Origin: Demequina activiva
GTDB taxonomy: Bacteria > Actinomycetota > Actinomycetes > Actinomycetales > Demequinaceae
Direction of reading: 5' to 3'
DNA length: 64,000 nt
Assembly (NCBI RefSeq): GCF_016862815.1
Contig: NZ_BONR01000004.1
Coordinates: 186,001 to 250,000 of the forward strand
Shown here: piece after piece, positions 1 through 64,000 of the stretch
Layout: each line of letters opens with the position of its first letter
How positions within the stretch are numbered: position 1 is the first letter of the stretch
The notes under the pieces: generated by a model
Seen by the model: only the letters and a program-made list of their open reading frames with translations
Told to the model about the DNA's origin: nothing
Databases searched by the model: none
Made by a program: the position numbers and the translations under genes

Positions 1-1915
<1,915 letters not shown>

Positions 1916-2018
1916 TCACCACGCACCTGCGACATCGAGCGCGCCGCGAGCGCTCCCCGCGACCTCGCACCAGCATCGGCCCTCGCCAAGCCCCTCGCTC
2001 GTTGCCTATCCTGGGCCG

Positions 2019-2909
2019 ATGCCGTTGCGCCATACCGTCCTCGTCACCCTGAGCGCTGCAGCGCTGGGCGGGTGCTCGCTGCTGGGCTCCGAGCCCGCAC
2101 CCACCGTCACCGCGCTCGCCACCGTCACCGCAGAGCCGGAGACGGTCGCCGTGCCGCGACCCACGGTGACCGTCACGCAGACGCCCGCGCAGGACCCCGA
2201 GCACGACCGCCCGCTGTGGCTGGGCCAGGTGCCGCTGCCCGTGGGCGAGGACGGCCTGGGCGCACGCGGCGACACACCGGCAGACCTCGAGGACCGGCAG
2301 CTCGCGCCGCGCGCCTGGCTGCCCGATCCCCCCGACGACGAGTGGTTCGCGGAGATCTCGATGGAGGTGCCTGCGGACGTCGCCGTCAGGTCCTCGTGGG
2401 ACCGGAACTGCCCCGTTCACATCGACGACCTCGCGTACGTGACGATGCCGTACTGGGGCTTCGACGAACGGGTGCACACCGGCGAGATGATCGTGCACGA
2501 GGACCACATCGAGGACGTCGCTACCGCCTTCGAGCAGATCTTCGCGGCCGGGTTCCCCATCGAGGAGATGCGGGTGATCTCCCGCGAGGAGCGCGACTCC
2601 CCCACCACGGGCGACCACAACATCACCTCCGCGTTCACCTGCAGGCTCGTGGTGGGCGCATCCACGGTGTGGTCCGAGCATGCGTACGGCAAGGCCGTCG
2701 ACATCAACCCCTTCCACAACCCCTACTTCAAGGGCGAGGAGCTGTTCCCCGAGCTGTCCGAGGCCTACCTGGACCGCGAGCGCGAGCGCGAGGGCATGAT
2801 CGACGAGGCGTCCGTGGTCTACACGGCCTTCACCGGGATCGGCTGGGGCTGGGGCGGGCACTGGACCGGCCGCGAGGACTGGATGCACTTCTCCGTCACC
2901 GGCCAGTGA
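2019..2909 (+). CDS. VanY/M15-type D-Ala-D-Ala carboxypeptidase-like lipoprotein
   Basis: A 296-residue exported protein, probably a peptidoglycan peptidase anchored outside the membrane. The N-terminus is a lipoprotein signal ending LSAAALGGC (lipobox LGGC). A Thr/Val/Pro-rich linker follows, then an M15_4 domain with the zinc/catalytic signatures SEHAYGKAVDINP and DWMHFS near the C-terminus. The start is ATG 2019 because the signal peptide begins there and a TATCCT box at 2007-2012 lies six bases upstream, fitting a leaderless mRNA. An in-frame upstream ATG at 1896 would add a leader without signal-peptide character. Substrate specificity cannot be read from sequence. Confidence 0.85.
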   Translation: MPLRHTVLVTLSAAALGGCSLLGSEPAPTVTALATVTAEPETVAVPRPTVTVTQTPAQDPEHDRPLWLGQVPLPVGEDGLGARGDTPADLEDRQLAPRAWLPDPPDDEWFAEISMEVPADVAVRSSWDRNCPVHIDDLAYVTMPYWGFDERVHTGEMIVHEDHIEDVATAFEQIFAAGFPIEEMRVISREERDSPTTGDHNITSAFTCRLVVGASTVWSEHAYGKAVDINPFHNPYFKGEELFPELSEAYLDREREREGMIDEASVVYTAFTGIGWGWGGHWTGREDWMHFSVTGQ

Positions 2910-2955
2910 CGATCCGCGGACACCGTCACGCACGCGACCGGGGCAGACTGGTGGC

Positions 2956-3924
2956 ATGACCGTCACCGCCACGCCCGCCGTGTCGCCCGCCGACATCGAG
3001 CGCGCCGCCGAGCGGATCGCCACGCATGTGCGCCGCACCCCGATCATCGAGATCCCCGGGCACACGCTCGGCATCGACGCCACGCTGGTGTTCAAGCTCG
3101 AGTACCTGCAGGTCACCGGGGCCTTCAAGGCTCGAGGAGCCGTGCACTACGTCGCGACCCAGGAGGTCGCCCCGGCTGGCGTGGTCGCCGCCTCAGGCGG
3201 GAACCACGGCGCAGCGGTGGCGTACGCCGCACGCGAGTTCGGCCACGACGCCCACATCTTCGTCCCCACCACCGCGAACCCGTCCAAGGTCGAGCGGCTG
3301 CTCGCCCTGGGAGCGACGGTGCACTCGATCGGGGTCACCTACGGCGACGCCCGCGACGCGGCCGCGGAGCACCTCGTGGAGCACGGCGGCACGTCCATCG
3401 AGGCGTTCGACGACCCCGTGGTGATGGCAGGCGCCGGCACAGTGGCGCGCGAGCTCGACCTCGACGCCCAGGCAGGCGGCGGGCTGGACGCGATGATGCT
3501 CGCCGTGGGCGGCGGAGGCCTCGCAGGCGGCGCGGCAGCCTGGTGCGGATCACGCCTGCAGATCGTGGGGTGCGAGACCGCGGGGACCGCGTCCTACGCG
3601 GCCGCGGTCGAGGCAGGCCAGCCCGTGACGGTTCCCGTCTCCGGGGTGGCGGCCGATCACCTGGGCGCCCGGCGCATCGGCGACGTGCCGTGGGCCGCGC
3701 TCTCGGCCGCGGACGCGCTGTCCGTCGTCGTCAGCGATGAGGACGTGCTCGAGGCCCAGTCGCGGCTGTGGAGGCTGATGCGCGTCGTGGTCGAGCCCGG
3801 AGTCGCCGCGCCGTTCGCCGCGCTGCTGACCGGACGCTGGACGCCCGAGCCAGGGTCGCGCATCGGCGTGGTGCTGTGCGGCGCGAACGTGGTGATGCCC
3901 GCCGTGGGCCGCTCAGGTTCGTAG
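2956..3924 (+). CDS. PLP-dependent threonine/serine dehydratase family protein
   Basis: A 322-residue fold-type II PLP enzyme, probably deaminating threonine or serine to the 2-oxo acid. The PLP lysine is in TGAFKARGA (about K58). The phosphate-binding loop SGGNHG and the glycine-rich loop GGGGLAGG are both present. It lacks the C-terminal ACT-like regulatory domain of biosynthetic IlvA, so a catabolic dehydratase or a serine/threonine racemase-like enzyme is more likely. It lies between the VanY-like lipoprotein and the 8-oxoguanine deaminase, all on the same strand but with separate spacing. Exact substrate is unresolved. Confidence 0.85.
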   Translation: MTVTATPAVSPADIERAAERIATHVRRTPIIEIPGHTLGIDATLVFKLEYLQVTGAFKARGAVHYVATQEVAPAGVVAASGGNHGAAVAYAAREFGHDAHIFVPTTANPSKVERLLALGATVHSIGVTYGDARDAAAEHLVEHGGTSIEAFDDPVVMAGAGTVARELDLDAQAGGGLDAMMLAVGGGGLAGGAAAWCGSRLQIVGCETAGTASYAAAVEAGQPVTVPVSGVAADHLGARRIGDVPWAALSAADALSVVVSDEDVLEAQSRLWRLMRVVVEPGVAAPFAALLTGRWTPEPGSRIGVVLCGANVVMPAVGRSGS

Positions 3925-3967
3925 ACTGGACGTGGCGCGCAGCGGCGCCCCGATGTGAGGAGGCCGC

Positions 3968-5329
3968 GTGACGCGGACGGTGATCGACGGCGCGTACATC
4001 GCGACGGTGGACGGCGCGAGTACCGAGCACGCCACGGGCTACGTGGTGATCAAGGACGCACTGATCGAGACGGTCGCCGCCGGCCGCGCGCCCAGCGAGG
4101 TCATCGACGGCGCGCGCGAGGTGATTCCCGGCGCGGGCCTGCTGGTGACGCCCGGCCTCGTCAACACCCACCACCACCTGTACCAATGGCTGACGCGCGG
4201 GTTCGCGCAGGACTCGATCCTGTTCGACTGGCTGGTGTCGCTGTACCCCGCATGGTCGCGCATCGACGCGGACCTGGTGGGCGACGGGGCGCTGGGCGCG
4301 ATGGCGGTGCTCGCGCGATCGGGCTGCTCCACGGTCGCGGATCACCACTACGTGTTCCCGCGCGGCGGCGGCGACATCGTGGGCGCCATCGTGGACTCGG
4401 CCGCGACGCTGGGGCTGCGGCTGCACGCGACGCGCGGCTCGATGGACCTGGGCGAGTCCGCCGGCGGCCTGCCCCCTGACTTCGCGGTCGAGACCACGGC
4501 GGACGCGCTCGAAGCCTCCGCCGCAGCGGTCCACCGCTACGACGACCCCGCCTTCGAGTCCATGGTGCGCGTGGCGATCGCGCCGTGCTCGCCGTTCTCG
4601 GTGACCGCGGACCTCCTGCGCGAGGCAGCGGTGCTCGCGCGCGGGCTCGGCGTGCGCCTGCACACGCATGGCGCGGAGACGGTCGAGGAGGAGGCGTTCT
4701 GCCGCGAGCGGTTCGGCATGTCCCCCACCGACTACCTCGAGTCCGTGGGCTGGCTGGGCGAGGACGTGTGGATGGCGCACTGCGTGCATCTGTCGAGCCC
4801 CGACATCGACCGCTTCGCGTCCACCGGCACGGGCGTGGCGCACTGCCCGTCCTCCAACGCACGCCTCGCGGCCGGCATCGCGCCCGTGCGCGACATGCTG
4901 CGCGCCGGGGTGCCCGTGGGCCTGGGCGTGGACGGGGCAGCCTCGAACGAGTCCGGCCAGCTGGGCACCGAGGTGCGCGCCGCCGTGCTGGCGGCTCGTC
5001 TGCGCGACGGGGCCGATGCGATGAGCGGGCGTGACGCCCTGCGTGTGGCGACCATGGGTGGCGCCCGGGTGCTGGGCCGTCAGGACGAGATCGGCTCGGT
5101 CGAGGCCGGGAAGCTGGCTGACCTCGCGCTGTGGCGCATCGACGGCGTCGAGCATGCGGGGATCGCGGATCCGGTCGCCGCGCTGGGCCTGGGCGCGCTG
5201 CCGCCGCTCGAGAGGCTGATCGTGCAGGGCCGCGCCGTGGTCGACTCCGGTCATCTGGTGGGTGTCGACGAGGGCGAGGTCGCGGCGAAGGTGGCGCGCG
5301 CATCGGCCGCTCTGGCGGACCGCCTCTAG
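3968..5329 (+). CDS. 8-oxoguanine deaminase
   Basis: A 453-residue zinc amidohydrolase of the TrzN/AtzA-like group, matching 8-oxoguanine deaminases that convert 8-oxoguanine to urate and ammonia. Metal and substrate residues are visible: NTHHHLYQWLTRG near the N-terminus, LHTHGAET, WMAHCVHLS, and the metal aspartate in GLGVDGAASNES. The GTG start at 3968 has an AGGAGG ribosome site at 3957-3962. The neighbouring importer, molybdenum hydroxylase and uricase make a purine role very likely. The assignment rests on recalled family features; S-adenosylhomocysteine- or chlorohydrolase-like activity is a weaker alternative. Confidence 0.87.
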   Translation: MTRTVIDGAYIATVDGASTEHATGYVVIKDALIETVAAGRAPSEVIDGAREVIPGAGLLVTPGLVNTHHHLYQWLTRGFAQDSILFDWLVSLYPAWSRIDADLVGDGALGAMAVLARSGCSTVADHHYVFPRGGGDIVGAIVDSAATLGLRLHATRGSMDLGESAGGLPPDFAVETTADALEASAAAVHRYDDPAFESMVRVAIAPCSPFSVTADLLREAAVLARGLGVRLHTHGAETVEEEAFCRERFGMSPTDYLESVGWLGEDVWMAHCVHLSSPDIDRFASTGTGVAHCPSSNARLAAGIAPVRDMLRAGVPVGLGVDGAASNESGQLGTEVRAAVLAARLRDGADAMSGRDALRVATMGGARVLGRQDEIGSVEAGKLADLALWRIDGVEHAGIADPVAALGLGALPPLERLIVQGRAVVDSGHLVGVDEGEVAAKVARASAALADRL

Positions 5330-5545
5330 CCGCGATTCCGCGCTCCTCGCCCTCGCCCTCGCCCTTGGAAACGAGGCAACTGGCGTACGCGGATCGCGCG
5401 CGTGGCGCGTCACGAGGCATCTGAGGTTCGCTCCGCCACACGCATGACCGTCACCGGCCTCATGTGGCCGCTGCGCACCCAGCCGAGTACCTGGCGTGCC
5501 TAGGTTGGGCGGTGGTGGTGGCGAGCAGGGTGCGGCGGCCGTCCC

Positions 5546-6427
5546 TCACATGCGCTTGGTGGGATGCATGCCCATCCGCGTCAGCACCGTGTTCTCGAGG
5601 ATCGCGATGAGGTTGTAGAGCACCAGCGACACCGCCGTGACCACCACGACGGACGCCCACATGTCGTTGAACTTCGCCTGCGCGTAGTAGCCGTTGATGA
5701 CGCCGCCGATGCCGCCTCCCGTCGCGAGCCATTCCGCGAGCAGCGCTCCGGTGATGGCGCCCGGCACGGAGATGCGCACCGCCGCGAAGAACGCTGGCAG
5801 CGAGGACGGGAAGGCCACGCGGCGCAGCTTGGTGACCGCGCCGCCGCCGTAGACGGTCACGACGTCCTCCATCTGCGGAGAGGAGGCCTTGAGCCCGTAG
5901 GCGACGTTGACGAGCGCTGGGAACAGCACCACGATGCCGCCCATCACCGCCGTGGTCGCGAACCCGCGGCCGAAGATCAGGATGATCACAGGCGCGAACG
6001 CGATCAGCGGCACGGTGCGCAGCAGCAGCGCGATGGGCATGAGCGCGGCCTCGACCCCGCGCGACAGGTGGAAGATCACCGCCACCAGGACGGCCACGAA
6101 CAGGCCCGCGCAGAAGCCCACGAAGGCATCGGTCATGGTGACGGCGAGGTTGTCCCCCAGCTCTGCCCGGTGATCCGCGGCGTCGGGGTCCGAGACGAGG
6201 AAACGCCACACGTCGACCGGGCCCTTCGCCACGTATGGCGAGAGCCCGAACACGATGATCGCGCCCTGCCACAGGACCAGCACGGTCACGATGGTGCCCA
6301 GGAAGGTCCCGAGCGAGGTCAGCAGCGCCTTGCGGGTGGCGCGGCGGGACTCCTGGCGCATCGCGCGCGACAGGTCGGTCACCTGGCGAGGTTCGGTGGT
6401 CGTGGACGGCACGGCTGTCTCGGTCAT
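5546..6427 (-). CDS. ABC transporter permease (NitT/TauT type)
   Basis: A 293-residue inner-membrane permease with about six hydrophobic segments and a BPD_transp_1 core. The EAA-like loop is around EDVVTVYGGGAVTKLRRVAFP. It is the last gene of a four-gene importer operon read leftward (binding protein, ATPase, two permeases). The ATG at 6427 overlaps the upstream permease stop as ATGA, so translation is coupled. An in-frame upstream codon at 6529 would run into the neighbour and is not used. Substrate is inferred, not shown: flanking genes suggest a purine or ureide compound. Confidence 0.9.
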   Translation of the reverse strand: MTETAVPSTTTEPRQVTDLSRAMRQESRRATRKALLTSLGTFLGTIVTVLVLWQGAIIVFGLSPYVAKGPVDVWRFLVSDPDAADHRAELGDNLAVTMTDAFVGFCAGLFVAVLVAVIFHLSRGVEAALMPIALLLRTVPLIAFAPVIILIFGRGFATTAVMGGIVVLFPALVNVAYGLKASSPQMEDVVTVYGGGAVTKLRRVAFPSSLPAFFAAVRISVPGAITGALLAEWLATGGGIGGVINGYYAQAKFNDMWASVVVVTAVSLVLYNLIAILENTVLTRMGMHPTKRM

Positions 6428-7215
6428 GCGGCCACTCCCCTCGCCCAGGGAGCGCTCAACCGCGTGAGCATCCCCACCAGCAGGTACGCGATCAGCGCGA
6501 CCGCGCCGGACGCGAGGGCGATCGCCCACACGCGCGGGGCGTTCAGCGACTGCTGGGCGATCACCATCGCGGGGCCCACGCCCACCTCCACCTTGCCCAG
6601 GTACTCGCCCAGGATGGCGCCCAGGAAGGCGGCAGGCACCGCGATCTGCAGCGCGGTCAGCACGGCCGGGAGCGCGGAGATGAGCCGCACCTTGCGCAGC
6701 TGCGTGAAGCGCGAGCCGCCATAGACGGAGACGACGTCGAGCGACGCCTTGTCAGCGGACTTGAGGCCCAGCAACGAGCCCACCACGGTGGTGAAGAACA
6801 CGCTCATCGCGGCCAGGAAGATGGCCGTCGAGGACGGCTCGCCGGGCGCCGGGATGCCGAGGATGAGCAGCAGCAGCGGGCCGATCGCCACGATGGGGAT
6901 GCAGTAGGACACCACGGCCAGCTGCATCACGACGCCCTCGAGTCGCGGCACCACGAGCACGAACGCGCTCAGCAGCAGCGCGAGCCCGTTGCCCCACAGG
7001 TAGCCCTGAGCGGCCTCGTTGAGGGTGACGGAGAAGTTGTTCCAGTAGAACGCCCAGCCGGACTCCGCGTAGCTCTGCGCCACCTGCGGCGGCGTGGGGA
7101 TGCCGGCGGTCTCGCCGGACCGCCCCTGCGCGATGGCGCCGATCACCCACCACACGGAGACGATCGCCACCGCGCCGATGAGCCCCGCGGCCCACGGCGG
7201 CACTGCCCGGGGCAT
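6424..7215 (-). CDS. ABC transporter permease (NitT/TauT type)
   Basis: A 263-residue membrane permease, paralogous to the next gene in the operon. It has a first membrane helix near residues 10-30 and the EAA-type loop LDVVSVYGGSRFTQLRKVRL, which contacts the ATPase. The start overlaps the ATPase stop by one base (TGATG) and the end overlaps the next permease by ATGA. Two different permeases in one importer imply a heterodimeric channel, as in riboflavin- and thiamine-precursor-type NitT/TauT systems. Confidence 0.9.
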   Translation of the reverse strand: MPRAVPPWAAGLIGAVAIVSVWWVIGAIAQGRSGETAGIPTPPQVAQSYAESGWAFYWNNFSVTLNEAAQGYLWGNGLALLLSAFVLVVPRLEGVVMQLAVVSYCIPIVAIGPLLLLILGIPAPGEPSSTAIFLAAMSVFFTTVVGSLLGLKSADKASLDVVSVYGGSRFTQLRKVRLISALPAVLTALQIAVPAAFLGAILGEYLGKVEVGVGPAMVIAQQSLNAPRVWAIALASGAVALIAYLLVGMLTRLSAPWARGVAA

Positions 7216-8036
7216 CAGTCCTCCTCGGCGGCGGCCCCGCCGGCGCCGAACAGCAGGTCAGAGGCCTGGTCGACATAGGCGTGGAACTCGGGAGAGCGCT
7301 GGATGTCCGGCGTGCGCGGGCGCGGCAGGTCGATGTCGATGATCTCCTTGACGCGGCCGGGACGCGGGCTCATGACCGCGACCTGGTCCGCGAGGAAGAT
7401 CGCCTCGGTGATGCCGTGCGTCACCAGCAGCGTGGTCGCGGGCTTCGCGGCGAGGATGCGCAGCAGCTCCATGTTGAGCTTCTGGCGCGTCATGTCGTCG
7501 AGCGCACCGAACGGCTCGTCGAGGAGCAGCACGGAGGGCTTGAGCACCAGCGACCGCGCGATCGACACTCGCTGGCGCATGCCGCCGGACAGCTGCGCGG
7601 GCTTGGCCTTCTCGAAGCCGGTGAGCCCCACCAGCTCGATGAGCTCGCGGATGTAGGAGTCGTCGACGGAGACGCCCGCCACCTCGAACGGCAGCCGGAT
7701 GTTCTTGTAGACCGATCGCCACGGCAGCAGCGCACTGTCCTGGAACGCGATGCCCAGCTCGTTGTAGGCGCGCAGGTCCTCGGGAGTGCGTCCGTCCACC
7801 CTGATGGTGCCCGACGTGGGCGACTCCAGCCCGGCGAGGATCCGCAGGATCGTGGACTTGCCGCAACCGGAGGGGCCCAGCAGCGCCAGCAGCGAGCCCT
7901 GCTCGGTCTGGATGTGGGCGTCCTGCAGGGCCGTCACCGGTCCCGAGCGCGTGATGAAGACCTTGTTGAGGCCCTCGATGTGCAGGCCGGTGCCCAGGGA
8001 CGAACCCTGGGCACCGGCCTCAGTCGTGGTGCTCAT
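7215..8036 (-). CDS. ABC transporter ATP-binding protein (SsuB/TauB type)
   Basis: A 273-residue ATPase that powers the adjacent importer. Walker A is GPSGCGKST, the signature is LSGGMRQR, Walker B is [12 protein letters not shown], and the switch histidine is in [10 protein letters not shown]. Length and motifs are typical of nitrate/sulfonate/taurine family ATPases. It lies 28 bases after the substrate-binding protein and overlaps the following permease, so all four genes should be co-transcribed. Confidence 0.93.
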
Positions 8037-8064
8037 TGCACAGATTCCCTTGCGAGAGTCCTGA

Positions 8065-9168
8065 TCAGCCCGCGTAGTCCACGAGCTCGGGGTACTCCTC
8101 GTAGACCTCCGCCAGCAGGCTCATGTCGAACAGCTGGTCAGCGGCCACGGAGATACCAGCACCCTCGAGCGACGCGATGGTCTCCGTCTGGAGCGCCTCG
8201 GAGATGGTGAACAGACCGTTCTCCGCGGTCTCGTCAGAGACGACGAGTTCCTCGGACTGCGTGATCGAGCCCTGGAGGGAGACCTCGGGGTTCAGGCCCA
8301 GGTCCACGCCGTACTCCTCGACTGCCAGGCGCGAGCCCTCGGCCGGGTCGAGCACCGCGTCGGTCCAGCCCTTGATCTCCGCGACCAGGAAGGCCTTGAG
8401 CATCTCGCGGTCGTTGGCGATCGCGTCGTCGGTGACCGTGAAGGTCTCCGCGACGAACGGCAGGCCGTTGTCCGCGAAGGGCAGGTTGGTGGTCTCGTAG
8501 CCCTCGGCCGCGACGGTGAGCGACTCGTTGGTGAGGTACGCGATGAAGCCGTCGACCTCACCGGAGATCAGCGGGGCGGGGTCGTACTGCACGGGCACGA
8601 TCTCGAGGTCGTCCTCGCTGATGCCGTTGGCCGCCAGCAGCGCCATGAACAGCGCGGTGTTGGAGTCCTGGACGCCGATGCGCTTGCCGATCATGTCCTC
8701 CGGCGTCGCGATGTCGCCGCCGTCAGCGAGCGACAGCACCGTGAAGGGGTTCTTCTGGTAGGTGGCGCCGATGATCTTGAGCGGCGCGCCCTCGTTGCCG
8801 ATGCCGGAGCCGATCGACACCGCGTCGGACAGTGCCACGTCGACCTGTCCGGACACGAGCTCGGCGACGCCGGTCGACGGTCCGGGGATCAGGTTCACGG
8901 TCTCGAAGCCGGCCTCGGTGTAGTAGCCCTTCGAGTCAGCGAAGAACTCGCCGGCGAACTCCTCGTTCTTGATCCACGAGAGCTGGACGGTGAGCTCACC
9001 GAACGACTCCATGGCCTCCGTGGTCTCCCCGCCGTCGGTGGCGGTGGGCTCGGATGCGGCGTCCTCGCCGGATGAGCATGCGGCGAGCGCCAGAGCGGCC
9101 GCGGTGGCTGTCGCAGCGGCGGCGACCTTCTTCGCCGTGGACCCGAAGGTCTGTGGGAGCAGGGACAT
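8065..9168 (-). CDS. ABC transporter substrate-binding lipoprotein (NMT1/THI5-like)
   Basis: A 367-residue periplasmic-type binding protein tethered as a lipoprotein. The signal peptide ends ALALAAC. The mature region starts [15 protein letters not shown] and resembles THI5/ThiY-type binding proteins that recognise small nitrogen heterocycles. The ATG at 9168 is supported by an AAGGAGGA ribosome site just upstream; a longer in-frame start at 9213 lacks this. First gene of the importer operon, divergent from the molybdenum hydroxylase genes. Import of a purine or derived ureide is inference from context. Confidence 0.9.
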
Positions 9169-9309
9169 GCGTTTCCTCCTTGAATGGTGACGCGCGCGGG
9201 CCATCCCACGCACGGTGCCGCACTCGCCGCCATTGCCGAGCTCCCCTCGCGGGGCGTCACCCGCTGGACGCTACGGGAACCGTGTTTCCGCGACGAAGCC
9301 CCTGGTGTT

Positions 9310-9341
9310 TCGCGTCGGTTAAATCCTTCATCTTTGGTCCT
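9310..9341 (+). promoter_or_regulatory. Possible PucR-like boxes in the divergent purine promoter region
   Basis: Between the importer and molybdenum hydroxylase genes, two tandem stretches resemble the Bacillus PucR box as I recall it (WWWCNTTGGTTAA). One is CGTCGGTTAA within 9310-9322; the other is ATCTTTGGT within 9329-9341. Both are imperfect. An inverted CCTCA/TGAGG pair (9339-9343 and 9351-9355) and a repeated GTGTTTC(C)GCG (9282 and 9305) lie beside them. No PucR gene is in the window, so this is only a suggestion. Confidence 0.25.
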
Positions 9342-9423
9342 CAACCGCTGTGAGGTCGTGGCACATTCGTGTTCTACGGCCGATGCGCTGGCTCGGTCGA
9401 GCCCCAGGGTGGAAGGTGGAGTC

Positions 9424-10227
9424 GTGGACCTGACGGCGGTGCGGACAGTGCGGGCGGCGCGCTCGCGCGCGGATCTCGCGCTGGCGCCGGGCGAGGCGCT
9501 GCTGGCCGGTGGAACGTGGCTGTTCTCCGAGGATCAGCCGGGCGTGACGGGACTGGTGGATCTGTCGCCGCTCGGGTGGGATGAGCTGGGCCTCACCAGG
9601 GAGGGCGACCTGCGCATCGGCGCTCTCACGACCGTGGGCGCGCTCGATGCGTGGGCGCGGGAGCAGACGTTCGCCGCAGCCCCGCTCCTGTCGCAGTGCG
9701 CCGACTCCCTGCTGGCGAGCTTCAAGGTGCAGTCCGCCGCGACGGTGGGCGGCAACATCTGCCGCAGCTACGCCGCGGGCGCGATGATCGCGATGGCCGC
9801 CACGCTGGATGGCGTCGCGACCGTCTGGCACCGCGACGGCACGGACTCGCGCGTGGACGTGGGCGCCATCCCCAGCGGCAACGGCACCTCCTCGCTGCCG
9901 GACGGCGACGTGCTGCGCGACGTGGTGATCCCGGCGCGTGCGCTGACGGCTCGCACCGCCCACAGGCGCATCGCGCTCAACGAGCACGGCCGCTCGGGAG
10001 CGCTGCTGACGGCACGCCGGGACGTCGACGGCGCCTGCACCTTCGTGATCACGGCCGCGACGCTGACCCCGGTGGTGTTGCGCTATCCGTCACCGCCGAG
10101 CGCTCAGGAGCTCGCCGCCGATGCCCTCGCGGCCGAGGGCTACTACACGGACCCGCTGGGCACCGCGGACTGGCGCCGGCAGGTGAGCGCGGTGCTGCTG
10201 GCCGAGCTGCGCGAGGAGCTGTCGTGA
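9424..10227 (+). CDS. Xanthine dehydrogenase family, FAD-binding subunit
   Basis: A 267-residue FAD subunit of a molybdenum hydroxylase, passing electrons from the FeS clusters to the final acceptor. FAD contacts are visible as LLAGGTWLF near residues 30-40 and [15 protein letters not shown]. The GTG start at 9424 follows a GGAAGGTGGA ribosome site; an upstream in-frame start at 9184 would extend through the divergent promoter region and is rejected. Its stop overlaps the next start as GTGA, so the two subunits are translationally coupled. Confidence 0.9.
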
Positions 10228-12947
10228 GGGTCGACGGCCAGGAGGTCACGCGCGAGCCGCGCCCGGGCCAGTGCCTGCGCACCTACCTGCGCGAGGCCGG
10301 CCACACCGAGGTCAAGAAGGGCTGCGACTCGGGCGACTGCGGCGCGTGCTCGGTGGTGGTCGACGGCGTCCCCGTGCATTCCTGCATCACGCCGGCCTTC
10401 CGCGCGGCCGATGCGGACGTCACCACCGCCGGCGGCCTCGCCTCGGGAGATGATCTGCACCCCGTGCAGGACGCGCTCGTGGACCACTTCGGCTTCCAGT
10501 GCGGCTTCTGCACCCCTGGCATGGCGGTCACCGCGTCCGCGCTCACACCCGCGCAGCTCGAGGATCTGCCGCGCACCCTGCGCGGGAACCTGTGCCGCTG
10601 CACGGGCTACCGTGCCGTGGAGGAGTCGATCCGGCACGGCCTGTGCGGGGAGCGGGACGGCTGCGGCGGGTGCGCTCGTGGACTGGAACGCGCGGCCGGC
10701 GCCGTGGTGGCCGAGGGCGTGGGGACGTCCGCTTCGCCCCCTGCCGCCCGGCGCGTGGTGCAGGGTCGCGAGCCGTACACCTTCGATGAGGTCCCGGCGG
10801 GCCTCGCGCACCTCGCCGTGGTGGGCTCCCCGCACGCGCATGCGCGGGTGGTGGCGGTCGATGCGTCCGATGCGCTGGCGATGGACGGAGTGCTCGCCGT
10901 GCTGACGCACGAGGACGTGCCGGGAACGCTGCACTCGACCGCGCGCCACGAGCACCGCACGGATGATCCCGACGACACCCGGATCCTCGACGACGTGGTG
11001 CGGTACGTCGGCCAACGCGTCGCTGCCGTGATCGCCGAGTCCGCGCAGGTGGCCGTCGAGGCGGCCCGGCTCGTGAGCGTCGAGTACGAGGTGCTGCCGG
11101 CGGTGCTCGACCCCGAGGAGGCCCGTGCACCCGGCGCTCCCCTGCTGCACCGCGACAGCAACGTGGTGGCGGCGACCCACGAGCAGGTGGGGGACGTGGA
11201 GGAGGCGCTGCGCACATCGGCCGTCTCCAGCTCGGGAACCTGGCGCACGTCGCGTGTCACTCATGCCCAGCTCGAGACGCACGGGTCCATCGCGTGGGTC
11301 GCGGACGACGGCCGCCTCACCCTCCGGACGTCCTCGCAGGTTCCCTTCCTCGTGCGCGACGAGCTCGCGCGCGTGCTGGACCGGCCGGCGGACACGGTGC
11401 GCGTCTTCACGGCGCGCGTGGGAGGCGGGTTCGGCGGCAAGCAGGAGATGTTCACCGAGCCCCTCGCTGCCGTGGCAACGCTGCACGTGGGACGGCCGGT
11501 CTCCTACGAGATGACGCGCGAGGAGGAGTTCGTGCGCACCTCCGTGCGCCACCCCTTCCGGGTGTCGGTGCGTGCCGGCGCGGACGAGCGCGGGCAGCTG
11601 ACCGCACTCGCGGTCGACGTGCTGAGCGACACCGGCGCCTACGGCAACCACGCGATCGGCGTGCTGTTCCACGGCTGCTCCGAGTCCATCGCGGTCTACC
11701 GGGCGCCCGCCAAGCGCCTGGACGCGGAGGCGGTGTACACCAACAACGTCCCCTCCGGCGCGTTCCGCGGCTACGGGCTGGGCCAGGTGATCTTCGGGAT
11801 CGAGTCCGCCCTCGACGAGCTCGCGCTGCAGCTCGAGATGGATCCGTTCGAGCTGCGACGACTCAACGCCGTGAGGCCCGGCGACCCGTTCGTGGTCGCA
11901 GGCAAGCCTGAGGAGGACCTGGTCTTCGGCTCCTACGGCCTGGACGAGTGCCTCGAGCTCGCACGCGAGGGCCTCGACGAGGCCGACGACGTGCCCGCGC
12001 CGGACGGATGGGCCGTGGGCGAGGGAATGGCCGCGTCGATGATTGCGACCGTGCCACCGCGCGGCCACCAGGCGGTCGCGACGGTCAGCGTGAGCGCCGA
12101 TGGCGTGTACCGCGTGGGCGTGGGCACTGTGGAGTTCGGCAACGGCTCGGTGACCGTGCACTCGCAGATCGCGTCCGAGGCCCTGGGCGTGCCGCGCTCA
12201 CGCATCGACATGAGCTTCTCCGACACGGACGCCGTGCGGTACGACACGGGCGCCTTCGGCTCCACGGGCATCACGGTGGCCGGCAAGGCGCTGCACGCGG
12301 CGTGCACGTCGCTGCGCGAGGCACTCGTGGAGGCCGGAGCGCGCGTGGCGGGAGCGGATGCGGCGGCGTGCACCCTGGGGCCGGACGGCGTCACCACCCC
12401 CACGGGTTCCGTGGGCTTTGGCGACCTGGTCGCGTCAGTCGAACCCGCGCATCGGCGCGGCGACGCGGCCTGGGCCGAGTCCCACCTGGACGAGCGCGTG
12501 AGGTCCGTCGCCTATGACGTGCAGGCCTTCCGCGTCGCGGTGCGGCGCGACACGGGTGAGGTGCGCATCCTCCGCTCGGTTCACGCGGCCGATGCCGGCC
12601 TGGTGATGAACCCCGAGCAGTGCCGGGGCCAGATCGAGGGCGGTGTCGCGCAGGGCATCGGATCCGCACTGTACGAGGAGGTGCTGATCGGCCCGGACGG
12701 CGCCGTCGAGAACCCCGCGTTCCGGCAGTACCGGGTGCCGCAGATGGCGGACATCCCGCGCACCGAAGTGCTGTTCGCGTCCACGTCCGATGCCTTGGGA
12801 CCGTACGGCGCGAAGTCGATGTCCGAGTCGCCCTACAACCCCGTCGCGCCCGCGCTCGCGAACGCGATCCGGCGGGCCGTGGGCGTACGGCCGCATGAGC
12901 TGCCGATGTCCCGCGACCGCGTGTGGCGCCTGACCGCACACGGCTGA
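10224..12947 (+). CDS. Xanthine dehydrogenase-like fused [2Fe-2S]/molybdopterin subunit
   Basis: A 907-residue fusion. Residues 1 to about 160 carry two [2Fe-2S] domains ([13 protein letters not shown] with a later Cys, then [10 protein letters not shown] and [10 protein letters not shown]). The rest is the molybdopterin domain with [18 protein letters not shown] and, near the end, [16 protein letters not shown], holding the likely catalytic glutamate. The expected reaction is hydroxylation of hypoxanthine/xanthine to urate. The FeS-Mo order without an internal FAD domain is that of aldehyde oxidoreductases such as Desulfovibrio Mop; here FAD comes from the coupled upstream gene. Context favours xanthine, though another purine-like heterocycle is possible. 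Confidence 0.88.
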
Positions 12948-12960
12948 GCCTGCGCGACCG

Positions 12961-13917
12961 TCAGGCCAGCTCCGACGGCGCCGCCATCGGCGCGCGCGTG
13001 TGGATGGGCCCAGCGGTGTCGCTGAGATGAGGAGCGTTCGCGCCGCGCGCCTCAGCCACCAGCTCGGCGACGATCGAGATGGCCGTCTCCGCCGGCGTCA
13101 CGGCGCCCAGGTCCAGGCCGATGGGACTGCGGAGGCGGTTGAGCTGCCGCTCGCTGACCCCGGCCTGGCGCAGCAGCTCGCGGCGGCGAGCGTCGGTGCG
13201 TCGTGAGCCCATCGCTCCCACATACGCGGCGTTCGTGGCCAGCGCCGCGACCAGGGCGGGGATGTCGAAGCGCTCTTCGTGGGTGAGCACGCAGATCGCG
13301 TCTTGAGGGCCGATGTGGGCGTCGGCGAGGTAGTCACCGGGCCAGGCGCGGATCACTTCGTGGGCCTCGGGATGGCGCGCGGCGGTCGCGAAGGCAGGCC
13401 GGGCGTCCACGACGGTGACGCGATAGCCGAGCGGCCGGGCTGCCGTCGCGAGCGCGGCGGAGAAGTCCACGGCGCCCACGATGATCAGGCGCGGAGCGGA
13501 AGGCCGCTCACACCGCAGGGTGCCGCCACCGTGCACCAGCTCCACCACCGCCGCCTCTCCACGACCCGCGAGCCTCAACTGCTCGCGCACGCGGGCATCG
13601 GCCGGTGTCAGGACGCTCGCCACCACGGTGAGGTGGCCGCCGCAGGACAGTCCGGCGAGCAAGGCGTCCTCGTCGGACAGGCCCAGCGTCGTCGTCGTGG
13701 ACGGGTCACCGCCCGCGAGCGCCGCGACCGCGAGCTCGTAGGCCTCGGACTCGACGCAGCCCCCGGAGATCGCGCCGATCACCCGGCCGTCGTCGGTGAC
13801 CGCCATCGACGATCCCACGGCGCGCGGCGCGGAGCCGTGCACGGCCGCGACCGTCACCATTCCCAGGCGATGCCCGGCGGCGAGCTCCCGCTCCAACTCG
13901 GAGGCGATGTCCAGCAT
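12961..13917 (-). CDS. xdhC: XdhC/CoxI family molybdenum cofactor maturation protein
   Basis: A 318-residue protein that delivers sulfurated molybdenum cofactor to the hydroxylase encoded convergently beside it. The N-terminal XdhC_CoxI domain has GSAPRAVGSSMAV and GAISGGCVESEAYE. The C-terminal half has a Rossmann-like nucleotide fold (LIIVGAVDFSAALA; YVGAMGSRRT). ATG 13917 is preferred because a TATGCT box lies six bases upstream, fitting a leaderless transcript; the longer in-frame start at 14223 overlaps the allantoinase gene. It is convergent with the hydroxylase gene (13-base gap) and divergent from allantoinase. Confidence 0.9.
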   Translation of the reverse strand: MLDIASELERELAAGHRLGMVTVAAVHGSAPRAVGSSMAVTDDGRVIGAISGGCVESEAYELAVAALAGGDPSTTTTLGLSDEDALLAGLSCGGHLTVVASVLTPADARVREQLRLAGRGEAAVVELVHGGGTLRCERPSAPRLIIVGAVDFSAALATAARPLGYRVTVVDARPAFATAARHPEAHEVIRAWPGDYLADAHIGPQDAICVLTHEERFDIPALVAALATNAAYVGAMGSRRTDARRRELLRQAGVSERQLNRLRSPIGLDLGAVTPAETAISIVAELVAEARGANAPHLSDTAGPIHTRAPMAAPSELA

Positions 13918-14038
13918 GTCCCGAGCATACGAGCCGCACGTTTCGCCGGCATTGCGGGAGTGCGGCGGCGCTTGAGGTCGTCGCGAGTGGTCACCGGCTC
14001 GACACGCGCGCGCAACATCGGAGCCGTACTCTCGCGCC

Positions 14039-15406
14039 ATGACGGACTTCGACCTGGTGGTGCGCGCGGACCGCGTGCTGATCGACGGGAAGTGGCGCTC
14101 CGCTGCGGTGGGGGTGAGCGACGGCGTGATCACGCGCATCGGCCCCCGGCATGCCGAGTGGAGCGCACGGGAGATCGTCTCCATCCCCAGCGACGAGGTG
14201 CTCATCCCCGGCGTGATCGACACTCATGTGCACGTCAACGAACCCGGCCGCACCGAGTGGGAGGGCTTCGCCTCCGCCACCCGTGCGGCGGCCGCCGGTG
14301 GCGTCACGACGATCATCGACATGCCGCTGAACTCGATACCGCCTACCACCACGATGGAGGCGCTCGAGCTCAAGCGCGCCGCGGCCGAGCCCCAGGCCAG
14401 CGTCGACGTGGGCTTCTGGGGCGGAGCGATCCCGGACAGCCTGGGATCGCTGCAGCCGCTGCACGATGCGGGGGTGTTCGGGTTCAAGGCCTTCATGTCG
14501 CCCTCGGGCGTGGACGAGTTCCCGCACCTCAGCACGGCGCAGCTGCGGGAGGCGCTCGCGGAGACCGCCGCCTTTGGCGGCATGGTGATCATCCATGCCG
14601 AGGACCCGGACCACCTCGAGCCCTATGGCGGCGGCATCCACTACGACGACTTCGAGGCCTCCCGGCCTGACCGCGTGGAGACCAGCGCCATCGCGAGCGT
14701 CATCAGCGCCTTGCGCGCCACCGGGGGCCGCGCGCATATCCTCCACCTGTCGAGCGCCAAGGCACTGAATCAGATCCGCGGCGCCAAGGCCGAGGGGCTG
14801 GGCCTCACCGTCGAGACCTGTCCCCACTACCTGGTGTTCGACGCGGATCAGATCGACGACAGCGCCACGCAGTACAAGTGCTGCCCTCCGGTTCGCGGCG
14901 CTGCCAACCGCGAGGCCCTGTGGGACGCCCTCAAGGACGGCACCATCGACTTCGTGGCCTCGGACCACTCCCCTGCGACGGCCGAGCTCAAGCTGGAGGG
15001 CAACTTTGGCCGCGCGTGGGGCGGGATCTCCGGCCTGCAGTCCATGTTGGCCGCGGTGATCTCCGGCGCTCGCGACCGCGGCATCGCGCTCGAGACGGCG
15101 CTCGAGTGGCTCACCGTCAAGCCAGCGGCGTTCGCCGGCCTCACGGACAAGGGCGCGATCCGGGAGGGTGCGCGAGCGGACCTCGTGTCCTTCGCCCCGC
15201 AGCGCACATGGACCGTGCGCGCCAAGGACCTCGAGCACCGCAACAAGGTCAGCGCGTTCGACGGCGAGACCCTCACGGGGCAGGCCACGCGCACCTGGGT
15301 GGGCGGCGCGCAGGCGCACCCGCACGTGGATGAGGAGCCCAATCCCGGACGGCTTCTGACCCGCGCGAGTGCCACGATGGAAGGTGCGGGCGCCGCAGCC
15401 CGCTGA
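14039..15406 (+). CDS. allB: Allantoinase
   Basis: A 455-residue cyclic amidohydrolase that opens allantoin to allantoate. The metal site begins DTHVHVNEPGRTEWEGF, the carboxylated lysine is in GFKAFMSPSG, further histidines lie in VIIHAEDPDH and ILHLSSAKA, and the final metal aspartate is in VASDHSPAT. The EPGRTEWEGF stretch and following DMPLNS are diagnostic of allantoinase rather than hydantoinase. ATG 14039 has TACTCT at 14027-14032 exactly six bases upstream, typical of leaderless starts. First of a three-gene run with uricase and guanine deaminase (12-base gaps). Confidence 0.95.
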   Translation: MTDFDLVVRADRVLIDGKWRSAAVGVSDGVITRIGPRHAEWSAREIVSIPSDEVLIPGVIDTHVHVNEPGRTEWEGFASATRAAAAGGVTTIIDMPLNSIPPTTTMEALELKRAAAEPQASVDVGFWGGAIPDSLGSLQPLHDAGVFGFKAFMSPSGVDEFPHLSTAQLREALAETAAFGGMVIIHAEDPDHLEPYGGGIHYDDFEASRPDRVETSAIASVISALRATGGRAHILHLSSAKALNQIRGAKAEGLGLTVETCPHYLVFDADQIDDSATQYKCCPPVRGAANREALWDALKDGTIDFVASDHSPATAELKLEGNFGRAWGGISGLQSMLAAVISGARDRGIALETALEWLTVKPAAFAGLTDKGAIREGARADLVSFAPQRTWTVRAKDLEHRNKVSAFDGETLTGQATRTWVGGAQAHPHVDEEPNPGRLLTRASATMEGAGAAAR

Positions 15407-15418
15407 GAAGAGGAACGC

Positions 15419-16330
15419 ATGGGCATCAGGCTGGGCGACCACCAGTACGGCAAGGCGGAGAACCGCATCGTCCGTATCCAGCGCGACACCGCGCGCCACG
15501 AGATCACCGACGTCAACGTGTCGACGTGCCTGCGCGGCGCGTTCGAGGATGCGCACCTGACCGGCGACCAGCACGCCGTGCTGCCCACGGACACGCAGAA
15601 GCAGACCGCCTACGCGTACGCCAAGACCGTGGGGCTCGCCTCGATCGAGAGCTACGCGCTGGCCCTGGCCACGCACTTCGTCGACGACGTCGAGCCGGTG
15701 AGCGGCGCGCGCGTCGAGGTCGAGCAGTACGGCTGGACGCGTGTCGATGCTGACGGCACCGGCGCGGGTCACGACCACACCTGGGTGCGCTCGGGCCAGG
15801 AGATCCGCACGGCCGCGGTCACGGTCGAGGGACCGGCCGATGCGCGACGCACCTGGGTCACAGGCGGCCTCAAGGATCTGGTGATCCTGAAGTCGACGGG
15901 CAGCGAGTTCCACGGCTTCCTGCAGGACGAGTTCACGGTGCTGGAGCCCACGAACGACCGCGTGATGGCGACCGCGCTCGAGGCGCAGTGGCGCTTCGCC
16001 GGCACGGACGTGGACTGGAACGCGACCTACGCGGGCATCAAGGCTGCGATGGTCGCGGTGTTCGCGGAGCTCCAGTCGCTCGCACTGCAGCAGACGCTGT
16101 ACGAGATGGGACGCGCGGTGCTCGAGCAGTTCGAGGATGTGGTCGAGGTGCGCATGTCCGCGCCCAACAAGCACCACTTCCTGTACGACCTGGGCAGGTT
16201 CGGCATCGACAACGACAACGAGGTGTTCCACGCGGACGACCGCCCGTACGGACTCATCCAGGCGTCCGTGATCAGGGACGATGCGCCCGATGCGGGTTCC
16301 GCGTGGCAGCAGTACAGCGGCCTGGTCTGA
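15419..16330 (+). CDS. Urate oxidase (uricase)
   Basis: A 303-residue cofactor-free uricase oxidising urate to 5-hydroxyisourate. The catalytic lysine is in YGKAENRIVRI, the threonine in LPTDTQKQTAYAYA and the histidine in MSAPNKHHFL; these form the known K-T-H relay. The length equals the usual homotetrameric enzyme. An AAGAGGA ribosome site precedes the ATG. It sits between allantoinase and guanine deaminase. The next two enzymes of the pathway, hydroxyisourate hydrolase and OHCU decarboxylase, are about 10 kb away. Confidence 0.96.
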   Translation: MGIRLGDHQYGKAENRIVRIQRDTARHEITDVNVSTCLRGAFEDAHLTGDQHAVLPTDTQKQTAYAYAKTVGLASIESYALALATHFVDDVEPVSGARVEVEQYGWTRVDADGTGAGHDHTWVRSGQEIRTAAVTVEGPADARRTWVTGGLKDLVILKSTGSEFHGFLQDEFTVLEPTNDRVMATALEAQWRFAGTDVDWNATYAGIKAAMVAVFAELQSLALQQTLYEMGRAVLEQFEDVVEVRMSAPNKHHFLYDLGRFGIDNDNEVFHADDRPYGLIQASVIRDDAPDAGSAWQQYSGLV

Positions 16331-16342
16331 GCGGAGCCACGC

Positions 16343-17755
16343 GTGACCCACGTCTACCGTGCCCACATCTTCCACATCGCTGGCGCCCCGCAGCAGTCCG
16401 AGGTCGAGGCGCACCTGGTGTCGATCCCCGATGGTGCCCTCGCCGTCGATGGTGCGGGGCGCATCGTCTGGGTGGGCGCCTGGAGCGCCCTGCCGGCCAC
16501 CTACGCTCACGCGCGCGTCACGCGAGCCGACTACCTGATCCCCGGATTCGCCGACGCCCACGTGCACTTCCCCCAGTCCTACGCGACCGCGGCGCACGGC
16601 GGGGGCCAGCTTCTCGAGTGGCTGGACCACTGCATCTTCCCCACGGAGGCACAGTACGAGGACGCGCAGTTCGCGGACCGTGCCGCCCGGTACTTCACTC
16701 GCCGTCGCATCGCCGCCGGGACCACCGCGGCGCTGGTGTTCGGCAGCGCGTTCCCGGTGGCGCAGGACGCGCTGTACCCGGAGACGCTGGCCTCAGGGCT
16801 GCGCACCGTCTCCGGTCGGGGGGTGCAGACCGTGGGGCCGCCGGCGGCGCAGGCGCTGATGACCTCCGAGGAGCGCGCGATCGACCTGGTGGCGGACGAG
16901 ATCGACCGCTGGCACGCGGTCGACACGGGTGACCCCCGGACGGCGAGGGTCCAGGTGGGGATCGTGCCGCGCTTCTCGCTGTCGGTGACCGCGCACACGC
17001 TCGCCGCGATGGGCGAGCTGTACGACGAGGCCCGCATGCGGGGCGTCTACTTCCACAGTCACCTGAACGAGAACAACCGCAAGGGCGACGGCGAGATCGC
17101 CGCGGTGCTAGGCACCTACGGTGTGGACACCTACCTCGACACGTACGACGGCCGCTTCCTTCCCGGCTCGGAGGAGGGTGGACGCACGCTGCTGGGACGC
17201 CGCTCGATCCTGGCCCACGCGGTGCACAGTCAGCCGCGCGAGCTGGCGCGCATGGCGGACACGGGCACGTCGATCGCTCACTGCCCCACCTCTCAGCTGT
17301 TCCTGGGCTCCGGGACCATGCCGTGGCGCGCGACCGTCGACACGGGCGTCAACGTGGCGCTGGGCACGGACATCGGCGCCGGAGACGAGTGGCTCATCTC
17401 CCGCGTCGCCGGTGACTGCTACAAGGTCCACATCTCGGAGGGCGAGGAGGCCGGCACTGCGCTGCATCCTGCGGAGCTGCTGTTCGCGGCGACGCTCGCC
17501 GGGGCGCGGGCGCTCGACATGGAGCACGCCTTCGGCAACTTCGACGTGGGCAAGGACGCGGACTTCCTGCTCATCGACAAGTCCCGCTGGGAGCCGCTGG
17601 ACGGCATGCTGTCCATGGGCATCCGCTCCGACGACGAGACCGAGGCGACCCTCGAAGAGCTGTTCACGCTGCTCATGGGCCTGCGCCAGCCGGCGATCTC
17701 CGGCGTCTACGTCCAAGGCGAGCAGGTGGTCACGCCGGGCCTCGACCCGGACTGA
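16343..17755 (+). CDS. guaD: Guanine deaminase
   Basis: A 470-residue zinc amidohydrolase converting guanine to xanthine. Signatures are PGFADAHVHFPQ with the metal histidines, FHSHLNENN, ILAHAVHSQ and ALGTDIGAGDEW with the metal aspartate. Length is normal for the GuaD family. The GTG at 16343 has GCGGAG upstream and a 12-base gap from uricase. The product feeds the molybdenum hydroxylase, so this gene is the entry step for guanine. Confidence 0.93.
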   Translation: MTHVYRAHIFHIAGAPQQSEVEAHLVSIPDGALAVDGAGRIVWVGAWSALPATYAHARVTRADYLIPGFADAHVHFPQSYATAAHGGGQLLEWLDHCIFPTEAQYEDAQFADRAARYFTRRRIAAGTTAALVFGSAFPVAQDALYPETLASGLRTVSGRGVQTVGPPAAQALMTSEERAIDLVADEIDRWHAVDTGDPRTARVQVGIVPRFSLSVTAHTLAAMGELYDEARMRGVYFHSHLNENNRKGDGEIAAVLGTYGVDTYLDTYDGRFLPGSEEGGRTLLGRRSILAHAVHSQPRELARMADTGTSIAHCPTSQLFLGSGTMPWRATVDTGVNVALGTDIGAGDEWLISRVAGDCYKVHISEGEEAGTALHPAELLFAATLAGARALDMEHAFGNFDVGKDADFLLIDKSRWEPLDGMLSMGIRSDDETEATLEELFTLLMGLRQPAISGVYVQGEQVVTPGLDPD

Positions 17756-17805
17756 CGCGCGCCTTCGCGCGGGGCGTCCCTCCACACCGTGGAAGAATCG
17801 CGCCC

Positions 17806-18084
17806 ATGCCCGTTGTCACCGACCGCATCCGCGAGCGCTTGGTCGAGGACTTCCCCACCGTCTCGCCGGCAGTGCTGGGCCGCCTCGAGCGCCTGACGGT
17901 CGCACCCCAGGTGGACCCCGAGCGCATCCACGCGGCCGTGCTGATCGCAGCGCGCGGCAACCTCAGCATGTTCGACGACGCGCTCGAGCACGCCCGCGAC
18001 GACTGGCGGGACCTCCTGGACCGCGCGGGCCTGGCCGATGCGGGCTGGCCCGGCCGCCTCGACGAGAGTTTCGGGCCGACCTGA
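17806..18084 (+). CDS. Small conserved-looking protein of unknown function
   Basis: A 92-residue acidic protein beginning MPVVTDRIRERLVEDFP and ending GRLDESFGPT. Strong third-position G+C and a clean ATG support real coding. Predicted to be mostly helical, with no signal peptide, membrane segment or recognised motif. It resembles small uncharacterised proteins common in actinobacteria, but I cannot name a family. A short hairpin (17757-17770) separates it from guanine deaminase, and about 200 bases separate it from the glucose-6-phosphate isomerase gene. Confidence 0.65.
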   Translation: MPVVTDRIRERLVEDFPTVSPAVLGRLERLTVAPQVDPERIHAAVLIAARGNLSMFDDALEHARDDWRDLLDRAGLADAGWPGRLDESFGPT

Positions 18085-18282
18085 GCCGCCTCGGTGCGCC
18101 CCAGCAGTCAGTGAGTGCAGGACGCGGCGGGAATCCCGCCTTCGACGACTGCCAGGACGGACCAGCAATTCTGGCGTGGAGCCACGCTGCGATGGTTCTC
18201 CGCGCCCGGTCTGAGACTCGCGCTCGGCACCGGGACCACCGCCCTGGTGACGGCGCCGCGCGACCCCACTAGCCTGGGAACC

Positions 18283-19962
18283 GTGAACTCACCTATCGAC
18301 GCCACGACCACGTCCGCCTGGGCCGAGCTCGACGCCCACAAGCACGCCTTCGCCCCTGACCTGCGCGGCTGGTTCGCCGAGGATCCGGGCCGGGTCGAGC
18401 GCATGAGCCTGCAGCTGGGCGATCTTCACGTGGACCTGTCGAAGAACCTCGTGACCGACGAGATCCTCGCGAGCCTCGTCAAGCTCGCGCAGGAGACGGG
18501 CGTCCTCGATCGCTACCAGGCCATGCTCGCCGGTGAGCACATCAACACCACCGAGGACCGCGCCGTGCTCCACACCGCGCTGCGCCGCCCGGCCGATGCG
18601 GCGCCGGACCTGGTGGTGGACGGCCAGAACGTGGACCAGGACGTCCAGGAGGTGCTGGGACGCCTGAACGAATTCGCGGACGGCGTCCGCTCCGGCGAGT
18701 GGACCGGCGTGACCGGCAAGCGCGTCGAGACGATCGTCAACATCGGCATCGGCGGCTCGGACCTGGGCCCCGTGATGGTCTACGAGGCCCTCGAGCTCTA
18801 CGCGAACGCGGGCATCAGCGCTCGGTTCGTGTCCAACATCGACCCCACCGACATGGCGCAGAAGGTCAAGGGCCTGGACCCGGAGACCACGCTGTTCATC
18901 GTCGCCTCCAAGACCTTCACCACGCTCGAGACGCTCACCAATGCGCGGCTGGCACGCGCGTGGCTGTGGACCACGCTGGCCGAGGCCGGGGTGGACCTCT
19001 CCGACGAGGACAAGAAGGCCGATGCCGTGGCGCATCACTTCGTGGCGGTCTCCACCGCGCTGGACAAGGTCGAGGAGTTCGGCATCGACCCGGCCAACGC
19101 GTTCGGCTTCTGGGACTGGGTGGGCGGCCGCTACAGCGTCGACAGCGCCATCGGCCTGTCGCTCGCGATCGCGCTCGGCCCGGACGTGTTCGGCGAGCTG
19201 CTCGAGGGCTTCCACACCGTGGACCGCCACGTCGCGGAGACTCCTGTAGAGCAGAACGTGCCCGTCCTCATGGGCCTGCTGAACGTCTGGTACGTCAACT
19301 TCCTGGGCTCTCAGTCGCACGCCGTGCTGCCCTACGCCCAGCAGCTCCACCGCTTCGCCGCGTATCTGCAGCAGCTCACCATGGAGTCCAACGGCAAGTC
19401 GGTGCGCTGGGACGGCAGCCCGGTCACCACGGATACCGGGGAGATCTTCTGGGGCGAGCCCGGCACGAACGGCCAGCACGCGTTCTACCAGCTCATCCAC
19501 CAGGGCACCCGCCTGATCCCGGCGGACTTCATCGCCGTGGTGAACCCCGCGTACCCGCTCACGGACGGGGAGCAGGACGTCCACAGCCTGTTCCTCGCCA
19601 ACTTCCTGGCGCAGACCAAGGCGCTGGCCTTCGGCAAGACCGCCCAGGAGGTCGAGGCGGAGGGCACCAAGGGCGCGCTCGTGGCGGCTCGCACGTTCGC
19701 GGGCAATCGCCCCACGACGTCGATCTTCGCCCCGGCGCTCACCCCGGCCGTGCTCGGTCAGCTCATCGCGCTCTACGAGCACATCACCTTCACCCAGGGC
19801 GTGATCTGGGGCATCAACAGCTTCGACCAGTGGGGCGTGGAGCTGGGCAAGAAGCTCGCCCTCGAGATCGCTCCGGCGATCGAAGGGGACGATGCGGCAC
19901 TCGCCTCGCAGGACGCCTCGACCCAGGCGCTCATCGCGTACTACCGCGAGCACCGCGCGTAG
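18283..19962 (+). CDS. pgi: Glucose-6-phosphate isomerase
   Basis: A 559-residue enzyme interconverting glucose-6-phosphate and fructose-6-phosphate. Family signatures are GIGGSDLGP, the phosphate-binding [23 protein letters not shown], and the C-terminal signature [13 protein letters not shown]. The GTG at 18283 precedes [12 protein letters not shown] and lies seven bases after TAGCCT (18270-18275), suggesting a leaderless mRNA; the in-frame extension to 18115 has no support. The gene is single-standing. Confidence 0.96.
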
Positions 19963-19970
19963 CTCGGCAC

Positions 19971-19992
19971 CGGCCGTGGAATCAGACGGCCG
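19971..19992 (+). terminator. Hairpin after pgi
   Basis: CGGCCGT (19971-19977) and ACGGCCG (19986-19992) form a seven-pair stem with an eight-base loop just after the pgi stop. No T-run follows, so it may be a weak terminator or a processing stem. It overlaps one copy of the abundant word GGCCGATGC. Confidence 0.4.
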
Positions 19993-20053
19993 ATGCACGG
20001 GTTGAGTCGAGCAAGGCCGTCACCGGCCGTCACTCGACGCTGAGGAGAGTCTC

Positions 20054-20812
20054 GTGGACACTGCGCTTGCCAAGCTGCGACCGTTCAACCTGATCGCGGG
20101 GCTCCTTCACCTGGCGTCCTTGGTCGCGATCCTGGTGCTCGCCAACGACGCCTCGCTTCCCGTTCGAGCGACCTACCTGAACGGCCCGCCTGGATCGGAC
20201 GCGTTCGGCGAACCGGTCACGCTGTTCTCGATCAGCATCGCCTACGCCGTCGCGGGGTTCCTGCTGCTGTCCGCGTTCTTCCACTTCCTGATCATCTCGC
20301 CGCGCGTGTTCCCGCGGTACACCGCGGGGCTTCGCGAGAACCGCAATACGTTCCGGTGGGTCGAGTACTCGCTGTCCTCGTCCATCATGATCGTGCTGAT
20401 ACTCCAGCTCAATGGGATCGCGGACTACGCGGCGCTGGCCGCGCTGTTCACGGTGAACGCCAGCATGATCCTGTTCGGCTGGCTCCAGGAGCGCTACGCG
20501 ACGCCGGGCGATGGGGATCTGCTGCCGTTCATCTTCGGCAGCATGGTGGGGATCGTCCCGTGGATCATCATCGTGATCAACCTGATCGGTCCCGGCAACA
20601 CCAGCGATGCGAGCATCCCCGGCTTCGTGTGGGGCATCGTCGTGTCCCTGTTCGTGTTCTTCAACTGCTTCGCGGTGGTGCAGTGGCTGCAATACCGCGC
20701 CCGGGGAAGGTGGGCGGACTACCTGCGCGGCGAGCGCGTCTACATCGCCCTGAGCCTGATCGCGAAGACGGCGCTGGCGTGGCAGGTGTTCTCCGGGTCG
20801 CTCGCCGCCTGA
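20054..20812 (+). CDS. Heliorhodopsin
   Basis: A 252-residue seven-helix membrane protein. The retinal Schiff-base lysine is in the last helix, ALSLIAKTALAWQVF (about K238), and the counter-ion glutamate is in the third-helix motif RWVEYSLSSS (about E104). Both patterns are typical of heliorhodopsins, which have inverted membrane topology and no known pump activity; they differ from type-1 pumps. The GTG at 20054 has a GAGGAGAG ribosome site. The downstream gene is a small lipoprotein, then a TetR regulator on the other strand. No carotenoid or retinal-forming oxygenase gene is in the window. Function is unknown; signalling or enzyme regulation has been suggested for the family. Confidence 0.92.
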   Translation: MDTALAKLRPFNLIAGLLHLASLVAILVLANDASLPVRATYLNGPPGSDAFGEPVTLFSISIAYAVAGFLLLSAFFHFLIISPRVFPRYTAGLRENRNTFRWVEYSLSSSIMIVLILQLNGIADYAALAALFTVNASMILFGWLQERYATPGDGDLLPFIFGSMVGIVPWIIIVINLIGPGNTSDASIPGFVWGIVVSLFVFFNCFAVVQWLQYRARGRWADYLRGERVYIALSLIAKTALAWQVFSGSLAA

Positions 20813-20862
20813 ACGTCGCCCCTGCCTTGCGGCCACGTTGATGGCCCCTCTAGTCTCCGATC

Positions 20863-21348
20863 ATGGCCGGCCGCACCAGCGTGGTGGTGGCGGCGACGCT
20901 CGCAGCGCTCGTCGCCGGCTGCGCTGCGCAGGAGGACGGAGTCGCCTCCCTCACCACCGATGATCTCGAGATCGTCGTCGACGGCTTCGGGGATCAGACG
21001 ACTCTGATGAGCGGACGGCTCCAGGTGCAGTCCAGTGGCTGCGTCGCGGTGCTGATCGATGGGACCGCCCGGCTCCCGTTCTGGCCGTCGGGAACCACGG
21101 AGATGAACGTCTCGGTGGACCCGGACGTGTACGAGGTTCGCCTCCCAGGCGGGACGGTGCTGCAGGCCGACGGCTCTGGCGGGGACCACTTCACCGCGCA
21201 GATGACCGTGCACGAGGACCAGGAGGTGCCGATGGCCACGGCGGATGGCACCGACTACGAGAAGATCGCGATCATCGCATCCTTCTGCGACCTCGAGGGC
21301 CCTGCGGTGCTCATCCCCGATGCTGGCACGGTGACGGTCGCGCCGTAG
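20863..21348 (+). CDS. Putative lipoprotein of unknown function
   Basis: A 161-residue exported protein with a signal peptide ending ALVAGC and no recognised domain. The mature part is rich in beta-type residues. Its ATG lies exactly six bases after TAGTCT (20851-20856), so it appears to have its own leaderless promoter rather than depend on the heliorhodopsin transcript 50 bases upstream. The co-oriented position next to heliorhodopsin may be accidental. Confidence 0.72.
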   Translation: MAGRTSVVVAATLAALVAGCAAQEDGVASLTTDDLEIVVDGFGDQTTLMSGRLQVQSSGCVAVLIDGTARLPFWPSGTTEMNVSVDPDVYEVRLPGGTVLQADGSGGDHFTAQMTVHEDQEVPMATADGTDYEKIAIIASFCDLEGPAVLIPDAGTVTVAP

Positions 21349-21360
21349 CGGCAAGCCGGA

Positions 21361-21969
21361 TCAGCGGCGCGGCAGGCCGGACGCGAGGTAGCCGTCGATC
21401 ACGGGGCCGATCTGGTCGAGAAGCTCGTCGCGTGGGATGGTCGCCATGAGCGGTATCTCGACCACGTAGCGCATCAGCGCCACGCCCAGCAGATGACCGC
21501 CGGCCAACCCGAGGCCGCGCAGAGCGGGGTCGCCGGTGTCCGGCTCGTCGAGCGCGGCCCCACCGATCACGTGGCGCATGAACTCGGGTGCGCGGCGCGA
21601 TGGGAGGGCGGAGCGCACGAGGGCCCGCAGCATCGGCCCGCTCGAGGGATCCTCCCACAGCGAGAAGTACGCGTCTGCGAGGCGGCGGCCCTGGCCGGGC
21701 GAACCGTCCATGAACGCCGCCCGCAGCCGGGTGACCGTGGGCGTGCGATCCAGGACGGTCTCGACGAACAGCCCTTCCTTGTCGCCGAAGTAGTGCCGAA
21801 TCATGCCGGGATCCGTGCCGGCCCGAGCAGCGATGGCGCGCATCGACGCACCGTCGTAGCCATGCTCGGCGAACAGCGCCAACGCCGCGTCCAGGAGGTC
21901 CTCGCGGGTGCGCGCGTCGCCGCCGCGCCGCCCGCGGGGCGGCTGTCCGGCCTCAGAGTCCTGTGCCAT
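21361..21969 (-). CDS. TetR family transcriptional regulator
   Basis: A 202-residue repressor-type protein. The N-terminal helix-turn-helix spans TREDLLDAALALFAEHGYDG through IRHYFGDKEGLFVE, and the rest is a helical ligand-binding domain. It is divergent from an ABC exporter operon 91 bases away, the usual arrangement for ligand-controlled efflux. A TAGAGT box lies seven bases before the ATG. A small palindrome (AGAGACTCT, 21973-21981) overlaps this promoter and could be its operator. Ligand unknown. Confidence 0.9.
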   Translation of the reverse strand: MAQDSEAGQPPRGRRGGDARTREDLLDAALALFAEHGYDGASMRAIAARAGTDPGMIRHYFGDKEGLFVETVLDRTPTVTRLRAAFMDGSPGQGRRLADAYFSLWEDPSSGPMLRALVRSALPSRRAPEFMRHVIGGAALDEPDTGDPALRGLGLAGGHLLGVALMRYVVEIPLMATIPRDELLDQIGPVIDGYLASGLPRR

Positions 21970-22060
21970 TCCAGAGACTCTAGCGCCAGCGGTTGCCTAT
22001 TTCCACAGGCGTGGAGTTTAATGGAGGAACACCGCCAATCGAAACGGAGAGGCCCGCCTC

Positions 22061-22960
22061 ATGACCGCTGATTCCCCTGTGATCGACGTCCACGGGCTGG
22101 TCAAGTCCTACGGTTCCTTCACGGCGCTCGACGGCCTCGACCTGACCGTCACGCGAGGAGAGGTGCACGGCTTCCTGGGCCCCAACGGCGCGGGCAAGTC
22201 CACGACCATCCGCGTGCTGCTGGGACTGCTGCGGGCCGATGCGGGGCACGTCAGGCTGCTGGGCGGGGACCCATGGAAGGACGTGGTCGAGCTGCACCGC
22301 CGCCTCGCGTACGTTCCGGGCGACGTGTCGCTGTGGCCGAGCATGACTGGCGGCGAGGCCATCGATCTGCTGGGGAGCCTGCGCGGCAGCCTGGACGAGC
22401 AGCGGCGCGAGGAGCTCACCGAGCGCTTCGAGCTCGACACCACCAAGCGCGGCCGCCAGTACTCCAAGGGCAACAAGCAGAAGGTCGCGCTCGTGGCCGC
22501 GCTGGCATCCGATGCCGAGCTGCTGATCCTGGACGAGCCCACCTCAGGGCTTGACCCCCTCATGGAGCAGGTGTTCCAGCAGTGCATCGACGAGGCCAAG
22601 CGGCGTGGCACCACCGTGCTGCTCAGCAGCCACATCATGTCCGAGGTCGAGAACCTCACGGACCGTCTCAGCATCATCCGTGACGGCGTGATCGTACGAA
22701 CCGGCACGCTCGACGACCTGCGCACCGACACCCGCACCTCCATCCGGGTCAGGCTCGAGCGCCTGCCCGACCCGGGCTCGGACCTGTCGCCGCTGCACGA
22801 CGTGTCGACCGAGGGCCACGACCTCACGGCCACCGTCGAGCCGGACCAGGCGGGAGCGGCGATGACGCTGCTCGCCGGCTACGGGATGTCGAACCTCACC
22901 GCCGAGCCACCCAGTCTCGAGAGCCTGTTCCTCCAGCTCTACGCCGAGGTCAAGCGATGA
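22061..22960 (+). CDS. ABC exporter ATP-binding protein
   Basis: A 299-residue ATPase of the antibiotic/drug exporter type. Walker A is GPNGAGKST, the Q-loop region is replaced by the [15 protein letters not shown] form, the signature is [11 protein letters not shown] (a degenerate LSGGQ), and Walker B is [13 protein letters not shown]. The C-terminal about 80 residues are the usual extension of these exporters. GGAGAGG precedes the ATG. It overlaps the permease start as ATGA, and the divergent TetR gene probably controls both. Confidence 0.92.
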
Positions 22961-24591
22961 CGGCGACCGCCGCATCGGCCGTCCGGACTCGACGGCGCCG
23001 CTCAGGCGCCGCCACCGGCACGCGCCTGCTGCTGCCCGTCTCGCTCCACCACAACGGCCGCCTGATCGCGCCGTGGATCCTCATCGTCAGCGCGCTGTCG
23101 GCATCGTCGGTGCTGGTCTACCCATGGGTGTTCCCGGACCAGGAGGACCGCGAGGGCCTCCAGCAGGCGGTCGACGCGAACCCTGCGATCGGGTTGATCT
23201 TTGGCCCTCCCGGCGACCTGCTGACAGCGGACGGCTTCAACGCGTGGCGCGCGCTCGCGCTGGGCGGCTTCCTCGCGGCCATGGGTGCGGTCCTCACCGT
23301 GACGCGGGCCACGCGCGGTCAGGAGGACTCTGGGCAGGCGGAGCTGCTGGCGTCCGGCGTGCTCGGCCGCTCCGCGCGACTGATGACGGGCGTCGCGATG
23401 TCGCTCCTGGGCTCCCTCGTGCTGGGCGTGGTCGCGGCGCTGCTGACGATCCTGTGCGGTGGCGGCACCGAGCCGTCGCTGCTCCTCGCGGCCACCTTCA
23501 CCGTGACCGGCTGGATGTTCGCCGCGCTCGCGGCCGTCACCGCGCAGATCGGCGCCGATGCGCGCACGTCCAACGCGATCGCTGTCGCCACGTTGGGATC
23601 GCTCTTCATCCTGCGCGGCTTCGCGTACTCGGTCGAGGCACCGTCGTGGACCATCTGGATCAACCCCCTGGGCTGGATGCAGGAGACCGCGCCCTCCGGT
23701 GACAACCTGTGGTGGCCCCTGGCGCTGGGGATCGCGCTGACCGCGGTGCTCCTTGCGGTGGCGTTCGCGCTCGAGAACCGTCGAGACTTCGGCCAAGGCC
23801 TGGTGGAGCCGCGGCCCGGGCCTGCCCGCGGCAAGGTCCGCCGCCCGTGGGGGCTCGCCTGGCGGCTCAGCCGCGGCTCGGCGCTGACGTGGGCCATCGC
23901 CTTCGTGCTGCTGGGGGCCGTGTTCGGCTACTTCGCGACGTCCATCGTCGACCTGATCGACCCCACCAGTCCCATGGCAGTGGCGCTGGCGGGAGGCGCC
24001 GCGTCGGCTGAGGCGCTGGTCGCCGCCTTCGTCGTGATGATCCTCTCGATGATCGGCATCTTCGCCGCGATACCCAGCGTCCAGGTGATGCTGCGGGTGC
24101 GCTCCGAGGAGGTCGAGGATCGCGTCGAGCCCGTCATGGCGACGGCTGTCGCACGCCCGCGGTACTACGCCGCGAACGTGGCGCTCGCGTTCGCGCTCCC
24201 GGTGCTCTACATGGCCGTTGCCGGCACCGTCGTGGCCGCGCTCGCCTCAAGCTCGGACCTGGGCGTGGACTTTGGCGAGGTGCTCGCTCAAGCGCTCGTC
24301 ATGGTGCCGGCCACCTGGACCATCGTCGCGGTGTCCGTGTTCGTGGTGGGCGCGAGGCCCCATGTCGCCGTGGCGGCGTGGGCGGGTGTCGCGGCGTCCT
24401 TGGTCCTGACCCTGTTGGGCCCCTCATTCGGGCTCGCGGACTGGGTGCTGGGCATCAGCCCCCTCTGGCACGTCCCCGACGTGCTGCTGCCCGATCCAGA
24501 CTGGACCGGCCTGATGTTGGTGTCGCTGTTCACGCTGGCGTTCACCGTGATCGGGTTCGTGGGCTTCCGTCGCCGGGACCTCGCGGTGTAG
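22957..24591 (+). CDS. ABC exporter permease (antibiotic-transport type)
   Basis: A 544-residue membrane protein with about 12 hydrophobic segments in two similar halves, as in actinobacterial permeases often labelled polyketide antibiotic transporters. A basic N-terminus (RTRRRRSG) precedes the first helix. Between the halves is a charged linker near [15 protein letters not shown]. It starts inside the ATPase stop codon (ATGA), so stoichiometric synthesis is expected. Substrate is unknown; the TetR neighbour suggests an inducing toxic compound. Confidence 0.88.
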
Positions 24592-24697
24592 GACCGCGTC
24601 GTTGCGGCGCTGCAACTGAGGACCTCAAACCGTACACAGTTTGGCGACACCGGCCATCTGCGTACGCTTTGCGGCGCCCAGTTGCCGCCAGCCCGCG

Positions 24698-25702
<1,005 letters not shown>

Positions 25703-25731
25703 TCAACGCCCACGCTACGCGTGTATCTGCT

Positions 25732-26568
25732 TCAAACCCGATCGAACGTGTTGGGGTTGGGACCCTGACGGCCGTCCTCGCCCTTGTCGAGGGCGTCGAT
25801 GCGCTGCATCTGCTCGTCCGTCAGTTCGAAGTCGAAGACCGCGAGGTTCTCGGTCATGCGGTCCCGGTGCATCGACTTGGGGAACACGATGTCTCCGCGC
25901 TGAATGTGCCAGCGCAGCGTCACCTGCGACGCCTCGCGCTCGACTTCGGCAGCGATCCCCTGCAGCACCTCGTCCTTCAAGGCCTCGCCCTTGGCGAGAG
26001 GGCCCCACGCCTCCACGGCGATCGCGTGCTCGTGCGAGGCGGCGCGCGCGGCGTCGTTGCGGAAGAACGGGTGCGCCTCGATCTGGTTGACCACGGGAGT
26101 CACGCCCGAGTCGTCGATGATGCGCTGGAGGTGATCGGGCTCGAAGTTCGACACTCCCGCGGACGTGAGGCGTCCGTCCTCGAGCAGCTCCAGCATCGCC
26201 TTCCACGTGGACTCGAAGTCGCCGTCGAACTGCGTGGGCACCGGCCAGTGGATGAGGAACAGGTCCAGGCGGTCCAGGCGCAGCTTCTCGAGGGTCTCGT
26301 CGAAGGAGCGCAGCACGTCGTCGCGACGGTGCATCGAGTTGGTGAGCTTGGACGTCACGTAGACCTCGTCGCGGGCGATGCCCGAGTTGGCGATCGCCTC
26401 ACCCACCTCAGCCTCGTTCTGATAGCCCTGGGCGGTGTCGATGTGGCGGAAGCCCACCTCGAGCGCGGTGCTCACGGTCTCGACCGCGCTCTCCGGCGGC
26501 ACCTGGAAGGTGCCGAATCCGAGCTGCGGGATGGACGTGCCGTCGTTGAGCGTGACTGTAGGGATCAT
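25732..26568 (-). CDS. Aldo/keto reductase (AKR5-like)
   Basis: A 278-residue NADPH-dependent reductase. Catalytic residues appear in FRHIDTAQGYQNE (Asp, Tyr), VTSKLTN (Lys) and LIHWPVP (His). It belongs to the 2,5-diketo-gluconate reductase-like branch (IPQLGFGTFQVPP). ATG 26568 gives the family-typical N-terminus MIPTVTLNDG; an ATG five codons earlier at 26583 is an alternative, and neither has a clear ribosome site. Located directly downstream of the hydroxyisourate hydrolase gene and possibly transcribed with it. Confidence 0.9.
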   Translation of the reverse strand: MIPTVTLNDGTSIPQLGFGTFQVPPESAVETVSTALEVGFRHIDTAQGYQNEAEVGEAIANSGIARDEVYVTSKLTNSMHRRDDVLRSFDETLEKLRLDRLDLFLIHWPVPTQFDGDFESTWKAMLELLEDGRLTSAGVSNFEPDHLQRIIDDSGVTPVVNQIEAHPFFRNDAARAASHEHAIAVEAWGPLAKGEALKDEVLQGIAAEVEREASQVTLRWHIQRGDIVFPKSMHRDRMTENLAVFDFELTDEQMQRIDALDKGEDGRQGPNPNTFDRV

Positions 26569-26618
26569 GGTGTGGCCAACCATCGGCACGGCCGGAGCAT
26601 TCCGGCCGATGCGCGCCC

Positions 26619-26951
26619 TCAGCTGCCGCGGTAGGTCGAGTACGCGAAGGGGCTGAGGAGCAGCGGCACGTGATAGTGCTCGCCCCCGGCGACCTCGAAC
26701 GTGATGGTCACCTCGGGATAGAACGTGGGCACCTCCCGAGTCGAGAAGTACATGCCCGTGTCGAAGCGCACCTGGTAGATGCCGTTGTCCAGGGCGTCGG
26801 GGCCGAGGTCGCCGATGCGCCCATCGGCATCCGTCACGCCGGACGCGAGGGGCTCCCAGCCCTCTCCCCCGCGCTTGGCGAGGGCGACGGAGACGCCCGC
26901 GGCGGGACTCCCGCTCACGGCGTCCAGCACGTGTGTGGTCACGAAGCTCAT
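26619..26951 (-). CDS. 5-hydroxyisourate hydrolase (transthyretin-like)
   Basis: A 110-residue enzyme hydrolysing 5-hydroxyisourate, the unstable uricase product, to OHCU. The N-terminal THVLDAVSGSPAAG and the C-terminal signature SPFAYSTYRGS are diagnostic for this family and distinguish it from vertebrate transthyretin. Length is standard. The ATG overlaps the stop of OHCU decarboxylase as ATGA, so the two consecutive pathway enzymes are translationally coupled. Confidence 0.96.
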   Translation of the reverse strand: MSFVTTHVLDAVSGSPAAGVSVALAKRGGEGWEPLASGVTDADGRIGDLGPDALDNGIYQVRFDTGMYFSTREVPTFYPEVTITFEVAGGEHYHVPLLLSPFAYSTYRGS

Positions 26952-27412
26952 GCGTCCTCCCAGATCTGCTCGAGTCGGATGGCGGCGATCTGCCGCAGCT
27001 GGTCCGCGACCTCATCGGTCTCGACACCGGGGTCGTTGAGAAGCCGTCGATTCAGCTCCTCGAGGATCTCGCGCCGGTCCCGGCCGGCGGCGCGTATCAG
27101 GAACACGCGCCCGAACTGCGCCTCGTAGCGCTCGTTGCCCTCGCGCAGCGCCTCCGTAGTCTGCGCGTCGGCGTCGGCGTCGCCTTGCTCGGCCCGGGAG
27201 TACCGGGCCTCCGCGCTGTCGCCCTGCGCACGTTCGCCGATGCGCGGGTGTGCCGCGAGCGCCTCGTCGATCTCCGGCTCGCTCAACGGCGTGGCGGCCT
27301 CCATGGCGGCCGCGAGCAGTGCATCGGCCGTCTCGAAATCCCTGCCCGCCAGTGCATCGGCCCAGCGCTCGACGCGCAGGCACTCCAGCAGGCGTTCCTT
27401 GTCGAACCTCAT
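26948..27412 (-). CDS. uraD: OHCU decarboxylase
   Basis: A 154-residue enzyme giving S-allantoin from 2-oxo-4-hydroxy-4-carboxy-5-ureidoimidazoline. The catalytic histidine is in LAAHPRIGERAQG and the conserved tail has RREILEELNRRL. Its ATG lies six bases after TACGAT (leaderless-type promoter), and its stop overlaps the hydrolase start. Together these two genes fill the step between uricase and allantoinase encoded near 15 kb. Confidence 0.94.
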   Translation of the reverse strand: MRFDKERLLECLRVERWADALAGRDFETADALLAAAMEAATPLSEPEIDEALAAHPRIGERAQGDSAEARYSRAEQGDADADAQTTEALREGNERYEAQFGRVFLIRAAGRDRREILEELNRRLLNDPGVETDEVADQLRQIAAIRLEQIWEDA

Positions 27413-27455
27413 TCGCCCATCGTAGGCGGGACGTCACTTCGCGCACACGGGCGCG

Positions 27456-28877
27456 CTACTGTCCGTCCGCGAAGCCCTTGCGCGTCATCTCGCCCCATAC
27501 AGCACGCTCGCCACGAATCGACGCGACCAGACCACGGATGCGCCAGATCGCGTGGATGGGCCGGAACCAGAACGGCTCGAACACTGCGGCCAGCGCGAGG
27601 CGCAGGGTGTCCGAGACTCGTTGGTAGCGACCGAAAGCGATGACCTCGACCAGCAGCGCTGCAAGCGACACTGCTATCGACAGCAGGAACGAGACCGCGA
27701 CGAACAGGAGGAACAGCCACGGATCGACCCACCCCACGGCGACGCCCAGCACTGCGGTGGACAGGCCGAGCAGCTCGACCACGGGACCCCACAGCTCGAA
27801 GAGCAGGAAGTACGGCATGGTGACCACGCCCAGGCGTCCGTAGCGCGGGCGGCCAATCATGTCGCGGTGCTGGGACAGCATCTGTCCCAGACCATGCGAC
27901 CAGCGACGGCGCTGCCGCGCGAGCACCTTCGCGGTCGAGGGGGTCTCCGACCAGCACACCGGCTCCGCGACGAACACCACCCGGTAGTCCTCGCGTCGCC
28001 GTCGGTGTGCGCGATGCACGGCGACCACAAGCTCCGCGTCCTCGGCCAGCGACTCCTCGTCGAGGCCGCCCACCTCCGCCATCACCTCGCGCCGGAAGAT
28101 GCCGAACGCTCCGGAGATGATCATCAGACCGTTGGATGCGGACCATCCGGAGCGTCCCACGAGGAAGGCCCGCAGGTACTCGAGCACCTGGGTGCGCTCA
28201 AGCCACGTCCGCGGCACGCGTGCGTCGGTGACGCGGCCGCGCTCGACCTTCGAGCCGTTGGAGGGCAGCACCACGCCGCCCGCGGCCACCACGGATGGAT
28301 CGTCGACGAACGGCTGCGCCACGCGGAGCAGTGCGTCCGGCTCGAGGATCGAATCGCCGTCGATCATGCACACCAATGGCTGGGTGCTGCGACGGAACGC
28401 GGCGTTGATCGCATCGGACCGGCGACCCACGGACGTCTTCGACAGCACCTTCAGGCCGGGAGCCTTGCGGGAGGCATACGTCTTGAGCACCCTGCCCACC
28501 TGACCGACGCGGGGTTCCGTGACGGGAAGCTCCGCCTCGTACAGGTCGAAGGCCTCGTGCAGGCGCTCGACCGTGGCGTCCTTCGAGCCGTCGTCGACCA
28601 CGATGATCTCGACGTGCGGGTAGTGCGCCTCGACCAGCGAGGTCACCGACGCCACGATGCCGGCCTCTTCGTTGTGCGCAGGAATCAGCACAGAGATACC
28701 CGGTGCCAACGGGTTCGAGAAGGTGAGGGCGTGCGCCTGCTCGTCCTCCCACCGCTGCTGCCGTCCCACGTGGAAGGCCGCGCGGACGATCACGGAGCCG
28801 AAGATCAGGTGATGGATCAGGTAGTAGAAGATCGCCACCGTTGTGACCACCGTGAAGATGGTGTGCAGCACGTTCAT
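27456..28877 (-). CDS. Processive family 2 glycosyltransferase (membrane)
   Basis: A 473-residue membrane glycosyltransferase resembling cellulose/hyaluronan/poly-GlcNAc synthases. It has an N-terminal helix, a GT-A domain with VDDGSKDATV, DGDS and the acidic DEESLAEDAEL, the product-binding motif QRRRW (about residue 325), then three or four membrane helices. The polymer probably forms and crosses the membrane through this protein. The ATG overlaps the stop of the HEAT gene (ATGA). It is the third gene of a regulator-HEAT-transferase operon. Sugar specificity cannot be deduced. Confidence 0.9.
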   Translation of the reverse strand: MNVLHTIFTVVTTVAIFYYLIHHLIFGSVIVRAAFHVGRQQRWEDEQAHALTFSNPLAPGISVLIPAHNEEAGIVASVTSLVEAHYPHVEIIVVDDGSKDATVERLHEAFDLYEAELPVTEPRVGQVGRVLKTYASRKAPGLKVLSKTSVGRRSDAINAAFRRSTQPLVCMIDGDSILEPDALLRVAQPFVDDPSVVAAGGVVLPSNGSKVERGRVTDARVPRTWLERTQVLEYLRAFLVGRSGWSASNGLMIISGAFGIFRREVMAEVGGLDEESLAEDAELVVAVHRAHRRRREDYRVVFVAEPVCWSETPSTAKVLARQRRRWSHGLGQMLSQHRDMIGRPRYGRLGVVTMPYFLLFELWGPVVELLGLSTAVLGVAVGWVDPWLFLLFVAVSFLLSIAVSLAALLVEVIAFGRYQRVSDTLRLALAAVFEPFWFRPIHAIWRIRGLVASIRGERAVWGEMTRKGFADGQ

Positions 28878-29761
28878 GGTTCGAGCCTCACGCCGTGCAT
28901 GTCCGCGTAGATGCCGTGGAGAGCGATGCGAGCCCACGGCTGGACGTCCTCGCGCTCCAGCGAGCGAGCGATGGCATCCGTGGAGCGCGGGTCGCCGAGG
29001 CGCTGGAGCGCGGTCGCGGCGCTCACGACCACAGGCGAGTCACCGGCGACGAGCAGCCTCTCGATGCGCACGCGCGCGTCGGTCAGGTGCAGGAATCCCG
29101 CGACCTCCGCTGCCATGGCCGCGATCGCGGGGTTGTCTGAGTCCCATGCGAGGCCCAGGCCTCGAGCGGAACGCGGAGCCGTGTGGATGATCGACATGGC
29201 GGCGACGGAGACGGGCAGCGGACGCGTGCCTGACTGGGCGGCGCGCACCAGGAACGGCACCGCAGTGCTGATGCCGCACTGGCCGAGCGCCCGCGCGGCC
29301 GCGGCGCGCACGCGCGCGTCGCGATCCTCAAGCAGTTCCAGCAACGGGCCCGTCTCGCGATCGCACAGCGCCGCCACGAACAGCCGGGTCCCACGCGCCC
29401 TGCGGATGGCGAAGCTGGATCGCATCATCTCCACCGCTCGCTGCCGGTACCCATGACTCTGCAGCCAGTTCGCGAGGGCCGCACGATCAGCGCCGCGGAG
29501 CTTGCTGGACAGGCGCATCGCGGTATCAGCGACGGCGCGCTGACGCAGCGGACCCCGTGGAGCCTGCTCTTCACCGTCGGCGAGCACGCCGAACAGGAAG
29601 GTGCGCGCCCATTGGTCCCGGCCGTGGCGCGACGCCGCCACGAGCCATCCGACGGCGCGAATCGACACTGCCGCCACGATCATCGCCACGACCAGCACCA
29701 CCGAGCCGGCGAGAAGGATCGCCGCGACTGCTTCGAAGCCCGTGGCGGCGAACTCAGGCAC
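28874..29761 (-). CDS. Membrane-anchored HEAT-repeat protein
   Basis: A 295-residue protein with one N-terminal membrane helix (about residues 8-38), a basic segment, then helical HEAT-type repeats (for example ARVRAAAARALGQCGISTAV and VVVSAATALQRLGDP). HEAT repeats form protein-docking solenoids. The GTG at 29761 overlaps the end of the response-regulator gene by eight bases, and the stop overlaps the glycosyltransferase start. Tight packing suggests the HEAT domain links the phosphorylated regulator to the glycosyltransferase; that link is inference. Confidence 0.82.
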   Translation of the reverse strand: MPEFAATGFEAVAAILLAGSVVLVVAMIVAAVSIRAVGWLVAASRHGRDQWARTFLFGVLADGEEQAPRGPLRQRAVADTAMRLSSKLRGADRAALANWLQSHGYRQRAVEMMRSSFAIRRARGTRLFVAALCDRETGPLLELLEDRDARVRAAAARALGQCGISTAVPFLVRAAQSGTRPLPVSVAAMSIIHTAPRSARGLGLAWDSDNPAIAAMAAEVAGFLHLTDARVRIERLLVAGDSPVVVSAATALQRLGDPRSTDAIARSLEREDVQPWARIALHGIYADMHGVRLEP

Positions 29762-30119
29762 TGAGAAGGCGCTCCACTCTGACCACCAGCTCTCGCGTCG
29801 AGAACGGCTTCTGGATGTACTCGTCGACTCCCACGCCGTAGGCACGCTCGAGGTCGATCTCCTGAGCCTTGGCCGTCAGCATGAGCACAGGGATCTCCGC
29901 GAGCTCGGGGTCCGCACGCATGGCCTCGCACACCTCGATGCCATTCATGCGAGGCATCATCCAATCGAGGATGACGAGCTCGGGCTTGACGGATCGCACC
30001 GCAGCCAGCCCGGCCTGCCCGTCGGTCTCGACCTCGACGTCGTGGCCCGAGGACCGCAGCTTGTGGGACACCAGCAGGGAGATGTCCGGGTCATCCTCGA
30101 TCACGATCACCTTCGCCAC
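29754..30119 (-). CDS. Single-domain response regulator
   Basis: A 121-residue receiver domain with no output domain. The acidic pocket is EDD near the start, the phospho-acceptor is in VILDWMMPRMNG (D52), the switch threonine is in LMLTAKA, and the lysine is in YIQKPFS (K104). GTG 30119 is chosen because AAGGAG lies six bases upstream; an earlier GTG at 30134 would overlap that ribosome site. Divergent from a MASE1 histidine kinase, its probable partner. Lacking DNA binding, it must act by protein contact, most simply with the HEAT protein encoded next. Confidence 0.92.
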   Translation of the reverse strand: MAKVIVIEDDPDISLLVSHKLRSSGHDVEVETDGQAGLAAVRSVKPELVILDWMMPRMNGIEVCEAMRADPELAEIPVLMLTAKAQEIDLERAYGVGVDEYIQKPFSTRELVVRVERLLSA

Positions 30120-30160
30120 GACATGCTCCTTCACTGCTGTGACGCACCGTGCGAGTGCGC

Positions 30161-30177
30161 CGTCGCAAGTTGCGACG
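30161..30177. promoter_or_regulatory. 17-bp palindrome between the divergent kinase and regulator genes
   Basis: CGTCGCAA-G-TTGCGACG is a perfect inverted repeat with one central base, placed midway between the regulator and kinase starts. A TAAACT box at 30188-30193 could be the kinase -10, which puts the palindrome over its -35 region. This is the layout of an operator for a dimeric DNA-binding protein. The single-domain regulator itself cannot bind it. Confidence 0.5.
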
Positions 30178-30224
30178 TGGTCAAGCCTAAACTGAAGGCC
30201 GACGCAACACGGGAGGCAGGACGC

Positions 30225-32234
30225 ATGGCCGCGGTGACTCGGCAGGGGCGACGATGGCTGATCGAGCGCTACCTCGTCATGGTGTCGGTGACCTTCCTGC
30301 TCGGTGTGGGCGCCGTCGAGCTCGCTGCTCGCGGCGAGAGCACGTCCGCATGGTGGCCAGCGGCAGGGGCCGCGGCGATCACCCTGATGCTGATCCCGCG
30401 GTCATGGCGGCTGCCTGGCGCTGCGGGAATCGTGCTGTTCACGTGTCTGTCCAACGTGGTCGCCGGCCGCGCGTGGGACCTCTCGATCGCCTTCGGTTTC
30501 GTCAACGCGCTCGAGGCTCTCACCGTGGTGTGGCTGCTGACGCGCTCGGGCCCGCCGCCGCGACTTCTGGCGGTGCGCGACGTGTCGACGCTGCTGCTCG
30601 CCGCGGCTGGCGGCGCTGCGGTGGCGGGCGTGACGGCGGCCACCGCCGTCACGGTGTTCGCCGGGGACGAGTTCCTCGGAACGGCGATGTCGGTGTTCGC
30701 CAGCCACGTCTCCGCACTGCTCAGCATCCTCCCCATCGCCTTGGCCTGGCGCCCGGATATCCGTTCGCACGGGTCGTCGTATCGGTGGCTCCAACCAGTG
30801 GTGCTGGGCTTCGCGGTGCTCGTGGTGTTCGCGCCAGCGAACCAGCTGCCCATCACCTTTCTGATCTTTCCCGTCCTGATGTGGGGCGCGTTCGTGCTGT
30901 CGACGCGCGCGCTCGCGGTGGAGCTGGTGTTGATGGCCACGGCCGTCACCACACTCACCATGTTCGGCGGTGGCCCGTTCGCGCTGGACCAATGGGGTGA
31001 GCTCGAGCGTCGGGTGGTGGTGCAGGGCTATCTGCTCACCTTCGTCATCTTTGCGATCTACGTGTCTGCCGCGCGAGTCGAGCAGCTCATCAGCTCGGAG
31101 CGCGTGAGGCGTCGTGAGGAGCTGCTCCAGCGCGGCATCACAGGTGCGCCCATCGGCATGCTCATGCTCCAGGAGTCGCAGGACGGAGAGGTTGTCGCGC
31201 TGCAGAGCAACGGACGTGCGCAGGCGTCGCTGGGCATCGCCTTGCGCGGGCCGCTCGAGGATCCGTCCGGTCGCAATGGGCCCCTCACCCGCGAGGAGGA
31301 GGCGACCCAGGCGGTCCTGGTCGCCGTGCGCGCCGCCGCGAAGGCCGGCACGCATGAGGCCCATCCCTTTGAGGCGCGGGTGGGCGACCGCGTGCTCGCG
31401 CTCACAGTCGCGCGCATCGACGACGAGGCGGACAGCACGCTGATCACGGTCCATGTGGACGATGTGACGGTGAGGCGAAGCGCGGAGAGGGCCGTGCGCA
31501 AGGCGCTGCGTGACGAGCGGGAGACGGCGATCGCGCTCAGGGCCGCCGACCGTCAGCGGGAGGAGTTCGTCGCCGCGGTCAGCCACGAGTTGCGCACCCC
31601 GATCACCAGCATTCTCGGGTTCGTCGAGGTGCTGCTGGACGACTCCGATCCTGATCCTGAGAGCCGCGAGCATCTCGAGATCATCGAACGCAACGCGGTG
31701 CGCTTGCGCGTGCTGGTCGAGGACATCCTTGCCCTGACCGCTCAGTCCAAGGCGCGCTCGACGGCATGCAACCTGGGTGCGGTCGCGGCGGATGCGGTGA
31801 CGGACCTGCACCGTACCGCGCGCGATCACGGCGTCGATCTCCGCCTGAGCGACACCCCGGCGGTGTTCGTCATGGGCGTGCGCGCGGACCTGGAGCGCAT
31901 CGTCATCAACCTGCTGAGCAACGCCGTCAAGTTCACTCCCAGCGGCGGCTCCGTCACGGTGGAGATCGACGTGAACGCGGATCCTGTGGTGCTGAGGATC
32001 ATCGACACCGGCCCGGGAATCCCGCCCGATCAGCTCTCCAGGGTGTTCGGACGGTTCGAGCGTGGCGAGTACGCGAAGGCGAACCAAGTGGCAGGCGTGG
32101 GTCTGGGGCTGTCGATGGTCAAAGAGTTGGCGGACCGCAACGGATTCTCCGTCACCCTCGAGTCGGACGGCGTCTCCGGCACCACGGCGGTGGTCGAGCT
32201 CCCGCGGACCACCGCTCCCGAGTTCACCACCTAG
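30225..32234 (+). CDS. MASE1-domain sensor histidine kinase
   Basis: A 669-residue membrane kinase. Residues to about 290 hold eight or so helices of a MASE1 sensor (STSAWWPAAG is typical). A PAS-like segment follows, then HisKA with VAAVSHELRTPITSI (phospho-histidine H454), and HATPase with the N box NLLSNAVKFTPSG, DTGPGIPPDQL and GVGLGLSMV. ATG 30225 has GGGAGG upstream; more distal in-frame codons extend through the divergent promoter and are rejected. It probably phosphorylates the divergent single-domain regulator. Ligand unknown. Followed after 10 bases by a MobA-like gene. Confidence 0.92.
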   Translation: MAAVTRQGRRWLIERYLVMVSVTFLLGVGAVELAARGESTSAWWPAAGAAAITLMLIPRSWRLPGAAGIVLFTCLSNVVAGRAWDLSIAFGFVNALEALTVVWLLTRSGPPPRLLAVRDVSTLLLAAAGGAAVAGVTAATAVTVFAGDEFLGTAMSVFASHVSALLSILPIALAWRPDIRSHGSSYRWLQPVVLGFAVLVVFAPANQLPITFLIFPVLMWGAFVLSTRALAVELVLMATAVTTLTMFGGGPFALDQWGELERRVVVQGYLLTFVIFAIYVSAARVEQLISSERVRRREELLQRGITGAPIGMLMLQESQDGEVVALQSNGRAQASLGIALRGPLEDPSGRNGPLTREEEATQAVLVAVRAAAKAGTHEAHPFEARVGDRVLALTVARIDDEADSTLITVHVDDVTVRRSAERAVRKALRDERETAIALRAADRQREEFVAAVSHELRTPITSILGFVEVLLDDSDPDPESREHLEIIERNAVRLRVLVEDILALTAQSKARSTACNLGAVAADAVTDLHRTARDHGVDLRLSDTPAVFVMGVRADLERIVINLLSNAVKFTPSGGSVTVEIDVNADPVVLRIIDTGPGIPPDQLSRVFGRFERGEYAKANQVAGVGLGLSMVKELADRNGFSVTLESDGVSGTTAVVELPRTTAPEFTT

Positions 32235-32244
32235 GGTGGCGGTC

Positions 32245-32802
32245 ATGGATGTGACGGGAGTGGTGCTGGCCGCCGGAGAAGGTGCCCGCGCCGGGGGTCC
32301 CAAGGCGCTGCGTCGCGCTCCCGATGACGAGCCGTGGCTGGTGATCGCCTGCCGTGCGCTGCACGACGCGGGGTGCCGCGAGGTGATCGTGGTGCTGGGC
32401 GCACAGGCCGAGGCGGCGGCGCAGCTGCTGCCCCGCGGCGCGATCGCCGTGGTCGCCACGGACTGGCACCGAGGGCAGTCCGCATCGCTCAAGGTGGGGT
32501 TGGGCGCCGCTGCGACGTCAAGCGCCGATGCGGTGCTGCTGACCCTCGTGGACCTTCCCGGTCAGACCGCGGAGGCCGGGAAGAGGGTGATCGCTGCGAG
32601 CGCGGAAGACGGCCGCGAGGCTCTCGCTCGCGCGCACTACGACGGCGAGCCAGGCCATCCCGTGCTCATCGGTCGTGACCACTGGGGCGAACTGGCTGAA
32701 TCCGTGAGCGGCGACCAGGGGGCGCGCGAATACTTGCGCCAGCACCTCACGCTCGAGGTCGACTGCTCGGACCTGGGCGGCGGGGCGGATCAGGACGACT
32801 GA
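32245..32802 (+). CDS. MobA/MocA-like nucleotidyltransferase
   Basis: A 185-residue NTP-transferase of the MobA-like fold. The nucleotide-binding loop is VVLAAGEGARAGGPKAL, and DLPGQT corresponds to the DMP metal motif. Members attach CMP or GMP to molybdopterin or activate other small molecules. A role in maturing the molybdenum hydroxylase cofactor is possible, since MocA proteins work with XdhC, but the gene is 20 kb from that cluster. A TAGGGT box seven bases upstream suggests an independent leaderless promoter despite the closeness to the kinase stop. Confidence 0.8.
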   Translation: MDVTGVVLAAGEGARAGGPKALRRAPDDEPWLVIACRALHDAGCREVIVVLGAQAEAAAQLLPRGAIAVVATDWHRGQSASLKVGLGAAATSSADAVLLTLVDLPGQTAEAGKRVIAASAEDGREALARAHYDGEPGHPVLIGRDHWGELAESVSGDQGAREYLRQHLTLEVDCSDLGGGADQDD

Positions 32803-32816
32803 CGCGCCTCGCGCCG

Positions 32817-33776
32817 TCAGTCCTGGGGCGCGCGGACCTGCAGGGCGCTGGGCTGGATGCTGAACTCGACCCGCGAGGTCTCCCCCACGTCCTCGCCGTC
32901 GAGCTCGAGCATGCGGGGCTTGCCGAAGTCGACGCTGACCGACGTGACGCGCCGGTGCGCGACGGACTCGCTGCTCTCGGCGCCATCGGTGGCTCCCACC
33001 AGACGCTTGAGCCCGTTGTCCCACATCATGGAGCGCATGGTGTCGAGCCATCCGGCGACGCCGTCCGCGCTCAGCACCAGCAGGTCGAGCTCGCCGTCCG
33101 CCGGGTCCGCGTCAGGCAGCAGCGTGACGCCTCCGGTGAGGATCCCGCAGTTGCCCACGATGAGGGTGTGCGCGTCCTCGTTGGTGGCCTCCTCGCCGTC
33201 GACCTCGAGGGTCATGGAGATCACGTCGCTCGCGGAGACCGCACGTCCCAGGGACTCGACGTAGGCGAGCCAGCCCACCTTGTCCTTGAGGTCCTCGTCC
33301 GTCTCCGTGATCATGTTCGCGTCCACGCCCACGCCGGCCATGACGGTGAAGGCGAGCCGGCTGGGACCGTCGCCGCAGTCGGCCTGCGTCCATGCCAGGT
33401 CGATGGTGCGGGGCGCATTCTCGATGGCGGCGGTGAGCGCCTTGTCGATGCTGCCCAACGGGATGCCGAGGTTGCGGGCCAGCAGGTTGCCGGTGCCCAG
33501 GGGGATGATCCCCAGCTGGGTGTCGGTGTCCGCATCGGCCAGGCACTCCGCGACGGCGCGCACGGTCCCGTCGCCTCCCGCGGAGATCACCAGGTCGCAC
33601 CCGGCTTCGAGGGCATCCTGCGTCATTCCGTGACCGGGATCCTCGACGGAGGTCTCGAACCACGAGACCTCGATCTGGGGGCGCTCCTCGAGCAGCGCGG
33701 TGAGCGGCTCCTCGATGTCGTCCCTGCTGGTCTTGGACGGATTGAGGACGATGCCGATGTGCCGGGGTGTGTTCAC
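32817..33776 (-). CDS. Diacylglycerol/lipid kinase family protein
   Basis: A 319-residue soluble lipid kinase of the DgkB/YegS type, phosphorylating diacylglycerol or a related lipid. The nucleotide site is ISAGGDGTVRAV, with IPLGTGNLLARNLGIP following. The C-terminal beta-sandwich contains GGVTLLPDADPADGELDLLV. GTG 33776 (NTPRHIGIVLNPSK) is preferred because TATCCT lies six bases upstream; ATG 33797 is a seven-codon-longer alternative. Convergent with the MobA-like gene after 14 bases. Confidence 0.9.
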   Translation of the reverse strand: MNTPRHIGIVLNPSKTSRDDIEEPLTALLEERPQIEVSWFETSVEDPGHGMTQDALEAGCDLVISAGGDGTVRAVAECLADADTDTQLGIIPLGTGNLLARNLGIPLGSIDKALTAAIENAPRTIDLAWTQADCGDGPSRLAFTVMAGVGVDANMITETDEDLKDKVGWLAYVESLGRAVSASDVISMTLEVDGEEATNEDAHTLIVGNCGILTGGVTLLPDADPADGELDLLVLSADGVAGWLDTMRSMMWDNGLKRLVGATDGAESSESVAHRRVTSVSVDFGKPRMLELDGEDVGETSRVEFSIQPSALQVRAPQD

Positions 33777-33821
33777 CTGCTCAGGATAGGCGCGCATGCG
33801 CCCGGAGGGTGCTCGAGCGCG

Positions 33822-34673
33822 TCACGCGTCGATCGTGCCGGTCACCGCCACGTGGGTGAGGCCGCCGATCCACAGCTCGCCGTCGCTCCCCGAGACGGTC
33901 ACGCGGCCCTGCCGATCGAGCATCGTGCCCTGCCTCGCGACGTATGGCGCGGCAAGGCGCCCCGATTCAGTGAGCCACTGCGCGAGCGAGGCGTTGAAGC
34001 TGCCCGTGATGGGGTCCTCCCGCAGCGGTCCGTCGGTGTCGTTGAAGAAGGTGCGGACCTCGACGTCGGCGACGCCCGGATCGGCGTCGGCGTGAAGGCC
34101 TGCGACGCCCACCATGACGAGCCCTGGCTGAGGCGAGAGATCCGGGTCCAGGGCGAGCACCGCATCGGCGTCCTTCAGCAGCAGCCCCACCCAGCCTGGA
34201 CCGTTGTCCGCCCACGCCGCGTCGAGCACCTCCGCTGGAGCGATGCGCAGCAGACGGCAGGCCTTCTCGAGATCCTCTGAGGAGACTGCGCCGGAGCGGA
34301 TCCGCGGCGGGGCCGCGAACGCGAGCTGCTCCCCACTGACCCGAATAGGCACAAGGCCCGCGCCGCACTCCTGAATCACCACCCCCTCGCTGTGCGGCTG
34401 GCCTCCGGCGTCGAGCCATGCGCGGGCCGTGCCCAGCGTGGGGTGGCCGGCGAACGGCAGCTCGTTGGTGAGGGAGAAGATGCGGACGCGGTAGTCCGCA
34501 TCCGGCTCGGTGGGCTCGAGCACGAAGGTGCACTCGGAGAGGTTGGTCCACGCGGAGATGCGCGCCATCTGCTCAGTGGAGAGGCCATCCGCGCCGAGGA
34601 CGACCGCGACGGGGTTGCCGGTGTAGGGGTCCGCGCCGAACACGTCGACCTGGCGAAACTGAAGTGCGGTCAT
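33822..34673 (-). CDS. PhzF family isomerase/epimerase-like protein
   Basis: A 283-residue protein of the PhzF superfamily, two similar diaminopimelate-epimerase-type halves. The start FRQVDVFGADPYTGNPVAVV, the catalytic glutamate in NLSECTFV, and the second-half EDPITGSFNASLAQ (aspartate and GS phosphate-type loop) are typical. The substrate of most members is unknown; a phenazine role is not implied. TAGCGT lies six bases upstream of the ATG. Divergent from a VOC protein gene across a 66-base gap. Confidence 0.9.
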   Translation of the reverse strand: MTALQFRQVDVFGADPYTGNPVAVVLGADGLSTEQMARISAWTNLSECTFVLEPTEPDADYRVRIFSLTNELPFAGHPTLGTARAWLDAGGQPHSEGVVIQECGAGLVPIRVSGEQLAFAAPPRIRSGAVSSEDLEKACRLLRIAPAEVLDAAWADNGPGWVGLLLKDADAVLALDPDLSPQPGLVMVGVAGLHADADPGVADVEVRTFFNDTDGPLREDPITGSFNASLAQWLTESGRLAAPYVARQGTMLDRQGRVTVSGSDGELWIGGLTHVAVTGTIDA

Positions 34674-34739
34674 GCCTCGACGCTAGTGCGCGGACCCGGG
34701 TCCAGAGCAGGCAGCAGTGGCACCCGTACGATGCGAAGC

Positions 34740-35177
34740 ATGGGTATTCGGTTGGAGAACGTGGGAATCGCCGTGCGGGATCTTGATGCCGCGGTCAACT
34801 TCTTCACGGACCTAGGGCTCACCCTCGTGGGCCAGGACGAGGTCAGCGGCGAGTGGGCCTCGACCGCCGTGGGCCTGGACGGCAATCACGCCACGATCGC
34901 GATGCTCCAGACCCCGGACGGCCACGGCCAGATCGAACTCTTCGAGTACATCCACCCTGACGCGATCGAGACCGAGCCCACGCAGCCGAACGAGATCGGC
35001 ATGCACCGCGTGGCGTTCTCGGTAGACGACATCGACGCGTCGCTCGCGATCGCCGCCCGGCATGGGTGCCACCCGCTGCGCGGAGTCGCGACCTACGAGG
35101 AGCTCTACAAGCTCACCTATGTGCGCGGGCCCAGCGGGATCATCGTGATGCTTGCGCAAGACCTTCGGAAGCGCTGA
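34740..35177 (+). CDS. VOC family (glyoxalase-fold) protein
   Basis: A 145-residue vicinal-oxygen-chelate fold protein. It has two beta-alpha-beta-beta-beta modules, RLENVGIAVRDLDAAVNFFTDLG and GMHRVAFSVDDIDASL. Possible metal ligands are E in QIELFEY and H in GMHRVAF. The reaction is not identifiable; glyoxalase, dioxygenase and resistance roles are all known in the fold. TACGAT lies seven bases before the ATG. It marks the last ordinary high-G+C gene before the island. Confidence 0.85.
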   Translation: MGIRLENVGIAVRDLDAAVNFFTDLGLTLVGQDEVSGEWASTAVGLDGNHATIAMLQTPDGHGQIELFEYIHPDAIETEPTQPNEIGMHRVAFSVDDIDASLAIAARHGCHPLRGVATYEELYKLTYVRGPSGIIVMLAQDLRKR

Positions 35178-35331
35178 CTGCGCCGCTGCCGCGCGAGAGT
35201 GAACCGAGGCTCCCAATGGAATAACTCGTCAAGCCGTCCCTGGTGACTGCTACGACAGCGCCGCCGGTGTCGACGATTCTGAAGCGTGGCTGAACGACTG
35301 CCGATCAGCCGCGGATGGTGCAGGCACTCTG

Positions 35332-35360
35332 TTGAGCGCACCCCGCGACGGTGATACATT
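35332..35360 (+). promoter_or_regulatory. Promoter of the tRNA-like small RNA
   Basis: TTGAGC (35332-35337) and TACATT (35355-35360) are separated by exactly 17 bases, close to a housekeeping sigma promoter. Transcription would start near 35367. No start codon with a ribosome site follows, and the first strong structure is the RNA described next. Confidence 0.7.
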
Positions 35361-35366
35361 TGTGGC

Positions 35367-35537
35367 ACACGCAAGTGAGGGCATCTGGCAAGACCACCCC
35401 CGGTTCGCGACCGGAATGCTCACAGAAACGGGAGACCCAGGTTCAATTCCTGGCGGTTGGAGGACCGTAGCTCAGTGCTAGAGCGCCGTGTTTCCTAAGC
35501 GAGGGGCCAGCCGCAAGGCGGGCCCCTCGCCCTTTTT
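35367..35537 (+). ncRNA. Small RNA with circularly permuted tRNA-like domain
   Basis: About 170 nt. The core reads like a tRNA whose 3' half precedes its 5' half. In order: ACGG (35428-35431, anticodon-stem 3' strand), five-base variable loop, T-stem CCAGG/CCTGG with loop TTCAATT (35437-35453), acceptor strand CGGTT, tetraloop GGAG, acceptor strand GACCG (35463-35467), TA linker, D-stem GCTC/GAGC with loop AGTGCTA (35470-35484), G, then CCGT (35486-35489) closing with ACGG. Spacings match tRNA exactly. GAAAC/GTTTC (35425-35429, 35490-35494) can extend or replace the closing stem. An upstream domain closes with GTGAG/CTCAC around hairpins. A strong promoter and terminator flank it. The layout recalls the tRNA-like module of bacterial Y RNAs (YrlA), but no Ro60/Rsr gene is present. 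Confidence 0.75.
35499..35537 (+). terminator. Rho-independent terminator of the tRNA-like RNA
   Basis: GCGAGGGGCC and GGCCCCTCGC form a ten-pair stem with a short G+C-rich loop, followed by CCTTTTT. This is the most canonical intrinsic terminator in the window. The T-run is on the + side only, so it ends the small RNA rather than the leftward gene that stops at 35547. Confidence 0.9.
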
Positions 35538-35546
35538 CTGTTGGGA

Positions 35547-36386
35547 CTAACGAGACGACACGATCTCGGCGATCTCTTCAGCGGTTACCTCGAGCGGGGC
35601 GTAGTACATCGACACAAAGCCGCGAAGCTTTCGCTGTCTCTGAGCCTCGTTCGCGCCCTTGGGCGCATGGGGTCCGTCGAACCAGTCGGCCTCAATAATC
35701 CGTAGCCACTCATCTCGCGGCAGCGTGTGCCTGAGTCCGTCGTTCACTTGTTCGGAAAGGCGTTTCGAAACGGCTAGGGCCGCAATCAAATGGCTGAAGC
35801 CGAGTTCCACCCTGTCACCGATGGCGTATGTGCGGATCTTTGTGCTAGTAAGCTTGAGCCAGAGTCTCTTTGAGTCCTCCGTGATCAACGCGCAATCGTC
35901 CTCGAACTCACGGTCAGCAAATCCGCCTTGGTGGATGTGTTTGTTGCGTGAGTTGCGCACATAGTTGAATACCTGTTTCGAGTCCATCGCCAGGTAGCCG
36001 CCTGCAAGCGAGTCGAAATGATCGTGCATTGATTTTGCGTTGAAGTTTCCCTTCGGGTGTTTGCGTTTGGGCGCCACCGCTTTGAGCGAGTCAACGGATT
36101 GGCGCATCATGTCTTCGTGCACCGCAAGAACTCCCGGAACGGCCAGTTGGGCTAGTAGCTCATCGCTATTGGAGAGGATCCGCTTGGCCTCCTGGGGTGT
36201 CATGTTGAATCGCCTGACGTGCTTGATCTCTGGGAAGAGCTCGCCCAGAGTGTGCGAGGATCCATCGGTAAGTTCAAGCAGTTTCGAAGAGATGTGGGCG
36301 CCCACCAAGAGCCCCATCACTGTGTCGTTGATCCTTATTCGTGTCTCACGTACATCGCGAAACCCCGGATAGTGGATTACTCCCAT
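35547..36386 (-). CDS. Unknown protein with HEPN-like R-x5-H motif
   Basis: A 279-residue soluble protein I cannot assign to a named family. The segment VRNSRNKHIHQGG (around residue 145) resembles the R-x4-6-H motif of HEPN ribonucleases, and the surroundings are predicted helical. Codon use is much less G+C-biased than neighbours, a sign of horizontal transfer. The ATG at 36386 lies six bases after TAGTCT, so the message may be leaderless. The gene ends 10 bases past the terminator of the tRNA-like RNA, tail to tail. If HEPN is right it could be an RNase toxin or defence effector; this is inference only. Confidence 0.7.
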   Translation of the reverse strand: MGVIHYPGFRDVRETRIRINDTVMGLLVGAHISSKLLELTDGSSHTLGELFPEIKHVRRFNMTPQEAKRILSNSDELLAQLAVPGVLAVHEDMMRQSVDSLKAVAPKRKHPKGNFNAKSMHDHFDSLAGGYLAMDSKQVFNYVRNSRNKHIHQGGFADREFEDDCALITEDSKRLWLKLTSTKIRTYAIGDRVELGFSHLIAALAVSKRLSEQVNDGLRHTLPRDEWLRIIEADWFDGPHAPKGANEAQRQRKLRGFVSMYYAPLEVTAEEIAEIVSSR

Positions 36387-37160
36387 GCGCCGAGACTAGC
36401 GCGGCGACATCTCCGCTTCACTCTTCACAGGATCACACCTTGGGATTTCTGAGGCGCGCTCAACTCGCAAACACACGTCGCACCGATCGGGACCGCTGGG
36501 AGCTGCTCGCGGATCGTGGAGCGCCGTCAAGCCCGCGAGTTGTCGATCCACCCCGTCAGCGCTTGCAAACAGGGGCCTTGCCAGTTCGCCCCCGCGCGCG
36601 TGTCAGACCGGCGGTCTAGCGCGCCACTACAGAACCGATTTACGGCCCTCAGGGGAGAGTTGTCGCTTGGTTGGACGACGACGGAGAAACGTGCCGTGAC
36701 CTCGCCGGCAAAGTGAACGCGTAGCTTTTTGGCGACTGCGTCATACTCGCTAAGGGGACAGCATGTAGGTCACTTCGTGAGCGGGAGCTTCCGCGATGCA
36801 CGCGGCGCTGTGGTCGGGTTCCTTGCCGGCGCGAGCGGTGAGCCCCCGAAGCCAGCGCGTCCTGCGCGTGCTGCTCGCCCGGCACGCCCCGTACGGTGCG
36901 CCCGCATCGCACGCCCCGCGAGGTCGACGTCCTGGTCGGCGCTCAACTTCGATGCCTACGTGTCGGGCGCGTGGTGACAGACAATCCATGGTGTGATGCT
37001 CGCCGAGTCTCTCGCCGGCTAGTGGCTGGCGGCGGGCGTCCGCCCGAAGTCCGTCCCAATGGCCCTGTGCCAAATTGCAGTCGTGAATGCCCCGCGCCTG
37101 TTGGCTCCACTAGTAGGCTCCGTGACAGGAAAAGCCTTGCTATGGAGAAAGGGTCTACGC
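36387..37160. other. Non-coding or decayed part of the island
   Basis: Nothing convincingly coding is seen in these 774 bases. Short frames exist, including a Pro-Ala-Arg-rich one at 36729-36977, but it starts with TTG without a ribosome site and has low-complexity repeats. A perfect short palindrome AGACC-GGC-GGTCT sits at 36604-36616. The stretch separates two divergent island genes, so it should hold their promoters, but no clear pair was recognised for the rightward gene. Confidence 0.5.
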
Positions 37161-38027
37161 GTGATCGTCTTCTATGCGGATGAATGTGGCGATCACTCGA
37201 TGGCCACCGCGCCTGAGTCGCCCGGGGCGCTGAAGAGCGGAGTGAGCCCGTACTTCGTATTTGCGACGGTTGGGATCAGAGATTCATCTCGCTCCACGCT
37301 TGCTAACGAGCTCGTAGAGGTCAAGGCAAAGCACTTCGGCGAGGACGTTCTCGATCTAGCTTGGGGCGACAGTGAGATCAAGGGACGCTATCTCTACCGA
37401 GCGAGCCGGAGTGTGGCAAACGGCAAGATTCTCAGCAAACCCGCTGCTTTCGGCCGGCTTGACTCGCCGGAGAAGGTGTCCGCGCTTGTTCACGATCTCG
37501 GGTTGATCTTCTCGAAGTATCGGCCGCTCATATTCGCTGTAACCGTCGACAAGGTGGAGATTCTGAAGCAGGGGCAAGACCATCAGCGCAGTCCGCTGGG
37601 TGTCGCGTATGCATACATTCATCAGCGAATCGCGCTTGGCCTTGAGCGACTCTACGCTGGCGACTCCGCCATCATCGTCGCGGATCAGCAGGCGGACCAC
37701 GAGCGCTTCTTTCGATCAGGCGAGATGAATCGAGTCCGCGACGACCTCTCCCAACACCTCTATGTCAGGCCCAACTTTGACCTTGTGCTGGACAAGCCAC
37801 TGTGGGTGGACACCGACCTGAGCTCTTGGGACCGGGAAATCATTCAACTCGCAGATATCGTTGCGTACACAGCGACGGAGACGATGAAGCGTGGGTCTGC
37901 ACCTGACGAACTCTGCTTCCTCTGGAAGCAGATACTCCCGTGCTTCGCAATCCACTGGAGCTCTGGCGAGGTTATCGGAGGAGGGCTCTCCTACTACCCG
38001 AAGAAGGCGCGGACTCCGCGGATATGA
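37161..38027 (+). CDS. DUF3800 domain protein
   Basis: A 288-residue protein of the DUF3800 family, thought to have an RNase H-like fold and often found in phages, islands and defence loci. The start VIVFYADECGDHSM carries the acidic DExGD motif. Later acidic residues fit a metal site: VADQQADHERFF and QLADIVAYTATE. The GTG at 37161 has an AGAAAGGG ribosome site; an in-frame start at 37059 has none. Codon usage is again less G+C-biased than the chromosome. Target and activity are unknown. It may act with the HEPN-like protein and the small RNA of the island. Confidence 0.85.
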   Translation: MIVFYADECGDHSMATAPESPGALKSGVSPYFVFATVGIRDSSRSTLANELVEVKAKHFGEDVLDLAWGDSEIKGRYLYRASRSVANGKILSKPAAFGRLDSPEKVSALVHDLGLIFSKYRPLIFAVTVDKVEILKQGQDHQRSPLGVAYAYIHQRIALGLERLYAGDSAIIVADQQADHERFFRSGEMNRVRDDLSQHLYVRPNFDLVLDKPLWVDTDLSSWDREIIQLADIVAYTATETMKRGSAPDELCFLWKQILPCFAIHWSSGEVIGGGLSYYPKKARTPRI

Positions 38028-38284
38028 GAAACCGGCGCAATCGCAAGGCCCACCGGATTCCAGAAGGCCGAGCGTACGCCGGCCAGAACATGGTACCCGA
38101 GTCCTGGCTGGGCTCGCAAGCGCACTCTTCACTTGATCGAGCAACACAACTCGGCCACTACTACGGGTCACTCGGGGGCTTCGTTCCGATCCCGGAGGCT
38201 AAAGCGTCACAGGGTCGTCGGTCAACCCGTCCCAGCACCACAGGCGCCCTCCCTTGGTTCGGAGCACAGTCCTGTGCCCCCTAA
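38024..38284 (+). CDS. Possible small coupled gene after DUF3800
   Basis: An 86-codon frame whose ATG overlaps the DUF3800 stop (ATGA). The product is basic at the start (MRNRRNRKAHRIPEGRAY) and contains ATQLGHYYGSLGGFVPIP. No family is recognised and there is no independent ribosome site, so it depends on coupling. The overlap and frame length make it plausible; lack of clear codon bias keeps it uncertain. The 240 bases after it hold no gene, only a small hairpin (ACTCC-AAAG-GGAGT, 38477-38490). Confidence 0.35.
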   Translation: MRNRRNRKAHRIPEGRAYAGQNMVPESWLGSQAHSSLDRATQLGHYYGSLGGFVPIPEAKASQGRRSTRPSTTGALPWFGAQSCAP

Positions 38285-38525
38285 GGAGGTCGCGGGTTGA
38301 CGGGCGGCGCGTAGGCGCGACGCTAGAGGGTCAGATCGAAGCACTCACTGAAAGTTTCGCGGCCACCTACACCGATAGGTCTGCACGCGGGTCGCACGGT
38401 CGGCCATCGAGCGGCGCTTGCGCCCGCCGCTGGCTGGGCGCACGGCCGCTCTGGGGTGCGGGTGGATTGGCGATTCACTCCAAAGGGAGTACTGCTGTGC
38501 ACCCGCTGCAGCGACAAGGCCGCGT

Positions 38526-39761
38526 CTAGGAGTACCGCGCCGCCAGCTCGAGCACGCTCGCCTCGAACGCATTCAGCGCCACCTCGACATCGTCAGCCCG
38601 GACGTCCTCGTCGCGGTGGTGGGAGATGCCGTCCTTGCAGCGGATGAAGAGCATCGCGTAATCACAAAGATCCGCGATGGCCATGGCGTCGTGTCCCGCC
38701 TTGGACAGCAGGCGCATCGGCTCGCTGTCGCCCGTCGAGCGAATCCCCGCCTCCACGGCGGAAGCCAACGAGGGTGCCACGTGGGTCGCGCGCGCGGCGT
38801 GCAGCTCGGACACCTCGAAGGCGAGGTTCCGGGCAGCGGCGGCCTTGAGCCCGGCCTCCTCGATCTCGCGCCACACGTCATCGCGAAGAGCATCCGTCTC
38901 CGCCCGCAGGTCCAGCGAGAACTCGACCCGCCCCGGGATCACATTCATGGCGCCGGGGAAGGCCCGCAGCCTGCCCACCGTGCCGATCGCTCCGGCATCC
39001 CGCGCGAGCGTCTCGACGGCGGACACCACCTCGGAGGCGCCCAACAGAGCATCGCGCCGGCGCCCATACGGCATGCCGCCTGCGTGCCCGGCCTCGCCCA
39101 CCATCTCGAACTCGAAGCGTCGCGCGCCCATGATGCCTTCGACCACGCCCAACGGCTTGCCCGCGTCCTGCAGCAGCGGGCCCTGCTCGATGTGGGCCTC
39201 GAGGTACCCGATGATGGGCTGCCCCACCAGCGAGGCCTCCCCCACGGCATCCGGGTCCAGCCCGAACGCCCTGTAGGCATCCCGCAGGGTCACGCCGTGC
39301 GCGTCTCGCAGGGTCCACCACGAGTCCTGCCACGTCCCGGCCACCGCGCAGGATCCCAGCAGCGTGCGGCCAAAGCGCGTGCCCTCCTCGTCCGCGAAGC
39401 CGATCACCTCGAGACCGAAGGGCAGCGACACGCCGCGCTCGCGCAAGCGCCCCGCGACCGCGATCGCCATGAGCGTGCCCAGGATGCCGTCGTACCTACC
39501 CGCTCCCGGCACTGTGTCCAGGTGAGAGCCCAGCAGCAGCACCGGCGCATCGGCCGTCGGTCCTGCCAAGGTGCCCCGCTGGTTGCCGGCGGCGTCCTGC
39601 CAGGCCTCCAGGCCCGCATCGGCCATCCACTCGCCTACCGTCCAGTTGGTGCGAGCGTGCTCAGGGGTCAGGTACGAGCGCTCGATGCCGTCGTTGGACG
39701 CCGTGTGCGTCGCCAGCACGTTGCAGCGCGCGAGCACCTCGGCGGCGTCGAAAGCGCTCAC
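38526..39761 (-). CDS. allC: Allantoate amidohydrolase
   Basis: A 411-residue M20-family metal hydrolase releasing ammonia and CO2 from allantoate to give ureidoglycine. Metal and catalytic motifs: LGSHLDTVPGAGRYDG, FADEEGTRFG, EAHIEQGP and the late KAGHDAMAIAD. The EAHIEQGP form is typical of the allantoate/ureido branch. The GTG at 39761 overlaps the stop of the transaminase gene (GTGA); an in-frame codon at 39911 would lie inside that gene. Last gene of a four-gene ureide operon read leftward. Confidence 0.93.
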   Translation of the reverse strand: MSAFDAAEVLARCNVLATHTASNDGIERSYLTPEHARTNWTVGEWMADAGLEAWQDAAGNQRGTLAGPTADAPVLLLGSHLDTVPGAGRYDGILGTLMAIAVAGRLRERGVSLPFGLEVIGFADEEGTRFGRTLLGSCAVAGTWQDSWWTLRDAHGVTLRDAYRAFGLDPDAVGEASLVGQPIIGYLEAHIEQGPLLQDAGKPLGVVEGIMGARRFEFEMVGEAGHAGGMPYGRRRDALLGASEVVSAVETLARDAGAIGTVGRLRAFPGAMNVIPGRVEFSLDLRAETDALRDDVWREIEEAGLKAAAARNLAFEVSELHAARATHVAPSLASAVEAGIRSTGDSEPMRLLSKAGHDAMAIADLCDYAMLFIRCKDGISHHRDEDVRADDVEVALNAFEASVLELAARYS

Positions 39762-40984
39762 ACCGCCGTCCCGTAGAGGTCGTACGCGGCATCCACCCCG
39801 GCGCCTGCGGCGGCGCGGTGCCCGGCCCGGCGCAGCACGGCCTCGAGCGCCGCGAGAGTCTGCAGCACCGCATCCGTCCTCGCGTTGTATCCCATGGTGC
39901 CGATGCGCCACACCTTGCCGTGGAGGGGACCAAAGCTGGTGCCGATCTCGATCCCGAAGTCCTCCAGCATCGCGGCGCGCACCTCATCGCCGTTCACGCC
40001 ATCGGGGATGTGCACGCCCACCACGTTGGTCATCCGATACGCGAGCGCACCGAAGGGCTCCAGGCCCAGGGCCGTGGTGCCGGCGAGCATCGCGCGGCCG
40101 TGGAGGTCGTGACGAGCCCACGACTGCGCAAGCCCCTCCTGCAGCAGGATGCGCGCACACTCCCGGGAGCCGTAGAGCATCGTGGTGGCCTCGGTGTGAT
40201 GGTTGAGGCGCCGCTCGGACCAGTAGTCGAAGATCTGCGCCATGTCCAGATAGTTGCTGCGGATGGGATGCGCGGAGACGGGGTCGCCCTCCGCGCGGAT
40301 GCCCTCCTCGATGGACTTGCGGCTCTCGATCACCTCGACGGCGCGCGGGGAGAACGTCACCGGCGCGGAGCCGGACGGTCCGCCCAGGCACTTCTGCAGG
40401 CCGGACGTCGCGACGTCGATGCCCCATTCGTCCGTGCGGAACTCGTTGCCGCCCAGCGTCGCCGTGCAGTCGACGTACAGCAGCGCGCCGTGGCGCTCGC
40501 ACAGCTCCCCCAGGCCCTCCAGGGGCTGAGCCACCGTGGTCGACGTGTCGCCGTGCACCACCGCGAGCACCTTGGGCTGCACATCCACCAGGGCCGCCTC
40601 GAGCGCCTCCTCCGTGAAGACCTGTCCCCATTCGGTCTCGATGGTGTGCACGTCCGCACCGGCCCGGCGGCAGATCTCCGCCAGCAGGTGGCCGAACCGG
40701 CCGAAGATGGGCACCAGCACCCTGTCCCCCGGCTCGAGCAGCGACACCAGCGCAGCCTCGATGCCGGCGCGCGAGGTGCCGTCGACGAGCAGGGTCTGCT
40801 GGTTGTCGGTGATGTAGACCTGGCGGTACAGCCCCATGACCTCATTCATGGTGTCCGTCATCCACGGGTCGTACTGGCCCACCAGCTGGGCGGACATGGC
40901 GCGCAGCACGCGCGGATCCGCGGTGATGGGCCCAGGTCCCATCAGGAGCCGCGGCGGCGGGTTGATCGATGCGGGGATGCTCAC
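39758..40984 (-). CDS. pucG: (S)-ureidoglycine-glyoxylate transaminase (PucG-like)
   Basis: A 408-residue PLP aminotransferase of the alanine-glyoxylate class. Next to allantoate amidohydrolase it most likely converts ureidoglycine plus glyoxylate to oxalurate plus glycine. The PLP lysine is in ATSGLQKCLGGPSG, and the N-terminal LLMGPGPITADPRVLRAM is typical. The GTG start at 40984 has CATGAT six bases upstream, a near-consensus leaderless box. Serine- or alanine-glyoxylate transaminase is the alternative; operon context favours PucG. Confidence 0.9.
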   Translation of the reverse strand: MSIPASINPPPRLLMGPGPITADPRVLRAMSAQLVGQYDPWMTDTMNEVMGLYRQVYITDNQQTLLVDGTSRAGIEAALVSLLEPGDRVLVPIFGRFGHLLAEICRRAGADVHTIETEWGQVFTEEALEAALVDVQPKVLAVVHGDTSTTVAQPLEGLGELCERHGALLYVDCTATLGGNEFRTDEWGIDVATSGLQKCLGGPSGSAPVTFSPRAVEVIESRKSIEEGIRAEGDPVSAHPIRSNYLDMAQIFDYWSERRLNHHTEATTMLYGSRECARILLQEGLAQSWARHDLHGRAMLAGTTALGLEPFGALAYRMTNVVGVHIPDGVNGDEVRAAMLEDFGIEIGTSFGPLHGKVWRIGTMGYNARTDAVLQTLAALEAVLRRAGHRAAAGAGVDAAYDLYGTAV

Positions 40985-41029
40985 CGTCCCATCATGCCGC
41001 GCGCCGGTTACCTGCGCGTTTCGTGAGCC

Positions 41030-42649
41030 CTACTGCAGGGCCTCGACCCATGCCAGCGCTGTCTCGATCAGCGCCACGTCGCTGCCGCGCGGCCCCACGA
41101 GGCTGAGGCCCACGGGGCCGTCATCCAGCTCCAGCAGCGGCACGGACAGCGCGGGCCGTCCCGTGATGCCCGCCACCGCCGTGAGCCCCAGCGTCGCCTC
41201 CCGCACCGCCTGCAGGCGGTCGGCCGATGCGTCGGTCGCCGGAGCGGTCGAGCTCGCCGCCGGGAGCAGCAGGATGGTGTCGCCCAATGCCTCGTCGATG
41301 GCCTCGCGCGCAGCGGCCTTCGCCGCGAGCGCGGCGCGCTCCTGCTCCTCGGTGACCGCGGCCGCCCATGCGAAGCGCTCGGAGATGTCCTGCGCGAGAG
41401 CTCCGGGATGCGCATCGATCCAGGCCTGCCAGGAGCGGGCGGCCTCTGCGGACTGCGTGTACCGGAAGATCTCGAACAGATCCCGGGGCAGCGGCACCGC
41501 GACGGGCTCGAGTGCGTCGAACACGTCGCGATCGGACAGCGCGTCGATCACGGCGCCCAGACCGTGGCGCACGCCCTCGTCCGCCGCGTCGAACAGGCCC
41601 ACGTTGACGGCGGCGACCCGGCCATCGACGCCTCGCTGGCCCGCGCCAGCCAGGCTGGCGCGGGCTGCCGCGAGGAGCACGTGACCGTCTCGCGCGAGCC
41701 AGCCAGCGGTGTCGTAGGCAGGCGCGAGGGGCAGCGCTCCAGCGAGCGAGACCGCGCCGTGAGTGGGACGGATGCCCCAAAGCCCCTGGTAGGAGGCCGG
41801 GACCCGAATGGAGCCGGCAGTATCCGTGCCCAGCCCCAGGTCCGCCTGGCCGCTCGCGACGGCGCTGGCCGGCCCGGACGAGGACCCGCCGGGAAGTCCG
41901 CCGGGAGCGGCGACGTTGGGCGGGGTCCCGTACGCGCCGTTGCGCCCGGCGATCGAGTAGGCGAACTGGTCGGTCTGCGCGATGCCGACGACGGTCGCGC
42001 CGGCGTCGAGCAGCGACGCGACGGCCGCCGCGGGCGCCGCCTCGACGGTCGCTTCCGCCAGGTACGCGGGCACCCCGGCGCCGATGCGCTGGCCGGGCAC
42101 CGCGAACACGTCCTTCACCGCGAGACACACCCCGGTGAGCGGGCCCTCGGCGGCACCCTCGACCAGCGGCGAGCCCACCACGCGCCAGATGCGCGAGTCC
42201 ATCGCGGGTGGCGGGGCGCTCACGTGCGCGGCCTGGATCACCCAGCCGCCCGGCGTCGCGTCCTCGGATCCGCTGCGCTCCCACAGCTGGGTGACCAGGC
42301 CGCGCCCGCCGCGGTCGGGGCGGTTGACGGAGGTGACGTAGGCATGCGTCTCGGTGATGGGCCGCACCTGGATCTCGGTGACCGTGCGGGCGGGCGCTCC
42401 CCCGCGTCCCGACCTGAACCGGTCGATGCGGTCGCGGCCCACGAGCAGCCCCGTCGCGTCCCCGCGCATGGCATCCGGCCCCTGGGCGAAGAAGGCACCC
42501 AAGCGCTCGACGTCGTCGTCCATCAGCGCCGCCTCGTACGCCCAGATCGCGTCGAACAACTGCGGCGGAGGCTCAACGCCCTCGGGCAGACCGACGATGC
42601 CCTGCAGGTCTCGAGCCGTGTCGCGCTCGGGGTGGTCGGGCGTGGTCAT
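41030..42649 (-). CDS. AtzH/HpxZ-like domain fused to amidase-signature hydrolase
   Basis: A 539-residue fusion. Residues about 20-145 form a DUF3225/AtzH-HpxZ-type domain (FDAIWAYEAALMDDDVERL). The rest is an amidase-signature enzyme with the catalytic lysine in LAVKDVF, the serine loop GGSSSGPASAVASG and the nucleophile loop DTAGSIRVPA. In Klebsiella the related HpxZ and HpxY are separate proteins of oxalurate/oxamate use, so an amide from oxalurate breakdown is the likely substrate; this is inferred. Translation is coupled to the upstream formamidase-like gene by ATGA. Confidence 0.88.
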   Translation of the reverse strand: MTTPDHPERDTARDLQGIVGLPEGVEPPPQLFDAIWAYEAALMDDDVERLGAFFAQGPDAMRGDATGLLVGRDRIDRFRSGRGGAPARTVTEIQVRPITETHAYVTSVNRPDRGGRGLVTQLWERSGSEDATPGGWVIQAAHVSAPPPAMDSRIWRVVGSPLVEGAAEGPLTGVCLAVKDVFAVPGQRIGAGVPAYLAEATVEAAPAAAVASLLDAGATVVGIAQTDQFAYSIAGRNGAYGTPPNVAAPGGLPGGSSSGPASAVASGQADLGLGTDTAGSIRVPASYQGLWGIRPTHGAVSLAGALPLAPAYDTAGWLARDGHVLLAAARASLAGAGQRGVDGRVAAVNVGLFDAADEGVRHGLGAVIDALSDRDVFDALEPVAVPLPRDLFEIFRYTQSAEAARSWQAWIDAHPGALAQDISERFAWAAAVTEEQERAALAAKAAAREAIDEALGDTILLLPAASSTAPATDASADRLQAVREATLGLTAVAGITGRPALSVPLLELDDGPVGLSLVGPRGSDVALIETALAWVEALQ

Positions 42650-43743
42650 TCGGGCACCGCCTCGAAGTCGGATGTGCGGATCATCGCGTGGACGCCTTGG
42701 ACCAGGTCCACCACCTGGGAGATGCGGAAGTCCGTCGCAGCGCTCAGGTACGCGTAGGCCAGATGCGCGTCCATGCCGTAGCGCGCGCTGAGGATCGCCA
42801 CGGCCTGGCGCACGCACGCACGCATCGCCTCGTCCAGGTCCGCATCCATGCCGGTGGGAATCAGGTGGTCGGCCGTCTCGCCGAGCGGACCTGCGATCTC
42901 CCCGAAGGCCCGCAGCGCCTCGCGCTCAGGCACGATCTCGAGGCGCACGGTGGCGCGCAGGGAGGCCTCGAGCGCCGTGAGCGCGACCTCGCCGTCACCC
43001 TGAGCGAAGTGCGGGTCGCCGGCATAGAACAGCGCGTCCGGCACCTGGACCGGCAGATACAGTCGCGTGCCCGCGACCAGCTCCTTGACGTCGATGTTGC
43101 CACCATGCGGTCCGGGTGGGACCGAGTGGGCGCGACCCTGGGTCGCCGTCGCGACGCCCATGATCCCCAGGAACGGCGCGAGCGGGAATCCCACCGCATC
43201 GGGGCCGCCGTCGCGCGCGGGCAGCCATCCGCGCCACGCGCCCTGGGCATCGCGGCCGATGCGCGAGAACACGCTGACGTTGTCCGGACCAGCGGGCATC
43301 TCACCCGGGAGGGCGCCGCGGCCATGCCGGTTGGAGATCACTCCGTACGGCACGCGGGGAGTGAGGTCCACGATGTCGACCACCAGCAGGTCTCCGGGGC
43401 GCGCGCCGCGCACGGCGATGGGACCGGTCACCACGTGTGGGCCGTCCTCGTCGGCATGGCGCGCACCGCTCGACGCCACCTCGGACGCCTCCTCGAGCAC
43501 CGCATCGGCCGCCACCCCGTGCGCCGCGAAGAACGCGAGCGGGTCGCTGCCCTGGTCCGGCAGCAGGCCCTCGTGCGAGAGCGTGTCGACCACCACGGTC
43601 GCCCCGGGCTCGACCGTGAGGACGGGCGCATTGGCCTGGCAGGGCAGGCGTCCCCACGTGAAGGTGCCATCTTCGACGGGCAGGTAGACCGCGTCCGCGG
43701 GCACGCCCTCGCCGCGGCGCAGCACTCCTTCGAAGTCCCCCAC
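42646..43743 (-). CDS. Acetamidase/formamidase family protein
   Basis: A 365-residue FmdA/AmdA-type amidase. Family hallmarks are GPHGGNIDVKEL and GDPHFAQGDGEVALTALE. It releases ammonia from a short amide; formamide is the classic substrate, but in this ureide operon another small amide such as oxamate is possible. GTG 43743 is supported by GGGAGG six bases upstream; the frame continues further 5' to 43884 without support. First gene of the leftward operon, divergent from a DUF1275 gene across a short region with an 18-bp palindrome. Confidence 0.9.
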   Translation of the reverse strand: MGDFEGVLRRGEGVPADAVYLPVEDGTFTWGRLPCQANAPVLTVEPGATVVVDTLSHEGLLPDQGSDPLAFFAAHGVAADAVLEEASEVASSGARHADEDGPHVVTGPIAVRGARPGDLLVVDIVDLTPRVPYGVISNRHGRGALPGEMPAGPDNVSVFSRIGRDAQGAWRGWLPARDGGPDAVGFPLAPFLGIMGVATATQGRAHSVPPGPHGGNIDVKELVAGTRLYLPVQVPDALFYAGDPHFAQGDGEVALTALEASLRATVRLEIVPEREALRAFGEIAGPLGETADHLIPTGMDADLDEAMRACVRQAVAILSARYGMDAHLAYAYLSAATDFRISQVVDLVQGVHAMIRTSDFEAVPE

Positions 43744-43772
43744 CGATCGCCTCCCGTGCCTGGTGCGTGCCC

Positions 43773-43790
43773 TAGTCTTGTTCGAGACTA
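43773..43790. promoter_or_regulatory. 18-bp palindrome in the divergent promoter region
   Basis: TAGTCT-TGTTCG-AGACTA is an inverted repeat with perfect six-base arms. It lies between the formamidase-like gene (start 43743) and the DUF1275 gene (start 43805). TAGTCT also reads as a -10 box and its complement serves the other strand, so a dimeric regulator bound here could block both promoters. Confidence 0.55.
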
Positions 43791-43804
43791 CCCGGGAGGA
43801 ACAC

Positions 43805-44509
43805 ATGGGCGACCGCCTGCGACGCGACGTCGCCAAGACCCACGTGGGCCTCATGCTCGCGCTGACGTTCTCGACCGGCGTCATCGATGCCGTGGGCTAC
43901 CTGGGACTGGACCGCGTGTTCACCGGCAACATGACGGGCAACGTGGTCATCCTCGGCATGGGCCTCACCGGCGTCGACGGACTGCCGGTGCTGGGCCCCG
44001 TGATCGCGCTCATCGCCTTCATGGTGGGTGCGGCCGTGGGCGGGCGCACGCTGCGCAGCTTCGACGCCGGCTGGTCGCACAAGACCACGGCGCTGTTCTC
44101 CTTCGTCGCGATCGTGCTGACGCTCGCTGCCGTGGTCGCCTTCTTCGAGCACGAGCCGCCGCATCCCCTCGCGCTGTCCATCACCGCCGCGCTCGGTGCC
44201 GCGATGGGCCTGCAGGCGGCGGTGGCGCGGCACATCGCTGTCAAGGACGTCACCACCGTGGTGGTGACGTCGACCATCACCGGCCTGGCGGCGGACTCCG
44301 CGGCCGGCGGTGAGGGCCTCAACTTCTGGAAGCGTCGCATGGGCGCGATCCTGCTCATCGGTGCCGGCGCGTGTGCAGGCGCGCTGCTGCTGCAGGTCCA
44401 CATCAGCGCGGGCATGCTGCTGAGCGCGCTCATCACCGTCGTGGTCGTGATCCTGGGTCACCGCTCGCGCCCCGTGCCGGGCGAGCTGTCCGGCGCGACC
44501 GGCCTCTGA
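43805..44509 (+). CDS. DUF1275 (YoaK-like) membrane protein
   Basis: A 234-residue inner-membrane protein with about six or seven hydrophobic segments. The N-terminal signature STGVIDAVGYLGLDRVFTGNMTGN is typical of DUF1275. Function is unknown; the family is widespread and sometimes linked to transport. GGGAGGA lies just before the ATG. Downstream 44557-44571 forms a CACGCG/CGCGTG hairpin that may end the transcript. Confidence 0.9.
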   Translation: MGDRLRRDVAKTHVGLMLALTFSTGVIDAVGYLGLDRVFTGNMTGNVVILGMGLTGVDGLPVLGPVIALIAFMVGAAVGGRTLRSFDAGWSHKTTALFSFVAIVLTLAAVVAFFEHEPPHPLALSITAALGAAMGLQAAVARHIAVKDVTTVVVTSTITGLAADSAAGGEGLNFWKRRMGAILLIGAGACAGALLLQVHISAGMLLSALITVVVVILGHRSRPVPGELSGATGL

Positions 44510-44647
44510 CCCCCGCCCTCTCGCCGCACCTCACCACACGGCCGTGACTGATGCGGCACGCGTGACGCGTGTGCATGCCCTGCCGTCCCCTGCGCCCCGC
44601 GTGTCACGCCCGTGTGTTGCAGGGCCGCCCGCGGCGCCCCACAAGAC

Positions 44648-44676
44648 TTGCGCGGACCCCGCTCAACTCTTAACAT
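44648..44676 (+). promoter_or_regulatory. Promoter upstream of hsp20
   Basis: TTGCGC (44648-44653) and TAACAT (44671-44676) are 17 bases apart. The -10 overlaps the left arm of the HAIR-like operator described next, a repressor-compatible layout. The start codon is about 70 bases downstream, preceded by CAGGAGG. Confidence 0.5.
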
Positions 44677-44694
44677 GAGTCTCATCGGCTCAAC
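44674..44694. promoter_or_regulatory. HAIR-like HspR operator upstream of hsp20
   Basis: CATGAGT, seven bases, then GCTCAAC. The actinobacterial HAIR element for the repressor HspR is CTTGAGT-N7-ACTCAAG; 11 of 14 arm bases match and the spacing is exact. The site overlaps the presumed -10 region. No HspR gene is in the window. Confidence 0.6.
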
Positions 44695-44749
44695 TTTGAG
44701 TCCGACGCCGCCGCACCGGCGGTGACACGACACTTTCAGGAGGTTCACC

Positions 44750-45196
44750 ATGGCACGGGAGGTCACTCGTCACACGATCCCGGCGACGGCTTCGTCGCTG
44801 TGGCAGGACGACTTCAACCAGATGGTCCGCCAGTTCTTCGGCGACTCCGAGGCGTCGCTCGCGGGCGCGTTCAGCCCCGCCCTTGACGTCGAGGAGAACG
44901 AGGACGGCTTCACGCTCCACGTGGAGCTGCCGGGCATCGCGCCCGAGCAGGTCGACGTGTCGATCGAGGACAGCGTCCTGACCATCGCCGGTCAGCGTGA
45001 GTTCTACGCGGACGCGAACGCGGAGGGCTTCAAGCGCATCGAGCGTCGGTTCGGGCGCTTCCACCGCGCGGTGCGACTGCCGGACCGCGTGAACGCGGAC
45101 GGCATCGAGGCCACCTACAAGGACGGCCTGCTCACCATCGCGGTGCCCAAGGCCGAGGAGGCCAAGCCGCGACGCATCCAGATCTCGGCGTCGTAG
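44750..45196 (+). CDS. Hsp20/alpha-crystallin small heat-shock protein
   Basis: A 148-residue ATP-independent chaperone that holds unfolding proteins. The alpha-crystallin domain runs from about residue 42 (ALDVEENEDGFTLHVELPG) to DGLLTIAVPK, followed by the short tail RRIQISAS with the I-x-I interaction motif. A CAGGAGG ribosome site precedes the ATG. The upstream region holds a HAIR-like operator, so heat induction through HspR is likely. Confidence 0.95.
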   Translation: MAREVTRHTIPATASSLWQDDFNQMVRQFFGDSEASLAGAFSPALDVEENEDGFTLHVELPGIAPEQVDVSIEDSVLTIAGQREFYADANAEGFKRIERRFGRFHRAVRLPDRVNADGIEATYKDGLLTIAVPKAEEAKPRRIQISAS

Positions 45197-45206
45197 GGCT
45201 CCGAGA

Positions 45207-45258
45207 CACACACACGGGCCGGGCCCGCCATCGCGGCGGTCCCGGCCCCGTGCGTGTG
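45207..45258 (+). terminator. Large hairpin after hsp20
   Basis: A long stem: CACACAC-type bases and GGGCCGGG (45216-45223) pair with CCCGGCCC (45241-45248) and the GTGCGTGTG beyond, with one bulge and one mismatch. An inner CCGCC/GGCGG stem caps it. No T-run follows, so it may stop transcription Rho-independently only in part, or protect the hsp20 mRNA end. Confidence 0.6.
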
Positions 45259-45387
45259 CGCCCCACCTGAGCCGTCCGAGCGCCGCGACCTCATCCGGTG
45301 GACGTCCATCGGCGATCGCGACGCCACCTCACCGCCACGACAGGATCGAGGCCGGCCCGACGCAATCATGCCCAAAGGTTGCCATCC

Positions 45388-45408
45388 GGTTATCTAACCG
45401 CTAGGTTA
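45388..45408. promoter_or_regulatory. Overlapping palindromes at the ArsR-type regulator promoter
   Basis: GGTTATCTAACC (45388-45399) and TAACCGCTAGGTTA (45395-45408) are two interlocking inverted repeats built of the same GGTTA half-site. A TAGGTT box inside lies seven bases before the GTG start, so the repeats cover the promoter. This is the classic layout for autorepression by an ArsR-family dimer. Confidence 0.7.
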
Positions 45409-45414
45409 TCTTTC

Positions 45415-45750
45415 GTGATCGACGATGAGCTGAGCGTGACCTTCGCAGCGCTGGCGGACCCCACCAGGCGGGCGATCCTGCAGCGTCTCGCGGACGGACC
45501 GGCCACGGTCAAAGAGCTCGCCGCGCCGTTCACGATGTCGGGACCTGCCATCTCCAAGCACCTCCGAGTGCTCCAGGACGCTGGCCTCATCACCATGACC
45601 CAGGACGGCCAGACTCGGCCGCGCGCGCTCGAGCCCGCGGCACTCGGACGCGTCGCCGACTGGACCACCACCATGCAGCGCACGTGGGAGACCCGGCACG
45701 ACCGCCTCGCCACCTACCTCGCGGAACTCCAAGAGAAGGACACACCATGA
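45415..45750 (+). CDS. ArsR-family (SdpR-like) regulator
   Basis: A 111-residue winged helix-turn-helix repressor. VTFAALADPTRRAILQRLADG starts the domain and MSGPAISKHLRVLQDAGLI is the recognition helix and wing. No metal-binding cysteine motif is seen, so it is of the non-metal type often paired with SRPBCC proteins. GTG 45415 follows its own palindromic operator; translation would be leaderless. Its stop overlaps the next start (ATGA). Confidence 0.92.
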   Translation: MIDDELSVTFAALADPTRRAILQRLADGPATVKELAAPFTMSGPAISKHLRVLQDAGLITMTQDGQTRPRALEPAALGRVADWTTTMQRTWETRHDRLATYLAELQEKDTP

Positions 45751-46217
45751 CCAGCACCACCGTCGAGCCCATCGGCGACACGCAACTGCGCATCCAGCGC
45801 GCCTTCGACGCACCCGTCGATCTGGTGTTCGCCGCACACACCGAGCCCGAGCACCTCGTGAACTGGATGACGGGGCCCGGCGACATGGCTCTTGTCGAGG
45901 CGCACATGGACGTTCGCGCCGGCGGCCGCTTCACGTGGCGCTACGCGAGCCCGTCCGGGGACGAGATCACCATGCAGGGGGTCTTCCTCGAGGTCGAGCC
46001 GCCGCACCGCATGGTGCAGCGAGACGACTGGGGGCAGGATCTCCCCTCGCCCGAGATCGAGACCACGTTCGAGGAGATCGACGGCCAGACCGTCGCGACC
46101 ATCACCTACACGCTCCCCGACCAGGCGACTCGAGACCACATCATCGAGGACGGCGGCATGGTCGAAGGCTTCAGCGCGAGCCACGACCGGCTCGATGCCC
46201 TCCTCACCGCCTCATAG
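45747..46217 (+). CDS. SRPBCC (AHSA1-like) domain protein
   Basis: A 156-residue START-like fold protein with a hydrophobic ligand cavity. IQRAFDAPVDLVFAAHTEPEHL and the tail GMVEGFSASHDRLDALL are typical of the AHSA1 group. It is translationally coupled to the ArsR-type regulator, a very common pair of unknown function in bacteria. The adjacent quinone oxidoreductase may belong to the same unit. Confidence 0.9.
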   Translation: MTSTTVEPIGDTQLRIQRAFDAPVDLVFAAHTEPEHLVNWMTGPGDMALVEAHMDVRAGGRFTWRYASPSGDEITMQGVFLEVEPPHRMVQRDDWGQDLPSPEIETTFEEIDGQTVATITYTLPDQATRDHIIEDGGMVEGFSASHDRLDALLTAS

Positions 46218-46261
46218 GCCCCGAGGGGAATGGCACGCCCCCGGCCCACGTTCCCGCCCTT

Positions 46262-47188
46262 GTGAAAGCGATCACCTACTCCACCTTCGGCAGCGCGGAC
46301 GTCCTCCAGCTGACCGACCTTCCCGAGCCGCACATCGGCCCGGATTCCATGGTGGTGGAGGTGCGCGCCGTCGGACTCAACCCCGTGGACTACAAGATCC
46401 GCGAGGGCTACCTCGAGGGCCTCATCGACATCAACCTGCCCGCCGTCCCCGGCTGGGACGTCTCAGGCGTGGTGGTGAAGCCCGGCCTCGACACGCCTGA
46501 GTTCAAGGAGGGCGACGAGGTGTTCGCCTACGCCCGCAAGGACATCGTCGCCGGCGGCACCCTCGCCGAGCGGGTCGCGGTGCCGGCCCGCACCGCCGCC
46601 CACAAGCCCCGCACCGTGAGCCACGAGCTCGCAGCCGCCGTGCCGCTGGCCGGCCTGACCGCGCTACAGATGCTGCGCCGCGCGGGCGTGGGCGAGGGCT
46701 CGCGGGTGCTCATCCACGGCGCGTCCGGCGGCGTGGGCAGCTTTGGCGTGCAGATCGCGAAGGCATGGGGCGCTCACGTGGTGGGCACCGCGTCCGCGCG
46801 CAACCACACGTACGTGTGCGACCTGGGCGCCGAGCACATCGAGTACGGCGACGGCCTGATCGAGCGCGCCGCAGAGATGATGCCCCACGGCTACGACGCC
46901 ATCGTGGACTTCGCCGGCGGGGAGTCGCTGGAAGGCAATGAGGCGCTGCTCGCACCCGAGGGCGTCGTGGCCTCGATCGCCGATGCACGCGCCGCGACCG
47001 ACTTCGATGGCATCTACGGCTGGGTCCGGCCGGATAGCGCGGACCTCACCGAGCTCGCTCGCATGATCGATGCTGGCGACCTGCGCATCGAGGTGGCCCG
47101 CACCTACCCGCTTGCCGAGGCCGCGGACGCGTATCGCGAGCTCGAGGGCGGGCACGTGCGCGGGAAGATCGTGGTCACGGTCTCCTGA
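46262..47188 (+). CDS. NADPH-dependent quinone oxidoreductase (zinc-free MDR)
   Basis: A 308-residue medium-chain reductase related to quinone oxidoreductases. The N-terminal KAITYSTFGSADVLQL, AVGLNPVDYKIREG and the Rossmann loop LIHGASGGVGSFGVQIAKA are clear, and no structural zinc cysteines are seen. The GTG at 46262 gives the family N-terminus. It lies 44 bases after the SRPBCC gene. Substrate unknown; quinones or enals are usual. Confidence 0.9.
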   Translation: MKAITYSTFGSADVLQLTDLPEPHIGPDSMVVEVRAVGLNPVDYKIREGYLEGLIDINLPAVPGWDVSGVVVKPGLDTPEFKEGDEVFAYARKDIVAGGTLAERVAVPARTAAHKPRTVSHELAAAVPLAGLTALQMLRRAGVGEGSRVLIHGASGGVGSFGVQIAKAWGAHVVGTASARNHTYVCDLGAEHIEYGDGLIERAAEMMPHGYDAIVDFAGGESLEGNEALLAPEGVVASIADARAATDFDGIYGWVRPDSADLTELARMIDAGDLRIEVARTYPLAEAADAYRELEGGHVRGKIVVTVS

Positions 47189-47210
47189 CTGCGTTCGAGC
47201 GGTCCCCTGC

Positions 47211-48296
47211 TCAGACGTCGCGCTTGGCGATGGTCGCCTGACCGAGCACCCGCGTGCCGTCATAGACCACCAGCGACTGGCCGGCGGCGACGCCGCGCAT
47301 GGACTCGTCGAGCTCGACAGTGAGGCGGTCTCCCTCGCGCACCACTGAGCCAGCCGCAGGGTGCCCGTGCGCGCGGACCTGCGCCTCGCATCGGACGGGC
47401 GTCGAGGCGTCGACGTCGGGGGCGAGCCACACGCCCTCCTCCCCGACGAGCGTGGACACGGACAGCAGCGTCTCCGGCCCCACCGTCACCACGTTGCGCT
47501 GCGTATCCACGTCGGTGACGTAGCGCGGGGCGCCGTCGGCGGCGGGGCGGCCAATGCCCAGCCCGCGCCGCTGGCCCACGGTGTACGCGTAGGCACCGTC
47601 GTGGCTGCCCACCGTCGCGCCCGACTCGTCCACGATCTCGCCGGGCCTCTCCCCCAGCGACCGCTGCAGGAATCCCTTGGTGTCGCCGTCCGCGACGAAG
47701 CAGATGTCGTAGCTGTCCGGCTTGTTCGACACCCCCAGGCCGCGCGCGGCCGCCTCGGCCCGCACATCGGCCTTCGAGGCCGCCGTGCCCAGCGGGAACA
47801 TCGAGCGCGCCAGCTTCTCCGCACCCATCACGGCCAGCACATAGCTCTGATCCTTGAGGGGATCTGCCGCACGGTGCAGCTCACGGACGCCGTCCTCGCG
47901 GATCTCGATGCGCGCGTAGTGCCCCGTCGCCACGGCGTCGAAGCCCAGCGCCTGCGCGCGCTCCAGGAGCGTGTCGAACTTGATGTGCTCGTTGCAGCGC
48001 ACGCAAGGGTTGGGCGTGCGGCCCGCGGCGTACTCGGACAGGAAGTCCTTCACGACGGTGTCGTGAAACTCGTCGGAGAGGTCCCACACGTAGTACGGGA
48101 TCCCCAGCTTGTCGGCGGCCCGGCGCGCATCGTTGCTGTCCTCGATCGAGCAGCAGCCGCGGGACCCCGAGCGGAACTCGTCGCGGTTGCGGCTGAGTGC
48201 CATGTGGACGCCCACCACGTCGTGGCCCGCCTCGAGGGCGCGCGCGGCGGCGACGGCGGAGTCGACTCCGCCGGACAGGGCTGCCAGGACGCGCAT
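47211..48296 (-). CDS. mnmA: tRNA-specific 2-thiouridylase MnmA
   Basis: A 361-residue enzyme that 2-thiolates the wobble uridine of Lys, Glu and Gln tRNAs using persulfide sulfur. The PP-loop SGGVDS is at the N-terminus, with the catalytic cysteines in [12 protein letters not shown] and in [10 protein letters not shown], and the tRNA-modifying tail GQRRGLGIG. The ATG at 48296 gives [13 protein letters not shown]; the in-frame extension is not supported. The cysteine desulfurase that should supply the sulfur is encoded two genes upstream on the same strand. Confidence 0.96.
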
Positions 48297-48397
48297 AGGG
48301 GTCTCTCTGATGGGGTGCCGGGACCCATCCATGGTACGCGGCCTACGAGCGGACGATGCGAGGGCTGGAGCCGTGGCCGGGTGCCGCGCGCGGAGGC

Positions 48398-49108
48398 TCA
48401 GGCCAGCAGGCGCGCGCGCAGGGCGGCGAGCGTCGCTGCGTCTCCGCCATGGGCCAGGTACCACCCCTCCACGCCGCCGTCATGCTCATCCCAGGCATCG
48501 AGCACGGCCTCGATCGCGTGCGCGGGCGCGTCGAGCACCTCCTTGGGCACGGAGGCCAGCGGTGTGTCGCCGATGGACGCGGGAGCCCCGGACAGCATGC
48601 GCGTCAGCACACCCGGCATGTGCGCCGCCGTGGCCGTGTAGTCCGCGACCACGCGGGCGCGCGTGACGCCCAGCAGGCGCAGGATGAGCGCCGCGGACAC
48701 TCCGGTGCGGTCCTTGCCCGCTGAGCAGTGGAAGAGCACGGGGGCGTCGTCCTGCGCCACCTCCTCGACCACGCGCACCACGCCCGGGGCCGTGTCGGGC
48801 CCGATCATCAGCCTGTAGAGCTCGTCCAGCGAACCGAGGGTGCTGCGCGCCGCCTCGCCCGTGAGGTCCGCGGCGGCCAGGATGTCGACGTCGACCACGC
48901 GCGCGTGAACGGCGAGCGGGTGCTGCGCTGCCTTCTCACCTGGTGCCCGCAGGTCCACGACCGTCGCAGGCGGCCAGACGTCGAGGCCCTCGGGAGGGCC
49001 GTCGCCCGCGACCGGCGCATCGGAGCGGTAGGCGATGCCTGCGACGAGGCCGGGCGCCGCGTCAGCGAGATCGCGGACGTTCGCCAGGGCGTGCCGGGGT
49101 CTGCTCAT
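48398..49108 (-). CDS. Tyrosine-phosphatase-like protein
   Basis: A 236-residue protein of the Y_phosphatase3 type. The active-site loop [12 protein letters not shown] matches the C-x5-R signature; the N-terminal half ([21 protein letters not shown]) is typical. It may act on phosphotyrosine, phosphoserine or phosphoinositides. It sits between the desulfurase/epimerase genes and mnmA, all leftward. An earlier in-frame ATG at 49165 exists, but ATG 49108 begins the conserved region. Confidence 0.9.
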
Positions 49109-49168
49109 GATGCGATGCTTCCAGAACACCCGACCCCATCCGAAGGCATTCCGCAGGCGCGTCACGCG

Positions 49169-49765
49169 TCACCCGATTCGTGTGACGCCGGAGTCGAGGA
49201 CCTCGAGAATCCCACCGGGCTCGTCCAGCGCCTCGACCGTGCGCTGAGCGGCGGTGTCGACGTGCAGAGCCCGGCCGCCCTTCGGTGCGGAGCGCGCCCA
49301 GGTTCCCTCCCCCCAGAACTGGCCGTAGCGCAGCACCAGTCCTCGGGCGCCCTGCACGGCGCGCTCGAGGTGGTCCACGGGGCGCTGCGCGATGGCCGGC
49401 ACCGGGAAGGCGATCGACTGCGCGATCACCCGAGCGTCGGTGGCGGCGGCCGCCGCCACGAGGTTGTCCGTCCCCACGGTCCGCACGCGGCCCAGCGCAC
49501 GCACCTTGAGCGGCATCGCCAGGGCGCGGTCGGGCAGGTCCGTCACCTGGTGCATCACGATGTCGGGCGCCGCGGCGACCGCGGCAGCGCGCACGGCGGC
49601 CGCATCGAGGATGTCGACCACCACGCCGGTGGCGCCTGCCGCCTCGAGCTGCGCGACCTTGGACGGCGTGCGCGTGAGACCCACGACGCCATGACCCGCC
49701 GCGACGAGCAGAGGCACCAGGCGCTCGCCGATGACTCCGGTGGCACCCGCGAGGAGGATGCGCAC
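49169..49765 (-). CDS. NAD(P)-binding epimerase-like protein (short)
   Basis: A 198-residue protein beginning MRILLAGATGVIGERLVPLL, a Rossmann dinucleotide fold of the extended SDR/NmrA type. It is shorter than usual epimerases (about 300) and lacks an obvious YxxxK catalytic pair, so it may be a regulator or a reduced enzyme. The GTG at 49765 lies four bases beyond the desulfurase stop, indicating co-translation. Function unknown. Confidence 0.75.
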   Translation of the reverse strand: MRILLAGATGVIGERLVPLLVAAGHGVVGLTRTPSKVAQLEAAGATGVVVDILDAAAVRAAAVAAAPDIVMHQVTDLPDRALAMPLKVRALGRVRTVGTDNLVAAAAATDARVIAQSIAFPVPAIAQRPVDHLERAVQGARGLVLRYGQFWGEGTWARSAPKGGRALHVDTAAQRTVEALDEPGGILEVLDSGVTRIG

Positions 49766-49769
49766 GCCG

Positions 49770-50966
49770 CTACCCGAACACCTGTGAGTCGAAAGTGCCG
49801 GCGACCCTGCGGGCTCGCTCGACGGCCTCCGGCAGCACCGCCACCAGCGCGTCGATGTCGTCCTGGGTGGTGGTGTGGCCCAGCGAGAATCGCATGGTCG
49901 ACGCCGCGTCGCGCTCGGAGCGGCCCATCGCGATCAATACGTGGCTGGCCTGCGCCACGCCCGCCGAGCACGCCGATCCGTTCGAGGCCTCGACTCCGTG
50001 GCTGTCGAGCACGAACATCATCGCCTCCGCCGCGCAGCCCGGGAAGATGAAGTGGACGTTGCCGGGCAGTCGTGCAGGGCCGGGCTCCGGCCCGGACAGT
50101 CGCGCATCGGGAATGGTGTGGCGGATGCGGTCGATGAGCTGGCGCTGCAGCGCGCCCAGGCGCTCGGCCTCGGCGTCGAGCGTCTCCACCGCCTCCTGCG
50201 CGGCCACGGAGGCCGCGTGGAAGCCCGCGGCGTTGAGCGTGCCGGAGCGGATCTTGCGCTCCTGGCCGCCGCCGTGGGTGAGCGGAGTGATCGCGAGGTC
50301 ACGGCGAGCGACCAGCGCGCCCACGCCCACGGGACCGCCGAACTTGTGCGCGCTGACCGCCATGGTGGCCAGCCCCGAGGCGCGGAAGTCCACGGGAACG
50401 TGGCCCACGGCCTGCACCGCGTCGGCGTGCACCGGGATGTTGTGCTCGGTGGCGATGTTGACGATCTCGCGCAGGGGCTGGATCGCGCCCACCTCGTTGT
50501 TGGCCCACATGACCGAGATCAGAGCGATCTGGTCGAAGTGCGCGGCGACCTCCTCGCGCAGGGCCGCGAGCGACACCAGCCCCTCGGCATCCACGGGAAG
50601 CACCACCGCCTGGGCGCCGTGCTCGGCCTCGAGCCAGTGGGCCGGGTCCAGCCCGGCGTGATGCTCGATTGCCGTGGTCACCACCCTGGTGCGTCGAGCA
50701 TCGGCCGTATGACGGGCCCAGAACAGGCCCTTGAGGGCCAGGTTGTCCGCCTCGGTGCCGCCCGACGTCCAGATCAGCTCGGTGGGGTGAGCGCCCAGCG
50801 CCGCCGCCATCCGCTCGCGAGCGTCCTCGACGACGGAGCGCGCGAGGCGGCCAGACGTGTGCAGCGCGGACGGGTTCCCCACTCGCGCGAGCTCCTCGAC
50901 GTACGCCTCGCGTGCGCTCGCGAGCATGGGGGTGGTCGCGGCGTGATCGAGGTAGTGGCGGGTCAT
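49770..50966 (-). CDS. Cysteine desulfurase (IscS/NifS-like)
   Basis: A 398-residue PLP enzyme forming persulfide from cysteine for FeS clusters and tRNA thiolation. Signatures: YLDHAATTP, the PLP lysine in AVSAHKFGGPVG, and the persulfide cysteine in NGSACSAGVAQ. ATG 50966 lies seven bases after TAGACT. It heads a leftward set that ends in mnmA, its likely partner. It can also serve the FeS domains of the molybdenum hydroxylase. Confidence 0.95.
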   Translation of the reverse strand: MTRHYLDHAATTPMLASAREAYVEELARVGNPSALHTSGRLARSVVEDARERMAAALGAHPTELIWTSGGTEADNLALKGLFWARHTADARRTRVVTTAIEHHAGLDPAHWLEAEHGAQAVVLPVDAEGLVSLAALREEVAAHFDQIALISVMWANNEVGAIQPLREIVNIATEHNIPVHADAVQAVGHVPVDFRASGLATMAVSAHKFGGPVGVGALVARRDLAITPLTHGGGQERKIRSGTLNAAGFHAASVAAQEAVETLDAEAERLGALQRQLIDRIRHTIPDARLSGPEPGPARLPGNVHFIFPGCAAEAMMFVLDSHGVEASNGSACSAGVAQASHVLIAMGRSERDAASTMRFSLGHTTTQDDIDALVAVLPEAVERARRVAGTFDSQVFG

Positions 50967-51005
50967 GCCGGACAGTCTAGGCACCACCCCAGGCCCCCGC
51001 CCCCT

Positions 51006-51220
51006 CTCCCAGAATTTGGCACCATTTTCATCTCTCAAGGGCGTTCACGAGGAAGAAGACTCCACCGGTACAGCCTGGGCACGGCCGATGCGCTCGTCGC
51101 CAGAGCGTGCTGGCACCCGGTTGCGGTGTGGAGACCCGCGCATCGGCCCGTCACGCCGGGGTGGAGGATCCTTCCTCATTTCCGGGCTTGGGCAATGAAA
51201 ATGGTGCCAAATTCTGGGAG
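51006..51220. mobile_element. 215-bp MITE-like element with 26-bp inverted ends
   Basis: A perfect 26-base inverted repeat: 51006-51031 begins CTCCCAGAATTTGGCACC, and its exact complement is at 51195-51220. The 163 bases between contain no convincing gene and two copies of GGCCGATGC. No target-site duplication is obvious. The size and ends suggest a non-autonomous transposable element. Alternatively, the repeats are paired regulatory sites for the divergent desulfurase and unknown gene, since the right end reaches the -35 zone of the latter. Confidence 0.6.
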
Positions 51221-51248
51221 GGAGGGAGGTCGCATCTACAGTGGCGGG

Positions 51249-51647
51249 ATGGCCGACATCCCTGGCTCCGACCGCCTCCACGCGCTCGCCGTCCTCGCAC
51301 TCGACCACGCGGTCGCGTCCATGGCCGGTGGCGCTCTGACGCCCTTCGCGGTCGAAGAGGACGGCGCCGGCAAGCGCACGCTGACCCCGTTCCCGAACCC
51401 GAACGGCGACGAGGGCGTGGTCCACGCCCGGGGTCACGTCCATGGCTCGAGCGCCGCGCGGGTCGCGGTGTGCTTCGCGGGCCCCATCGCTCTCGAGGAG
51501 GGCCGCTTCGACGCCGTCTGGGCGATGGTCCAGGAGCCGGGGCTCGAGGCGTCGGTCGCCTTCTACCAGCGCTACGAGACGGCCGATGCGACAGCACAGC
51601 CCGTAGGCAACCCCGGATACGCGGGCGAGGCCGACCCACTCCTGTAG
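51249..51647 (+). CDS. Small protein of unknown function
   Basis: A 132-residue acidic protein starting MADIPGSDRLHALAVLALDHAVAS, with no signal peptide, membrane segment or recognised family. Strong third-position G+C bias supports coding. TACAGT (51237-51242) lies exactly six bases before the ATG, a leaderless-type start. It immediately follows the inverted-repeat element, which could supply or modulate its promoter. A longer in-frame ATG at 51195 lies inside the repeat. Confidence 0.65.
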   Translation: MADIPGSDRLHALAVLALDHAVASMAGGALTPFAVEEDGAGKRTLTPFPNPNGDEGVVHARGHVHGSSAARVAVCFAGPIALEEGRFDAVWAMVQEPGLEASVAFYQRYETADATAQPVGNPGYAGEADPLL

Positions 51648-51682
51648 GCCGGCCTCGCCGCGCGTCTCACCGCCTCAGCGCG

Positions 51683-54600
51683 CTAGTCGACGGTGCAGGC
51701 ACCGCCGTTGAGCGTGAACTCCTCGACCGGCAGGGCGCCATCCGCCGTCGATCCCAGGAAGCCGAAGGTCAGTCGCTTGCCCGGCTTGATGGTCGCGTTC
51801 CACGGCATGTTCTCGACCGTGACGGACGCGCCGTCCTGCTGGTGCTGGCCGCTCCACAGCTGGGTGATCTGCTCGTCGCCCGCGAACTCCCACGCGAGCT
51901 CCCAGCCCTCGATGGGCTCGTCGGAGGTGTTCGTGATCCACACCTGCGTGATGAAGCCGCGCGGCCACTGGCCGTGGATGGTGTAGTCGATCTCGCAGAT
52001 CGGCTGCGGCGTGTAGAGGTCCAGGCCCACGAGCACGGGGTCGTGGTCCGAGGTCCGGTACATGTCCGGCGCGTACAGGGACTCGATCTGCGCGGGCGAC
52101 TTGAAGTCGACGTTGTAGTCGAGCACCGAGGGCTCGTCCGCGTTGATGTGGAAGTGGGCGCTTCCCGTCACCTGCTCGGCGAGAGTCGCGGACGCGAACA
52201 CGTAGTCCAGCGATCCCCACTGCCCATCGAACACGTAGGAGTAGTCACCGCCGCCGAGCTCCACGTAGCCCGCGTCGCGCAGCACGTCGATGGGGTCCTC
52301 CTGACCGTACGAGTTGAGGTCGCCGATGATCATCACGTCGTCGTCCTGCGTACCCGTCGGGTAGGTGTCGAGCCAGTCGACCATCGCCTCCGCCGCGAGG
52401 GTGCGGGTCTCGTTCCAGCACGAGGCCCCATCGCCCTGATCGGCGTCCGCACCCGTGGCGTCGTCACAACTGCCCTTGGACTTCCAGTGGTTGGTGACGA
52501 CGGTGAAGGTCTCGCCGGTGCCGATCTCGCCGAAGGTCTGCGCGACCGATGGACGGTTACGGCCATCGTCGAAGCGCGGGTCCACCGTGGAGTCGAGCAC
52601 CGCGAAGTCGCCGATCTCCTCGACGGCGGTGGTGTCGTAGAGCATGCCGACACGGATCACGTCGGTGCCGACGACGCCGGTGTCGACGTAGGACCAGGTC
52701 CCGGCTCCGACCTCGGCGTTGAGCTGCTCGGCGAGGTACGCGAGAGGCTCCACACCCGGTGTGTTCTCCATCTCCATGATGCCGATCACGTCCGCGTCGA
52801 GCTCGAGCAGCGCGGCCACGAGCTTGTCCGTCTGGCGCGTGAGCTCGATGTCCTCCGGATAGAGGTCGTCGTAGAACGGCGTGTTCGCGCCGCGGCACTC
52901 CTGCTCGAAGCCCACGGGGCCGCACTCGACACCGGTGCCGTCGATGGACAGGAAGTAGTTGAGCACGTTGAAGCTCGCGACCGTGAGATCGCCCCCCACC
53001 TCGGGAGCCGACGTCGGACGCGGGTTCTCGCTCACGAACTCGGGCGCATCAGCCTCGGGCGATGCTGGCCGCACGCGCCACGCGTTCCCGGACGCCGAGT
53101 TGCCCGCCCACGTGTACGTCATCACGCCTTCGAGGCCGGTGACCGAGTCGCCGCCGCGCAGGGTGTTGCTCGCGCTCAGCGGCTCGCCGCCCCCGCCCAG
53201 GATGATGGGGTCCGGGTTCTGGTTGTTGAGCGCGTCGTCGACCTTGATGCGGTTGAGATCGTTGCTCGCCTGCAACGCGTTCGCCTCCGCCCCGGGCTCG
53301 ACCACGGCGGTGGGCTGGTCCAGGCGCTCGCCGCTGGAGACCGTGACCTCGCCGAAGCGTCCCAGGAGGTAGAGCTCGGTGACGTATAGCTGCTGGTCGA
53401 ACGTGACCGCCATGCCCTCGAAACGCTCCGCGAACCCGGCGTCCGGGAAGGGCAGCGCGACGTCCGCAGGCGAGGCGGTGAGCTCCCCCTCGAGAGCGGT
53501 GATGTCGTCCGGGAAGCCGATCTGAGTCTGGCCGTTGAACTCGGACACCTCGCCGGTCACGGAGACGGCGTCCCCCAGCGCCACGGTGTCCTCGCTGCCG
53601 TGGAACACGAAGATGCCATCAGAGGTGGCGGGGTCACCGTCGGTGGCGCCGTCCGGCGACTGCAGGTAGAAGCCGCGCAGGGCCGGGCTCGCGCCCTCAT
53701 AGTCGCCCACGACCACGCCCTCGACCGTCACGGTCTGACCCGCGTACGGCGAGACGTCCGTGGTTCCCTGGACCTCGCCGATGGTGATCGCGCCTGGCGA
53801 CACGGAGAAGGTCGAGACGACGTCCGCCTCCATGGAGTCCGGCGGGTCGTCAGCGTCCACGTCGGTCACGGCCGATGCGGTCACGGTGACGGTGCAGTCC
53901 TCGCCCAGGGCCAGGCTTGCGGGAGGAGTGAGCGTGTACGTCGTGGGACCACCGGCGACGGCGGCAGCCACGCTGCCCGTCTCGGTGCACTCGAGCGTGA
54001 TCGCACCGGCCGCCAGGTCGACGGGCTCAGAGAAGGTCACCTCGACGGCGGCCTCGGCGCTCACGCCGAGCGCGCCATCCGCGGGCGAGATCGACGCGAC
54101 GCTCGGCGCTGCGTCCCCGACGGGACCGCCATCGCAGGTCGCGGTGTGCGAGCCGAGCTCGGTGAACGTGTTGGTGGGCAGCACGTCCCACTCGAGGGAC
54201 GCGTCGAAGCTGTCGCTGGGGTCGGTGTCACCTGCGCAGATCTCCGCCTTGCGCACCAGCGTGTCGTCCGCGCCGCCTCCGGGCCACTCGCTTCCGGGGT
54301 CCACGCCCACCTGGCCGAACGAGTCGACCACCGCTCCGGCGTTGGTGAGCACCAGCGCATCGTCCCCGTTGAACAGGCCCGCACCGGTGGTGAGGTCCGC
54401 CTCCGCAGTGATGGCGGCGTCTGCGCTGCCGTGCGCGACCACGAACACGTCGCCTGCGGCGAGGGTGCCGTCGAGGTCGAGGTTCACGGAGGCTGAGGTG
54501 TTGCCGTTGGAGTACTGGGTCAGCACATAGGGCGCGAGGTCCACGTCCGCGCCGGTGCCGTTGTAGATCTCGACGGCCTTGTTGAAGCTCGAGCCCTCGA

Positions 54601-54712
54601 TGTACTCCGAGATGAAGAGCTCCGCCGGGGTCTCGGCCGTGGCGGGAAGCGCCGATGCGGCGGTCACCCCCATGGCGAGCAGCACGGCGGAGGCGGTGAC
54701 GCGACGACGCAT
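51683..54712 (-). CDS. Extracellular ExeM/NucH-type nuclease with CBM2
   Basis: A 1009-residue secreted protein. In order: signal peptide (to about residue 27), a lamin-tail-type domain, an Ig-like domain (SISPADGALGVSAEAAVEVTFSEPV), an OB-like segment, an endonuclease/exonuclease/phosphatase domain (VASFNVLNYF, MEMENT, NHWKSKG, IGDLNSYG, TSDHDPV), and a C-terminal family-2 carbohydrate-binding module (about residues 905-1009). ExeM-type enzymes degrade extracellular DNA. A cellulose/chitin-binding module on a nuclease is unusual and may tether it to plant debris or biofilm. A near-sister CBM2 ends the GH53 enzyme at 61.3 kb. Confidence 0.92.
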   Translation of the reverse strand: MRRRVTASAVLLAMGVTAASALPATAETPAELFISEYIEGSSFNKAVEIYNGTGADVDLAPYVLTQYSNGNTSASVNLDLDGTLAAGDVFVVAHGSADAAITAEADLTTGAGLFNGDDALVLTNAGAVVDSFGQVGVDPGSEWPGGGADDTLVRKAEICAGDTDPSDSFDASLEWDVLPTNTFTELGSHTATCDGGPVGDAAPSVASISPADGALGVSAEAAVEVTFSEPVDLAAGAITLECTETGSVAAAVAGGPTTYTLTPPASLALGEDCTVTVTASAVTDVDADDPPDSMEADVVSTFSVSPGAITIGEVQGTTDVSPYAGQTVTVEGVVVGDYEGASPALRGFYLQSPDGATDGDPATSDGIFVFHGSEDTVALGDAVSVTGEVSEFNGQTQIGFPDDITALEGELTASPADVALPFPDAGFAERFEGMAVTFDQQLYVTELYLLGRFGEVTVSSGERLDQPTAVVEPGAEANALQASNDLNRIKVDDALNNQNPDPIILGGGGEPLSASNTLRGGDSVTGLEGVMTYTWAGNSASGNAWRVRPASPEADAPEFVSENPRPTSAPEVGGDLTVASFNVLNYFLSIDGTGVECGPVGFEQECRGANTPFYDDLYPEDIELTRQTDKLVAALLELDADVIGIMEMENTPGVEPLAYLAEQLNAEVGAGTWSYVDTGVVGTDVIRVGMLYDTTAVEEIGDFAVLDSTVDPRFDDGRNRPSVAQTFGEIGTGETFTVVTNHWKSKGSCDDATGADADQGDGASCWNETRTLAAEAMVDWLDTYPTGTQDDDVMIIGDLNSYGQEDPIDVLRDAGYVELGGGDYSYVFDGQWGSLDYVFASATLAEQVTGSAHFHINADEPSVLDYNVDFKSPAQIESLYAPDMYRTSDHDPVLVGLDLYTPQPICEIDYTIHGQWPRGFITQVWITNTSDEPIEGWELAWEFAGDEQITQLWSGQHQQDGASVTVENMPWNATIKPGKRLTFGFLGSTADGALPVEEFTLNGGACTVD

Positions 54713-54858
54713 GAAATCTCCCTGATTGTCCGGTATGCCCCACGGTAGAGAGGGAAGTCTGAGAGCGCACCCCGAACAGGAAAACTCTGGGTGAAACCTG
54801 CGTGTCAGTCGTGTTGCCTGGGCGCAGGTAGCGTGAGAGGAGCACCCGAGGAGGACTC

Positions 54859-55686
54859 ATGGCGACCTTTTTTGTCACTGGCTGCTCGACGGGGATCGGG
54901 CGCGCGACCGCGGAGGCTGCGGCAGCCGCCGGCCACACCGTGGTCGCCACCGCGCGCCGCCCCGAGACACTCGACGCCCTGGTCGCCGCGCATCCCGACA
55001 CGGTGACCGCGCTCGCGCTCGACGTCACGGATCAGGACGCGATCGCACGGACCGTCGCCCATGCGGAACGCCTCACCGGCGGTGTCGACGTCCTGGTCAA
55101 CAACGCTGGCATCGGGTACTTCGCGACCATCGAGGAGTCCGACCCCGCCCAGGCCCGCGCGCTGATGGACGCGAACTTCTGGGGAGCCGCGCATGTGACC
55201 ACTGCGTTCCTGCCTCACCTGCGAGAGCGTCGCGCCGGCCATGTCATCACCATCTCCTCGATCGCGGGCGTGCGCGGCTCCGTCGGGATGGGCTACTACT
55301 GCGCGTCGAAGTTCGCGATCTCTGGATTCATGGAGTCGCTGTGCAAGGAAGTCGCACACCTGGGGATCAAGGTGAGCATCGTCGAGCCCGGACCGGTGCG
55401 GTCCGAGTGGATCCCGTCCGGCGCGAAGGTCGAGGATGGCCTCGAGGACTACGCCGAGATCATGGAGCCGTACTGGGAGCGCATCCACGCGCTGCCGGGC
55501 AATCAGCCCGGCGATCCTCACGCCTTGGCTCGGGTGCTGCTCCAGCTCAGCGAGATGGACGAGCCTCCCACGCACCTGCTCGCCGGCCGGCACGCCATCA
55601 CTCAGGGCCGTGGCAAGGCCGAGGGACTCAGCGCGGAGATCGAGCAGTGGGAGGAGCTGGGGCTGTCGATCGACACCCGCGGCTAG
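54859..55686 (+). CDS. Short-chain dehydrogenase/reductase
   Basis: A 275-residue classical SDR. Cofactor motif is TGCSTGIGRAT, with NNAG following, and the catalytic Ser-Tyr-Lys are in ISSIAGV and YYCASKFA. Substrate unknown. GAGGAGG lies upstream of the ATG. Convergent with the ETF alpha gene, ten bases apart. Confidence 0.92.
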   Translation: MATFFVTGCSTGIGRATAEAAAAAGHTVVATARRPETLDALVAAHPDTVTALALDVTDQDAIARTVAHAERLTGGVDVLVNNAGIGYFATIEESDPAQARALMDANFWGAAHVTTAFLPHLRERRAGHVITISSIAGVRGSVGMGYYCASKFAISGFMESLCKEVAHLGIKVSIVEPGPVRSEWIPSGAKVEDGLEDYAEIMEPYWERIHALPGNQPGDPHALARVLLQLSEMDEPPTHLLAGRHAITQGRGKAEGLSAEIEQWEELGLSIDTRG

Positions 55687-55696
55687 CGTCGCGCGG

Positions 55697-56647
55697 TCAA
55701 CCCGCGCGGTGAGCCGCGATGCGCTCGATCGCCTGAGGGATCACGTCGAACAGCGATCCCACGACACCGAAGTCGCTGATCTCGAAGATGGGCGCGTCCG
55801 GGTCCATGTTGATCGCCACGATGGTGCCGGAGGCCTGCATGCCACCGCGGTGATGAACCGCGCCGGAGATGCCGCACGCAACATACAGTGCCGGAGTCAC
55901 CGTGGTGCCGGTCTGGCCCACCATGTGCTCGTGGCTGATCCAGCCCTCGTCAGTCGCGTCGCGCGAGGCGCCCACGGCGCCGCCCAACAGCTCGGCGAAG
56001 TCCTGGATGAGGCTGTAGTCGCCGCCGGTGCCGCGGCCGCCGGAGACGACCACGGGTGCCTCGTCGAGAGCCACTCCATCGGCCTGCGGGATGGGCTCGA
56101 CGGACACGACCGTCTCACGCGTCTCGGGCAGCTCGACGGCGATGTCCACGACGTTGGGCTCGACCGGCGACGCGGCCGGGCTCGCCTGCGTGGTGTTGGG
56201 TCGCACGCCCACGATCGCGCGCTCCGCATCGATGCGGGTGCGCACGTTCCAGGTGGCCGCGAACACGGTCTGAGTGGTCTCGACCTTGCCTTCCACCAGC
56301 TCGGCGCCGGCGGCGTCCACGACCACGCCTGCGCCCGTCAGGACCGCGAGGCGCGTCACGATCTCCTTGTTCGCGAACGTCGAGATCACCACCACCACGG
56401 TGGCGTCCTCGGTGGCTGCGGCCACCGCGGCGGCCGCCTTGGCGGGAAGGCGCGCATCGGCTCCCACCGCGGCGACCCTCACCTCGGTGGCGCCGTACTC
56501 GCCCAGCTGGGCCACCGCATCGGCCGTGGGGGCGTCGCCCAACCACACCGCGACGGGCTCGCCCAGGGTGCGGGCCAGGGTCAGTGCCTCGAGCGACGGG
56601 CGGGAGACGTGTCCCTCGCGGTGCTCGATCAGGACGGCGACGCTCAT
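55697..56647 (-). CDS. etfA: Electron transfer flavoprotein alpha subunit
   Basis: A 316-residue subunit binding FAD and passing electrons from acyl-CoA and related dehydrogenases to the quinone pool. The C-terminal FAD domain has VVSGGRGTGG, HEHMVGQTGTTVTP, YVACGISGAVHH and INMDPDAPIFE. ATG 56647 overlaps the beta-subunit stop (ATGA). The longer in-frame start at 56818 would lie within that gene and is rejected. Confidence 0.95.
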   Translation of the reverse strand: MSVAVLIEHREGHVSRPSLEALTLARTLGEPVAVWLGDAPTADAVAQLGEYGATEVRVAAVGADARLPAKAAAAVAAATEDATVVVVISTFANKEIVTRLAVLTGAGVVVDAAGAELVEGKVETTQTVFAATWNVRTRIDAERAIVGVRPNTTQASPAASPVEPNVVDIAVELPETRETVVSVEPIPQADGVALDEAPVVVSGGRGTGGDYSLIQDFAELLGGAVGASRDATDEGWISHEHMVGQTGTTVTPALYVACGISGAVHHRGGMQASGTIVAINMDPDAPIFEISDFGVVGSLFDVIPQAIERIAAHRAG

Positions 56648-57432
56648 GCGAGTCCCTTCTCGATGAGGAAGTCCGCGAGCGCGTTGCCGCCCTCCCCCGT
56701 GTCGGTGATCTTGACGCGGTTCTCGCGCGGAGGGCGCTCCGACGCGTCGACGACCGTGGTGCGGGCGGCCCCGGCACCCACGGCGGATGCGTCGACCCCC
56801 AGGTCTGCCAGGCTCCACGTCGCGACCTCGGCCTTGCGCGCGGCCATGATGAGCTTGAAGTTGGGATAGCGCGGCTTGTTGGCCTCGTCCGTCACGGACA
56901 CGACGGCCGGCAGCGGCGCGGAGACGGTCTCGCGTGCGTCCGGCAGGTGGCGCACGATGGTCGCCTCGCCGTCCGCGACGGTCAGGCCCGATGCGAGCGT
57001 GAGCTGCGACCAGTCGAGCTCGGCCGCGAGCGCCGTGGGCAGCATCGAGGTGAGGCCGTCGAGCGCAGCCATGCCGGTGATGACCAGGTCCAGCGGGGCC
57101 TCGTCGTGCACCTTGCGCACGGCCGCGGCGATCACCTTCGCGGTGCCGAACACGTCGGAGCCGGCGATGGCGGCATCGCTCACATGGATCGCGTGGTGGG
57201 CACCCAGCTGGAGGGCCTTGCGAACCGCGGCGACCGCGTCGGGGCCACCCACGGTGAGGGCGTAGACCTCTCCCTCGCCGGCGGCCTCGACCAGTTGCAG
57301 CGCCGCCTCGACGGCGTTCTCGTCGAGCTCGTTCATGGAGCCATCCTCCGCGGTGCGGGTGACGGTGCCTTCGGTGAACGAGCGGTTCGACTGGAGGTCA
57401 GGCGTGTGCTTGACGGTGACCAGGATGCGCAT
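56644..57432 (-). CDS. etfB: Electron transfer flavoprotein beta subunit
   Basis: A 262-residue ETF beta subunit forming the heterodimer with the coupled alpha gene. MRILVTVKHTPDLQSNR and the AMP-binding DLVITGMAALDGLTS are typical. TAGGCT lies six bases before the ATG (leaderless-type promoter). No acyl-CoA dehydrogenase or ETF-quinone reductase is in the window. Confidence 0.95.
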   Translation of the reverse strand: MRILVTVKHTPDLQSNRSFTEGTVTRTAEDGSMNELDENAVEAALQLVEAAGEGEVYALTVGGPDAVAAVRKALQLGAHHAIHVSDAAIAGSDVFGTAKVIAAAVRKVHDEAPLDLVITGMAALDGLTSMLPTALAAELDWSQLTLASGLTVADGEATIVRHLPDARETVSAPLPAVVSVTDEANKPRYPNFKLIMAARKAEVATWSLADLGVDASAVGAGAARTTVVDASERPPRENRVKITDTGEGGNALADFLIEKGLA

Positions 57433-57512
57433 GGGGCCAGCCTACCGGGGGAACGCTCGTGATCGACCGCGCGTTGAGCCTCAGCCGCCATCGCCGACGA
57501 ACGGAGACGCCC

Positions 57513-58148
57513 ATGCCCTCGATCCTTCTCGACCATCAGGTGGATGCGTTCATCGCGGCCGGACTGCCCGGCCTCGCCGGCATCGATGAGGCCGCGTTCA
57601 GGCAACTGTTCGAGCCCGTGCGGGCCAGCGCATCGGCCCTCTCTCAGGAGACCGATGCCCGCGGAGGCCGCCTGCCCTACATCGCCGTCGTCACCGACGC
57701 GCTCGTCGACCCCGCCCCACGTGTGCCTGGCATGCGCCTCACCGACTCCGAGCGCGAGGGCATCCTGGACCGCAACCACGGCGATGAGGGCCTCGCGCCG
57801 TACCGCGCGCGCCCCGAGCTGACCGTGCCGGAGGCCCCCGTCTACCTTCTGGTGGACGTCGAGCGCGGCGACGAGTACCGCGACGTCGCCCCGCGTGAGG
57901 CGCTCCCCCGGATCGGCGCACGCGAGCGCACGCCGCTGACCATCGCGGAAGGCCTGTCGATCATGGCCGCGCATCCCGGCTTCCTGCACAAGAACCACTG
58001 CTTCATGCTCGGCGGCTCGACACGCGGCGACAAGCGCGTCCCCGCGATCTGGATCTCGGAGAGGGCACCCAAGCTGGGCTGGTGCTTCCAGGGAGTGCCG
58101 CACTCGTGGCTGGGCGTCGCATCGGCCGCCTCGCGCACGGCCGTGTAG
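57513..58148 (+). CDS. DUF5701 family protein
   Basis: A 211-residue soluble protein of a family I recall as DUF5701, frequent in actinobacteria. The middle has PAPRVPGMRLTDSEREGIL and the C-terminus KNHCFMLGGSTRGDKRVPAIWIS. No catalytic motif is evident and function is unknown. ACGGAG lies before ATG 57513. Divergent from the ETF operon and convergent with the ion channel gene. Confidence 0.8.
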   Translation: MPSILLDHQVDAFIAAGLPGLAGIDEAAFRQLFEPVRASASALSQETDARGGRLPYIAVVTDALVDPAPRVPGMRLTDSEREGILDRNHGDEGLAPYRARPELTVPEAPVYLLVDVERGDEYRDVAPREALPRIGARERTPLTIAEGLSIMAAHPGFLHKNHCFMLGGSTRGDKRVPAIWISERAPKLGWCFQGVPHSWLGVASAASRTAV

Positions 58149-58157
58149 GCCGCCCCG

Positions 58158-58988
58158 CTACTGCTGCGCTGTCGCGGCCTCGAGGCGCGACACCTGCTCG
58201 CGCAAGGCGCGCAGCTCGGCGAGGACCTCCGACTGCACGTCGTCCGCACGCTCCTCACCGTGGCCACCGGTCAGGTCCGCCTCCACCTCGTGGCGGCGGT
58301 TCATGGCCTCGACCGTCACAGCCACGAACAGGTTGAGCGCGATGAACGTGGTCACCACGTTGAAGACGATGAAGTAGCCGGCGATCCAGCCCGCCTCCTG
58401 CGACATGGGCACCACCAGGTCCGGCCAGCCGTCGGAGATCATGATGCGGAACAGCGACACGGTGGAGGACCACAGGTCCCCGAACGCCTCCGGGCGCATG
58501 TCCGCGAACAGCACCGTGGAGCTGACCGCGAACATGTAGAGGATCATCACCAGCAGCGCGCCGATCGAGACGATGCCGGGGATCGCCGCCATCAGGGCGT
58601 TGACCACCATCCGCATGGACTTCACCGCGCTCAGCAGCCGCAGCACCCGCAGGAGCCGGAGCACGCGCAGCACCTCTGATCCCGAGCCGGCCGGGATGAG
58701 CGCCACGACCACCACGAAGAAGTCGAACAGCGACCAGCCGTCCCTCCAGAACGCCGCGCCGTTGGCGTACATGCGCAGCGCGATCTCCACCACGAAGAGG
58801 CCCACGATGATCGCGTTCGCGGCCTCGAGCACCCCGCCCCAGCTGTCCATGACGGCGGGGTAGGTCTCGAGGCCCAGGATGATCGCGTTGAGGACGATGA
58901 GGACGATGATGGTGCGCTGGAAGGGCCCGGACTCGGTGAGGGCCGTGATGCGGGCGCGTGCGGGCGACAGGACGGGTTGCTCTGGCAT
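58158..58988 (-). CDS. Bacterial voltage-gated ion channel (BacNaV/CaV-like)
   Basis: A 276-residue six-helix channel subunit that should form a tetramer. S4 carries four arginines at every third position (RVLRLLRVLRLL, R108-R117). The pore filter is ISDGWPD (residues 184-190): Asp, Gly, Trp and Asp where sodium channels have Glu-Ser-Trp. The C-terminus ends in a coiled coil (VLAELRALREQVSRLEAA), as in NaChBac relatives. The filter resembles calcium-selective prokaryotic channels (E/D-G-W-x-D). ATG 58988 lies seven bases after TACGCT; ATG 59030 is a 14-codon-longer alternative. Confidence 0.9.
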   Translation of the reverse strand: MPEQPVLSPARARITALTESGPFQRTIIVLIVLNAIILGLETYPAVMDSWGGVLEAANAIIVGLFVVEIALRMYANGAAFWRDGWSLFDFFVVVVALIPAGSGSEVLRVLRLLRVLRLLSAVKSMRMVVNALMAAIPGIVSIGALLVMILYMFAVSSTVLFADMRPEAFGDLWSSTVSLFRIMISDGWPDLVVPMSQEAGWIAGYFIVFNVVTTFIALNLFVAVTVEAMNRRHEVEADLTGGHGEERADDVQSEVLAELRALREQVSRLEAATAQQ

Positions 58989-59074
58989 GGCTGGAAGCGT
59001 AGTGCCGACCAGGTCGGCAAGACTCGACATGCCTGCGACACTGCAATGTCACCCGGCACATGCACAATGGCCCT

Positions 59075-61213
59075 ATGTCCCCAGAAGGCGTCACCCCCTC
59101 CCTGCTCCCCCACCGCCTCGGCGTTCACCTCGTGGACGGCGGCGCGAACGTCGGCATCTATGCCGGCCATGCCACCGGCGTGGACCTGTGCCTGTTCGAT
59201 GACGACGACAACGAGACGCGCGTCCCGCTGTTCGGCCCCAAGGCCGGCGTGTGGCACGCGTTCGTGCCCGGCATCGCGGAGGGCCAGCGCTACGGCTTCC
59301 GCGCGCACGGTCCCTGGCAGCCCAAGAAGGGCCACCGCTACAACCCCGCGAAGCTGCTGCAGGATCCCTACGCGCGAGGCTTCGAGGGCGAGGTGACGCC
59401 CATGAACACGCCGGGCGCCAAGGCGCTGCTGTCCAACCGCGATGGCACGGACACGGCCTCGCTGGTGCCGCGCTCCGTGGTGACCGCGGAGCCGGGCGGC
59501 TCGTGGCAGACCCCGCACCCGCGCATCGCGTGGGAGGACGCCGTCATCTACGAGCTGCACGTGAAGGGCTTCACGCAGCAGATGGAGGCCGTGCCGGAGG
59601 AGCTGCGCGGCACCTACGCAGGCCTCGCGCACCCTGCCGCCATCGAGTACCTGACCTCGCTGGGCGTCACCACCGTCGAGCTGCTGCCGGTGCACCAGTT
59701 CGCGTCGGAGCCGCACCTGGACGACACGGGCCTGAGCAACTACTGGGGCTACTCGACCATGGGCTTCTTCGCCCCCCACAGCGCCTACGCGACGGCCGAT
59801 GCACGGGCCAAGGGAGCACAGGGAGTCCTCGACGAGTTCGTGGGCATGGTGGACCTGCTGCACCAGGCCGGGCTCGAGGTGATCCTCGATGTGGTCTACA
59901 ACCACACCGCCGAGGCCGGCTGGGGCGACCGCGTGCTGAACTTCCGCGGCCTCGACAACCACAGCTACTACCGCCACCAGCCCACCAACCCCGGCCACTA
60001 TGACGACACCACCGGCACCGGCAACACCCTCGACTTCACGCACCCCCGGGTGGTCCAGCTCGCACTGGACTCGCTGCGGTACTGGGTCCAGGAGGTGGGC
60101 GTGGATGGCTTCCGCTTCGACCTCGCGGTGACGCTCGGACGCACCGGGCACGGCTTCTCGACACGTCACCCCTTCCTGGTGGGCATCACGATGGATCCCC
60201 TCCTCGGCGGCGTCAAGCTCATCGCCGAGCCCTGGGACGTGGGGCTCGGGGGCTGGCAGGTGGGCAACTTCCCGGCACCCATGGGCGAGTGGAACGACCG
60301 CTTCCGCGACCGCATGCGCTCGTACTGGCTCACGGACACCGCCAAGGGTGGACGCCACCACCCCACCGCCCCGGAGCTCGCCACGAGGCTTGCGGGCTCG
60401 AGCGACCTCTTTGGCCACACCGAGCCTCCGCTCATGCGTGGACCGTTCGCGTCCATCAACTTCGTGACGGCGCACGACGGCTTCACGGCGCATGATCTGA
60501 CCGCGTACAACGGCAAGCACAACGAGGCCAACGGCGAGGACAATCGCGACGGCACGGACAACAACCGCTCGTGGAACCACGGCTTCGAGGGCGCGACCGA
60601 CGAGCCGGAGATCCTGGCGATGCGACGTCGCTCGATCCGCAACCTGCTGGGAACCACACTGCTGGCGGCCGGCACACCCATGATCCTGAGCGGCGACGAG
60701 TACGGCAACAGCCAGGGCGGCAACAACAATGCCTACTGCCAGGACAACGAGATCGGCTGGGTGGACTGGTCTCCCGCGGAGTGGAAGGACGATCTGCGCG
60801 CCTCGGTGGCTCATCTGATCGCGCTGCGCCGCGCGCATCGGGTGCTGCGGCCGGCCGAGTTCTACGACGGCCAGGATCACGACCTGCGCGACGGCAACCC
60901 GCGCGCGGACTCCGCGTGGTTCACGAACTCGGGCGCGCCGGAGACCGAGGAGTGGTGGGAGGACCCGGCCACCCGCGTGGTCCAGTTCATGCGCTCGCTC
61001 GGCGAGCCGGGCGAGGCCGATGCGCTGCTGATCATCAACGGCTCGCGCGACGAGGTCGAGATCACCATCCCGATGGACGACGGCCCCGTGTGGCACCTCG
61101 CGTGGGACTCGGCCTGGGAGACGCCCGAAGGCGTCGAGGACGAGTCGCTGCGACCGGGCGAGAGCACCCAGATCGAGCCCACGTCGATCCAGCTGTACGT
61201 GACGCGCCCCTGA
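59075..61213 (+). CDS. glgX: Glycogen debranching enzyme GlgX (isoamylase type)
   Basis: A 712-residue GH13 enzyme hydrolysing alpha-1,6 branches of glycogen limit dextrin. It has an N-terminal CBM48-type domain (YGFRAHGPWQPKKGHRYNPAKLL). GH13 regions include DVVYNHTAE, DGFRFDLAV (nucleophile Asp), LIAEPWD (acid/base Glu) and VTAHDGFT, and SGDEYGNSQGGNNNAYCQDN is typical of GlgX. ATG 59075 is chosen because CACAAT lies six bases upstream; ATG 59060 is a five-codon-longer alternative. Convergent with the GH53 gene. Confidence 0.95.
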   Translation: MSPEGVTPSLLPHRLGVHLVDGGANVGIYAGHATGVDLCLFDDDDNETRVPLFGPKAGVWHAFVPGIAEGQRYGFRAHGPWQPKKGHRYNPAKLLQDPYARGFEGEVTPMNTPGAKALLSNRDGTDTASLVPRSVVTAEPGGSWQTPHPRIAWEDAVIYELHVKGFTQQMEAVPEELRGTYAGLAHPAAIEYLTSLGVTTVELLPVHQFASEPHLDDTGLSNYWGYSTMGFFAPHSAYATADARAKGAQGVLDEFVGMVDLLHQAGLEVILDVVYNHTAEAGWGDRVLNFRGLDNHSYYRHQPTNPGHYDDTTGTGNTLDFTHPRVVQLALDSLRYWVQEVGVDGFRFDLAVTLGRTGHGFSTRHPFLVGITMDPLLGGVKLIAEPWDVGLGGWQVGNFPAPMGEWNDRFRDRMRSYWLTDTAKGGRHHPTAPELATRLAGSSDLFGHTEPPLMRGPFASINFVTAHDGFTAHDLTAYNGKHNEANGEDNRDGTDNNRSWNHGFEGATDEPEILAMRRRSIRNLLGTTLLAAGTPMILSGDEYGNSQGGNNNAYCQDNEIGWVDWSPAEWKDDLRASVAHLIALRRAHRVLRPAEFYDGQDHDLRDGNPRADSAWFTNSGAPETEEWWEDPATRVVQFMRSLGEPGEADALLIINGSRDEVEITIPMDDGPVWHLAWDSAWETPEGVEDESLRPGESTQIEPTSIQLYVTRP

Positions 61214-61230
61214 CGGCAGTCGCGCCGCAT

Positions 61231-61265
61231 GCGTCGGCGGGCCGCTGAGCGCGGCCCGCCGACGC
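61231..61265. terminator. Perfect bidirectional hairpin between glgX and the GH53 gene
   Basis: A 15-pair perfect stem (GCGTCGGCGGGCCGC with its complement) and loop TGAGC lie in the 65-base gap between two convergent genes. No T-run follows, but position and strength suggest a shared terminator. Confidence 0.75.
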
Positions 61266-61278
61266 GGGTGCGGGGCTC

Positions 61279-64000
<2,722 letters not shown>

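Follow-up and report, generated by a model that had tools for sequence, protein, structure and literature searches.

The closest precedent for the locus described here is AbiF-RCd22, although both its protein and its RNA differ. AbiF is a HEPN toxin (Abi_2) that is neutralised by the non-coding RNA RCd22 (motif RF03085), showing that control of a HEPN RNase by an RNA, as proposed below, exists (PMC12373285). Both loci have an RNxxxH-class motif in a HEPN-type RNase (putative in our case), a small structured RNA of their own adjoining the gene and a defence or mobile context, whereas the AbiF RNA is a repeated motif of about 36 nt upstream of its gene and here a single tRNA mimic of about 170 nt lies downstream and usually in convergent orientation. 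No Rfam match to RF03085 was found around this RNA or elsewhere in the window (the whole stretch of 64,000 nt that was analysed). In the type III toxin-antitoxin systems (ToxIN, CptNI, TenpNI) an RNase is restrained directly by an RNA, a logic that may by analogy apply here; however, ToxN-type toxins are not HEPN proteins, and their antitoxins, tandem repeats, are encoded ahead of the toxin gene (PMC12373285), whereas in our case one copy of the RNA follows the ORF.

A permuted module with a T-arm, a closed acceptor arm, a D-arm and an anticodon-like closing stem is also found in the bacterial Y RNA YrlA (RF02553). Its partner is Rsr/TROVE, bound through the outer stem of the RNA, while in the present case it is a HEPN-like protein; in place of the upstream part of YrlA there is a 5' three-way junction carrying an anticodon-loop-like hairpin, and some members have no acceptor arm. 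In work on RNA repair in Salmonella, the tRNA-like domain of YrlA has been proposed to be a competitive inhibitor of an anticodon nuclease (PMC7790460), for which a HEPN gene of Gifsy-1 was a candidate (PMC9879122). The toxin HepT of the HEPN-MNT systems and the Gifsy-1 protein HepS, which share the HEPN RNase motif with the partner protein, are its best structural matches, although HepT pairs with a protein antitoxin, MNT. To our knowledge, no tRNA-like RNA has been described together with HepT or HepS.

The RNA is part of an islet at 34700-38540 (about 34.7-38.5 kb) that contains a glyoxalase gene, the RNA, the HEPN gene and a DUF3800 gene, and that is absent in congeners, where the flanking genes lie 55-220 bp apart. 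An earlier note had recognised that a small RNA of permuted tRNA-like fold has a gene of its own here and had not linked it to the convergent ORF at 35547-36386. All the elements of the permuted RNA that it named were recovered and are given below with the partner gene; the promoter-like boxes, the closing helix and the three arms were read directly from the sequence.

35332-35360, plus strand: promoter-like pair, -35 box TTGAGC (35332-35337) and -10 box TACATT (35355-35360), 17-bp spacer.
35367-35537, plus strand: RNA gene of about 170 nt, its start placed from the -10 box and its end at the T-tract.
35375-35423, plus strand: 5' three-way junction of P1 (GTGAG(GG)CAT / ATG-CTCAC), P2 (TGG-CAAGA-CCA) and P3, from the covariation of P1 and the folds of homologues.
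35400-35414, plus strand: P3 hairpin CCGG-TTCGCGA-CCGG with a 7-nt anticodon-loop-like loop (consensus YUCRNRR), from covariation and a constant distance to the module.
35428-35489, plus strand: permuted tRNA-like module, from the Rfam YrlA match, covariation (closing helix, acceptor, T stem) and 63.6 bits with the covariance model R1.
35428-35431 and 35486-35489, plus strand: closing helix, ACGG and CCGT, respectively; GAGAC lies between ACGG and the T-arm.
35437-35453, plus strand: T-arm with loop TTCAATT.
35454-35467, plus strand: acceptor arm CGGTT-GGAG-GACCG, followed by TA.
35470-35484, plus strand: D-arm.
35499-35537, plus strand: intrinsic terminator, hairpin GCGAGGGGCC/GGCCCCTCGC followed by TTTTT, from sequence and fold.
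35547-36386, minus strand: HEPN-like protein of 279 aa, convergent partner of the RNA, from linkage at 21/22 intact loci, an AF2 model and HEPN structural matches.
35931-35948, minus strand: RNxxxH (codons R147-N148-x3-H152), the HEPN RNase motif, invariant in alignments.

The terminator is a strong GC-rich hairpin with its T5 tract, as had been claimed, whereas the promoter proposed with it is present but weak, matching 8/12 consensus positions and falling under the threshold of a strict promoter scan; a TANNNT box is also found at a similar place upstream of homologous RNAs. The minimum free energy fold of the RNA (z -2.4) contains the T, acceptor and D arms and the 5' branched domain, and it closes the module with GGGAGAC/GUUUCCU, not with ACGG/CCGU. 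GC replaces GG in the D-loop, in agreement with the previous description, but the claim of exact tRNA length for every spacer went too far, since the acceptor has 5 bp versus 7 and the anticodon stem 4 bp versus 5. A functional permuted tRNA would have full acceptor strands with room for CCA and would form an anticodon loop on circularisation; in this RNA the 5-bp acceptor is closed by a tetraloop and the closing helix opens to the 5' domain.

Homologous RNAs support a dedicated gene with this fold. Register shifts of 0-1 nt hide the closing helix and the acceptor in the MAFFT/RNAalifold consensus, and for this reason covariation was assessed by swapping strands in 20,000 permutations with both registers allowed. 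In these permutations, which ignore relatedness apart from the thinning of near-identical rows, the closing (anticodon-like) helix (205 vs 171±8), the acceptor helix (138 vs 90±7, in the 15 RNAs having one), the T stem (177 vs 136±6), these three among 18 representative RNAs, and the P3 stem (153 vs 79±13) each gave 0/20,000, and P1 (238 vs 211±8) gave 11/20,000. The two stems for which such a check had been suggested, ACGG/CCGT and CGGTT/GACCG, thus covary across homologues, the view that they are no chance pair of tRNA fragments is borne out, and the 5' three-way-junction domain is real, with both P1 and P3 covarying.

The loop of P3 has 7 nt in the 19 RNAs that contain the 5' domain, with Y at position 1 (17/19), T at 2 (18/19), C at 3 (18/19) and R at 4 (19/19), 6 (18/19) and 7 (19/19). 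It resembles an anticodon loop (Y32 U33 ... R37), and the P3 hairpin may mimic an anticodon arm. A T-loop was also considered for P3 and ruled out, as A occupies the A58 position in only 2/19 loops. The acceptor arm is absent from five homologous RNAs (L115, L116, L119, L120 and L125) and the 5' domain from three (L114, L118 and L120), so strict tRNA mimicry is not essential.

The ORF at 35547-36386 ends 10 nt from the T-tract of the RNA. R147, N148 and H152 of its product are conserved without exception in two alignments (10 and 16 rows), in the arrangement RNxxxH of the HEPN RNase motif (PMC12373285). The AlphaFold model (pLDDT 90) is all-helical and places this motif at the end of helix 134-152, and the best three VIA-align matches among 994 aligned chains, HepT (7bxo, Z 8.4), HepS (9oij, Z 6.2) and Csm6 (5yjc, Z 6.2), are all HEPN RNases, with Z scores that are modest for a helical protein; Foldseek alone returned nothing significant from the PDB. 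Sequence comparison revealed no similar PDB chain, Pfam and NCBIfam gave no meaningful family match, no Abi_2 (PF07751) match was obtained by Pfam in any of the 16 protein members at E 0.1, and PADLOC gave weak matches only, including the RTasHEPN and CARF_HEPN models. The motif thus gives good support, and the modelled fold moderate support, to the assignment as a predicted HEPN protein.

The same RNA directly adjoins 21 of the 22 distinct actinobacterial loci with an intact homologue of this ORF, even though the proteins are mostly only 21-35% identical; with related proteins of any state counted, homologous RNAs were found at 24 loci. The first homologues came from Occultella (L102 = L117) and from plasmids of Mycolicibacterium arabiense (L103), Rhodococcus (L104) and Streptomyces (L105), and in all four the permuted tRNA-like RNA lies right after the stop codon on the opposite strand. 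The exception (L112/L127) is an intact ORF with no RNA found within the stretch examined. Where the ORF is broken or truncated, the RNA is kept at L121, L125 and L135 and missing at L123, L124 and L134/L136. The covariance model R1 finds L121 and L135, both outside its training set, at 54.5 and 59.2 bits, and in the genome of the window the next best match after the RNA itself scores 30 bits. Across 200 genomes, all three R1 matches above 55 bits adjoin the ORF or its remnant, and those at 44-54 bits are Rsr-linked YrlA, tRNA neighbours and a few unassigned permuted RNAs. The pair is patchy, occurring in 5/396, 6/395 and 8/389 genomes; by plain DNA similarity the RNA has no counterpart among 36 congeners, phages or plasmids, a DNA pattern close to the window RNA had no match among the genome contigs, and the protein search gave no relatives in viral contigs. 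The RNA is half of an undescribed HEPN-RNA module of actinobacteria and not an orphan Y RNA.

Several of these pairs have defence genes as neighbours: Pycsar and NACHT genes adjoin the pair in L103, PD-Lambda-5 stands beside it in L116 and L119, a type IIG restriction enzyme in L122 and an HNH gene plus a methylase in L117. Around the pair in L114 and L115 there are only ordinary neighbours. In the two Streptomyces loci L116 and L119 the HEPN gene is located downstream of the PD-Lambda-5_A gene, and in L119 it begins 10 bp after a D12-class DNA methyltransferase gene, as if it were the third gene of that defence operon. A DUF3800 gene is near the pair in two distant genomes (37059-38027 in the window and L120:5169-5933, the latter PDC-M04A in PADLOC) and may be part of the module; Rfam gave no credible match around it.

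The RNA and the convergent ORF probably constitute a two-component toxin-antitoxin or abortive-infection module, in which a HEPN RNase would be restrained by a tRNA-mimic RNA. The ORF product would be a HEPN endoribonuclease, probably dimeric and toxic when free, with tRNA as its probable target and the anticodon loop as a possible site of cleavage. The RNA, whose fold is that of a permuted tRNA mimic with a separate anticodon-loop-like hairpin, would be transcribed from a promoter of its own and would bind the RNase and restrain it as a substrate mimic; the RNase would be released once infection reduced or changed the RNA or the locus was lost. The fold of the RNA, its conserved pairing with the ORF, the motif and the defence neighbours at several loci are observations, whereas RNase activity, toxicity, RNA binding, inhibition, the tRNA target and the trigger are all predictions of this scheme. 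The linkage at 21/22 loci, the RNA outlasting a broken ORF at three loci, the four stems at 0/20,000, RNxxxH, the three HEPN structural matches, the R1 search of 200 genomes, the defence neighbours and the AbiF and YrlA precedents count in favour of it. On the other side stand the RNA missing from L112/L127, the modest Z scores, the non-significant Foldseek result, the RNAs without acceptor arm or 5' domain and the single copy of the RNA, unlike the tandem repeats of type III antitoxins.

The main rival to an antitoxin is an RNA that works as activator, bait or sensor: a tRNA-like cofactor held by the HEPN protein, whose RNase would become active once the bait was cleaved, modified or depleted by phage enzymes. 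The pairing, the defence neighbours and the tRNA likeness fit such a role equally well, but an RNA kept after decay of the ORF (L121, L125 and L135) is more expected of an antitoxin than of an activator, and the activator, bait or sensor role is rated as unlikely.

Considerably less probable is a Y RNA (YrlA) working without Rsr, for example with PNPase, that would share with the HEPN gene only its place as defence-island cargo. The permuted tRNA-like module of YrlA is present, with the same order of T-arm, closed acceptor and D-arm, YrlA matches reach 27.9-37 bits and YrlA RNAs in turn score 37-47 bits on R1. In the window, the segment 35429-35489 scores 27.9 bits against the Rfam YrlA model (E 5e-4 for this stretch), aligned to model positions 23-86 only, which is the tRNA-like part. 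The gathering score of 69 bits is not reached, which is weak evidence because an Rsr-linked actinobacterial YrlA also stays below it (38.5 bits), and the model gives about 28 bits to tRNA-Asp/tRNA-Phe neighbours in nearly every congener as well, so this score alone proves nothing. Against a Y RNA, the HEPN ORF is linked across families and in both orientations, the P1/P2/P3 domain replaces the Rsr-associated region of YrlA, and no match to Rsr/TROVE (PF05731) was obtained in the genome, which is 99.7% complete, whereas a congener with YrlA has such a gene. The earlier proposal of a Y-type RNA with no Rsr nearby thus holds as to Rsr, which is absent from the whole genome, but not as to an orphan, because the RNA is paired with the HEPN-like ORF at conserved loci.

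Other permuted RNAs were encountered in these searches. A DNA pattern for the permuted module returns mostly tandem tRNA genes, plus some YrlA RNAs, and the congener G020 has two to three YrlA-like RNAs in front of an Rsr/TROVE-like gene (L005:1330-1600 and the adjoining ORF). YrlA-like permuted RNAs are also present in IMG/VR viral contigs (L045, L050, L054, L056, L069, L072, L076, L078, L081 and L100), several with a GGTTA motif upstream. At L146, L152, L154, L156 and L158, permuted tRNA-like RNAs, those of L152 and L154 being alike, have no Rsr-like or HEPN ORF detected within about 1.5 kb and may have other partners.

A role as a 3' element acting in cis on the ORF transcript, in its stability, termination or processing, is very improbable for the RNA. 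The RNA is always just downstream of the ORF, as such an element would be, but where it is present it faces the ORF from the other strand at 21/24 loci, and it comes with a promoter-like box and, at several loci, with a terminator of its own. At L114, L118 and L120 it runs in the same direction as the ORF, and a downstream position in either orientation points to an RNA acting in trans. No other RNAs share the strand of the HEPN gene, and no others lack the 5' three-way junction. Chance pairing between the decayed remains of two adjacent tRNA genes, a reading to which the YrlA matches of ordinary tRNA neighbours could lend colour, has a negligible probability, as ARAGORN reported no tRNA in the window, the homologues are conserved beside one protein family and the covariation of the stems refutes it.

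If the RNA does restrain a HEPN RNase, the pair might tentatively stand for a new toxin class, in which RNA regulates a HEPN family that has not been described. The RNA would imitate an entire tRNA piecemeal, with T-arm, acceptor and D-arm permuted and the anticodon-loop-like hairpin set apart, and as a non-productive substrate mimic it would keep a suspected anticodon nuclease in check. Such a HEPN-RNA lineage would be distinct from AbiF/Cas13, and its RNAs could have a common origin with Y-RNA-like modules. The system escapes current annotation, because no Rfam family exists for the RNA and the protein belongs to none in Pfam or NCBIfam nor, clearly, in PADLOC. Cas13 has been discussed as a descendant of HEPN proteins with partner non-coding RNAs, such as AbiF. 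Were a second such family to work with a tRNA-mimic RNA of unrelated structure, HEPN RNases would seem to have come under the control of RNAs on more than one occasion, and the module would give a concrete test of whether the tRNA-like modules of Y RNAs inhibit anticodon nucleases.
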